A stretch of DNA of 40,578 bases from Bordetella parapertussis (GCA_945864585.1 CAMBCF010000040.1:1-40578), one strand, 5' to 3'. Numbered from the stretch's first letter, positions 1 through 40,578 are shown. Translations and numbers: made by a program. The notes: generated by a model not told the origin, from the letters alone.

Positions 1-398
1 TGGCCGGCTACGACGACGAAGAGAAATTCGATGAAGAGGTGGCGAAGGACATGACCGTGCGCGGGCACATGGGCAAGATCAAGTGCCCGACGCTGCTCGT
101 CACCGGCGAGTACGATCCGCTGTGCCCGCTGGAAGATTCAATCGAAGCCTACGGTGAACTCAGGGCGCCGCGCGAGCTGTGGGTGATGGAGAACCAGTTC
201 CACCCGATGCGCAAAATGAGCAATCTGGGCGGCATGGACAGCCATGAGTACATTGTCGACTGGCTGCACGAAGCGCTGTGCGGTAAAGGCCTTGGCCGCG
301 ACCACAGCCGCGTCTCGTACATCAAGGCCGGCGGTGACGGGCCGTGGGGTGATTGCGAATGGACGCCGACGGTGGGGCCGGGACAGGCTTATTTCTGA
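1..398 (+). CDS. alpha/beta hydrolase, C-terminal part (cut by window edge)
   Basis: The reading frame is open from the first bases of the window to the TGA at 396-398, so only the last ~132 residues are visible. The segment KIKCPTLLVTGEYDPLCP is the strand-6/7 region of the alpha/beta hydrolase fold, where the Asp of GEYDPLCP is the expected acid of the catalytic triad. The His of NQFHPM, about 50 residues later, is the expected catalytic His. The nucleophile Ser lies outside the window. The arrangement resembles FrsA/DUF1100-type and dihydroxypseudooxynicotine-hydrolase-like proteins, but the substrate cannot be told. It converges on the TctC gene at 447-1442 with a 48-bp gap that has no clear terminator. 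Confidence 0.8.
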   Translation, partial: AGYDDEEKFDEEVAKDMTVRGHMGKIKCPTLLVTGEYDPLCPLEDSIEAYGELRAPRELWVMENQFHPMRKMSNLGGMDSHEYIVDWLHEALCGKGLGRDHSRVSYIKAGGDGPWGDCEWTPTVGPGQAYF

Positions 399-446
399 GC
401 CGGACGGTGGGGCGCGGCAAGACGAGATACCGACGGATGCCTTGCC

Positions 447-1442
447 TCATTCCGCCTTCATGTTCCGCTCCCGTATCAACGCGCCCCATTTTTTCAATTC
501 CTCCTTCAGGTAGGCCGCGAACTCTTCCGGGGAGTTGGTGACGACTTCGAGTCCCCGTTCCTGAAAGCGCTTCACCTGTTCCGGGGAAGACATCGCGCTG
601 CGGAGCTTCTCGTTCAGGAGGGTGACCAGCTTTGGCGGCGTGCCCTTGGGCGCGAGCAGGCCGTGCCATGCGTGAAACTCGAAACCCGGCAGGCCCGCCT
701 CCGCGATCGTCGGAACGTCCGGCAGGACCGGCGAGCGTTTCAGGCTGCTCACCCCCAGCGCACGCAGCCGCTTGGCCTCGACCATGCGCTTCGTCTCCGA
801 GACATTCGAGAAGGCAATAGGCACTTCGCCGCTGATGGCCGCCTGGAGCGCGGGGCCGCCGCCTTTGAATTGGATCGCGACGATGCGCGTCTTGCCCAGC
901 AGGTTGAAGAGCTCCCCGGTAATGTGGGAGTTGGACCCGATGCCTGATGACGCGTAGTTGAGCGCTTCCGGGCGTGCCCTGGCGAACGCGAGCAGCTCGC
1001 GCACCGAGCGCACAGGAACCGAAGGATGAACGGCGACTGCGGTGGGCACGGTGGATAGCAGCGAGATCGGCGCGAAATCGTTCAGCGGATCGTACAGAGG
1101 GCGGCTGTACAAGATCGTGCTGGTGACTAAGGGATTGCTTTGGAGGAGCAGCGTGTAGCCGTCGGGGGCGGCCCGAACCACCGCCTCCGAGCCGATCATA
1201 CCCGAGGCGCCGCTGCGATTCTCCACGACGACCTGCTGGCCCAGGATCTCGGAGAATTTTACCGACAACAGGCGCGCGTTCAGATCCACGCTGCCGCCCG
1301 GCGGAAACGGCACGATGAGGCGCACCGGCTTCACGGGGTAGGTATCCGTTTGCGCACGGCTGAGTCCGGGCGCGATCGTGCCCGCGAAGATCGCGACGAG
1401 CAGCAAGCTTAACTGGAGTGCAGTACGCGGGTGGCGTTTCAT
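447..1442 (-). CDS. Bug/TctC-family periplasmic substrate-binding protein (copy 1)
   Basis: A 331-residue secreted binding protein of the tripartite tricarboxylate transporter family, which captures small organic acids in the periplasm. The ATG at 1442 is chosen because AGGAGGAGG sits just upstream and a signal peptide (MKRHPRTALQL to SRAQ, about 27 residues) follows; the frame is open further upstream, but that part lacks both. Family landmarks are present in order: the YPVKPVRLIVPFPPGG ligand loop, GASGMIGSEAVVRAAPDGYT, a HPSVPVRSVRELL helix, and PDVPTIAEAGLPGFE. The usual PYKG motif reads FKGGGPAL here. It is not visibly part of an operon and is followed by a convergent hydrolase. The ligand is unknown. 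Confidence 0.93.
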   Translation of the reverse strand: MKRHPRTALQLSLLLVAIFAGTIAPGLSRAQTDTYPVKPVRLIVPFPPGGSVDLNARLLSVKFSEILGQQVVVENRSGASGMIGSEAVVRAAPDGYTLLLQSNPLVTSTILYSRPLYDPLNDFAPISLLSTVPTAVAVHPSVPVRSVRELLAFARARPEALNYASSGIGSNSHITGELFNLLGKTRIVAIQFKGGGPALQAAISGEVPIAFSNVSETKRMVEAKRLRALGVSSLKRSPVLPDVPTIAEAGLPGFEFHAWHGLLAPKGTPPKLVTLLNEKLRSAMSSPEQVKRFQERGLEVVTNSPEEFAAYLKEELKKWGALIRERNMKAE

Positions 1443-1707
1443 GTTCCTCCTCCTTCGCCGGGTTTCGGGCGTTTCTTGTGAAGGCCTCGGTGCCAGTATC
1501 CACCCGAACGCGCACCGCGTCACGAAAGGTACGAAAGTTACGGGGTCAGGTCTCAATACTGTTCACTTATGGTAATTGGGAAGTTTACATGCGTCGCGGT
1601 GAGTCACATTGCTCTGGTGGGGGTAGATTTGGGGGTAGTTTTCAAACTGTAACTACTAATATCGTTTGTTAACAGTTAGTTATATAACCGATGCAGTAGA
1701 TGCAGAT

Positions 1708-2732
1708 GGAGCCTTACCTTGAAAAACGCTATGACGATCTGCTCGCCGCGTATCTCGCGGCAGGTTTTAAAACGCGGCAGTTGTCCAACACCACCAACAC
1801 GCTGGCCCATGCCATAGAGCAGACGCAAACGCTGGCCATACTGTGCGTGGGTGCGCTGATCGTGATGCAGAACGAAGGCTTCACCATCGGCATGCTGGTG
1901 GCGTTTCAAATGTTTGCCGTCGCATGGCGCAACCGATGTTAAGGCTGGCCTCGCTGTGGCAGGAATTCCAGCAGGCCGATATCGCTGTCAAGCGCCTGGG
2001 CGACCTGATGGATGCGCCTGCTGAGCCGTACACACTCACGCCCTCGCGCGCGCCCGGCGGGGCAGGGCAGATCGTGGTCAGCGGGCTGTCGTTTCGCTAC
2101 AGTGAAAATCATCCTTATCTCTATCGCAACCTGTCGCTTGCACTGAAGCCGGGGCAACTCACTGTGTTTAGCGGCCCCTCCGGCTGTGGCAAGAGCACGC
2201 TGGCCAAGCTGCTGCAAGGCTTTTATCCGGCGGAGGAGGGACGTATTGAAATCGACGGCCGCGATATCCGCCATTTATCGGCGAATGAACTGCGCCAGTA
2301 TTTATGGCGTGGTGCCGCAGGACACGGTATTGTTTGCCAATACCGTCTACGAAAACCTCAGCATGGCCAGCCCGCACGCGGGGTTCGACGACGTGATCAG
2401 CGCCTGCCGCATGGCCGAAATTCATGAGGTGATCGAAAAAATGCCCCAAGGCTATCAAACCCGCATCGGCGAACACGGCGTGGGACTATCCGGCGGGAAA
2501 AAACAGCGCATCGCCATTGCGCGCGCTGCTCAAGCGCCCGAAAATACTGATTTTTGATGAGGCCACCAGCGGCCTCGATCAACAAACCGCCGAGCAATTT
2601 GCGCAGACCATCAATCAATTCAAGGGCAAAGTGACGATGCTGTTCATCGCGCACAATCTGCCGCGCACGCTGGCGGTGGATGAAGTGATTAATGTTGGGG
2701 CAGCGCCGGCAGCTGAAATGTCTGCCCGGTAG
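1708..2732 (+). pseudogene. HlyB/RtxB-type ABC exporter ATPase, 5'-truncated with three frameshifts
   Basis: Three reading frames together spell the second half of a type I secretion ABC exporter. The first piece (to ~1920) is the end of the membrane domain (EPYLEKRYDDLLAAY, then a hydrophobic helix around TLAILCVGALIVMQ). The second (to ~2300) has MAQPMLRLASLWQEFQQ and Walker A GPSGCGKST. The third (to ~2520) has the Q-loop VVPQDTVLF and the signature LSGGKKQRIAIARA. The fourth has Walker B ILIFDEATSGLD and the H-loop IAHNLPRT. Frame changes fall near 1921, 2301 and 2520. The N-terminal peptidase-like and first membrane regions are absent. No adaptor (HlyD) or toxin gene is nearby. It is a relic, probably left by rearrangement beside the tRNA locus. 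Confidence 0.88.
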
Positions 2733-2827
2733 CTGCGGCGCCTATTTGCGCTGCGTCACAGAATAAGTTCGCCGACCCTTGGCGGGGTGTAGTGTATTTG
2801 ATGCGGAATACGGGGGAGGATCTGTCC

Positions 2828-2857
2828 TTTACAGAGTGTGTCCCACGCCGTTATACT
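2828..2857 (+). promoter_or_regulatory. sigma-70 promoter for the tRNA pair
   Basis: TTTACA at 2828-2833 and TATACT at 2852-2857 are separated by 18 bp and lie 14 bp before the first base of tRNA-Ala. Position and match to the consensus suggest this drives both tRNA genes as one transcript. Confidence 0.6.
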
Positions 2858-2871
2858 CGGCAGCCTTTCGT

Positions 2872-2947
<76 letters not shown>

Positions 2948-2986
2948 GCAATACCCGTCGTTCGATTTTGTACCACCCGCCTCGTA

Positions 2987-3062
2987 GTCCCTATCGTCTA
3001 GAGGCCTAGGACATCGCCCTTTCACGGCGGTAACCGGGGTTCGAATCCCCGTGGGGACGCCA
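2987..3062 (+). tRNA. tRNA-Glu (anticodon UUC)
   Basis: A 76-nt cloverleaf: acceptor GTCCCTA pairs with TGGGGAC, the anticodon loop CTTTCAC carries TTC, the T-arm contains GGTTCGAATCC, and CCA is encoded (3060-3062). An integrase gene ends about 210 bp downstream on the opposite strand, the usual arrangement when the 3' end of a tRNA gene served as an island attachment site. No second copy of the tRNA 3' end was seen in the window. Confidence 0.97.
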
Positions 3063-3079
3063 GATTTTACCTATGAGAA

Positions 3080-3126
3080 CATGCGAATAGCCGCGCATAG
3101 AGGCGCATAAGTTGGGCAGATTTTGG
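3080..3126. repeat. imperfect direct repeat, copy 1 (between tRNA-Glu and integrase)
   Basis: This 47-bp stretch beginning CATGCGAA matches 3226-3272 at roughly three quarters of positions by hand alignment. Each copy also contains a short inverted pair (ATGCG...CGCAT). The placement between tRNA and integrase suggests integrase arm or core sites, but that is inference. Confidence 0.55.
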
Positions 3127-3225
3127 GCGGTTCGTATTATGGCTAAATGACGCGCGCAAGACCGAATTACTGCTTGCGATGAGGTTATGAACTCGTTTTC
3201 CCAATGCTGCCATTTCCTCTGAGCG

Positions 3226-3272
3226 CATGCGAAGTTCCTCGCATTGAGGGGCATGTGCTGGACAGTTCTGGA
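3226..3272. repeat. imperfect direct repeat, copy 2 (just past the integrase stop)
   Basis: The partner of 3080-3126, offset by 146 bp. Shared blocks are CATGCGAA, CGCAT, GAGG, GCAT and CAG in the same order with near-identical spacing. It ends four bases before the integrase stop codon. Confidence 0.55.
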
Positions 3273-3275
3273 CTG

Positions 3276-4148
3276 TTACAAACTGATTGCTCGGCCCGCA
3301 TCCATAAGGTGTCCCGGCGAAAGGTGTGAGTAGCGCTCCGTGACCGCAACCGTTGAGTGACCGGCTAACTTTTGCACCGTTCTCAAGGGCACGCCGGCCA
3401 TAACCATGTGCGAGATATAGGTGTGACGTAGCGTGTGCAGGCTGCCGTCAAGCTTGGCTCGGCGGATGTCATGTATGCAAGCGCGTGATAGAGACGCGGG
3501 AGCCATTCTCGGAATGACGTGCTCGCCGACTTTCGGCAATCTCTCCAGCGCGATCTTTGCACCATTGGTAATGGGAATCTCACGCCACTTTCCTGATTTC
3601 GTGCGCTCTTCGTCGGTGGAGAGGATCTTCATCGCTTCTTGTCCGATCCATGCCCGTTTGAGCATCAATCCTTCCCCACGTCTCATGCCCGTGTTGGCGT
3701 AGAGTCGCCAGATCGCTGCGTGAACCGGGTTAGGCTGAGGGCCTTCGCCTGCGTTTACTTTCGCATTGCATGCGGCGTAGATCGCATCAAGTTCTACCTT
3801 CGTGAAGAAAAGCGGTGGCTTCGAATCCAGTGACAGGGGCGCGGAGACGTGGGGTATAGGATGCTCGCGGATGCTCTTCCATTCCACAGCCTTCGCCAGG
3901 ATCGCCTTGAGTGTGCGCAGTTCCTTGGCGACGGTTTCGGCCTTGGGCCGGTTCTCGCTGGGGGCCATGCGGCGGTGCTTCCATGCGTCCACCTGGCGCG
4001 GATCGCAATTGAGGTATTCGATGATGCGTTCGATGGCGTTACGCGTGGGCGGAATAACCGGAAGGCCATCCGTCCAGTTTTGCGCATAGCAGTAATCGAC
4101 TGCGGCTTCGAGATCGGCTGCATCGTAAATGTGGGAAGCGAGAAGCAT
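3276..4148 (-). CDS. tyrosine-recombinase integrase remnant fused to the start of another gene
   Basis: The frame encodes 290 residues from the ATG at 4148 (AAAGGA is correctly spaced upstream); the open extension further upstream overlaps the phosphodiesterase gene and is not credible. Residues ~65 to the end form the catalytic domain of phage-type integrases: Arg in TGMRRGE (~156), Lys in TKSGKWREIP (~184), HTLRH (His238, Arg241), His in AGHST (264) and Tyr nucleophile in TERYSHL (273). The first ~53 residues are not integrase. They contain ADLEAAVDYCYAQ and WTDGLPVIPPT, resembling the conserved start of a family of uncharacterised soluble proteins. The N-terminal arm-binding domain and part of the core-binding domain are missing, so activity is doubtful. 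The gene points towards tRNA-Glu. Confidence 0.85.
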   Translation of the reverse strand: MLLASHIYDAADLEAAVDYCYAQNWTDGLPVIPPTRNAIERIIEYLNCDPRQVDAWKHRRMAPSENRPKAETVAKELRTLKAILAKAVEWKSIREHPIPHVSAPLSLDSKPPLFFTKVELDAIYAACNAKVNAGEGPQPNPVHAAIWRLYANTGMRRGEGLMLKRAWIGQEAMKILSTDEERTKSGKWREIPITNGAKIALERLPKVGEHVIPRMAPASLSRACIHDIRRAKLDGSLHTLRHTYISHMVMAGVPLRTVQKLAGHSTVAVTERYSHLSPGHLMDAGRAISL

Positions 4149-4245
4149 TAGAATTCCTTTAAAATCAATAGCTTTAAAGCGGTCACGCGTATTCAAGTAT
4201 GCGGCAATTGCGCCTTGCCAGTGAGCCGCCACGCCACACTCAGGC

Positions 4246-5514
4246 TCAGGGCTGGAGCGGGCGGCCATCCATCCCTGCGGCAGGCTGACCCAAGTGATGA
4301 AAGATAGTGGGCGCGATGTCGACGATGGCGGTCGGCCCCGCATGCACAGCGGGGCGAAATGCCGTGCCGTTGGCGATCAGGAAAGGCGCCTGCTCGTATG
4401 CGCCGAATCCGCCATGCTGCCCCATTCCGACATTGTGCGGTGTGGGCTCGAAGCGAGTGGCTATGTCCGAGAGTCCGGCGATACCGTGGACGTTAGGGTC
4501 TGCGTGCTTCGCCATCGACAGCGCGATGCGCAGGCCGTGTTCGGGCTTCATGCCGGCACGTTCGAGTTCGACGTCAACCAGCACTTCGCCGGCCCAAGGC
4601 TGACAGCGCAGAAAATCGGCAACCTGTGCAACGCGTCCTGCCGCCTCTTCGGCGAAGTAGATCAGGGCCGAGGTGCCCTGCGGCGCAACGACGACGTCGT
4701 CGGACTCGCGCACGCGCTTGAGCCCCGCTTCGAACAGCAGACGTTCCACCGGCACGGTCTCGCGTATGGTTTCGTGGCCGTGATCAGAGCCGACGAGAAG
4801 CAGTAAGTCCTCGCCGCCACCGCGTAGTTTGTAGATGAGGTCGGATACCGCGCCGACGCAGCGGTCGGCTGCGCTCATCACGGCAAGATGCTCGACCGAA
4901 CCGAGTACCGTTTCATGCTGTGTGTGATCGGGTTCGCACAGCCACAGCACCGCAAGCGCCGGACGTCGCTCGACCAGCACCTCGGCGCAGAACCGTTCGG
5001 TCATCGCCCAGTCCCCCGCGGCGTCGTGCGAGATGGCGAGATGGTCGGCCTCTGGCACGGGCTTGCGACCCGGGCCGCGCGAACCCGCCCGATGGTAGAC
5101 ATACCCGTGCCCGTCGGGGTCTTGAAAATAGGCCGCGCCCGGTGAGACGTTGGAGAACACAATGACGCCGCCATGGCCGCTTAGACGTTCAGCCGCCGTG
5201 GGCACGCGCAGCGTCCTGCCGGTCGAACTGCGCAGCTGCTCCACGAACGCGGCCTCACCAACGTTGTGCACGGCGTATCCGCTTGCGGTGGGGAGCGCCA
5301 TGGTGTTGCCATGCAGCCCGTGCCGCGCCGGGTGGCACCCGGTCGCGATCGACGCCGAGGACGAGCGCGTCACCGAGGGAAACACGCTTCGGTGCTGGTC
5401 GAACCAGAGGCTTTTCTGCCGCAGCTCCCAGATGCGGGGTGTGCGTTGCCGCGACACCAGATCGCGGCGCATGCCGTCGCAAATGACCAGGACAGCGCGT
5501 CGAGTTGTGGGCAT
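4246..5514 (-). CDS. type I phosphodiesterase / nucleotide pyrophosphatase family hydrolase
   Basis: A 422-residue protein of the alkaline phosphatase superfamily. All expected two-zinc ligands are visible: Asp13 in VICDGMR, nucleophile Thr49 in FPSVTRSSSAS, Asp196 and His200 in EPDHTQH, Asp244-His245 in GSDHGH, and His367 in GQHGGFG. There is no signal peptide, so it should act in the cytoplasm, hydrolysing a phospho- or phosphonate ester; phosphonoacetate-hydrolase-like activity is possible but not shown. The ATG at 5514 has GGGAG upstream. It starts 20 bp after the stop of the TctC gene at 5535-6521 and is probably co-transcribed with it, so that binding protein may capture its substrate or product. 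Confidence 0.88.
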   Translation of the reverse strand: MPTTRRAVLVICDGMRRDLVSRQRTPRIWELRQKSLWFDQHRSVFPSVTRSSSASIATGCHPARHGLHGNTMALPTASGYAVHNVGEAAFVEQLRSSTGRTLRVPTAAERLSGHGGVIVFSNVSPGAAYFQDPDGHGYVYHRAGSRGPGRKPVPEADHLAISHDAAGDWAMTERFCAEVLVERRPALAVLWLCEPDHTQHETVLGSVEHLAVMSAADRCVGAVSDLIYKLRGGGEDLLLLVGSDHGHETIRETVPVERLLFEAGLKRVRESDDVVVAPQGTSALIYFAEEAAGRVAQVADFLRCQPWAGEVLVDVELERAGMKPEHGLRIALSMAKHADPNVHGIAGLSDIATRFEPTPHNVGMGQHGGFGAYEQAPFLIANGTAFRPAVHAGPTAIVDIAPTIFHHLGQPAAGMDGRPLQP

Positions 5515-5534
5515 GACTGTTCAATTCTCCCAGA

Positions 5535-6521
5535 TTACTGCTGCACAATCCCCGCGTCCTTGATCACCCGCGCCCAGCGCGCGATTTCCGCGCGGATGAA
5601 TTGATCGAACTCCTCGCGGCTGGTGGGTGCGATGTCGATGCCCAGTTCGGTCAGGCGCTGCTGAATTTCCGGGATGCGCAGCACGGAGTGGATGTCGGTG
5701 TTCAGTTTGTCGAGTATCGCCGCGGGCGTGCCTGAGGGCACGCATACGCCATACCACGATTGCACTTCATAACCGGGGAAGCCCGCTTCCTGCACTGTCG
5801 GCACATTGGGCATTTGCGGCGTGCGCTTGGCGCTGGTGACGGCGATTGCGCGCAAGCGGCCGCTGGCCACCGGCTGCACGGATGCCGGCAGATTGGAAAC
5901 ATTGAGCGGCACCTGGCCGCCGATGGTATCGGTGAGGCCCTGGGCGGCAATCTTGTAGGGGATATTCACGATATCGACCTTCGCCAGCAGCTTGATCATC
6001 TCCACCGAAAGCTGCGGCGACACGCCGGGAAGCCCGGAGGTATAGGAAAGCTTGCCGGGGTTGGCGCGGGCGTAGGCGATCATTTCCTTGAGCGTACGAA
6101 ACGGCACGGAAGGGTGCGCCAGGATGATATTCGGCATGTTGCCGATGCGTGTCACCGCGGCGAGATCGCGCAATTGGTCGTACGGCATTTTCGCTATCAG
6201 CGACATCGCGATCGCACTGGAAGCGACGTTGCATTGAACCATCGTGTACCCGTCGGGCGGTGATTTGGCGACATACGCGGTGCCCATCACGCCCGCCACG
6301 CCGACACGATTGTCGACGATGACTTGCTGACCCCACATACGCGTAAAGCGGTCAGCAAGCAGCCGCGCGACGATATCGGGCGACGCACCCGCGCCGAACG
6401 GCACCACATAACGCACCGGCTTGCTCGGGTAGTTCTGCGCAGACGTCGCTAATGGAAACATCGAGGCCGCGGCCGCGATCAAGCAGATCATCGTGCGGCG
6501 CGCTGGGCTGGCACTGCGCAT
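5535..6521 (-). CDS. Bug/TctC-family periplasmic binding protein (copy 2)
   Basis: A 328-residue protein with GGAGGT six bases before its ATG and a signal peptide ending near ATSAQ. The first ligand loop is VPFGAGASPD, with Ala-Ser where most copies have Gly-Gly, and the PYKG segment reads IPYKIAAQGLTD, which removes the usual Gly-x-Gly-Pro and may alter ligand choice. Later motifs (GRLRAIAVTSAKR, MPNVPTVQEAGFPGYE, SGTPAAILDKL) are standard. It is the upstream partner of the phosphodiesterase at 4246-5514. Confidence 0.94.
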   Translation of the reverse strand: MRSASPARRTMICLIAAAASMFPLATSAQNYPSKPVRYVVPFGAGASPDIVARLLADRFTRMWGQQVIVDNRVGVAGVMGTAYVAKSPPDGYTMVQCNVASSAIAMSLIAKMPYDQLRDLAAVTRIGNMPNIILAHPSVPFRTLKEMIAYARANPGKLSYTSGLPGVSPQLSVEMIKLLAKVDIVNIPYKIAAQGLTDTIGGQVPLNVSNLPASVQPVASGRLRAIAVTSAKRTPQMPNVPTVQEAGFPGYEVQSWYGVCVPSGTPAAILDKLNTDIHSVLRIPEIQQRLTELGIDIAPTSREEFDQFIRAEIARWARVIKDAGIVQQ

Positions 6522-6557
6522 TACGTCACCTCCGTCGAATGGACAAATCTATACTTT

Positions 6558-6629
6558 TTACTGACCATAGCAGCAATCAACTGCGGCTTCGAGATCGGCT
6601 GCATTGTAAGCGTGGGAAGCGAGATGCAT
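6558..6629 (-). pseudogene. start-of-gene remnant, second copy of the 5' piece fused to the integrase
   Basis: Read on the minus strand, this is an ATG with AGGA upstream followed by 22 codons and a stop; 18 of 23 residues match the start of the chimeric integrase frame (shared core AADLEAAVD). At DNA level, 6566-6629 matches 4085-4148 at 58 of 64 positions. The match stops exactly where WTDGLP would begin. It lies between the TctC genes at 6671-7636 and 5535-6521, so the TctC-phosphodiesterase pair is bracketed by two copies of the same gene start. Confidence 0.75.
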
Positions 6630-6670
6630 AAAAAGTCCTGTATAACAAGAAGCTTATATTATTTTTCGGA

Positions 6671-7636
6671 TTACTCTTCACGCATACCCGAAGTGGAGAT
6701 GACTTTACCCAGGCTGTCTATTTCGGATTTCACCGCAGCGGCCAGCCGCCCCGGCGTGCTGCCAACGACCTCAATCCCGGCATTCATGAATTTTTCTTTA
6801 ACGTGCGTTTTGCCCAAGGCTCGCACCACATCCTGATTCAGCTTGGCCGCAAGCGCTGGCGGTGTTTTTACTGGCGCAAACAGGCCAAAAATGATGATCG
6901 ACACGTATCCCGGTACGCCGGAAGCAGCTACGGTTGGCAACCCCGGCAATAGGTCCGATGGTTGTGCGCTGGTTACCGCAATCGCCCGCAAGCGTCCGGA
7001 TTTCACGTGAGGCAATATAGGCGCCGGTGCAGAAAACATGACTTGAGCCTGCCCGCCTATCAGTCCGGTAACCGCAGGCGCAACACCGCGATAAGTGATA
7101 CGCACGATGTTGACTTTCGTCATCGATTTGAACAGCTCTGCCGCAACGTGCGTAGAGCCGCCTGTGGCGGATGACGCATAATTCAATTCGCCGGGTTTGG
7201 CTCGCGCAAGGGCTATCAGTTCGCGAATGGCTTTCACCGGCAATGACGGATGCACCAGCACCACATCAGGCGAACTTGCCGCGAGTGTAATCGGCGCGAA
7301 ATCATTCACCGGGTCGTAAGGCACATTCTTGCGGAAAAGTGGCAGCAGCCACATTGGGTTGCCGTACAAAATCAGCGTATAGCCGTCAGGCGGTGACTTG
7401 GCTACAGCTTCCGCGGCAATTGCGCCGCTGGCGCCACCACGATTGTCCACGATGACCTGCAGCCCCCAGTCAGTTGTCAGTTCTTGCGCAATCACGCGCG
7501 AAACGAAATCACTGCCGCTGCCGGCCTCGGTGGTAACTATGCGCACGGGCTTGGCGGGAAAGGTTTGCCCCTGAGCGGCCCCTGCTCCCATTGCTGCTAT
7601 CGTGAGCAGGCAAAGCCTATTGATCAACGTTCGCAT
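6671..7636 (-). CDS. Bug/TctC-family periplasmic binding protein (copy 3)
   Basis: A 321-residue secreted protein; ATG at 7636 is preferred (GGGAG six bases upstream, signal peptide MRTLINRLCLL to AAQGQ). Its first loop is divergent: IVTTEAGSGSDF replaces the common VPFxxGGxxD, and the fourth-loop motif is TYRGVAPAVTGL instead of PYKGxGPA. The remaining landmarks (SGAIAAEAVAKSPPDGYT, HPSLPVKAIRELIALAR, GRLRAIAVTSAQ) are normal. It begins 26 bp after the TctC gene at 7663, giving a tandem pair at the distal end of the lyase operon. By eye it is less GC-rich than the flanking genes. Confidence 0.93.
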   Translation of the reverse strand: MRTLINRLCLLTIAAMGAGAAQGQTFPAKPVRIVTTEAGSGSDFVSRVIAQELTTDWGLQVIVDNRGGASGAIAAEAVAKSPPDGYTLILYGNPMWLLPLFRKNVPYDPVNDFAPITLAASSPDVVLVHPSLPVKAIRELIALARAKPGELNYASSATGGSTHVAAELFKSMTKVNIVRITYRGVAPAVTGLIGGQAQVMFSAPAPILPHVKSGRLRAIAVTSAQPSDLLPGLPTVAASGVPGYVSIIIFGLFAPVKTPPALAAKLNQDVVRALGKTHVKEKFMNAGIEVVGSTPGRLAAAVKSEIDSLGKVISTSGMREE

Positions 7637-7662
7637 GCACTCTCCCGCATTTGATGTTCTCC

Positions 7663-8673
7663 CTAATCCACCCTGATGCCGGTTACACGAATGACTTTTG
7701 CCCACTTGGCAAGATCGGCTCTGATCACCTCGGAAAACTCGGCAGGCGTACTGCTGGCGGGTGTTGCACCTTGCGCGGCAAACCGCCGCTGAACGTCCGG
7801 GTTTTGCAGCACGCTTGTTATGGAGGCGCTGATTTTCCGGATGACTGCCGTAGGTGTGCCGGACGGTGTTAAAACACCGGCCCAGCCGCTGGCTTCGTAA
7901 CCAGGCACACCGCTTTCCGCGATGGTAGGCACATTGGGTAATTCAGCGACACGCTTTGCACTGCCTATGGCCAGTGCTTTCAGCTCACCGCTTTTAACAT
8001 GCCCCAGCACGCTGGGTAGCGTGGCAAACATCAAGCGGATGTGCCCGCCCAGCAAATCAGTGACTGCAAAGCCGGCGCTCTTGTAGGGGATGTGTGTCAA
8101 TTCAACACCGGTGCTGGACTTGAACAATTCAGCGGCCAAATGGCTGGGTGTACCGTTGCCCGACGACGCATAGTTGAGTAAGCCGGGCTGTTTGCGTGAA
8201 AGGGTGATCAGTTCCTGCACAGAGGAAACGCGCGCCGACGAATGCGCGACCAGTATCAGCGGATAAAGCGAGGCCAGTGTCACCGGTGCGAAATCCTTTA
8301 CGGGATTGTACGGCAGCGACTTGTGCAGTCCTGCGGTCATAACAAAGCTGCTCGACACCATCGCCCAGGTGTAGCCATCAGCGGGCGCTTTGGCCGCCAG
8401 ATCGGTGCCAACGATACCACCCGCGCCGGCACGATTGTCGACAACGATCTGCTGTCCCCATAGAGGTCCGAGTTGTTGCGCGATCACGCGCGCCACCAGA
8501 TCGGGGCCGCCGCCTGGCGCGAACGCGACGATTATGCGCACCGGTCTGACGGGATAGGCGGGTGTGTCTGCCGCGTGCGCGCTCAGCGCAGCCACCGCCG
8601 TAAACAGGGCAATGGCTGTGCATGAGAATTTTCTCATTCCTTCTGTTTGTGGGTCATGCTGTGTTTCGCACAT
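7663..8673 (-). CDS. Bug/TctC-family periplasmic binding protein (copy 4)
   Basis: 336 residues from the ATG at 8673, which follows the MmgE/PrpD stop codon by 4 bp and has GAGG eight bases upstream. The ATG at 8637 (MRKFSCTAIALF) would give a more typical signal peptide, but its AAGGA abuts the start codon. The signal peptide ends near ALSAHA. Landmarks are VAFAPGGGPDLVAR, GAGGIVGTDLAAKAPADGYT, IPYKSAGFAVTDLLGG and LPNVPTIAESGVPGYE. The tight junction with the MmgE/PrpD gene suggests its ligand belongs to the same pathway as the lyase and MmgE/PrpD protein upstream. Confidence 0.93.
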   Translation of the reverse strand: MCETQHDPQTEGMRKFSCTAIALFTAVAALSAHAADTPAYPVRPVRIIVAFAPGGGPDLVARVIAQQLGPLWGQQIVVDNRAGAGGIVGTDLAAKAPADGYTWAMVSSSFVMTAGLHKSLPYNPVKDFAPVTLASLYPLILVAHSSARVSSVQELITLSRKQPGLLNYASSGNGTPSHLAAELFKSSTGVELTHIPYKSAGFAVTDLLGGHIRLMFATLPSVLGHVKSGELKALAIGSAKRVAELPNVPTIAESGVPGYEASGWAGVLTPSGTPTAVIRKISASITSVLQNPDVQRRFAAQGATPASSTPAEFSEVIRADLAKWAKVIRVTGIRVD

Positions 8674-8677
8674 GGCT

Positions 8678-10102
8678 TTAACCTCGTGTCTGTCTGGCAA
8701 GCAGCTTTACGAATTCAAATATGTCCGGCTCGCGTTCCAGATGTGCAACGCGCCGAATTATTTTTTCGGCATTGCCGTTTCCGCTGAACCCGGTGGCTTG
8801 AGACAAGAATTTTTCCTCCACGTGATGCCAGGTCATGGGGTTATGTGGATCGCCCAGGGGATAGGCTACCTGATGAAAAAATTTCCCGCGCGAGGTGGTG
8901 ATTTCAAGCGCCGCCGGGCGCGCGCCTTGTCTGAACAAGGCTGTCAATCGCGCATCGGCTGCCAGTGTTGTCTTGCGGATCAATGCGTGAATTTCTTTAT
9001 TATTCAAATATTTAGGTGAAAACTGCTTGAAGGTGACTGCACCCGCAACCAGCGCCACCGCGACGCAGTAATGAAAGCTGTGATCCGCGGTCTCTTTGCT
9101 GTCGGGCACGAGTTTTTGTGTATCCCAACTGGGCTTTGTTACCGCTTCCTCATGAGCGAAGATGCGTATGCGCTGAACTTCTTCAGGGCGAATGCGGTGT
9201 TTCTCGCGCAGCACCAGCGCCGCTTCAACCATGGCGGGTGTCATGCCTTCAACCGGGTAGGGCTTCAAGCCGACTTTCAGAATGCGATAGTCGCCTGCCC
9301 GCGGCACCAGCGGCCCGACATCCACACCGCCTGCGACAGCGTGTTTGAAACCATAGGGACCTTCCAGCAGTGTCAGGCAGCCGGTGAAGCCCTGTTTTGC
9401 GAGTTGTGAATAAAACACCGCCATGCTTGCAACCATCGGCGCCGACAAGGCTTTATCGTAAGGAATCTTGCCGTGCCGGATTTCCGAAAATGTGTTGGCG
9501 CGCGCGCCCGCGAGTGCGATCGCGTTAGCGCACTGCGCTGCATTTAGTTTCATCAGACGTGCCACACCTGCAGCGCTGGCATAGGAACAAGCGGCCGTGT
9601 GATGCCAGCCGCGATGCCACAGATTGCGCGCTACCGGCAAATCGGAAAAACGCATTTGCACTTCATAGGCTGCAATCATTGCCGTGAGCAAATCCTTGCC
9701 GCTGGCGTGATGCGCTTCGGCAACGGCCAGCAGTGTGGCGAGATTGTCGCTCGGGTGCGCCGTCCACGCCGGGCCAAAGTAAACGTCGTTGTAATCCTGA
9801 TAACGAATGGCTACCCCGTTGGCCAGCGCGGCGTGCTGTACGGTGGCGCGGGTTTTCGTGCCGATAACGGTTGCGTCACTGCATTTACCATTGGCAGCCA
9901 CCGTCCGGCGCACCATGCGTGCCGGCGCGCTATCGAGCCCGCCGTAGAGGCATGCCAGACTGTCGAGGAAGATCCGCTTCGCGTAATCAATGACGGCTGG
10001 CGGCAGTTTTGCGTAACGCAATTCACACACATATTGCGCAATTTGTTCGATAATCGTGGGCGTGCTGCCAGCGCCCTTCGATAGCCTTGTCGCGGCCGCC
10101 AT
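8678..10102 (-). CDS. MmgE/PrpD family protein (dehydratase/epimerase fold), coupled to the lyase gene
   Basis: A 474-residue cytoplasmic protein of the MmgE/PrpD family, which includes 2-methylcitrate dehydratase, cis-aconitate decarboxylase and iminodisuccinate epimerase. Recognisable blocks are FLDSLACLYGG near the start, NGVAIRYQDYNDVY and HPSDNLATLLAVAE in the first third, LKPYPVEGMTPAMVEAAL in the middle and the conserved ADHSFHYCVAVAL about residue 335. Its ATG overlaps the stop of the lyase gene as TAATG, a sign of translational coupling. With a C-N lyase directly upstream, an epimerase acting on an N-substituted amino diacid is more attractive than methylcitrate dehydration; this is inference from family and context. 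Confidence 0.92.
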   Translation of the reverse strand: MAAATRLSKGAGSTPTIIEQIAQYVCELRYAKLPPAVIDYAKRIFLDSLACLYGGLDSAPARMVRRTVAANGKCSDATVIGTKTRATVQHAALANGVAIRYQDYNDVYFGPAWTAHPSDNLATLLAVAEAHHASGKDLLTAMIAAYEVQMRFSDLPVARNLWHRGWHHTAACSYASAAGVARLMKLNAAQCANAIALAGARANTFSEIRHGKIPYDKALSAPMVASMAVFYSQLAKQGFTGCLTLLEGPYGFKHAVAGGVDVGPLVPRAGDYRILKVGLKPYPVEGMTPAMVEAALVLREKHRIRPEEVQRIRIFAHEEAVTKPSWDTQKLVPDSKETADHSFHYCVAVALVAGAVTFKQFSPKYLNNKEIHALIRKTTLAADARLTALFRQGARPAALEITTSRGKFFHQVAYPLGDPHNPMTWHHVEEKFLSQATGFSGNGNAEKIIRRVAHLEREPDIFEFVKLLARQTRG

Positions 10103-11628
10103 TATGCTTTTGTCAGCAAGGCTGCGCGCCGCACAAGGTTCTGCTGCGCATCACCCACTTTCTGCAGTCGTTGTGTTACTTCGCGCAGCCATTTTGCGTT
10201 ATCGCGATAACGGCTTGCAATCATGCGCCTGACTTCCCTGGGCGCGGGGCCGCCGAGCCCCTGGCGTGATTGCACAAAGCCTGCTGGATCGAGTGCTGCT
10301 TTAATCGCTGCTGCTGTCAGATTGATATCGCGCCCGGTAATCTCGCGCGAGGCTTCATTGAGCAGGGCCGGCGTCACATCGCGATAGCTGAGTTTGCGTT
10401 CTGCCGCCATGCGCACCAGCCGTCCGACGATGTGATGCGCCGTGCGGAACGAGAGTCCGTGCTGCACCATGGTATCCGCCAGCGTTACCGCTGTGGTAAA
10501 GCCGTCACCCGCAGTTTCAAACATGCGATCCTTTTTGAGAATCAGGGTGCGGATGATCGGTGTCAACAGTTCCACCATGTCCGCGACGCGGTTCAGTGAA
10601 TTGTCGCCGATGCGCGGGCCGGTGAGCTTGATGTCAAAGGCCGTGCCGCCGGTATCGCCGCGCAACACTTCAAGAATGGCGCCGAATGCCGAAGTAACCT
10701 CGCCGGAACGCGCGCGGATCATTTCCAGCGAATACGGGTTTTTTTTCTGCGGCATGATGCTGCTGCTGGCTGCGAATGCTCCATCGAGCTCGATCAGCGA
10801 GAACTCATTGCTGCACCAGATGTAAAAATCAATCGCCACGCGGGCGACGTTGCTCATCAATATGGCAGAGGCCGCCATTGCTTCCGGGAACCAGTCGTAG
10901 TTATGCGCGGCATCCTTGGTATTTTCAACCACGCGGCTGAAGCCCAGCAAATCGGCAACGCGCTTGCGGTCGAGCGGCCACGAGGTGCCGGACGACGCAG
11001 CTGCACCCAGCGGCGATTCGTTGGTGGTGTCGAAGGCGTTCAGCAGCCGCTTCAGATCGCGCGTGAGCACGTCGTAAAAGGCGATCAGGTAATGGCCAAA
11101 GGTGGTGACCTGTGCGGGCTGCAGATGCGTATAAGCGGGCATCACCACATCTACAGAAGCCGCGGCCTTGCGCAATAGTTCTTCGCGCAGCGCCATCACG
11201 CGCGGGATCAGGCGCATCAGGTTCTTGCGCAATTTCAGCCGCATCAGCGCGGCAATCAAATCGATGCGGCTGCGGCCGATGTGCATCTTGCCACCGCGCT
11301 CGTCGCCGGCGTGGGCGATTACGTACGCTTCAACATTAAAAAAAAGATCCCCCTTTTTGGCATCAAATTTGAGCCTGTTGACATCGCGCATCAAGCTTTG
11401 CAACGGTTTGAGTATGCTTGCCGCCTCGCGCCGCGTGATGATGCGCTGTTCGTGCAGCATGATGGTATGTGCCATGTTGCAGCGGGCCATCACCAGAATA
11501 TTTTCTTCGTCGATATCGGCGTATGGCGTCCATACGTAATCGAGCATCTCGCGCGCCTGTGCCTTGCCCAGCCTGGCTTTGGAAACTTCCGCGAATCCGC
11601 GTGCGCCACTGGTCTTTTTTTGTGCCAT
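10102..11628 (-). CDS. argininosuccinate-lyase-like C-N lyase (fumarase/aspartase superfamily)
   Basis: 508 residues from the ATG at 11628 (AGAGG five bases upstream; an ATG eight codons earlier has no ribosome site). Superfamily regions are clear: GRSRIDLIA (~118), YTHLQPAQ (~166), LGAAASSGTSWPLDR (~207) and the flexible catalytic loop SSSIMPQKKNP (~288-298), which carries the serine base. It would eliminate an amine from a succinyl-type substrate, releasing fumarate. It is longer than ordinary argininosuccinate lyase (about 460), and the usual GRSRND reads GRSRID, losing the Asn that contacts the fumarate part in that enzyme. No other arginine gene is nearby, so a biosynthetic ArgH is unlikely. 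A lyase for iminodisuccinate/EDDS-like compounds is the best guess. Confidence 0.9.
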   Translation of the reverse strand: MAQKKTSGARGFAEVSKARLGKAQAREMLDYVWTPYADIDEENILVMARCNMAHTIMLHEQRIITRREAASILKPLQSLMRDVNRLKFDAKKGDLFFNVEAYVIAHAGDERGGKMHIGRSRIDLIAALMRLKLRKNLMRLIPRVMALREELLRKAAASVDVVMPAYTHLQPAQVTTFGHYLIAFYDVLTRDLKRLLNAFDTTNESPLGAAASSGTSWPLDRKRVADLLGFSRVVENTKDAAHNYDWFPEAMAASAILMSNVARVAIDFYIWCSNEFSLIELDGAFAASSSIMPQKKNPYSLEMIRARSGEVTSAFGAILEVLRGDTGGTAFDIKLTGPRIGDNSLNRVADMVELLTPIIRTLILKKDRMFETAGDGFTTAVTLADTMVQHGLSFRTAHHIVGRLVRMAAERKLSYRDVTPALLNEASREITGRDINLTAAAIKAALDPAGFVQSRQGLGGPAPREVRRMIASRYRDNAKWLREVTQRLQKVGDAQQNLVRRAALLTKA

Positions 11629-11683
11629 ACGCGCCTCTTTAAAAATGTTCATAAATCAATAGGTTGAGATTGTTTTGTGGGTG

Positions 11684-12676
11684 CTAATCGGGTTTGATAC
11701 CCGCCGCCGCCAACACCCGGCGCCAACGCTCAACCTCGGCGCGCAGCCACGCGGCAAGTTCGGCAGGTGTCGAGCCGATCGCTTCGGCGCCTTGTGCCTC
11801 CAGCGCTTTTTGCAATTCCGGCGCTTTCAGTGCGGCACGAAAATCCTCGGCGAGTTTTGCAATCACCGGTGCCGGCGTTTTTGCAGGTGCAAATACGGCA
11901 AACCAGCCGCTCGCATCAAAGCCCGCATAGCCCGATTCGGCAATGGTCGGTAGCCCCGGAAGTGCAGCGGAACGCTTGCCGCTGGTGACTGCGAGCGCGC
12001 GCAGGCGATTCGCTTTGATCTGCGATAGCGCTGCAATTAAATTGGTAATCGAAGTTTCTACTTTACCTGATACCAGTGCCGTAACGGCAGGGCCGGCGCC
12101 CTTGTAGGGTATATGCACAATGTTCACGTTGGCGGCCTGCTTGAACATTTCCATCGCCAGATGGCCCGTGCCGCCGTTGCCGCTGGATGAATAATTGATG
12201 CCGCCGGGGCGTGATTTGGCTAACGCCGCAAACTCTTTTACGTTTTTTGCCGGAATCGAAGGATGCACCAGCAGCACGTTGGCGGCGGTGCCCAGCAGTG
12301 TGATGGGCTCAAAGCTGCGCACCGGATCGAAGGGCAACTTGCGAACCAGCGTAGCGTTGACTGCGTGCGTTCCAGTGGTGATCAAAAGGGTGTAACCGTC
12401 CGCCGGGGCGCGTGCCGCCAGTTCCGTGCCGATGACGGTACCCGCACCCGCGCGGTTGTCAATTACCAGCGCGTGCCCCCAGCGCTCGTATAGCTTGGCC
12501 GCTACCTGGCGCGCGATAATGTCAGTGCCGCCGCCGGGTGGGTAGGGTACGATGGCACGCACCACCGCATTGGGAAATGGCGTGGGTTCGGGTTTGCCGG
12601 GATCAGCGGCAAAGGCGATACCCGCTGATAAAGCGCTTGCCAGTAGTGGAATGCTAAATTTTTGGCGGATGATCAT
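11684..12676 (-). CDS. Bug/TctC-family periplasmic binding protein (copy 5)
   Basis: 330 residues from the ATG at 12676; an in-frame GTG at 12709 lies inside the upstream gene and neither has a strong ribosome site, so the start is uncertain and translation may depend on the MmgE/PrpD gene that ends 10 bp earlier. The signal peptide ends near AGIAFA. The ligand loops are VPYPPGGGTDIIAR and IPYKGAGPAVTALVSG; GAGTVIGTELAARAPADGYT and LPGLPTIAESGYAGFD are also present. It sits between the MmgE/PrpD gene (12687-14045) and the lyase (10102-11628) with short gaps, within one minus-strand run. Confidence 0.93.
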   Translation of the reverse strand: MIIRQKFSIPLLASALSAGIAFAADPGKPEPTPFPNAVVRAIVPYPPGGGTDIIARQVAAKLYERWGHALVIDNRAGAGTVIGTELAARAPADGYTLLITTGTHAVNATLVRKLPFDPVRSFEPITLLGTAANVLLVHPSIPAKNVKEFAALAKSRPGGINYSSSGNGGTGHLAMEMFKQAANVNIVHIPYKGAGPAVTALVSGKVETSITNLIAALSQIKANRLRALAVTSGKRSAALPGLPTIAESGYAGFDASGWFAVFAPAKTPAPVIAKLAEDFRAALKAPELQKALEAQGAEAIGSTPAELAAWLRAEVERWRRVLAAAGIKPD

Positions 12677-12686
12677 TGGTGATGTG

Positions 12687-14045
12687 CTAACGCTGCGTCG
12701 TTGCCGCACAAACAGCCACCACCAGCGGACTCACATCGGCTGCAGATTCAATTTGCGCTACTACGTCGATCAGCCGTTGCGCGCTGGCACGAGGCACACC
12801 AACTTCTTCGCACAATTGATTAGTCATGGCGGTTGCCGCTACCCACGTGACTCGGTAATTTGAGTCACCCGCCTGTTCCGCCCAGTCGAGTTGGCGACCG
12901 TCGGCAAGCCGCACCTGCATAAACGGCTCGTAGAGTTTGCGTGTTTCATCCGCGGTGATCTTTATGCGCGGAACCAGCGCGTTCACGGCCGCATCGTCAA
13001 AGCGGCGCAGGCCGTCGAAGCTGGCCGTGCCGGTAGACCACGCCAGCGCGGCGCAAAATGGCGCACTCATGACCGTTTGTGCCGCAGTAGCGAACGGGCC
13101 GCTAAATCTCACACCAATGAAGTTGGCCTCATAGGGGTGCATTTGAATGTCCATGCTGTGCACGGTCGATCCCTTGGCCTGCTCACGCAATGCAGCTAGT
13201 CCGCGAATAATGCCGCGCAAAAATTGGCACGCCGGGTACTGTTTGTAAGTGACTGATTTAAATTCGAAGTCTTCGCCGAGCTTTTCAATCAGGCGATGGC
13301 CGTAATCCACGTTTTCCTTGCCAAAGGCACGATAAAAGCCTGCACCGCCGTGCAGCGCATTGGGCGTGGCCTGTAGCCCGCACGCCGCGAGATCCACGAC
13401 ATACACACCGTTGCGTGCGGCAAACCCTGCCTGAAATGGCGACTCCTCGGTGCCCGCATCCACGTATTCGCGCAGGCCACCGGCAAAATTGGCAGCAAGC
13501 CCGATGGCATTACGCATAGTGACTGCGTCAAAGCCGCGTATACGTCCGCTAGCGACCGTTGCACCAAACACGCCATACGAAGGCGTAGTGCGAAAGCCGC
13601 GCAGGCTCAGATCTGCTGCGTGATCGCGGCCGATGCGCAATGCCGATTCGTAACCTGCAACGAGGCCTGACAGCAGCGTGGCGCCCGTGGCATTTTCAGT
13701 TTCGGCGGCAGCAAGCGCTGAAGGGATGACCACGCCGCCGATATGTCCGCACGGGTGCGAGTCGCCCTGCACCCGCCCTGATAGCAGGACTGCATTGGCA
13801 AAGGCTGCGCTGCCTTGCGATGTGCGTGCGCCATCGATCAGTCGTGTGGTTGCGCCCGATTCGCGTTTGCGGTCGGCCGCATCCCATGCGAGCTTTGCGG
13901 GACGCGCGCGCCGCGTGCCGATGCCGACGGCGAGGCCGTACAACAAACACGCTTTCGCGTTCTCAAGCAAAGTGGCAGGTAGCGAGCGTGCTTCAAAGAA
14001 CGCCAGGAATTGCGCAAATGCTGTGATGTCACTCGCACCGCTCAC
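12687..14045 (-). CDS. MmgE/PrpD family protein, second and divergent copy
   Basis: A 452-residue cytoplasmic protein starting at a GTG with GAGG eight bases upstream. Family blocks are FANAVLLSGRVQGDSHPCGHIGG (where DSHPCGH stands in place of the active-site Asp-His region), LSGLVAGYESALRIG, FRTTPSYGVFGA and YKQYPACQFLRGII. It lacks the exact ADHSFHYCVA block of its neighbour at 8678-10102 and aligns poorly with it by eye, so the two probably have different substrates. It is the first gene of the minus-strand run and diverges from hyuB across 142 bp. Confidence 0.88.
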   Translation of the reverse strand: MSGASDITAFAQFLAFFEARSLPATLLENAKACLLYGLAVGIGTRRARPAKLAWDAADRKRESGATTRLIDGARTSQGSAAFANAVLLSGRVQGDSHPCGHIGGVVIPSALAAAETENATGATLLSGLVAGYESALRIGRDHAADLSLRGFRTTPSYGVFGATVASGRIRGFDAVTMRNAIGLAANFAGGLREYVDAGTEESPFQAGFAARNGVYVVDLAACGLQATPNALHGGAGFYRAFGKENVDYGHRLIEKLGEDFEFKSVTYKQYPACQFLRGIIRGLAALREQAKGSTVHSMDIQMHPYEANFIGVRFSGPFATAAQTVMSAPFCAALAWSTGTASFDGLRRFDDAAVNALVPRIKITADETRKLYEPFMQVRLADGRQLDWAEQAGDSNYRVTWVAATAMTNQLCEEVGVPRASAQRLIDVVAQIESAADVSPLVVAVCAATTQR

Positions 14046-14187
14046 GCGCCGTACCTCGCTCTAGTGGATTGCATTATGGAATAGGAAACTGCGCCGGGAA
14101 GATGATGTGGTAGTCTAATTGCAGCATACCAAAAACCAATAAATTTATGTATTTGACTCGTTTGTAGTGGGGCTGGGCTATTCACAT
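14046..14187. promoter_or_regulatory. divergent intergenic region between MmgE/PrpD and hyuB
   Basis: This AT-richer gap separates two divergent runs and must hold promoters for both. TTGACT at 14153-14158 is a possible -35 for the plus strand, but no good -10 follows at the right distance. No convincing operator palindrome was found and no regulator gene flanks it. Confidence 0.35.
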
Positions 14188-15891
14188 ATGGACTCATCGA
14201 TGAAACGCGGCGTGCGAGCACGCGCGCGCAGCAGAATTGCAATGGATCCGGTATCGCTGGAAATTCTGTGGAGCCGCCTGATTGCGATTTCGGAAGAGCA
14301 GGCGGCGATGGTGCTGCGTACGGCATTTTCGAGCATCGTGCGCGAGTCGTATGACTTCACTTGCGTGCTGCTGACGCCTGCGGGCGATTTGCTCGCACAG
14401 CCCTTTCAGTCGCTGCCGGGCTTTACGCGCTGTGCGTCCACCGTAATGAAACATTTCCTGTCGCGCTGGCCGGACTGGCATCCAGACGACGTAGCGATGA
14501 CCAATGACCCGTGGCTTGCGGCCGGGCATTTGAATGATGTGGCTATAGCGGTGCCGGTTTTTCATCGCGGAAAAATTGTCGCGTTCTCCGCCAACATTGC
14601 CCATCAGGCCGACATCGGTGGACGTGGGTATTCAGCAGACGGCGCCAGCATTTTCGAGGAAGGTCTGGCGTTGCCGCCGATGAAGCTCTACCAGGCCGGC
14701 AAGGTAGTACCGGAGGTTCTGCAGATTCTGGCTGAGAACGTGCGGCTGCCCGATCAGGTGCTGGGTGACATCCACGCGCAGGTGGGCGCGGCAAGATTGG
14801 GTGCGCGGCGAGTAAGCGAACTGCTGGATGAAGCGGGTCTCGACAACCTCGATGGCATTGCTGCCGAGGTGCTGTCGCGCTCGGAGTCGGCGATGCGTTC
14901 CGCGCTGCGCCGGGTGCGTGACGGCGTGTATACCAATGTCGGCATCATGGATGGCTTCGACGAGCCGCTGACCATTGCGTTGAAGCTCACGATTAAAGGC
15001 GAGAAACTCGAATTCGATTTCACCGGCACTTCGGCACAGATCAATAAGGGCATTAACAGTTGTTACAACTATACCTACGGCTACGCGGCTTTCGCAGCGA
15101 AAGCGGTTCTGGAACCGCTGATACCCAACAACGAAGGTGCCTACCGGCCGATCACGCTAAAAGTGCCTGAAGGTACGTTGCTGAATTCGACGCGCCCTGC
15201 GCCGGGTAACAGCCGTGGCCGTGTCGGACATATGATCGTGCCGGTGGTGTTTGGTGCGTTGGCCAAGGCGCTTCCTGACGTGGTTCCCGCCGAATCGGGC
15301 AGTCCCGCGCCACGCGTGAATTTCTTTGGCGATCGTGAAGACGGCAGCGCATTTCAGTGCATGCTGATTACCAGTGGCGGTCTCGGTGCATCGCTTACGC
15401 GCGACGGTCTTGCCGGAAAATCGTTTCCCACAAATACCAAGATGGCTTCGCTGGAGATTATGGAAAGCCAGTCGCCGATACGCTTTCTGCGGCGCGAGCT
15501 GGTGACGGATTCCGGCGGTGCGGGGCGGCATCGCGGTGGCATGGCGCAGGAAATCGTGGCACAGGTGCTGGGGCGCAAAAGCATTTACGTATCAACCAGT
15601 TCCGAGCGCATCAAAAATCCGCCGCGCGGCTATCGCGGCGGCTTGCACGGTGCGGGGGCGGTGTTGAGCCGCAACAACGGTGAGTATCTCGCGCCGAAAG
15701 GCCGCACCTTGCTCAAAGCGGGCGATATCGTGACTGTGCGCACGCCAGGTGGCGGCGGCTTGGGGACGCCGGGCGCACGCGATAAGGCAGCGATAGAACA
15801 CGACCTGCGGCAGGGTTATGTCAGCGCGTCAGGTGCGCGCAAAGATTACGCGGTATCCGGCAAGCGCGGCTCGCCAAAGGTGCGCTCATGA
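14188..15891 (+). CDS. hyuB: hydantoinase B / oxoprolinase family subunit
   Basis: The B subunit of an ATP-dependent cyclic-amide hydrolase (N-methylhydantoinase/5-oxoprolinase type; acetone carboxylase subunits are relatives). About 567 residues from the ATG at 14188; other in-frame starts at 14167 (GTG), 14200 and 14242 are possible because none has a clear ribosome site, and the family usually begins near MDPVSLEILWSRL. Conserved stretches are FTRCASTVMKHF, DVAMTNDPWLAAGHLNDVAI, SANIAHQADIGG, ELVTDSGGAGRHRGGM and, near the end, VTVRTPGGGGLG. Its stop overlaps the hyuA start (ATGA), typical of a paired complex. Confidence 0.92.
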   Translation: MDSSMKRGVRARARSRIAMDPVSLEILWSRLIAISEEQAAMVLRTAFSSIVRESYDFTCVLLTPAGDLLAQPFQSLPGFTRCASTVMKHFLSRWPDWHPDDVAMTNDPWLAAGHLNDVAIAVPVFHRGKIVAFSANIAHQADIGGRGYSADGASIFEEGLALPPMKLYQAGKVVPEVLQILAENVRLPDQVLGDIHAQVGAARLGARRVSELLDEAGLDNLDGIAAEVLSRSESAMRSALRRVRDGVYTNVGIMDGFDEPLTIALKLTIKGEKLEFDFTGTSAQINKGINSCYNYTYGYAAFAAKAVLEPLIPNNEGAYRPITLKVPEGTLLNSTRPAPGNSRGRVGHMIVPVVFGALAKALPDVVPAESGSPAPRVNFFGDREDGSAFQCMLITSGGLGASLTRDGLAGKSFPTNTKMASLEIMESQSPIRFLRRELVTDSGGAGRHRGGMAQEIVAQVLGRKSIYVSTSSERIKNPPRGYRGGLHGAGAVLSRNNGEYLAPKGRTLLKAGDIVTVRTPGGGGLGTPGARDKAAIEHDLRQGYVSASGARKDYAVSGKRGSPKVRS

Positions 15892-17969
15892 AAAGTGCAC
15901 GCTTCAGACTCGGCGTGGATGTCGGTGGCACCTTCACCGACTTCGTGTTGATCAATGAGGGCACCGGCGAATTGTTTCGCGAAAAATGCCTGACCACACC
16001 CGAAGACCCGGTGATCGGCATCATGAACGGCATTGCACGGTTGCAGGCTGCAGGTATCGTCAAGGCGGAAGAGATCATAGGCGTTGCGCACGCCACCACG
16101 CTGGTCGCCAATACGCTGATTGAACGCAAAGGCGCCCAAACGGGGTTGTTGGCCACGGAAGGCTTTCGCGACATTATTGAACTGGGCAGCGACATGCGTT
16201 ACGACATGTACGATCTTGCGATTGAGTTTCCTGAGCCGCTGGTGGAACGTGCGCAGCGCCTCGGTGTACGCGAGCGTATGGCGGCCAGCGGTGAGTCACT
16301 TATTTTGCCCGCAGCGGCCGATGTGCGGCGGCAGGTGCGGGCACTGCTGGCGCGGGGTGTTGAATCCATAGCCGTGTGTTTCCTGCACAGCTATCGTAAC
16401 GCGTTGCATGAGCAACAGGTTTTAAAGCAGATACACAGGGAATTCCCGCGCGTCGCGGTTTCGATATCGTCGGTGGTCGCACCCGAAATACGCGAATATG
16501 AACGCACGGTCACGGTGATCGCCAACGCCTACGTGCAGGCGGTGGTGCGCTCGTACCTGGAGCGATTCGAAAAAACCATGGCTGCGGCACGGGTGAAGGC
16601 GCCCATATTGGTGATGCTATCCAACGGCGGCATGACCACGCCCAGGGTAGCGGCAGAGGTGCCGATACGTTTGATCGAATCGGGACCGGCGGCTGGTGTG
16701 TTGTCCGCGTGTCACGCCGGCGCGCGCATCGGCGAGCCCAATCTGCTGGCGTTCGACATGGGCGGCACCACCGCCAAAGCGTGTTTTATCGGGAGCGGCA
16801 AACCCGCGTTCACGGGCCAGTTTGAGGCGGCGCGCGTGAAGCGCCAGTTTCGCGGTTCCGGCATGCCGTTGAAAGTGCCGTCGGTTGAGATGATCGAAAT
16901 CGGTGCGGGCGGCGGCTCGATCGCGCGGCTGGATGGCACGGGCTTGCTCAAGGTGGGGCCGGATTCCTCGGGGGCTGTTCCGGGGCCGGCCTGCTACGGA
17001 CGCGGTGGCATCGCGCCCACCGTGACAGACGCTGACCTGGCGCTGGGCTATCTCGATCCGGGCTATTTTTTGGGCGGCGACATGACCTTAAATCTCGCGG
17101 CCGCAAAGGCCGCCTTGCAGGCGTTGGGTAAACGCTGCGGTCTGGATGCCACAGCCACCGCAGCGGGCATTGCACAAGTCGTGAATCAGAACATGGCGAC
17201 CGCGATACGCATCCATGCGGCGGAGCGCGGCAAAGACTATCGCCGTTCCAGTCTGTTTGCGTTTGGCGGTGCGGGGCCGGTGCATGCGTACGAGATCGCA
17301 CGCATACTGCGCATCCCGCGCATAATTTGTCCGCTGGGCGCGGGTACCAATTCCGCGTTCGGGTTGCTGGCGGCGCCGGTGGCGGTGGATTTGTCGCGCT
17401 CGTATAACGTAGCGCTGCATGACATCGACTGGGCGCGGCTCAATGCGTTGTATCGCGACATGGAGGAGGAAGCTCGCCGCATGCTGGCGGATGCCGGTGT
17501 GAAATCGCCGCTGCTGGTGCGCTCGGCAGACGTGCGGTTTGTAGGGCAGGGGTTTGAACTGCCGGCGAAAGTGTCCAGCGGCAAGCTGGCGCCACGTTCC
17601 ATGCAGCGCATTGAGGCGTCGTTTCACGAGGTCTATAAGTCCGTTTACGAAGAAGTACCCGGTAGCTTGCCGGTCGAAGCGATCACCTGGCGGTTGCGCG
17701 CATCGGGGCCAGAGCCGGTTGTATCAGCATCCTTTGGTGTAACGCAAAAGGTGCGCAAGGCACGTGCGCCGCGCCGGGCGTTTTTTCCGGAGCTGAAAAA
17801 ATTTGTTGAAACGCCGGTGTACGAGCGCTCCGCCCTGAAAGCATCGACCAGGCTTCGCGGACCGGCCATTGTGGAAGAACGCGAATCGACGGCGGTGATT
17901 GGCCCGCATGGACGTGTGCGCGTCGACCGCGATTTGAACCTGATCATCGATATTGCCAATACGAAATAG
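15888..17969 (+). CDS. hyuA: hydantoinase A / oxoprolinase family subunit
   Basis: The ATP-binding A subunit of the same complex, 693 residues. The N-terminal domain has RLGVDVGGTFTDFV, THATTLVANTLIERKG-like spacing (seen as AHATTLVANTLIERKG), and the hydantoinase core contains FDMGGTTAKACFI (~288), IGAGGGSIARLD and FGGAGPVHAYEIAR (~460). This actin-like ATPase fold phosphorylates or activates the ring amide for the B subunit. Spacing of 38 bp to the following lyase gene suggests one transcript. Whether the substrate is a hydantoin, oxoproline-like lactam or another cyclic or keto compound cannot be told. Confidence 0.93.
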   Translation: MKSARFRLGVDVGGTFTDFVLINEGTGELFREKCLTTPEDPVIGIMNGIARLQAAGIVKAEEIIGVAHATTLVANTLIERKGAQTGLLATEGFRDIIELGSDMRYDMYDLAIEFPEPLVERAQRLGVRERMAASGESLILPAAADVRRQVRALLARGVESIAVCFLHSYRNALHEQQVLKQIHREFPRVAVSISSVVAPEIREYERTVTVIANAYVQAVVRSYLERFEKTMAAARVKAPILVMLSNGGMTTPRVAAEVPIRLIESGPAAGVLSACHAGARIGEPNLLAFDMGGTTAKACFIGSGKPAFTGQFEAARVKRQFRGSGMPLKVPSVEMIEIGAGGGSIARLDGTGLLKVGPDSSGAVPGPACYGRGGIAPTVTDADLALGYLDPGYFLGGDMTLNLAAAKAALQALGKRCGLDATATAAGIAQVVNQNMATAIRIHAAERGKDYRRSSLFAFGGAGPVHAYEIARILRIPRIICPLGAGTNSAFGLLAAPVAVDLSRSYNVALHDIDWARLNALYRDMEEEARRMLADAGVKSPLLVRSADVRFVGQGFELPAKVSSGKLAPRSMQRIEASFHEVYKSVYEEVPGSLPVEAITWRLRASGPEPVVSASFGVTQKVRKARAPRRAFFPELKKFVETPVYERSALKASTRLRGPAIVEERESTAVIGPHGRVRVDRDLNLIIDIANTK

Positions 17970-18007
17970 TTACGCAACCCCAACCTTCAACAAACGAGGT
18001 ACTCAGC

Positions 18008-18961
18008 ATGGATCCCGCCAAACGATTACGCCAACTGATGAATGCGCCCGGCCCGATACTCGCGCCCGGCGTCTATGATTGCATTTCCGCCAAGGTAGTT
18101 GAACGTGCCGGCTACGATGCCGCATTTGTCAGTGGCGCCGCAGTTACGGCCAGTGTGCTGGGCTATCCAGACGTGGGCTTGCAAACCATGCCGGAGATTC
18201 TGGCGCAGGTACGCAATATGGCACGCGCGGTGGAGATTCCGCTGATTGTCGATATCGATACCGGCTATGGCAATGCGCTGAACATGATGCGTGCGATCCG
18301 CGAGTTTGAGGCTGCCGGCGCTGCGGGAGTGTTCTTTGAGGATCAGGGCTTTCCCAAGCGCTGCGGGCATTTTGAGGGCAAAAAGCTGATTACGGATCTG
18401 GAGATGGCTGTCAAAGTGCGCGCCGCGTGCGAGGCGCGCCGCTCGTCCGATTTTCTGATTATTGCGAGAACGGATGCGCGTGCCGTTGAGGGGCTGGATC
18501 GTGCCCTCGAGCGTGGTCAGGCGTACGTGGAAGCTGGCGCGGATGCGATTTTCGTCGAAGCCTTGTTGAGCGAAGACGAAATGCGCAAAGCAGCGGCCGC
18601 AATCAAGGCGCCGCTGCAGGCGAACATGAGCGAAGGCGGGGGCAAGACGCCGATCGTTCACTATCAACAGTTGTATGAAATCGGCTTCAAGATTATTTCC
18701 TACAGCGGGCTATTACAGCGCACGGCAGTGAAGGGCATGCAGAATGCGCTCGCTGTACTGCGCAAGGAGGGCAGTGCGGAGTCGCTGTATCCCGACCACC
18801 TGTGCAGCCTGGTTGACCGTAGTGCATTGCTGGGGCTGGAAAAATTCTACAAACTCGAAGAGCGGCTGTACGGGCCGCTGCTCGATACAGAAAAAAGCTG
18901 GCGCGGCCAGCTGCAAGCGCAGGCGAAAGATGCCGGCGCTAATGACCGGTTGCCTTTTTAA
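18008..18961 (+). CDS. isocitrate lyase / PEP mutase superfamily C-C lyase
   Basis: A 317-residue cytoplasmic TIM-barrel protein, GAGG eight bases before its ATG. Mg-binding acids are visible at VDIDTGYGN (Asp82, Asp84) and FEDQG (Glu111, Asp112). The motif KRCGH (117-121) carries the catalytic cysteine of true lyases; PEP mutases lack it, so cleavage of a 2-methylmalate-, methylisocitrate- or dimethylmalate-type acid is more likely than P-C chemistry. The C-terminal ~50 residues form an extension after the barrel. It lies between hyuA and a TctC gene in one plus-strand run and could cleave an acid released by the hydantoinase step. Confidence 0.9.
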   Translation: MDPAKRLRQLMNAPGPILAPGVYDCISAKVVERAGYDAAFVSGAAVTASVLGYPDVGLQTMPEILAQVRNMARAVEIPLIVDIDTGYGNALNMMRAIREFEAAGAAGVFFEDQGFPKRCGHFEGKKLITDLEMAVKVRAACEARRSSDFLIIARTDARAVEGLDRALERGQAYVEAGADAIFVEALLSEDEMRKAAAAIKAPLQANMSEGGGKTPIVHYQQLYEIGFKIISYSGLLQRTAVKGMQNALAVLRKEGSAESLYPDHLCSLVDRSALLGLEKFYKLEERLYGPLLDTEKSWRGQLQAQAKDAGANDRLPF

Positions 18962-19945
18962 GTGCGCAAGGCCATGCGCGCGCGAAATGTTGTGGTGATG
19001 CTTGCGTGCGGCGCCCTCAGCGCGACGCTGTGTTTTGCGCAAGCGGAAAAATTCCCGGCGCGACCGGTGCGCATCGTTGTGCCCTCAACGCCGGGCGGCG
19101 GACTGGATGTGATGGCGCGCATACTGGCGCCGCGGCTGACTGAAAAATGGGGTGCGCAGGTGGTGATCGACAATCGCGCAGGTGCGGGCGGCATCATCGG
19201 CACCGACATCGTGGCTAAATCTGCGCCTGACGCTTACACGCTGTTGCTGGTCACTACGGGATTTTCAACTAATTCTTTTTTAATCAACAAGTTACCGTAT
19301 AACACGAAGCAGGATTTTGAGCCCATCACCATTGTCGGTTCAACGCCCGTGGTGCTGGTGGCGCACCCGTCACTGAACGTGCGCACGGCAAAAGAAATGC
19401 TGGCGCTGGCCAAACAGCAGCCTGAAAAACTCACCTTTGGTTCGTCAGGGCAGGGCAGCGGTGGACACTTGTCGATGGTGCTGATGCAGCGTGTGGCCGA
19501 CATTAAATTCATCCACGTGCCGTACAAAGGCGCGGGCGCGGCGACTGCCGCGATTGTTGGTGGCGAAGTGAATCTGTTGTTCACCGCGCCGAGCGCGGCG
19601 CTGGCGCAAGTGCAGGCCGGCCGCTTGCGTGCGCTGGCGGTGACCAGCGCGAAACGGGTGAGTGTGCTGCCTGACGTGCCGAGTGTGATTGAGGTTGGAC
19701 TTGCAGGGTGTGTCGTCGATGGCTGGTATGGCTTGCTTGCACCGGCAGGCACACCCAAGGCGCTGATCGACCGCATTCATGCCGATGTGTTGTCGCTGAT
19801 CAAGCAACCCGATGTGGCAGCGAGATTGCAGGGCGCGGGCTTTGCAGTGGATGGCAGGCCACCTGCACAGTTTAAGCAATATTTGCAGGAAGAAAATAAG
19901 CGGTGGGGCGTGGTGATCAAAGAGGCGGGGTTGCGCGGGGAGTAA
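18962..19945 (+). CDS. Bug/TctC-family periplasmic binding protein (copy 6)
   Basis: 327 residues from a GTG that directly abuts the stop codon of the lyase; an ATG four codons later (AAGG close upstream) is an alternative. The signal peptide runs through VVVMLACGALSATLCFAQ. The normally invariant PDGYT reads APDAYTLLL, with Ala for Gly in the loop before the first hinge. Other loops are standard (VPSTPGGGLDVMAR, VPYKGAGAATAAIVGG, LPDVPSVIEVGLAG). The last gene of the hyuB-hyuA-lyase run, it presumably binds that pathway's substrate. Confidence 0.94.
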   Translation: MRKAMRARNVVVMLACGALSATLCFAQAEKFPARPVRIVVPSTPGGGLDVMARILAPRLTEKWGAQVVIDNRAGAGGIIGTDIVAKSAPDAYTLLLVTTGFSTNSFLINKLPYNTKQDFEPITIVGSTPVVLVAHPSLNVRTAKEMLALAKQQPEKLTFGSSGQGSGGHLSMVLMQRVADIKFIHVPYKGAGAATAAIVGGEVNLLFTAPSAALAQVQAGRLRALAVTSAKRVSVLPDVPSVIEVGLAGCVVDGWYGLLAPAGTPKALIDRIHADVLSLIKQPDVAARLQGAGFAVDGRPPAQFKQYLQEENKRWGVVIKEAGLRGE

Positions 19946-20207
19946 CGCTGTTGCCGGGAGCGGGTGTTGCATAAGCTCGACGCCGAGTTCCAGGGCGACA
20001 CGAAACTCCACCGTCTGCACACCAGGATAGCGGACTGAAAAAACGCGAGATTCGGCACGTCGCACGCGGCCGCCCAGCGCGTGTCTAAACCGGGAATCCG
20101 AATTCGGCAGAGCGATTGACATCCGCGCACTGTAGTCCACGCGCCGTCGTGTAGCCACTTGAATAGTTTACCGGCAGGCCGTCAGCAGCGTGTCGGGCTT
20201 TGGGTTT
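19946..20207. other. intergenic stretch without a recognised gene
   Basis: After the TctC stop there is no clear terminator. The stretch has partial open frames on the minus strand, but none has a start site or a motif that I recognise. Given the two gene ends that follow, it may be further gene debris. Confidence 0.5.
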
Positions 20208-20515
20208 TCAGCTTGAGGTGTTCGCGAGCGGCGCAGCGGCGTCAGTCAGTTCGACCGGAAAGTGACACCCCACCTGATGGCCTGTACCGTCAGCGAGCAG
20301 CGCTGGTGGTTGCTCCGCGCAAAGGGCTTGCGCCTTCCAGCAGCGGGTACGAAAACGGCACCCGGATGGGGGGTTGGCCGGGCTCGGCACCTCGCCCTGG
20401 AGCAGAATCCGCTCGGCGCCCGCTTCGTTCGTAAAGTCGATGCGTGGCTGTGCGGACAGCAAGGCTTTGGTTTAAGGATGGCGAGGCGTTTTGAACACCC
20501 TCTCGACAGGCTTCC
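20208..20515 (-). pseudogene. C-terminal end of an oligopeptide/dipeptide ABC transporter ATPase (OppF/DppF type)
   Basis: Only the tail of the protein remains. Read from about 20515 downwards: ERVFKTPRHP, an in-frame TAA (20472-20474) where the family has Tyr, then TKALLSAQPR, ILLQGEVPSPANPPSGC, RFRTRC and VGCHFP. These are the hallmark C-terminal motifs of Opp/Dpp ATPases, including the Cys residues of the iron-sulfur-like cluster region. The nucleotide-binding domain is gone, and its position is taken by an unrelated gene end on the opposite strand. No permease or peptide-binding protein is nearby. Confidence 0.82.
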
Positions 20516-20740
20516 GGCTATAACGTGCAGCGCCGCTACGACAACGGCTACTCTCAGTGCATGTATGTCAAAGGGGCGGTGCCCGGCCGTCTGGCCGCGC
20601 AACAGCGCCCGGCGGCGCAAGCGCAGCCAGCGCTTCCGCAGCCGTACTATGCACCGCCGCCGATGGCACAGGCGCCGTATTATGGTACTCCGCCGCCGCC
20701 GGGATCGGCGCCACTTCCGCCTTCGGTGATCGTTCGCTGA
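20507..20740 (+). pseudogene. C-terminal end of a glycine-zipper-type envelope protein
   Basis: The frame reads ASGYNVQRRYDNGYSQCMYV followed by a Pro/Tyr/Ala-rich tail (QPYYAPPPMAQAPYYGTPPP). The QRRYDxxYxQCMYxKG block plus proline tail is what I recall from the ends of glycine-zipper outer-envelope proteins; the zipper itself and the signal peptide are missing, cut at about 20500 where the OppF relic begins. It keeps its own terminator at 20749-20779, which supports this being the true 3' end of a lost gene. Confidence 0.6.
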
Positions 20741-20748
20741 TGCAATAA

Positions 20749-20779
20749 ACGGCCCGTGACCACACGGTCCGTTTTTTTT
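20749..20779 (+). terminator. rho-independent terminator
   Basis: ACGGCCCGTG (20749-20758), loop ACCA, then CACGGTCCGT (20763-20772) form a 10-bp stem with one mismatch, followed by eight T. It belongs to the gene end just upstream and would shield the TctC gene at 20874 from read-through. Confidence 0.85.
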
Positions 20780-20873
20780 CGTGCCGTAACGCTACGCGTT
20801 CATGCACATTGACAAAGCACCTGGGTCCGCACTACCGTGACCCTCGTTGTCGTATCACGCCCGCGAGGATGCC

Positions 20874-21878
20874 ATGCCACGAAAATCGACTTGCTTATGG
20901 TACTTATGGTACTTATGGTACCTGGGGTGTTTCGCCGCGTTCGGGTTAATGGGGTCGGCGCCAGCCGCGGTGTATGCTCAGCCCTATCCCAATCGCCCGA
21001 TCCGCTTGATTGTGCCGTACGCGCCGGGCGGCCCGACCGACACCACCGGCCGCATCGTTGCGCAGAAGTTGAGCCAGCGCTTGGGGCAAAACGTGGTGGT
21101 GGACAATCGCCCGGGCGCAACGGGCACAGTCGGCGCGGAAATCACCGCGCGCGCGCCACCCGATGGCTACACCATCCTGTTGTGCAGCACCACCACGCGC
21201 GCGCGCAGCCCTTTCCTTGCCAAGCTGCCGTACGATCCGCAGCGCGACATCGCGCCGATCAGCCTGGTTGCGCGCATACCGTATTTGTTCATGGTACGGC
21301 CCGATTCCGGCCTGACCACGGTGAAGGACCTTATCGCCGCGGCCAAAGCCAAGCCCGGCACGCTGAACTACGGCTCGTCCGGCACCGGCGCTGGCGCGCA
21401 TCTTTCCGTCGTGCAATTCGCGCTGATGGCGGGCATCAACGTGGTGCACGTGCCGTATAAAGGCAGCGCGCCCGCCGCAGCGGATTTGATGGGCGGCCAT
21501 TTGCATTTCGTGTCCGAGGGCGCCAACGCCGCGGTGGCGTTGGTACGCGGCGGCCGGCTCACCGCCATCGGTATTGCCGCCACCAAGCGCCAGGCAGCGC
21601 TGCCCGACGTGCCGACCATTGCCGAGGCCGGCGTGCCCGGCTACAGCTACGACGCCGGCCACGGCATCTGCACCTCGTCGGCCACGCCACCGGCAATCGT
21701 TGCGTTGCTGGGGCGCGAGATAGCTGCCATTCCGCATTTGCCTGACGTGCGCGAACGGCTGCTCCTCATGGCGACCGAACCCGTCGGCAGTACGCCGGAC
21801 GAATTCGCCGCCATCATGGAAAAAGAATTGCCGCGGCTCGAGGCCTTATACAAACTGGTGGCGCAGGGGGCGCGCTGA
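20874..21878 (+). CDS. Bug/TctC-family periplasmic binding protein (copy 7)
   Basis: 334 residues from the ATG at 20874 (GAGGAT upstream). Its signal peptide is unusual: the hydrophobic core consists of a tripled Leu-Trp-Tyr unit encoded by three perfect copies of a 9-bp repeat (20895-20921), and cleavage is likely after AAVYAQ. The rest is typical: VPYAPGGPTDTTGR, GATGTVGAEITARAPPDGYT, VPYKGSAPAAADLMGG, LPDVPTIAEAGVPGYS. It stands alone, with a terminator upstream and a convergent TctC gene downstream across a hairpin. Confidence 0.93.
   Translation: MPRKSTCLWYLWYLWYLGCFAAFGLMGSAPAAVYAQPYPNRPIRLIVPYAPGGPTDTTGRIVAQKLSQRLGQNVVVDNRPGATGTVGAEITARAPPDGYTILLCSTTTRARSPFLAKLPYDPQRDIAPISLVARIPYLFMVRPDSGLTTVKDLIAAAKAKPGTLNYGSSGTGAGAHLSVVQFALMAGINVVHVPYKGSAPAAADLMGGHLHFVSEGANAAVALVRGGRLTAIGIAATKRQAALPDVPTIAEAGVPGYSYDAGHGICTSSATPPAIVALLGREIAAIPHLPDVRERLLLMATEPVGSTPDEFAAIMEKELPRLEALYKLVAQGAR
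20895..20921 (+). repeat. three perfect tandem copies of TTATGGTAC
   Basis: The 9-bp unit keeps the reading frame and encodes Leu-Trp-Tyr three times inside the signal peptide of the TctC gene at 20874. Copy-number change by slippage would lengthen or shorten the hydrophobic core by three residues without a frameshift. Confidence 0.95.
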
Positions 21879-21902
21879 ATGCACGTTGTTGCGTGTCGAT
21901 CT

Positions 21903-21923
21903 AGCGCGCACGAACCGCGCGCT
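21903..21923. terminator. hairpin between convergent TctC genes
   Basis: AGCGCGC (21903-21909) and GCGCGCT (21917-21923) form a 7-bp GC stem with a 7-nt loop between the two stop codons. There is no T-tract on either strand, so intrinsic termination is uncertain. Confidence 0.4.
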
Positions 21924-22882
21924 CACTCCGGCGTAATCCCCGCCGCCTTCACCACCTTGGCCCACTTCGCGACTTCGTTGCGCAGGAACACGGCGTAGTC
22001 TTCCGGCTTGCGCCCGCCCAATAGCGCGCCGCCCGGCGACAAGCGCTCGCGCACCGCAGGTAGCGCCAACGCACGCACCGTTTCACCGTGCAAACGCGTG
22101 ATGATGTCGCGCGGCACACCGCCGGTGGTGAAAAAACCGAACCACACGCCGGATTCGTAACCGGGCACGCCCGACTCCGCCACTGTCGGCACATGGGGAA
22201 AATCCGCCAGGCGTTTTTCCGACGCGATACCGATCATGCGCAGTTTGCCGGCCTGCACCAGCGGCGCCACCGCCAGCACCATGCTGAACTGAAATTGCAC
22301 ATGGCCCGCGGCAAGATCCATCAAGGCCGGCCCGGTGCCCTTGTACGGCACGTGCTCGGTTTTCACTCCGGCGAGCAGATTGAACTGCACACCAGCCAAA
22401 TGATTGGTGCCGCCCACGCCTGCCGACGGATAACGCAATTCTCCGGGCTTGGCCCTGGCGAGTCTCGCCAGTTCGCCGGCGTTGCGCGCCGGCACCGAAG
22501 GATGGATCACCAGCGTGAAAGGCGCCTGCACCACATCAGTAATGGGCGCGATGTCGCGCAAGGTGTCGTACGGCAGCGCGCGGTGCGTGCTGGGAAAAAT
22601 CACAAACGAACTCGACATCAGCATGGTGGTGTGGCCATCGGGCGCTGCTTTAGCCGTCAGGTCGATGCCGATAATGCCGCCAGCACCACCGCGATTGTCG
22701 ACGATGATTTGTTGCCCCAGGGCTTCGCTCAAGCGCGGTGCGAGCGTGCGCGCGGTGGCATCGGCCGGCCCGCCCGCTGCAAATGGCACCACCATGCGTA
22801 CGGGTCTGATTGGGTACTGCTGCGCGATGGCGTTCACCGCGAGACATGCCGCGATGCCTGCGCACACGGGCTGCAGTGTCAT
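21923..22882 (-). CDS. Bug/TctC-family periplasmic binding protein (copy 8)
   Basis: 319 residues from the ATG at 22882 (GGAGG three bases upstream; an ATG seven codons earlier lacks this). The signal peptide ends near AVNAIAQ. Loops: VPFAAGGPADATAR, GGAGGIIGIDLTAKAAPDGHT (His where Tyr is usual), VPYKGTGPALMDLAAG, FPHVPTVAESGVPGYE. The upstream neighbour is a broken alpha/beta hydrolase in the same direction, ending 43 bp before this start, so this TctC may have lost its enzyme partner. Confidence 0.94.
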   Translation of the reverse strand: MTLQPVCAGIAACLAVNAIAQQYPIRPVRMVVPFAAGGPADATARTLAPRLSEALGQQIIVDNRGGAGGIIGIDLTAKAAPDGHTTMLMSSSFVIFPSTHRALPYDTLRDIAPITDVVQAPFTLVIHPSVPARNAGELARLARAKPGELRYPSAGVGGTNHLAGVQFNLLAGVKTEHVPYKGTGPALMDLAAGHVQFQFSMVLAVAPLVQAGKLRMIGIASEKRLADFPHVPTVAESGVPGYESGVWFGFFTTGGVPRDIITRLHGETVRALALPAVRERLSPGGALLGGRKPEDYAVFLRNEVAKWAKVVKAAGITPE

Positions 22883-22925
22883 ACGCCTCCAGGAATAAAA
22901 CATAACTAATTGATTCTAAACATTT

Positions 22926-23398
22926 TTAGAGATATTGCCTGAACTCGGCTATGGTCTCGCGATAGGTTGTCTGGCTCGTCTCGGGATTGCGAAACTCGTA
23001 GCTGTCGTAGTGCCCGACCTTCGGCAGTTTGACGAGTTTTTTCGGCTCGCCGCATTTGGCATAACAATCGAGTTGCTGCTGCGGCGGCACCAGGTTGTTG
23101 AATTCGGCGTAGACGAAATCGCGTCATGACAATTCTGCGCCTGCTCCAGCGCGCGATGGCGGTTGCGCCGTCCTTCGCTTTTGCCGAAGCCCTGGTAGTC
23201 GAAACCAAACACAAACCTGCCCTCTGCACACAAGCGCTTCATCATATGCGTGCAATCGGCCTGGGTGTTGCCGCTGTAGCCGGCGAGCGCCAGGATGCCG
23301 GGGCGTGAAGCATCGCCTGTTTTCCAGTCGGCGGGCGTGTAGAGATAGCCTGCGATTTTCAGGCTGTCGCTGTGGAAGGTGACTTCGCTTGGATTCAT
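22926..23398 (-). pseudogene. alpha/beta hydrolase with a large internal deletion
   Basis: The N-terminal part (ATG at 23398) reads VTFHSDSLKIAGYLYTPADW, GILALAGYSGN and VFGFDYQGFGKSEGR, which are strands 1-4 of the fold with the oxyanion region. About 90 residues in, the frame jumps: the continuing frame is meaningless, whereas another frame gives DFVYAEFNNLVPPQQQLDCY and VGHYDSYEF (the catalytic His region) to a stop at 22926-22928. The nucleophile elbow and lid are missing. An out-of-frame deletion of some 120 or more codons explains this. It lies immediately upstream of TctC copy 8. Confidence 0.85.
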
Positions 23399-23415
23399 GT
23401 TTGCTCAAAAAAATC

Positions 23416-23609
23416 TTTGCCACAGATTTCACAGATAAACACAGATTTAAACCATCACTGTCGTTCCCGCGCAAGCGGGAACCCATAACTCAGTGCCACT
23501 TGCGACGTTGTTCCCCCTCCTACCCCGGTGCACGGGGGAGGGGGTACCCACCTGCACCGGAATGACATACGGAGTTTAATCTGTGTTTATCTGTGAAATT
23601 TGTGGCAAA
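23416..23609. mobile_element. MITE-like element with 32-bp inverted ends
   Basis: The left end (23416-23447, TTTGCCACAGATTTCACAGA onward) and the right end (23578-23609) are reverse complements with one mismatch over 32 bp, enclosing 130 bp with no coding content. Inside are a palindrome GTTCCCGC-GCAA-GCGGGAAC (23463-23482) of the kind widely dispersed in proteobacterial genomes and a second hairpin (CCCCCTC 23513-23519 with GAGGGGG 23538-23544). It occupies most of the gap between the broken hydrolase and TctC copy 9. It may be a non-autonomous transposable element or an RNA-level hairpin. Confidence 0.75.
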
Positions 23610-23622
23610 AAAGCCGTTGATG

Positions 23623-24585
23623 TCAATCCGCCTTGATCCCCGCCTGCTTGATCACCCGCGCCCACATCGCCACTTCCTCGCTGATCACTTTTTTGAACTG
23701 CTCCGGCGAACTCGCCACCACTTCCGCGCCATCCTTGGTAAAGCGTTCGGTGATATCCGGCGAGCGCGCGGCGCGCACGATGTGCTCGTTGAGTATTTTG
23801 ATGATCGGTGCGGGGGTCGCCACCGGCGCCACCACCCCCACCCAACTGTTGAATTCATGCTGCGGCACGCCGGATTCCGCCACCGTCGGCACATTGGGCA
23901 GTATCGCCATGCGCTTGGTGCTGGTCACCGCCAGCACGCGCATGCGATTGGAATTGACGTAGCCGACCGCCGCCACCACGGCGAGTGCGGCCATATCCAC
24001 TTCGCCCGACATCAGCGCGATCAACGCCGGGCCGCCGCCTTTGTAGGGCACATGCGCAAATTTAGTATCGGTTTGCGAGGCCAGTAACTCCACCGCAAGA
24101 TGGGTAAGCCCGCCCGCGCCGGCAGTGCCGAATTTGACCGTGCCCGGACTTTTTTTCGCCAGTGCAATCAGTTCCTTAATGTTTTTCACTGGCACCGAAG
24201 GATGCACCGCGATCAAACTCGGCGACGAGGCTATCAAACACACTGCCGCGAAATCACGCCCCGGGTCGTAACCGAGTTTGGAAAACAGCGACACGTTCGC
24301 CACCAGCCCCACCGTGTTCGCGAGCAGCGTGTAACCATCACCGGGCGCACGCGCCACCAGTTCCGTGCCCAGATTGGTCGAGGCGCCGGGGCGCGATTCC
24401 AGCACGACGCTTTGCCCGATGGTCTCGCTCATGCGCGGCGCGATCACGCGCATCACGGTGTCGATGCTGCCGCCGGGCGGCACCGGTATCACCATGCGGA
24501 TGGACTTCACCGGAAAGCTGCCCGTCTGCGCACCCGCAGTCACGCTGACCGCAAACAGTAACGCTGCCGCTGAGTTTCGCCTCAC
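23623..24585 (-). CDS. Bug/TctC-family periplasmic binding protein (copy 9)
   Basis: 320 residues from a GTG at 24585, chosen because GAGGAGAGAGG lies just upstream and a short signal peptide (VRRNSAAALLFAVSVTAGAQ) follows. Loops are VIPVPPGGSIDTVMR, GASTNLGTELVARAPGDGYT, VPYKGGGPALIALMSG and LPNVPTVAESGVPQHE; GDGYT replaces PDGYT. It starts 17 bp after the stop of copy 10, so the two form a tandem transcript. Confidence 0.93.
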   Translation of the reverse strand: MRRNSAAALLFAVSVTAGAQTGSFPVKSIRMVIPVPPGGSIDTVMRVIAPRMSETIGQSVVLESRPGASTNLGTELVARAPGDGYTLLANTVGLVANVSLFSKLGYDPGRDFAAVCLIASSPSLIAVHPSVPVKNIKELIALAKKSPGTVKFGTAGAGGLTHLAVELLASQTDTKFAHVPYKGGGPALIALMSGEVDMAALAVVAAVGYVNSNRMRVLAVTSTKRMAILPNVPTVAESGVPQHEFNSWVGVVAPVATPAPIIKILNEHIVRAARSPDITERFTKDGAEVVASSPEQFKKVISEEVAMWARVIKQAGIKAD

Positions 24586-24601
24586 GCCTCTCTCCTCACG
24601 C

Positions 24602-25567
24602 CTAACCCTCAATACGTATATTCGCGTCGCGGATAATCTTTGCCCAGCGCTCATGCTCGCTGCGCATGCGCCGATCCACGTCGTCCGCGGTACCGCCCGC
24701 CACCGCCATGCCCTGCGTATCGAACAATTTGCGCACCGCGGTGTCCTGCAGGATTTTGTTCATTTCCGTATTCAGCCGTGCAATCACCGTGGCCGGCGTG
24801 CCTTTGGGCGCGAGAAACGCGAACCACGATTCGACGTCGAAGCCGGGCACGGTTTCCGCCAGCGCCGGCCAATCGCGCTGCGTGGGCCAGCGCTGCGCCG
24901 TGGAAACCGCCAACGCGCGCAGCCGCCCCGACTGTATATGCGGCGACACCGGCAGCAGCCCCGTCATCATCACCTGCACCTGCCCCGAGATCAAATCGGG
25001 CATGCCCAGCCCGGTGCTCTTGTACGGCACGTTCAGCATGCGCATCTGCGTGAGCGACATCAGATGTTCCATCGCCAGATGCGTGAGGCTCCCCACACCG
25101 GGCACCACGAACGACAACTGCCCCGGCCGCGCACGCACGAACGCGATCAGTTCCTTCGCCGATTTCACTGGCACCGCCGGATGTACTACCAGCACCAGCG
25201 GCGAGTAACCCACGCGTATGACACCGCTCAAACCACCGATCGCGTCATAGGCCGGTTTGTGCGCAGCGATGGTTGCCGGCACGCTGCCGGAAATCAGCAT
25301 CAGCGTGTAGCCGTCGGCGGGTGACTTCACCGCCATACCGATGCCGATCAGCCCGCCGCCGCCGCCGCGATTGTCGACGATGAACTGTTGCTCCAGCGTT
25401 TCGGAAAGTTTGGAAGACATGATGCGTGCCACGATATCGCTGCCGCCGCCGGTGGCCATAGGCACGATCACGCGCACGGATTTGGCGGGCCAGGCTTGCG
25501 CGAAGGCCGCGCCACACGCCAGAATTTGTGCAATGCCACACGCTGCTACGCCGTATCGAATCACCAT
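24602..25567 (-). CDS. Bug/TctC-family periplasmic binding protein (copy 10)
   Basis: 321 residues from the ATG at 25567; GGAGG is only one base away, so the following GTG codon at 25564 could be the real start. The signal peptide ends near CGAAFAQ. Its ligand loop is VPMATGGGSDIVAR, and the fourth loop is VPYKSTGLGMPDLISG, replacing the Gly-Pro-Ala with Leu-Gly-Met. The segment corresponding to PDVPT reads RDWPALAETVPGFD, the least conserved of all copies here. It is the first gene of the tandem pair with copy 9. Confidence 0.93.
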   Translation of the reverse strand: MVIRYGVAACGIAQILACGAAFAQAWPAKSVRVIVPMATGGGSDIVARIMSSKLSETLEQQFIVDNRGGGGGLIGIGMAVKSPADGYTLMLISGSVPATIAAHKPAYDAIGGLSGVIRVGYSPLVLVVHPAVPVKSAKELIAFVRARPGQLSFVVPGVGSLTHLAMEHLMSLTQMRMLNVPYKSTGLGMPDLISGQVQVMMTGLLPVSPHIQSGRLRALAVSTAQRWPTQRDWPALAETVPGFDVESWFAFLAPKGTPATVIARLNTEMNKILQDTAVRKLFDTQGMAVAGGTADDVDRRMRSEHERWAKIIRDANIRIEG

Positions 25568-25723
25568 GCCTCCGGATTTATCCTGCACGCGGTGCGCCTG
25601 CGACGTCCCGCACATTCACAGATCAGTGCTGCTGCCCTGCTGGTGCGGCAGATGGTCTCGCCCAAATAACAGGGCGAACCGCGGTTTGCCAGGGCCCGCC
25701 CCAGGATCACACCACAGCCGCGA

Positions 25724-26059
25724 TTAACTGCCGTGCGGCGCCGCCCACTGCCCCACGTCGTAGCCGGGACGATAGTTACGGTTAGTCTGCACCGGATTGC
25801 GATTCACCAGCGGCCGCGCGTAGAGCGGATGCGTCATGCTGCGCACTTCATGCGCGATGGTGTAGAGGTGCTTGCCGTTGTCGAGGGATAGGACTTTTAA
25901 AGGCCATTTTTCACTAACTCGCAATCTATCCCGCGACGGGCGAACAGTCAATCGCGTAAATTTTCGCCAAGCCCCCTGAAAATTTTGCACCGCGAAATGT
26001 TGCGCTTCAGCTAATGTGGCAAGCCATGCCACGCGCATCACATCGGACAAACGTATCAT
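25724..26059 (-). CDS. small ORF of unknown function, partly made of a dispersed repeat
   Basis: 111 residues with a good ribosome site (AGGAG six bases before the ATG). The middle (about residues 32-57) is encoded by the dispersed repeat at 25888-25965, which recurs in non-coding DNA at 35991-36078. The C-terminal 55 residues (LDNGKHLYTIAHEVRSMTHP, then PLYARPLVNRNPVQTNR) look like a real protein end but match no family that I recognise. It may therefore be a chimera: a repeat inserted into a gene, or a start joined to a foreign tail. Treat as hypothetical. Confidence 0.45.
   Translation of the reverse strand: MIRLSDVMRVAWLATLAEAQHFAVQNFQGAWRKFTRLTVRPSRDRLRVSEKWPLKVLSLDNGKHLYTIAHEVRSMTHPLYARPLVNRNPVQTNRNYRPGYDVGQWAAPHGS
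25888..25965 (-). repeat. dispersed repeat, copy A
   Basis: On the minus strand this has CGCGATTGACTGTTCG, then CGCGGGATAGATTGCGA, then GTGAAAAA and TCCTAT, in the same order as copy B at 35991-36078, 10 kb away on the plus strand. Both copies are close to the start of a minor ORF or gene. Confidence 0.8.
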
Positions 26060-26184
26060 CGATGTCTCCTAGCGGGTAAGCTCTTTGACAATGTACGCCA
26101 GCGCAGCGCAGTCGTCAAGAATCTCGCCTGGCGGATGGCATCACACTCGCGTTGAACCACTCAAGACGCGGCAGACCTCTGCGC

Positions 26185-27312
26185 TCAATGCATGCCGTAA
26201 AAGCTCAGTGCGCCGCCGGCCATCACCTGATGCTTCGCCGCGGCGGACAACGGCGCCAGCCGGTCGCGGATCATTTTGGGCGCGCCCGGGAAGAACCCAT
26301 CCTGATGCGGATAATCGGTCGCCCACATGATCTTGCCGGGACCGATATATTCGGCGAGCACGGCGATGCTGTTTTCCACGGGCTCGAAGGAGATCCAGCA
26401 ATTGCGCTGGAACAACTCGCTCGGACGCATTTTCGGCGCGGTGTCATTGAACCCCTGGTCGTCGAAATGCCGGTCCATGCGGTCCAGCCACGGCGCGATC
26501 CAGCCGCCGCCAGACTCCATGAAGCCCACGCGCAGCCGCGGATGGCGGTCGACCACACCGCCCCAGATCACGCTGAGCGCCGCGAGCATCATCTCCATGG
26601 TGTGCGAGACCATATGCCGTGCCGCCCGGTCGGATTCAAAACGGTCGACGCCCACGGTGGGCATCGCGTTGGTCGAGCCCTCGTGGAACGCGATGGCAAA
26701 GTCGAGGCCTTCGGCCAACTGCCAGAACGGCTCGTACATCGGCTCGCTCAACATCTTCTTGCCGTGATACGGGTTCGGCCGCAAAAAGCCGCTGCGCATG
26801 CCCAGCGTTTCGCGCGCGTAGCGCATCTCTACCATCGCGCCTTCGACCGACTGCATCGGCAGCATCGCGACCCCGAACAATCGATCAGGGTACGGCTTGC
26901 AGTAATCCGCGAGCCAGCGGTTGTAGGCGCGGCACATCGCGGCGGCGAGGTCGGGGGCCTCGACCGCCCCGGTGAACAGACCCAGGCTTGGGTAGAGGTA
27001 CGCGGCGTCGATCCCGTCGAGTTCCATATCGGTGATGCGCGCGTGCGGGTCGAACCCGCCCTTGCGTCCATCGGCGTATTTCAGGCTGTCGAGCTTGACC
27101 TCGCCCTGGCGCACGCCGACAGAGCCGAGGCTGCCGATGCCCCGCGGATTGCCCAGCAGCTTGCCCTCAACGGAGAGCCGTTCCTTGCCATTGTGGTCGA
27201 TAACGAATTGCGGCCGGCGTTCGCGGAACGCCGGGTCGATATAGTCATCCCATAGCGTGAGCGGCTCGAGAATGTGGCCGTCGGCGTCAACAACATCGTA
27301 GGTGCGTGTCAT
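26185..27312 (-). CDS. amidohydrolase_2 family metal-dependent hydrolase/decarboxylase (ACMSD-like)
   Basis: 375 residues from the ATG at 27312 (AGGA eight bases upstream; another ATG two codons earlier is too close to it). The TIM-barrel metal site starts with DADGH (Asp11-x-His13); AFHEGS supplies a further His near residue 212, and the closing Asp is in WATDYPHQDG about residue 330. No signal peptide. Members of this family hydrolyse or decarboxylate cyclic and aromatic acids (amino-carboxymuconate-semialdehyde decarboxylase, gamma-resorcylate decarboxylase). It stands alone on its strand, next to the IS element, and its nearest companions are TctC genes. Confidence 0.88.
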   Translation of the reverse strand: MTRTYDVVDADGHILEPLTLWDDYIDPAFRERRPQFVIDHNGKERLSVEGKLLGNPRGIGSLGSVGVRQGEVKLDSLKYADGRKGGFDPHARITDMELDGIDAAYLYPSLGLFTGAVEAPDLAAAMCRAYNRWLADYCKPYPDRLFGVAMLPMQSVEGAMVEMRYARETLGMRSGFLRPNPYHGKKMLSEPMYEPFWQLAEGLDFAIAFHEGSTNAMPTVGVDRFESDRAARHMVSHTMEMMLAALSVIWGGVVDRHPRLRVGFMESGGGWIAPWLDRMDRHFDDQGFNDTAPKMRPSELFQRNCWISFEPVENSIAVLAEYIGPGKIMWATDYPHQDGFFPGAPKMIRDRLAPLSAAAKHQVMAGGALSFYGMH

Positions 27313-27388
27313 TGCCATTTTCCTTTTAAGGTTGCATCCCAAGTCATGGTAGCACGGCGACCACGGGGCTGCGAGATCCAATCGACCC

Positions 27389-28388
27389 CAGGGCAATAGC
27401 ATCAAATACCATTTGCCACAAGCCCAAGCAACTGCTCACGATATCGGTCACTGGTGCAGGCGAGCATGCGCCTGCCCTTGATGTTGCCCTTGCGCGATTT
27501 ATCCAGCCGCAGAATATTGAGCACCATGCGGCGCACGACGGCAAGGTTTTGAGCGCTGTTCTTGACCCGCGCCCGCACCTGATCATCGTTCAGACAAACA
27601 TCCAGACACCAATGCAAGCGGTTCTCGACCTCCCAGTGGCTGCGCACCGCGTGCGCAAGACTCTTGGCCTTGACGGGGATGCTGCCGATGTAGAGCCGAT
27701 CCTGCACACTGGTTTTGCCCTTCACCGTGCGCTCGGACTGCACTACGCCAAACATCGCGAGGCCAGGCCACTGCTGCGGGTTGGCCAGGCAGTCCAGGTG
27801 CCCGAAGGCAAAGTAGCGGCGCACCTCGATACGTCCGTGATCCTTCTCCACCGTCTCGTAGTAGTCATGGTGCGCGTGCGCCCAACCAGACGCCTGCGCA
27901 GTGGTGAAGAACTCGCGGATCGAATCGGCAAGCGCCGGCTGGTCTTGCCGTCCATGGCCACGACCGTGCCCGGTTCCAGCGCGGGTATCATGCCGGCCAC
28001 CCACTGCCGAAAGCTCTTCTCCACGGCCTGCGCATCCAGCATCCCGAATACCCGCCCCATGGTGTCGTGTGAGGCGATGCCACGCTCAAGTTTCATGAAT
28101 TGCCTTAACTATTCCAGCCGCTCCTTGGCCCACAGTTCCATGTCCACAAAGTTGTCCGCCCCGCACAGGGTTGCGCATACCGCTACTACGAGCATTTCCA
28201 CCAGATCGTGCGTGCTGCGCCCGACTATCCTTGGATCGACTATCATCGAGAATGCTGCGGCTAGACTGACCGGCTTTCCTGTCTCCATCTCGACTCCAAA
28301 AAGACAGTAAGCTACACACACTGCGCAAAAAGTACAACCCCAGTATCATCGCCATTCAGCTACTCCGGAATTTGATGCAGTTGCCCTG
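27389..28388 (-). mobile_element. defective ISAs1-family insertion sequence
   Basis: The ends are inverted repeats: CAGGGCAATAGCATCAAATACC at 27389-27410 pairs with 28367-28388 (19 of 22 positions by hand). The element is 1000 bp, shorter than the usual 1.2-1.3 kb because the transposase has an internal deletion. No target duplication is evident next to the ends. It lies in the gap between the amidohydrolase and UbiD genes. Confidence 0.85.
27402..28321 (-). pseudogene. ISAs1-family transposase with nonsense codon and internal deletion
   Basis: The frame begins near 28288 (METGKPVSLAAAFSMIVDPR), meets TAG at 28109-28111 where a Trp is expected in ERLEWLRQF, then continues MKLERGIASHDTMGRVFGML to the first catalytic Asp in VVAMDGKT (~27965). 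Directly after this the frame shifts to QPALADSIREFFTTA, which in intact relatives lies some 80 residues later; the second catalytic Asp region is deleted. The rest runs normally (SHWEVENRLHWCLDVCLNDD with the catalytic Glu) to 27402. It cannot make an active enzyme. Confidence 0.88.
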
Positions 28389-28464
28389 ACACAAAGCGGC
28401 AGCCCCACTAAATCGGGCGAAAGGCGTATCCTGTCTGCAGACGTTTAGAGCAAGGGACTCCCCT

Positions 28465-29940
28465 ATGGACACCAGCACCGACCCCCGCACCGCGAACCGC
28501 GCATCCGATGCGCCGAAGCAGGATCTGCGAGCATGGCTCGCGCAGATGGAGGCGGCGGGAGAGGTGACGCGCATCAGCGGCGCCGAGCGCGAACGGGAGA
28601 TCGGCGGCATCGTCGACATCTACCAGCGCAAGATCGGCAACCCCGCGGTGCTGTTCGACGATATTCCGGGCTTCCCGCAGGGCCATCGCATCCTGGCCAA
28701 CATTCTGACCTCGAACCGCCGCATTAATCTCACCCTGGGCAACCCGGCCGAAGGTAGCGAGATCGAATTGGTGCGTCATTGGCGCAAGTACATGAAAGAA
28801 GCGCTGTCGATTCCGCCGCTAACGGTGACCAGTGGCGCGCTGCTGGAGAATGTCAGGACCGGAGACGCTATCGACCTGTTCACAATCCCCGTGCCGCGAT
28901 GGCATGAACACGACGGCGGCTACTATATCGGCACCGGTGATATGGTGGTCATGCGGGATCCCGACTCCGGCTGGATTAATTACGGCGCTTATCGCGTGCA
29001 GGCGCACGACAAGAAGCTCGCCACCGTAATGTGCTCCAAGGGCAAGCATGGCGACATGATCCAGAAGAAGTATCACGAGCGCGGCGAGCCGTGTCCGGTG
29101 GCTGTGGTGTGCGGCATGCATCCGGCGCTGTTCATGATCGCCGGCCTCGAAATTCCGCACGGCAAGAACGAATACGACGCGGCCGGCGGTCTGATCGGCG
29201 AACCGGTGCAGGTGATCATGGGGCCAAAGACCGGCCTGCCGATTCCCGCGCATGCAGAGATTGCCTTCGAGGGCTTCATCCATCCGGACGATCGCATCGA
29301 CGAAGGCCCGCTTGGCGAATGGACCGGCTACTACGCCGGCGGATTGAAGAAAGAGCCGGCGATTCGCATTGAAACGATGATGTATCGTAACAATCCGATA
29401 TTGCTCGGTGCGATTCCGGGCATTCCACCGGATGATGATTCGTTCTATCGTGGTTCGTATCGGTCGGGCGCGGTGTGGAACCAGCTCGAGGCCGCTGGCG
29501 TTCCAGAGGTGAAGGGAGTTTGGTCGCATGCCGCCGGTGGCAGCCGCCTTTGGCTTACGGTTGCCATCAAGCAGATGTACGCCGGCCACGCCAAGCAGGC
29601 GGGATTGATCGCCTCGCAATGCCACGCCGGCGCCTACGTCAATCGTTTCGTGGTGGTGGTGGACGACGACATCAATCCCGCCGACATAGACAAGGTGATC
29701 TGGGCGATGTGCACGCGATTTGATCCGCGCGAAGGCATGGAGATTCTGCGCGGCTGCTGGAGCTCGGCGCTCGATCCGATGGCGTACTCGCCGCAGGATC
29801 CGCGCAACGCCCGCGTGGTGATCGATGCCTGCAAGCCGTTTGGCCGTCGCGACACATTTCCGATGGTGGTGCGCGCCAGTGCAGAAGTTGAAGCGCTCGT
29901 GCGTTCAAAGTTCGGCGCATTTATGCCGAAAGGATCGTGA
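28465..29940 (+). CDS. UbiD-family prenylated-FMN decarboxylase
   Basis: 491 residues, AAGGGA upstream of the ATG. UbiD landmarks: DLRAWLAQMEAAGEVTRI at the start, ILANILTSNRRINLTLG, a middle domain with YRVQAHDKKLATVMC, the active-site EGPLGEWTGYY (~280) and the C-terminal swapped domain with VVVVDDDINPADIDKVIWAM. The enzyme (de)carboxylates aromatic or alpha,beta-unsaturated acids and needs prenylated FMN from UbiX, which is not in the window. Position beside TctC copies 11 and 12 and the hydroxylase suggests catabolism, not ubiquinone synthesis. Confidence 0.93.
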   Translation: MDTSTDPRTANRASDAPKQDLRAWLAQMEAAGEVTRISGAEREREIGGIVDIYQRKIGNPAVLFDDIPGFPQGHRILANILTSNRRINLTLGNPAEGSEIELVRHWRKYMKEALSIPPLTVTSGALLENVRTGDAIDLFTIPVPRWHEHDGGYYIGTGDMVVMRDPDSGWINYGAYRVQAHDKKLATVMCSKGKHGDMIQKKYHERGEPCPVAVVCGMHPALFMIAGLEIPHGKNEYDAAGGLIGEPVQVIMGPKTGLPIPAHAEIAFEGFIHPDDRIDEGPLGEWTGYYAGGLKKEPAIRIETMMYRNNPILLGAIPGIPPDDDSFYRGSYRSGAVWNQLEAAGVPEVKGVWSHAAGGSRLWLTVAIKQMYAGHAKQAGLIASQCHAGAYVNRFVVVVDDDINPADIDKVIWAMCTRFDPREGMEILRGCWSSALDPMAYSPQDPRNARVVIDACKPFGRRDTFPMVVRASAEVEALVRSKFGAFMPKGS

Positions 29941-29953
29941 AGGTTTATTCTGA

Positions 29954-30943
29954 TTACTCGCGGCGTATGCCGGCGGCCTTGACCACTTTTGCCCATTTGT
30001 CGGCTTCGTTTTTGACGAAGGCGGTGAAGGCTTCCGGGGAATTGCTGGACGCGATAGCACCCAGGGCGAAAGATTTTTCCTTCATTTCGGCGGTGCTCAG
30101 TATCTTCACCAGTTCGGCGTTGATTTTGTAGACCATTGCGCGCGGCGTGCCGGCCGGCATCGTCAAGCCCTGCCAGGAGCCGCCGTCGAAGCCTTTGAGT
30201 CCGGATTCGTCGACAGTGGCTACATCAGGCATAGGCGCAAAACGTTGCTGAGTCGATATTGCAATCGCCCGCAGCTTGCCGGCTTTCACGTAAGGCTGTG
30301 CGGCAATCACGGTGCTGAATGCGACCTCGATCGCCCCTGCGATCTGCTCAACCAGCGCCGGCCCGGTTCCCTTGTACGGGATGTGGGCGATGTTTACGCC
30401 GCCGTACTGTTTGAACATTTCCATCAGCAATTGCGAACTGGTGCCGATGCCGCCCGAGGCGTAATTGAGTTCGCCCGGGCGTGTCCTGGCAAGCGCCACC
30501 AGTTCCCGCACATGCTTCACCGGCAGCGATGGATGCACAATCAGCAGGCTTGGCAGCGTCGCGAGCAGTGTCACGTGCGCGAAGTCCTTGCGCGGATCGA
30601 CAGCAAGTTTCGTGTAGAGCGAAAGCGAGATGGTCTGCGCAATCGAGATAATGCACATGGTATAGCCATCCGGCGCCGACTTCGCGCATAGCTCGGTACC
30701 GAGGTTGCCGCCCGCGCCAGCACGATTGTCCGCGATGATTTGTATCTTCCATGCCCGCGCCAGCGCTTCGGCAGTCATGCGCCCGACGATGTCGGTCGGC
30801 CCCCCAGGCGGGAACGGCACAATCATCCGGATCGGCCTCGCCGGATAATCCTGTGCGGCGCTCAGCGTCGCAGTAACGACGCTGCCCGCCACTATGAAAC
30901 ATGCAAGTGCAGTTTTGACTATCATGCCCCTATCCGCCGACAT
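29954..30943 (-). CDS. Bug/TctC-family periplasmic binding protein (copy 11)
   Basis: 329 residues; the ATG at 30943 overlaps the previous stop codon (TAATG), indicating coupled translation with copy 12, while an ATG six codons later (AGGGG almost touching it) is the alternative. The signal peptide is TALACFIVAGSVVTATLSAA. Loops: VPFPPGGPTDIVGR, GAGGNLGTELCAKSAPDGYT, IPYKGTGPALVEQIAG, MPDVATVDESGLKGFD. It converges on the UbiD gene with a 13-bp gap. Confidence 0.94.
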   Translation of the reverse strand: MSADRGMIVKTALACFIVAGSVVTATLSAAQDYPARPIRMIVPFPPGGPTDIVGRMTAEALARAWKIQIIADNRAGAGGNLGTELCAKSAPDGYTMCIISIAQTISLSLYTKLAVDPRKDFAHVTLLATLPSLLIVHPSLPVKHVRELVALARTRPGELNYASGGIGTSSQLLMEMFKQYGGVNIAHIPYKGTGPALVEQIAGAIEVAFSTVIAAQPYVKAGKLRAIAISTQQRFAPMPDVATVDESGLKGFDGGSWQGLTMPAGTPRAMVYKINAELVKILSTAEMKEKSFALGAIASSNSPEAFTAFVKNEADKWAKVVKAAGIRRE

Positions 30944-31905
30944 TACGGATCGGCACGCATGCCGCTGGCGTCAACCACTTTTTTCCATTTTGCCAGTTCC
31001 GCCAGCACGAATGCGGTGAATTCCTCGGGTGTATTGCCCGCAGGCTCGGCGCCTTGTGCGGCAAAGCGCTCTTTAAGTTCCGGCGCACGCAGAATTTTTG
31101 CGGCTTCGGCAGAGACGCGATTCACCGCCTCGCGCGGCGTGCCGGCCGGTGCGAACATGCCGCTCCAGCCACTCACCTCGTAACCGGCCACGCCGGATTC
31201 GATCATCGTCGGAAACTCATTCGCGGCTGCGAAGCGCTTGCCGCCGGTGACCGCCAGCGCGCGCAGGCGTGCGGCGCGCACCTGCTGCAACACCGTGGGC
31301 AGGGTCGAAAACATCATTTGCACATGGCCGCCCATGAGATCAATCACCGCCGGGCCGCCGCCCTTATACGGCACGTGCAGCAAATCAATTTTTGCCAGCG
31401 ACTTGAACAACTCGCCCGACAGATGCGTCGAGGTGCCGTTGCCGGATGAGGCGTAGGTGATGTGAGCGGGCCGTGCCCGCGCCAGCGCGATCAACTCGCG
31501 CACCGATTTCACCGGAAGTGACGGATGCACGGTCAATATATTCGGGGCGTCCAGCAACAGCGTCACCGGCGCAAAGTCGCGCGCCACATCGAACGGCATG
31601 CGGCGATTCACATGCGGATTGATGGTGTGCGAAATGCTGGTGACCAGCAGGGTGTAACCGTCGGCGGGTGACTTCGCCACGATCTCCGCACCAGTGATGC
31701 CGCCCGCGCCGGCGCGGTTGTCGACAATCACCGGCACGCCGAAGGCATCGGACAATTTTGCCGTCACGCTGCGCGCGGCAAAGTCGGCAATGCCGCCGGG
31801 CGCAAAGGCCACTACCACACGTATGGGTTTGCTCGGGTAGCCCTGCGCGCAGGCGTTTGCTGCGCAGCAGAGTGCGGTAATGTGGAGAAGTAGTGAGCGC
31901 GACAT
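30943..31905 (-). CDS. Bug/TctC-family periplasmic binding protein (copy 12)
   Basis: 320 residues from the ATG at 31905 (a TTG two codons earlier is possible; neither has a clear ribosome site). The signal peptide ends near ANACAQ. Loops: VAFAPGGIADFAAR, GAGGITGAEIVAKSPADGYT, VPYKGGGPAVIDLMGG; the C-terminal lobe has EFPTMIESGVAGYE. It is first of a coupled pair with copy 11 and divergent from the molybdenum hydroxylase genes across 147 bp, so a shared regulatory region is possible. Confidence 0.94.
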   Translation of the reverse strand: MSRSLLLHITALCCAANACAQGYPSKPIRVVVAFAPGGIADFAARSVTAKLSDAFGVPVIVDNRAGAGGITGAEIVAKSPADGYTLLVTSISHTINPHVNRRMPFDVARDFAPVTLLLDAPNILTVHPSLPVKSVRELIALARARPAHITYASSGNGTSTHLSGELFKSLAKIDLLHVPYKGGGPAVIDLMGGHVQMMFSTLPTVLQQVRAARLRALAVTGGKRFAAANEFPTMIESGVAGYEVSGWSGMFAPAGTPREAVNRVSAEAAKILRAPELKERFAAQGAEPAGNTPEEFTAFVLAELAKWKKVVDASGMRADP

Positions 31906-32052
31906 TTTCAAGGAAGGATTTTATCTACAGTCTGCACCATTCACAGCCCGGCCCGCAAGGGCAAAGCGTGATGGTAAGTCCTTACGCCGAGCGTGCTAGA
32001 ATTCTTCACGCGCTTTTCCCTTCTCTAATGCCCCTCCGTCAGCGCTGCCCTC

Positions 32053-32913
32053 ATGAAACCCGCATCATTTGAGTATCACTCGCCCGCTACGCTTGACGCC
32101 GCGCTGGCGGTGCTGGCCGGCGCGCGCGAAGGACGCGTGCTTGCGGGCGGGCAAAGCCTGCTGCCCACGATGGCGCTGCGTCTGGCGCGCCCCGCGCACC
32201 TGATCGATATCAACGGCATCACCGAACTTGCCGGCTTGCGCGTCGAAAACAACGAACTGGACATCGGCGCGTGTGTGCGTCACGCCGCGTTTGAGCGCAC
32301 TGTCGAAGAGGGGCCGCTGGGCAGGTTGCTGGCGCACGTGGTGCGGCATATCGCGCATTACCCGATACGCACGCGCGGCACGTTTTGCGGCAGTCTCGCG
32401 CAGGCCGATCCGGCGGCCGAGTGGTGCCTGGTGGCGGCAACCTTGTCCGCGCGCATGGTGATTGCCAGCGCGAAGGGACGCCGAGTGGTCAATGCGGACG
32501 CGTTTTTCGAAGGGCCGATGATGACCGCGCTGCGCGACGGTGAATTGCTGATCGAAGCACGGCTGCCGCTGCTCAGCGCCGGCACGCACACCGGCTTTTG
32601 CGAGTTCAGCCGGCGCGCGGGCGATTTCGCCATCGCGATGGCGTTGGTGACTTATGAGCTACGCGATGGCGTGATGAGCGAAGCGCGAGTGGGCATCGGC
32701 GGCGCCGAAGACCGCCCGCGACGCATCGCCGAAGCCGAAGCCGCGATGCGCGGCAAGCCTGCGCGGCAAGACGTATTCGAAGCTGTGGCGGACACCGCAG
32801 CGCAGGCGCTCTCGCCCGCTGCTGATATCCGCTACTGCGCCGAGTATCGCCGCGACGCCGCGCGCGCTATGGTGCTGCGTGCGCTGGAGCAAGCCGAGGG
32901 AGGCGCGCGATGA
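32053..32913 (+). CDS. molybdenum hydroxylase, FAD-binding subunit
   Basis: A 286-residue medium subunit of the xanthine dehydrogenase/CO dehydrogenase family. FAD-binding motifs are visible at residues ~31-35 (AGGQSLLP) and ~112 (TRGTFCGSLAQADPAAEW). It passes electrons from the iron-sulfur subunit. The gene starts at an ATG preceded by a weak site and overlaps the next gene by ATGA, so the three subunits are translated together in the order FAD, iron-sulfur, molybdenum. Confidence 0.93.
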   Translation: MKPASFEYHSPATLDAALAVLAGAREGRVLAGGQSLLPTMALRLARPAHLIDINGITELAGLRVENNELDIGACVRHAAFERTVEEGPLGRLLAHVVRHIAHYPIRTRGTFCGSLAQADPAAEWCLVAATLSARMVIASAKGRRVVNADAFFEGPMMTALRDGELLIEARLPLLSAGTHTGFCEFSRRAGDFAIAMALVTYELRDGVMSEARVGIGGAEDRPRRIAEAEAAMRGKPARQDVFEAVADTAAQALSPAADIRYCAEYRRDAARAMVLRALEQAEGGAR

Positions 32914-33410
32914 GCAATCATAAACAAATATCGTTTAAAATCAATAACTTAACTAAAGTTATGGAAATCGAGCCGCGCCGCACGCTGGTCGACGTGATCC
33001 GCGAAGACTGTGCGCTCACCGGCACCCACAGCGGCTGCGAGCATGGGGTGTGCGGTGCATGCACGGTGCTGGTTGATGGCGAACCGGTGCGCTCGTGCCT
33101 GATGCTGGGCGTGCAGGCAGCCGGCACATCGATCCGCACGGTGGAGGGGCTCGCGCACAACGGCGTGCTGCATGCTTTGCAGCAGGCATTCATCGATCAT
33201 CACGCGCTGCAATGCGGTTTTTGTACGCCGGGCTTTCTGATGCTTGCGGTGCACCTGCTCGAAACCAGACCCGATGCCAATGAAGACGAAGTGCGCGACG
33301 CGCTGTCAGCCAATCTGTGCCGCTGTACGGGCTACGTCAACATTATCAAGGCGGTGTGCGCAGTGGCTGACCGCAGCAGGACCAGTACAGCCATGGCGGG
33401 CGCGACATGA
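32910..33410 (+). CDS. molybdenum hydroxylase, [2Fe-2S] subunit
   Basis: A 166-residue small subunit. The plant-ferredoxin cluster is held by Cys43, Cys48, Cys51 and Cys63 ([16 protein letters not shown]), and the second cluster by Cys102, Cys105, Cys137 and Cys139 (CGFC, CRCTGY); all eight ligands are present. It relays electrons from molybdopterin to FAD. It overlaps both neighbours by ATGA. Confidence 0.95.
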
Positions 33411-35734
33411 GCGCGAAGCATGAACCGGTGCGCGGCAACGGCCTCATCGGGCTATCCGTCACGCGGCTCGAAGACCTGCCGCTGGTTACCGGGCAGGGCC
33501 GCTACGCCAACGATATTTCGTTTCCCAACCAACTGCATATGCGCATGGTGCGCTCGCAGGTCGCGCATGGCCGCATCGTCAGTGTCGATGTGGCGCAAGC
33601 GCTCAAGCTGCCGGGGGTGGTGGCGGTGTGGTCGCACGCGGATATTGCCGACCGGCCGCCGATCCAGTTGCGCGAAGGGCCGGATGAGCGGCTCGATCCG
33701 TACTTGCAGTACATCCTCGCCAGGGAGCGCGTGCGTTATGTCGGCGATCCGCTGGCGGCGGTGTTCGCCGAAGACGCTTACGTCGCAGAAGATGCGGCCG
33801 AGCTGGTGCAGGTCGAGATTGACGCATTGCCGCCGCTGCTGGATGCTGCCGCCGCGCCTGGCGAATTCGCCGCCGGCCTGATGAGCGAGCCGCTGGTGCT
33901 GCGCAAGGGCTTTGGCGATGTCGACGCCGCGTTTAACAGCGCGCATGCGGTGGTCGAACTGGAACTGAAGATCGGCCGCCACTCCGGCGTGCCGCTTGAA
34001 TGCCGCGGCGCGGTGGCGCGCTACGACGCGTTTCGCGATGTGGTGGAGATGTACGGCGCAGCGAAAGTGCCGCACCGCACGCGCGATGGCATTGCCAAAA
34101 TCCTCGGCCGGCCCACGCAAGGCGTGCATCTCTACGAAGGCCATGTCGGCGGCGGCTTTGGCGTGCGCGGCGAACTGTATCCCGAAGACGCTTTGGTGTG
34201 TCTTGCCGCGCTGCGTTTGGGGCGCCCGGTGAAATGGATCGAAGACCGCTACGAAAACCTGATGGCGTGCAATCACTCGCGCCAACAGACGCATCACGTG
34301 CGCGCGGCAGTGGACAAGGACGGGCGGCTGCTTGCCATCGATGACGTGTTTTATCATGACCAGGGCGCCTACGTGCGCACCCACGGCGCGCGCCCGGCGG
34401 ACATGACGGCGGGCATGCTGCCGGCGCAATATCATGTGGCCGCGTACCGTGTCGCCGGCCATTATCGGCTGACCAACAAGACACCGGCGGCAACCTACCG
34501 CTCGCCGGGGCGCTACGAAGGCACTTTCGTGCGCGAGCGTCTGATGGACGCCATTGCGGCGAAGCTGGGCATCGACCGCATCGAGATTCGCCGCCGCAAC
34601 CTGATTCCGAAAAGCGCCATGCCCTATGCGCGCGCGTTGAGCGCGCTTGGCGATAGCGTCGAATTCGACTCCGGTGATTACGCGCTGCTGCTCGACAAAT
34701 GCCTGGCCAAAATAGGCTGGGCGGAACTGCAAGCCGGCATCGCGCGCCGGCGCGCGGCAGGCGAGACGGTGGGTGTAGGCATTGCGATTTTTCTCGAAAA
34801 AAGCGGCCTTGGCCCGCGCGACGGCGCGCATGTCACCGTCGATACCGGCGGTGATGTCGAAGTGATCACCGGCGGCGCATCGGTGGGACAGGGATTCGAG
34901 ACCGTGATGGCGCAGTTGTGCGGTGATGCGCTCGGCGTCGATTACCGCAAGGTGCGCGTGGTGCATGGCCGCACCGACCGCATTGCTCACGGCATCGGCG
35001 CACACGCCGCGCGCGCCACCGTGATGACGGGTTCGGCGGTGCATGTCGCAGCGCTAAAAACCCGCGCCAAGGCGCTAGAGATGGCGTCTATGATGCTTAA
35101 TGTGCCCGAAGATCAACTCGACATCGCCAACGGCGAAGTGTTGCGCAAGGGCAGCGCCGACCGCATCGGTGTGAGTCTTGCCGACGTGGCGAAAGCGCTG
35201 GAGCCGACTTCCAAAACGCTGGGCGGGCGTGAACCGGGATTGACGGCGCTAGGCTGGTTTACCTCGGATCACATGAACTATCCGTACGGTGTGCATATCG
35301 CGGTGGTCAACATCGATCGTGGCACCGGCCAAGTCAAAGTCGAGCGCTATCTGCTGGGTTACGACATCGGCCGCGCCATCAACCCGATGCTGGTCGAGGG
35401 CCAGCTTGTCGGCGGTTTTACGCAGGGCCTGGGCGGCGCGCTCTACGAAGAATTTCTTTACGATGAAAACGGCCAGCCGCTGTCCGTGACGCTCGCCGAT
35501 TACCTGATTCCCACCGCGCACGAAGTGCCGGCGGTGGATACACTGGTCACCGAAGATGCACCGAGTCCGTTAAATCCGCTGGGCCTCAAAGGCGCAGGCG
35601 AAGGCGGCATCACCGGCGTGGGCGCGTGCATCGCCTCGGCGGTGGACGACGCGCTGGGCATCCCTGGCGCAGTGACGCAACTGCCGGTGACGCCGCAACG
35701 CGTGCGGGAGATATTGCGGAGCCGTAAGTCATAA
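33407..35734 (+). CDS. molybdenum hydroxylase, molybdopterin-binding catalytic subunit
   Basis: A 775-residue large subunit. Cofactor-binding segments include GGGFGVRGELYPEDAL (~247), the active-site loop ATYRSPGRYE (~361), VGQGFETVMAQ (~497) and, near the end, LKGAGEGGITGVGA with the catalytic Glu (~732). The loop is YRSPGR, not the AYRCSFR of true CO dehydrogenase, so a carbon-hydroxylating enzyme on an aromatic, N-heterocyclic or aldehyde substrate is likelier. No molybdenum-cofactor insertion gene (XdhC/CoxF type) is visible beside it. Confidence 0.93.
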   Translation: MSAKHEPVRGNGLIGLSVTRLEDLPLVTGQGRYANDISFPNQLHMRMVRSQVAHGRIVSVDVAQALKLPGVVAVWSHADIADRPPIQLREGPDERLDPYLQYILARERVRYVGDPLAAVFAEDAYVAEDAAELVQVEIDALPPLLDAAAAPGEFAAGLMSEPLVLRKGFGDVDAAFNSAHAVVELELKIGRHSGVPLECRGAVARYDAFRDVVEMYGAAKVPHRTRDGIAKILGRPTQGVHLYEGHVGGGFGVRGELYPEDALVCLAALRLGRPVKWIEDRYENLMACNHSRQQTHHVRAAVDKDGRLLAIDDVFYHDQGAYVRTHGARPADMTAGMLPAQYHVAAYRVAGHYRLTNKTPAATYRSPGRYEGTFVRERLMDAIAAKLGIDRIEIRRRNLIPKSAMPYARALSALGDSVEFDSGDYALLLDKCLAKIGWAELQAGIARRRAAGETVGVGIAIFLEKSGLGPRDGAHVTVDTGGDVEVITGGASVGQGFETVMAQLCGDALGVDYRKVRVVHGRTDRIAHGIGAHAARATVMTGSAVHVAALKTRAKALEMASMMLNVPEDQLDIANGEVLRKGSADRIGVSLADVAKALEPTSKTLGGREPGLTALGWFTSDHMNYPYGVHIAVVNIDRGTGQVKVERYLLGYDIGRAINPMLVEGQLVGGFTQGLGGALYEEFLYDENGQPLSVTLADYLIPTAHEVPAVDTLVTEDAPSPLNPLGLKGAGEGGITGVGACIASAVDDALGIPGAVTQLPVTPQRVREILRSRKS

Positions 35735-36140
35735 CGTAATGCGCCAACTCGATTCCGGCTTGCGGCGGAATGACGGAATCGTAACGGGTCACGGCCACGA
35801 AGAGAAGCCGAGGAGCAAGGGAAGCTGCCGCATGGAGCGTCTGGTCCGCCCTCGACAGCCGACGCTCATGAACGAATGCGCTATGGCAGTTGATCGGCCT
35901 TAACGGACGTTGACAACCTCGATCATCAGCGTCCCCAATGAATAGGCCATTGGACATTGGCCAGAAGAACGTCCCGAAGGACCGCTTAGTGAAAATTTAG
36001 GCGATTGACCGCGATTGACTGTTCGACGGGCGCGGGATAGATTGCGAAATGGTGAAAAAGGTGGTTTGAAATTCCTATACCCCCGTGGAAACTCAAAGAG
36101 GTCAGTATTTCGGGGTACTGCTTTAGGAAGGGGATTTGTT
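35735..36140. other. 406-bp gap with repeats, no gene recognised
   Basis: Contains a degenerate palindrome at 35752-35776 (ATTCCG, 8-nt loop, CGGAAT, then GGAAT again), of the type dispersed in proteobacterial genomes, and copy B of a dispersed repeat (35991-36078). No ORF with a plausible start was found; the aminotransferase frame is open upstream of its start but reads through the repeat. Confidence 0.6.
35991..36078 (+). repeat. dispersed repeat, copy B
   Basis: Carries the same ordered blocks as 25888-25965 (CGCGATTGACTGTTCG, CGCGGGATAGATTGCGA, GTGAAAAA, TCCTAT) plus a 10-bp local duplication of GGCGATTGAC at its left end. It lies about 60 bp upstream of the aminotransferase start. Confidence 0.8.
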
Positions 36141-37502
36141 ATGACCGACGCTGAAATGATCGGACACCTGTGGACCCACAGGACGCAGGACCATCCGGTT
36201 TTCTCCGACGAAGAGCTGATGATCGAGCGAGGCGAGGGTGTCCACATCTGGACGCGCAGCGGCAAGAAGCTCATCGACGGGTTTGCCGGGCTCATGGTGG
36301 TGCAAGTGGGGCACGGGCGGGCCGAGATCGCCGACGCGATACGCGCCCAAGCCGCGAAGCTCGCCTACTACCCCACTACCCGCCAGTTCTCGAATCCACC
36401 TGCGGCGGAACTCGCGGCAAAGCTCGCGACGCTGGCGCCCGGCGATCTCGACTACACGTTGTTTGCCGTGAGCGGTGCCGAAGCCAACGAGCGTTCGATC
36501 CAGATTGCACGCCACTACTGGCTCGCCGTCGGACGGCCGCGAAAGTACAAGGTTATAGCGCTGCAGGGTGGGTATCACGGCGGGACAATAGCCACGTTCG
36601 GCTTCGGTGGTAGTGCCGAGCAGATCCAGGCGTACGAGCCCTATCGGTGGAGTGGCTTCACGAGGGTGGCAGTGCCGTATCCATTCCGGGATCGAGGCAA
36701 CGGCACCGACGAGGAACTGGTGCGCCGCTGCTCGGACGCGCTGGCTTCGGCCATTCGCGATGCCGACCCCGAGACCGTGGCGGCGGTCATTCTCGAGCCG
36801 GTGCAGGGCGCCAGCGGTTTTGTCGTTCCGCCCCACGGCTGGCTCGCGCGCGTGCGTGACGTCTGTGACGACATGGAGGTGCTGATGATAGCGGACGAGG
36901 TCATCACCGGTTTCGGCCGCACCGGCAAGATGTTCGGCGTACAGCACGAGGAGGTCGTTCCGGACCTGATGTCGGTAGCAAAAGGCATCACGTCCGGATA
37001 CCTTCCGCTCTCGGCCTCGATCGCGCGGGCGAAAATCGCCGACGCGTTCGACCGCCAGAGCAAGGAGGAGAACGTCCATCCGGGTACGTATGCAGGGCAC
37101 CCGACATCGTGCGCGGCGGCGCTGGCTAATCTCGCTATTATCGAGCGGGAGAACCTCGCGGAAAATGCCGAACGCATGGGCGCGCGCTTGCATGCGACGC
37201 TGGAGAAGCTGGTTGGCGGCCTGCCCATCGTCGGCGAAGTGCGTTCTCGCGGGTTGCTCGTCGCCATCGAGATGGTCGACCCACAACGGCCCAATCAGCC
37301 GCTCGACAAGAAGCGCCTCGCGAAACTGAGCACCCGCGCGTGGGAGAGAGGAGCGGTTGTGCCTGCCGCCGGCAGCGTCTTTCGAACAGCACCGCCGCTA
37401 TCTATCAGCGCCGCCGAAGTAGACGAGTTGGCCGATATCATGGCGGGCTCGATCCGTGACGTTCAGGACGAGGTGTCGCGCTCCCCACGAACGATAGCAT
37501 AG
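36141..37502 (+). CDS. class III (omega) PLP-dependent aminotransferase
   Basis: 453 residues from the ATG at 36141, with GGAAGGGG upstream. Fold-type I landmarks: VSGAEANERSIQIAR, GGYHGGT, ADEVITGFGRTG (Asp that holds the PLP pyridine nitrogen, ~249) and SVAKGITSGYLPLSA with the PLP lysine at 281; TYAGHPTSCAAALA follows. It moves the amino group of an omega-amino acid or amine such as beta-alanine, 4-aminobutyrate, taurine or a diamine to a keto acid. There is no operon partner: 406 and 422 bp of non-coding DNA flank it. Specificity cannot be assigned. Confidence 0.92.
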   Translation: MTDAEMIGHLWTHRTQDHPVFSDEELMIERGEGVHIWTRSGKKLIDGFAGLMVVQVGHGRAEIADAIRAQAAKLAYYPTTRQFSNPPAAELAAKLATLAPGDLDYTLFAVSGAEANERSIQIARHYWLAVGRPRKYKVIALQGGYHGGTIATFGFGGSAEQIQAYEPYRWSGFTRVAVPYPFRDRGNGTDEELVRRCSDALASAIRDADPETVAAVILEPVQGASGFVVPPHGWLARVRDVCDDMEVLMIADEVITGFGRTGKMFGVQHEEVVPDLMSVAKGITSGYLPLSASIARAKIADAFDRQSKEENVHPGTYAGHPTSCAAALANLAIIERENLAENAERMGARLHATLEKLVGGLPIVGEVRSRGLLVAIEMVDPQRPNQPLDKKRLAKLSTRAWERGAVVPAAGSVFRTAPPLSISAAEVDELADIMAGSIRDVQDEVSRSPRTIA

Positions 37503-37924
37503 TGGAGTCAGGACTACATGGATTGGTATGAATTTCCAGCAGTCTGTGGGTGCACTTGTAACGGTTAGCGGTGTTGGGCTTCGTTCCTCAGCGCCAGTTA
37601 GCGGACTGTCGCCACCTTCGGCAACGAGTCGAAACTCGCCGGTCGCCAAGCAAATTTTCTGACAACGGCAGTCAGTTCAAATCCAAGCGCTTACCTGTTA
37701 CGATTACCTGTTACGACGCCAGAAACTTGATCCCCGGAAACTTCGCCTATACCTGCGCGGTAGCCCGCGCTGACGAGTGAGAAGGGTCTGCTATGATTCC
37801 TGCGCAGCGGCATGAGTGCTACTATTGGGACTTCGGATACTACTGGTAAACTCCTGCGTCTTGTCGAGCAGTTCCACCAAAGGCTGGTCACCAAACTCAT
37901 GTCAACGCGCACGAAGGTCCAAGC
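37503..37924. other. 422-bp intergenic region upstream of TctC copy 13
   Basis: No gene was recognised. It holds a perfect 13-bp tandem repeat (37691-37716), which could be an operator for the TctC-deacetylase pair about 210 bp downstream. Open frames here have neither start sites nor motifs. Confidence 0.5.
37691..37716 (+). promoter_or_regulatory. two perfect tandem copies of TTACCTGTTACGA
   Basis: Head-to-tail 13-bp copies without spacer in the gap before TctC copy 13. Tandem half-sites are a common operator layout, but no regulator gene is nearby, so function is only suspected. Confidence 0.4.
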
Positions 37925-38884
37925 GTGAACGCGCGTATTCTGCCACTGCTTCTGATCGTCGTCGCGACGAGCGTGACCGCCCAAACGTATCCAGCGAAGC
38001 CGGTACGCGTTGTGGTTGCTTTCGCGCCCGGCGGCACAACCGATATTCTCGCACGCATCTATTCGCAAAAGCTCTCGGCTGCCACCGGCCAGCAGTTCGT
38101 CGTCGATAACCGCACCGGCGCTGGAGGTACAATCGGCACTGAAGCCGTCGTCAGGGCGGCGCCCAACGGCTACACCATCAACTTCGGCTCGACCAGCTCG
38201 CTCGCGGTGAGCCCGAATCTTTATTCGAAACTTTCCTACGACCTGATGCGCGACCTGGCGCCGGTGATCCAGGTTGCGACCGCTTCGTTCATGCTGGCAG
38301 CGCACCCGTCGGTGCCGGCGAAGAGCATGCGCGAGCTGATCGCGCTCGCGCGCTCGCGTCCCGGCCAGTTGAATTACGCGTCTTCGGGCAGCGGCTCGTC
38401 GCTGCACCTTTGCGGCGAATACCTGAAGTACCTGGCGAAGATCGATCTCGTCCACGTGCCGTACAAAGGCGCCGGCGCCGCGCTGCCGGATCTCATCGCT
38501 GGACAGGTGCAACTCCTTTTCTCCGACATGGCGCCATTTGTGCCTTACGTGAAAACGGGGAGGCTGAGGATACTCGCCGCTTCGACCGCCCATCGGTCGA
38601 GGCTTCATCCGGAATATCCGACGATCGCCGAGTCGGGCGTTCCCGGCTACGACCTTGCGGGCTGGTACGGCGTCGCCGTCCCGATCGCCACGCCGCGGAC
38701 CATCGTCGATCGCCTGCATGCGGAGTTCGGCAAGGCAATGCGCGCGCCCGACATGGTCGAGCGCTACGCGACGCTCGGCGTCGAGGCCGTCGAATCCACA
38801 CCCGAGCAGTTCTCCGCCTACATGCGCGCCGAGCTCGCCAAGTGGGGCGACATCATCAAGCGTTCGGGAACGAAGGTCGAATAA
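37925..38884 (+). CDS. Bug/TctC-family periplasmic binding protein (copy 13)
   Basis: 319 residues from a GTG with AAGG seven bases upstream; the signal peptide is short (MNARILPLLLIVVATSVTAQ). Loops: VAFAPGGTTDILAR, GAGGTIGTEAVVRAAPNGYT (Asn for the usual Asp), VPYKGAGAALPDLIAG, HPEYPTIAESGVPGYD. It starts the pair with the deacetylase-like gene 15 bp downstream, which has its own strong ribosome site. Confidence 0.94.
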   Translation: MNARILPLLLIVVATSVTAQTYPAKPVRVVVAFAPGGTTDILARIYSQKLSAATGQQFVVDNRTGAGGTIGTEAVVRAAPNGYTINFGSTSSLAVSPNLYSKLSYDLMRDLAPVIQVATASFMLAAHPSVPAKSMRELIALARSRPGQLNYASSGSGSSLHLCGEYLKYLAKIDLVHVPYKGAGAALPDLIAGQVQLLFSDMAPFVPYVKTGRLRILAASTAHRSRLHPEYPTIAESGVPGYDLAGWYGVAVPIATPRTIVDRLHAEFGKAMRAPDMVERYATLGVEAVESTPEQFSAYMRAELAKWGDIIKRSGTKVE

Positions 38885-38899
38885 CTCACGGAGGATGCC

Positions 38900-39787
38900 A
38901 TGCAGCCGATGGACTACGGCCCGTTCCCGTACGTGCCGATCAACCGCAGGTCGAAGTGGAACTGGCCGAACGGCGCGCGCCTCGCCGTCTGGGTGATCCC
39001 CAATCTGGAGTATTTCCCGCTCAAGACGCCGCTTGCCGGGCACCCGTGGGAGAAGGCGCACGAGCAGAAGGCGCCAACGGTGCGGGCGTGGGGACAGCGC
39101 GATTACGGCAATCGCGTCGGGGTGTTCAGGATGATGGATGTGCTTACTAAGCACGGCATCCGCGCGACAGCTACCACAAACGCCGACATCTGCGATCACC
39201 ATCCACAGATCATCGAGGACGCGGTGAAGCTTGGCTGGGAGTTCATGGGGCACAACAAGACGAACGGCACGCGGCTGACGGCGCTTGAGCCCGAGCAGGA
39301 GCGCGAGTTGATCCGCTACTGCACCAAGCGCCTCACCGAAGCGACCGGCAAGCGACCGGTGGGTTGGCTCGGGTCGGGCCTCGCCGAGACGTGGAACACG
39401 CTCGATTATCTTGCGGAGGAGGACTACCTCTACGTTTCCGACTGGGTGAACGACGACCAGCCGTATCGCATGAAGGCCGGCGGCAGGGAGCTCGTCTACC
39501 TGCCGTACTCGTACGAGGTCAATGATTCAGGGCAGGTCTACTATCGCTTCGGGACGGGCGAGGATTTCGGCCAGATCATCCGCAACACATTCGACGTGCT
39601 TTATGCCGAAGGCGCAGAATCGGCGCGCGTGATGGCGATCTGTCTGCATCCTTTCATGACCGGCGTGCCGAACCGCATCGGCGCGCTCGACAAGGCACTC
39701 GCTTACGTCAAAGGTCACGACGGGGTGTGGTTCGCGACAGGCGAGGAGATTGTGCGAGCGTATCGCGCTTCGAAAGCCTCGATCTGA
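38900..39787 (+). CDS. polysaccharide-deacetylase (NodB-fold) family protein with altered metal motifs
   Basis: 295 residues with GGAGG before the ATG and no signal peptide, so it acts in the cytoplasm. The fold is recognisable from ARLAVWVIPNLEYF (23-39), FRMMDVLTKHGIRATATTNAD, GKRPVGWLGSGLAETWNT and AICLHPFMTGVP (His250). Classical deacetylases have Asp-Asp in the first motif and His-x3-His in the second; here they read NLE and GHNKTNG (His118 kept, second His replaced by Asn). This fits the PuuE-allantoinase-like branch of the fold, so a C-N bond in a small amide is a likelier target than chitin. Paired with TctC copy 13. Confidence 0.82.
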   Translation: MQPMDYGPFPYVPINRRSKWNWPNGARLAVWVIPNLEYFPLKTPLAGHPWEKAHEQKAPTVRAWGQRDYGNRVGVFRMMDVLTKHGIRATATTNADICDHHPQIIEDAVKLGWEFMGHNKTNGTRLTALEPEQERELIRYCTKRLTEATGKRPVGWLGSGLAETWNTLDYLAEEDYLYVSDWVNDDQPYRMKAGGRELVYLPYSYEVNDSGQVYYRFGTGEDFGQIIRNTFDVLYAEGAESARVMAICLHPFMTGVPNRIGALDKALAYVKGHDGVWFATGEEIVRAYRASKASI

Positions 39788-39802
39788 CCATAGCCGGCAA
39801 CC

Positions 39803-40267
39803 ATGATCGCAGCCGCAGGGCGATGTTTAGTGCTGACGTTTGTGCCGTACAAGGGCACCGGCCCCGCGCTCACCGAAACCATAGGCGGGCAAGTGCAGGT
39901 GATGATTGTCAATCCACTGCCGGCGATTGCGCACATCAAGTCCGGGCGGCTTAGGCTGCTGGCGGGCACCGACGCCAAACGCATCGCTTCATTGCCGGAC
40001 GTGCCTACGATGAGTGAAACCCTGCCGGGGCTCGCCACCAGCGGCTGGAACGGGATTATCGCGCCCAGGGGCGTGCCCGCCGCCGTGATCGCAAAACTCA
40101 ATGAGGCGATCAGCGCCATCATCAAATCGCCTGAGGGCCGCGAGCGCATCCTCACCGGCGGCGCAGAGCCGGTGACCAGCACACCGCAAGCGGTTTCGGC
40201 ACTGATGGTCGACGAACACCAGCGCTGGAGCGACATCATCAAGGCGGCGAAAATCGGTACACGATAA
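39803..40267 (+). pseudogene. Bug/TctC-family gene, 5' half missing
   Basis: The frame gives 154 residues matching only the second half of the family: FVPYKGTGPALTETIGGQ, GRLRLLAGTDAKR, LPDVPTMSETLPGLA, RGVPAAVIAKL. Signal peptide, first ligand loop and PDGYT segment are absent; homology begins abruptly near 39835. It follows the deacetylase gene by 15 bp, which may place the recombination point right at that gene's end. It could be translated but would stay in the cytoplasm without half its binding site. Confidence 0.88.
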
Positions 40268-40460
40268 CGGGTTCGGCGAAGCACCGGGCGTGAGCGAATC
40301 GACATCAATTCGCCATTAGCTACACCGTGTTAGGAAATGCCTGGCGCGGCGTCCGTACATTCCTTCCCGTTCAGGGGCTAGGGCACACTTGAAGGGGAGG
40401 AAACCTATTTTGTGACACAATACAATTAACGTGTGACTTTAGCGGATTGAAACGATAGCG

Positions 40461-40578
40461 CTACGATTTTCGGGCGATGTCGAGCATTCCGGTGAAGACG
40501 TGGAGACAACGCTGCAATTTGTCCTGTCCTGCTGGGGTCGGCATGAGGTGGCCACATTCGCCGCACTCATCAACTTGG
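40461..40578 (-). CDS. C-terminal end of an unknown protein with a CxxC pair (cut by window edge)
   Basis: A minus-strand frame is open from the window edge to the TAG at 40461-40463 (39 residues visible). It reads DECGECGHLMPTPAGQDKLQ followed by RCLHVFTGML. The CxxC and flanking His/Cys could hold zinc. I do not recognise the family, and with so little sequence the call is tentative. Confidence 0.35.
   Translation of the reverse strand, partial: QVDECGECGHLMPTPAGQDKLQRCLHVFTGMLDIARKS

Follow-up and report, generated by a model that had tools for sequence, protein, structure and literature searches.

What does an argininosuccinate-lyase (ASL)-fold protein that carries GRSRID in the place of GRSRND act on, and what role does it have in its genome? 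The question is raised by a gene in the window, that is, the whole 40,578-nucleotide stretch of DNA analyzed here.

A lyase of the ASL fold with an altered signature

Positions 10102–11628 translate on the minus strand, without interruption, into 508 residues containing GRSRID, AYTHLQ and SSIMPQKKNP, while the plus strand has no open frame at these positions. The Pfam domains of the product are Lyase_1 and ASL_C2. A sequence-only reading of this DNA had described a 508-residue ASL-fold protein with the SSIMPQKKNP loop and with GRSRID instead of GRSRND, and the translation and the Pfam search bear out both points. The strand was left unstated in that reading; the lyase gene lies on the minus strand. 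An alternative in-frame ATG upstream would give 516 residues, but we prefer the 508-residue start because the N-termini of the orthologues match it. At this length the lyase is longer than ArgH, as had been noted, compared with 457 residues in E. coli and 469 in the ArgH of its own genome. The features of the gene are as follows.

10102–11628, minus strand: ASL-fold lyase of the "SRID" clade, 508 aa, or 516 aa if read from 11652
11260–11277, minus strand: GRSRID codons, lyase residues 118–123 (read from the sequence; coordinates computed from residue numbers)
10735–10764, minus strand: SSIMPQKKNP catalytic loop, lyase residues 289–298 (read from the sequence; coordinates computed from residue numbers)

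In the PDB, the lyase matches EDDS lyase (2.5e-73) and Thermus ArgH (7.9e-69) best by sequence. An AlphaFold2 model, for which 24 window and locus sequences served as input, has a mean pLDDT of 90 with a low-confidence loop at residues 326–333, and Foldseek ranks EDDS lyase first for this model and ArgH next. There are seven other close orthologues of the lyase, which are 68–73% identical to it and share one GTDB family. The catalytic set of ArgH and EDDS lyase (S120, R121, T167, H168, S290, K295, and N297) is present in 8/8 close orthologues. So is GRSRID, which is therefore no sequencing accident. With its domains, its fold and its catalytic Ser loop with Lys and Asn, the lyase belongs to the argininosuccinate-lyase-fold superfamily. 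In the alignment, I122 occupies the substrate-site Asn position (N113 of EDDS lyase, N110 of E. coli ArgH), and the residue after SSIMPQKKNP is Y299, where ArgH and EDDS lyase have Asp.

Relationship to ArgH and to EDDS lyase

ArgH, as defined by NCBIfam model TIGR00838, shares with the lyase the fold and the catalytic Ser, His, Lys, and Asn. The lyase scores 363.4 bits against this model, above the cut-off of 279.5, as would a diverged yet genuine argininosuccinate lyase serving arginine supply. However, a canonical ArgH (ARSRND, KKNPD) is separately encoded in the genome, on contig C9; a third ASL-family gene (GRSRQD) is present on contig C193. In a maximum-likelihood tree of 53 sequences, the SRID group (20 rows) and the ArgH group (8 rows) each form one side of a branch with a support of 100/100, and the AU test rejects a clade uniting the window orthologues with ArgH (p-AU 1.4e-5). 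N110, D287, Y317, and Q322 of E. coli ArgH, identical in all 8 ArgHs compared, are replaced in the lyase by I122, Y299, T329, and K334, and the same replacements are found in 8/8 orthologues. We put weight mainly on I122 and Y299, since T329 and K334 are located at the poorly modeled loop. The distribution of the lyase is also patchy (8 of 74 genomes of the family, and no other genome of the same genus). Among those ORFs of the window that we scanned, none was an arginine gene, as had been reported. Altogether, a function in arginine supply is highly improbable. That the lyase is not the biosynthetic ArgH is well supported at the level of sequence by the tree, the AU test, the lost ArgH residues and the separate canonical ArgH. 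The sequence-only reading had likewise set it apart from ArgH, with phylogenetic placement as a suggested check, and clustering with biosynthetic ArgH was not seen. Besides its replaced pocket residues and separate clade, the lyase differs from ArgH in its greater length and its uptake-linked surroundings. The TIGR00838 model may also catch non-ArgH relatives. ASL paralogues carry the argininosuccinate lyase label in public records because they pass its cut-off.

EDDS lyase of Chelativorans (PDB 6G3D, 6RX8) is the nearest solved structure by sequence and fold, and it resembles the lyase in having an identical catalytic loop, a similar length and uptake genes beside its gene. The sequence-only reading had made the lyase a candidate enzyme for EDDS-type compounds. 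We located the authentic gene in Chelativorans multitrophicus DSM 9103 (L129), whose product is identical over 438 residues to the sequence of the EDDS lyase structure; the same strain also encodes a canonical ArgH and three SRID-clade genes. In a 23-row set, EDDS lyase falls with the ArgH side of the tree (100/96), and a clade containing EDDS lyase and the window orthologues is rejected by the AU test (p-AU 8e-4), both of which speak against a specific kinship of the two. Six residues of EDDS lyase lie 4–6 Å from the bound substrate, namely R112, N113, Q159, N288, D290, and Y320 (PMC12363623). Four of the six differ in the lyase: N113 is replaced by I122, Q159 by H168, D290 by Y299 and Y320 by T329. 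EDDS lyase, which is about 37% identical to the lyase, thus keeps N113, D290, and Y320 and has Q159 in the place of H168. Its locus contains genes for an FAD oxidoreductase, an aldehyde dehydrogenase, a GNAT protein and an ABC system of the peptide type; we recognized no MmgE/PrpD gene among the ORFs listed there and saw no TctC gene at this locus. Orthology of the lyase with EDDS lyase was rejected on the basis of the tree and the AU test with the authentic C. multitrophicus gene.

The MmgE/PrpD neighbor

The surroundings of the lyase gene comprise two genes of the MmgE/PrpD family and several genes for TctC/Bug solute-binding proteins.

8678–10102, minus strand: PrpD1, MmgE/PrpD family, which groups with 2-methylcitrate dehydratase and not with iminodisuccinate epimerase
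11684–12709, minus strand: solute-binding protein of the TctC/Bug type, encoded directly upstream of the lyase gene, a neighbor type recurrent in the SRID clade
12687–14045, minus strand: PrpD2, second and highly diverged MmgE/PrpD, overlapping the TctC gene at 11684–12709
7663–8700, minus strand: TctC/Bug solute-binding protein, downstream of PrpD1
6671–7705, minus strand: TctC/Bug-like solute-binding protein, overlapping 7663–8700 and assigned by its resemblance to other TctC genes

These genes belong to a minus-strand run in which neighbors overlap or are separated by short gaps, consisting of PrpD2, TctC, the lyase, PrpD1, TctC, two TctC-like genes and a phosphodiesterase-like gene. Genes for hydantoinase B and A, a gene of the PEP-mutase/isocitrate-lyase family and another TctC-like gene diverge from this run. 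A scan for promoters and terminators gave nothing exceeding chance.

The stop codon of the lyase overlaps the ATG of PrpD1 by one base (TAATG), which confirms the fusion noticed earlier and implies co-translation of the two genes. Agrobacterium tumefaciens BY6 has an iminodisuccinate C–N lyase that works with an epimerase of the MmgE/PrpD family. On this model, the sequence-only reading had made PrpD1 the epimerase partner of the lyase in an iminodisuccinate/EDDS-type pathway, where epimerization of an N-substituted aspartate would be followed by C–N cleavage to fumarate and an amine. In addition to the overlap, the position of EDDS lyase as the nearest solved enzyme favors such a pair. The lyase and PrpD1 also co-occur in 5 genomes compared to about 1.8 expected (p 0.013), with genome size as a confounder. 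However, adjacency to an MmgE/PrpD gene is weak evidence in this genome, since about 48 matches to MmgE/PrpD exceed the cut-off there. The adjacency is seen in 1/8 orthologues, the window only; a tblastn of the window genes detected no MmgE/PrpD gene beside the lyase in the 7 others, some of which lie on short contigs. Conversely, 16 other genomes of the family have PrpD1 orthologues (54–67%), and the regions fetched showed no window-type lyase beside them. A frequent neighbor of these orthologues is a further MmgE/PrpD gene or a gene of the PEP-mutase family, as in the window. In one of the PrpD1-orthologue regions (L169), an ASL-family match lies at a distance of about 6 kb.

PrpD1 itself groups with E. 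coli PrpD, a 2-methylcitrate dehydratase, with a support of 96/95. It carries the motifs RYQDYND, AHPSDN, and DKALSA, versus HAxDFDD, GHPS, and KPxHxG in iminodisuccinate epimerase (2HP0). HAxDFDD and KPxHxG are common to iminodisuccinate epimerase and Bacillus IRG1, and PrpD1 lacks both. We give these motifs more weight than the PrpD1 tree because the tree is small and its branches are long. Among plasmids and 395 genomes, searched with the BY6 epimerase in order to reach the BY6 lyase, matches have at most 39% identity, and, compared by description, the epimerase half of the BY6 system is unmatched by PrpD1 of the window. On the lyase side, the pair is opposed by the AU test against union with EDDS lyase, by the authentic EDDS lyase locus described above, and by the rejected union with the PrpD-paired lyases of other organisms (p-AU 3e-4; see below). 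A pathway shared by the lyase and PrpD1 is therefore unlikely, and the claim of an epimerase partner is not supported. PrpD1 is probably an independent neighbor and not an epimerase step for the lyase. As a candidate iminodisuccinate-epimerase partner, it was rejected on the loci of the lyase orthologues, its own orthologues, its motifs and the small tree.

Real MmgE/PrpD–lyase pairs do occur elsewhere, and they lend the same idea some support. On plasmids of Agrobacterium sp. 33MFTa1.1 and Cereibacter sphaeroides (L100 and L104), an ASL-fold lyase adjoins an MmgE/PrpD gene as in the window, the MmgE/PrpD gene lying directly before it. Unlike the window, these lyases keep SRND, and their MmgE/PrpD proteins group with iminodisuccinate epimerase/IRG1 (88/97). 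The paired lyases fall in another clade, and it is their joining with those of the window that the AU test rejects. Amino-acid ABC, asparaginase and SIS genes surround these pairs. The combination of asparaginase, SIS and kinase genes beside them brought up the idea of fructose-asparagine, for which we found no paper. Bordetella petrii, which also speaks for a pair, and Paracandidimonas have three consecutive genes, for an MmgE/PrpD protein, a lyase of the GRSSGD type and TctC. The Agrobacterium/Cereibacter and Bordetella petrii/Paracandidimonas rows are better places to test the epimerase-pair hypothesis.

The SRID clade and the proposed function of the lyase

Judged from the comparisons above, the SRID clade is an uncharacterized group distinct from both ArgH and EDDS lyase, and no assayed member was found in the literature searched. 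It spans Proteobacteria and Bacillota. At the signature position, 17/20 members have Ile, 2/20 have Leu and a single one (L015) has Asn. TctC is encoded beside the lyase in 6/7 evaluable orthologues (the window, L005, L007, L008, L009, and L010; absent in L006), a count that leaves out L011. Taken alone, this adjacency is weak within the bacterial family of the lyase, since the genome has at least 150 TctC genes. The uptake signal from Clostridia, Chelativorans and plasmids counts more, given the abundance of TctC in the family of the window. In a rumen Clostridium, TctA and TctC precede the SRID-clade lyase; in Chelativorans, it is followed by TctC-TctB-TctA. TctC also follows the lyase in three further members of the clade, and Roseibium and Paracoccus have ABC uptake genes beside it. 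The placement of most of the clade beside TctC/TTT or ABC uptake genes makes a catabolic C–N (or C–X) lyase role reasonable. The sister part of the clade has other neighbors, namely M24 hydrolases, PLP enzymes of the cystathionine beta-lyase type and desulfurase-like, MR/MLE enolases and an octopine dehydrogenase-type protein, which suggests catabolism of amino-acid-derived compounds.

We consider it fairly probable that the lyase is an uptake-linked catabolic enzyme of the ASL branch of the fumarase/aspartase superfamily that carries out beta-elimination from an imported N- or S-succinyl compound. The TctC-type binding protein encoded beside it would deliver a polycarboxylate, from which S290 of the flexible loop would abstract a proton, while K295, N297, S120, and T167 would stabilize the aci-carboxylate. 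Beta-elimination would then expel an amine (a thiol is less likely), with fumarate as the most likely release. The substrate would be expected to carry an N-succinyl group, like an N-substituted aspartate, or an S-succinyl group, and to lack the arginine side chain. We infer the catabolic role, the beta-elimination and the fumarate product together. Of the earlier proposal of a C–N lyase acting on an N-substituted aspartate, a catabolic lyase of succinyl adducts thus survives as the best reading, whereas the kinship with EDDS lyase and the epimerase do not.

The nature of the bond cleaved has to be weighed against the S-(2-succino) lyase 2SL, an enzyme of the same superfamily. YxeQ, which appears in the definition of the clusters encoding 2SL, is a protein that we take to belong to MmgE/PrpD. 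2SL (Dickeya, Enterococcus) produces fumarate from N-acetyl-S-(2-succino)cysteine, is found in yxe clusters, which have YxeQ in their definition, and substitutes for YxeK in some of them (PMC9706529). Like the lyase, it has an uptake system in its cluster, and the SRID clade could similarly cleave thioethers resembling S-(2-succino)cysteine, with fumarate and a thiol as products. The cystathionine beta-lyase-type and cysteine-desulfurase-like PLP enzymes and the M24 hydrolases near the sister-part lyases would fit with such a C–S lyase, as would a putative argininosuccinate lyase raised in Advenella on mercaptosuccinate (PMC5373536). However, 2SL is described only as a generic class I lyase, and no sulfur or YxeL/YxeP-type genes were seen beside the lyases of the window and close orthologues among the genes checked. 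Compared by description, 2SL differs from the lyase in acting on a C–S bond and in having acetyltransferase and deacetylase genes in its cluster, which were unseen beside the window lyase. Characterized 2SL sequences are on record (UniProt E0SKP1, E6LDH5), and no 2SL reference was recognized among the plasmid neighborhoods. We regard C–S cleavage as rather unlikely.

The fumarate product is uncertain because I122 removes a hydrogen-bonding residue from the substrate site. Some members of the superfamily, such as muconate cycloisomerase, give other products, so that the SRID clade could in principle catalyze an elimination or addition without fumarate, its substrate-site Asn being Ile. The residue that I122 replaces, N113 of EDDS lyase, belongs to those within 4–6 Å of the bound substrate (PMC12363623). 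Against this, the other catalytic residues are retained and the Asn-bearing L015 sits among Ile-bearing members of the clade. A product other than fumarate is thus very unlikely, and elimination from a succinyl compound with release of fumarate remains our preferred reading.

We tentatively raise the possibility that the SRID clade represents a new activity, that is, a lyase linked to uptake that acts on a natural polycarboxylate adduct, with a pocket rebuilt around Ile and mis-annotated as ArgH. With the same reserve, degradation of such an adduct by a lyase of this kind might be a process not previously known. Otherwise, the lyase is an ordinary case of a paralogue without an assigned substrate. 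Since the proteins of the clade pass the ArgH model and are labeled argininosuccinate lyase, some of the arginine genes attributed to bacteria may in fact serve other ends. EDDS lyase is already in use for synthesis, and an SRID lyase would offer a pocket differing from that of EDDS lyase. Once found, the substrate of the SRID lyases would name the compound that these bacteria scavenge.

Genomic surroundings of the lyase

The window also carries a divergent operon and an ORF that continues into a recombinase:

14167-18961 (+), divergent operon: hydantoinase B, hydantoinase A and a PEP-mutase/isocitrate-lyase family gene
3276-4343 (-), ORF with a WTDGLPV-motif part and a tyrosine recombinase (motif and Phage_integrase domain)

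The PEP-mutase/isocitrate-lyase gene type also adjoins orthologues of PrpD1, the MmgE/PrpD gene overlapping the lyase, in other places. In the ORF, WTDGLPV lies within the opening portion and the reading frame runs on into the tyrosine recombinase, an arrangement that resembles either an insertion or a join made during assembly. Two loci with close orthologues, L008 and L010, also have WTDGLPV-family members in the vicinity of the lyase. In Chelativorans and Paracoccus (L131 and L138), the SRID-clade lyase gene forms a cluster with genes for an M24 hydrolase and for a cystathionine beta-lyase-type enzyme.

Paralogues of argininosuccinate lyase (ASL) elsewhere

MmgE/PrpD genes also accompany other ASL paralogues:

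L100:5578-8485, MmgE/PrpD directly followed by an SRND-type paralogue
L104:5613-8482, the same arrangement
L062:6458-10383, MmgE/PrpD, GRSSGD-type paralogue and TctC in a row
L020:6440-10468, the same row

In L100 and L104, the MmgE/PrpD belongs to the iminodisuccinate-epimerase/IRG1 group, and amino-acid ABC, asparaginase and SIS genes accompany the pair (with PfkB in L100); these sets are candidates for an N-substituted-aspartate or Amadori-type pathway. Bordetella petrii and Paracandidimonas host the TctC-containing rows. Many of L023-L084 form a large paralogue group, with GR[AP]RRE replacing GRSRND and DYTYLQ replacing GYTHLQ, in Chloroflexi, Actinobacteria and others.

Gene families across the genome

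The genome harboring the window lyase encodes a third, divergent ASL-family protein, with a TctC gene nearby:

contig C193, 1893-3227, 484 aa, GRSRQD (L003/L141)

Across the whole genome (5.0 Mb), we counted about 48 matches to MmgE/PrpD, together with at least 150 genes of the TctC/Bug type. Both the MmgE/PrpD enzymes and the uptake receptors are extremely expanded in this organism.
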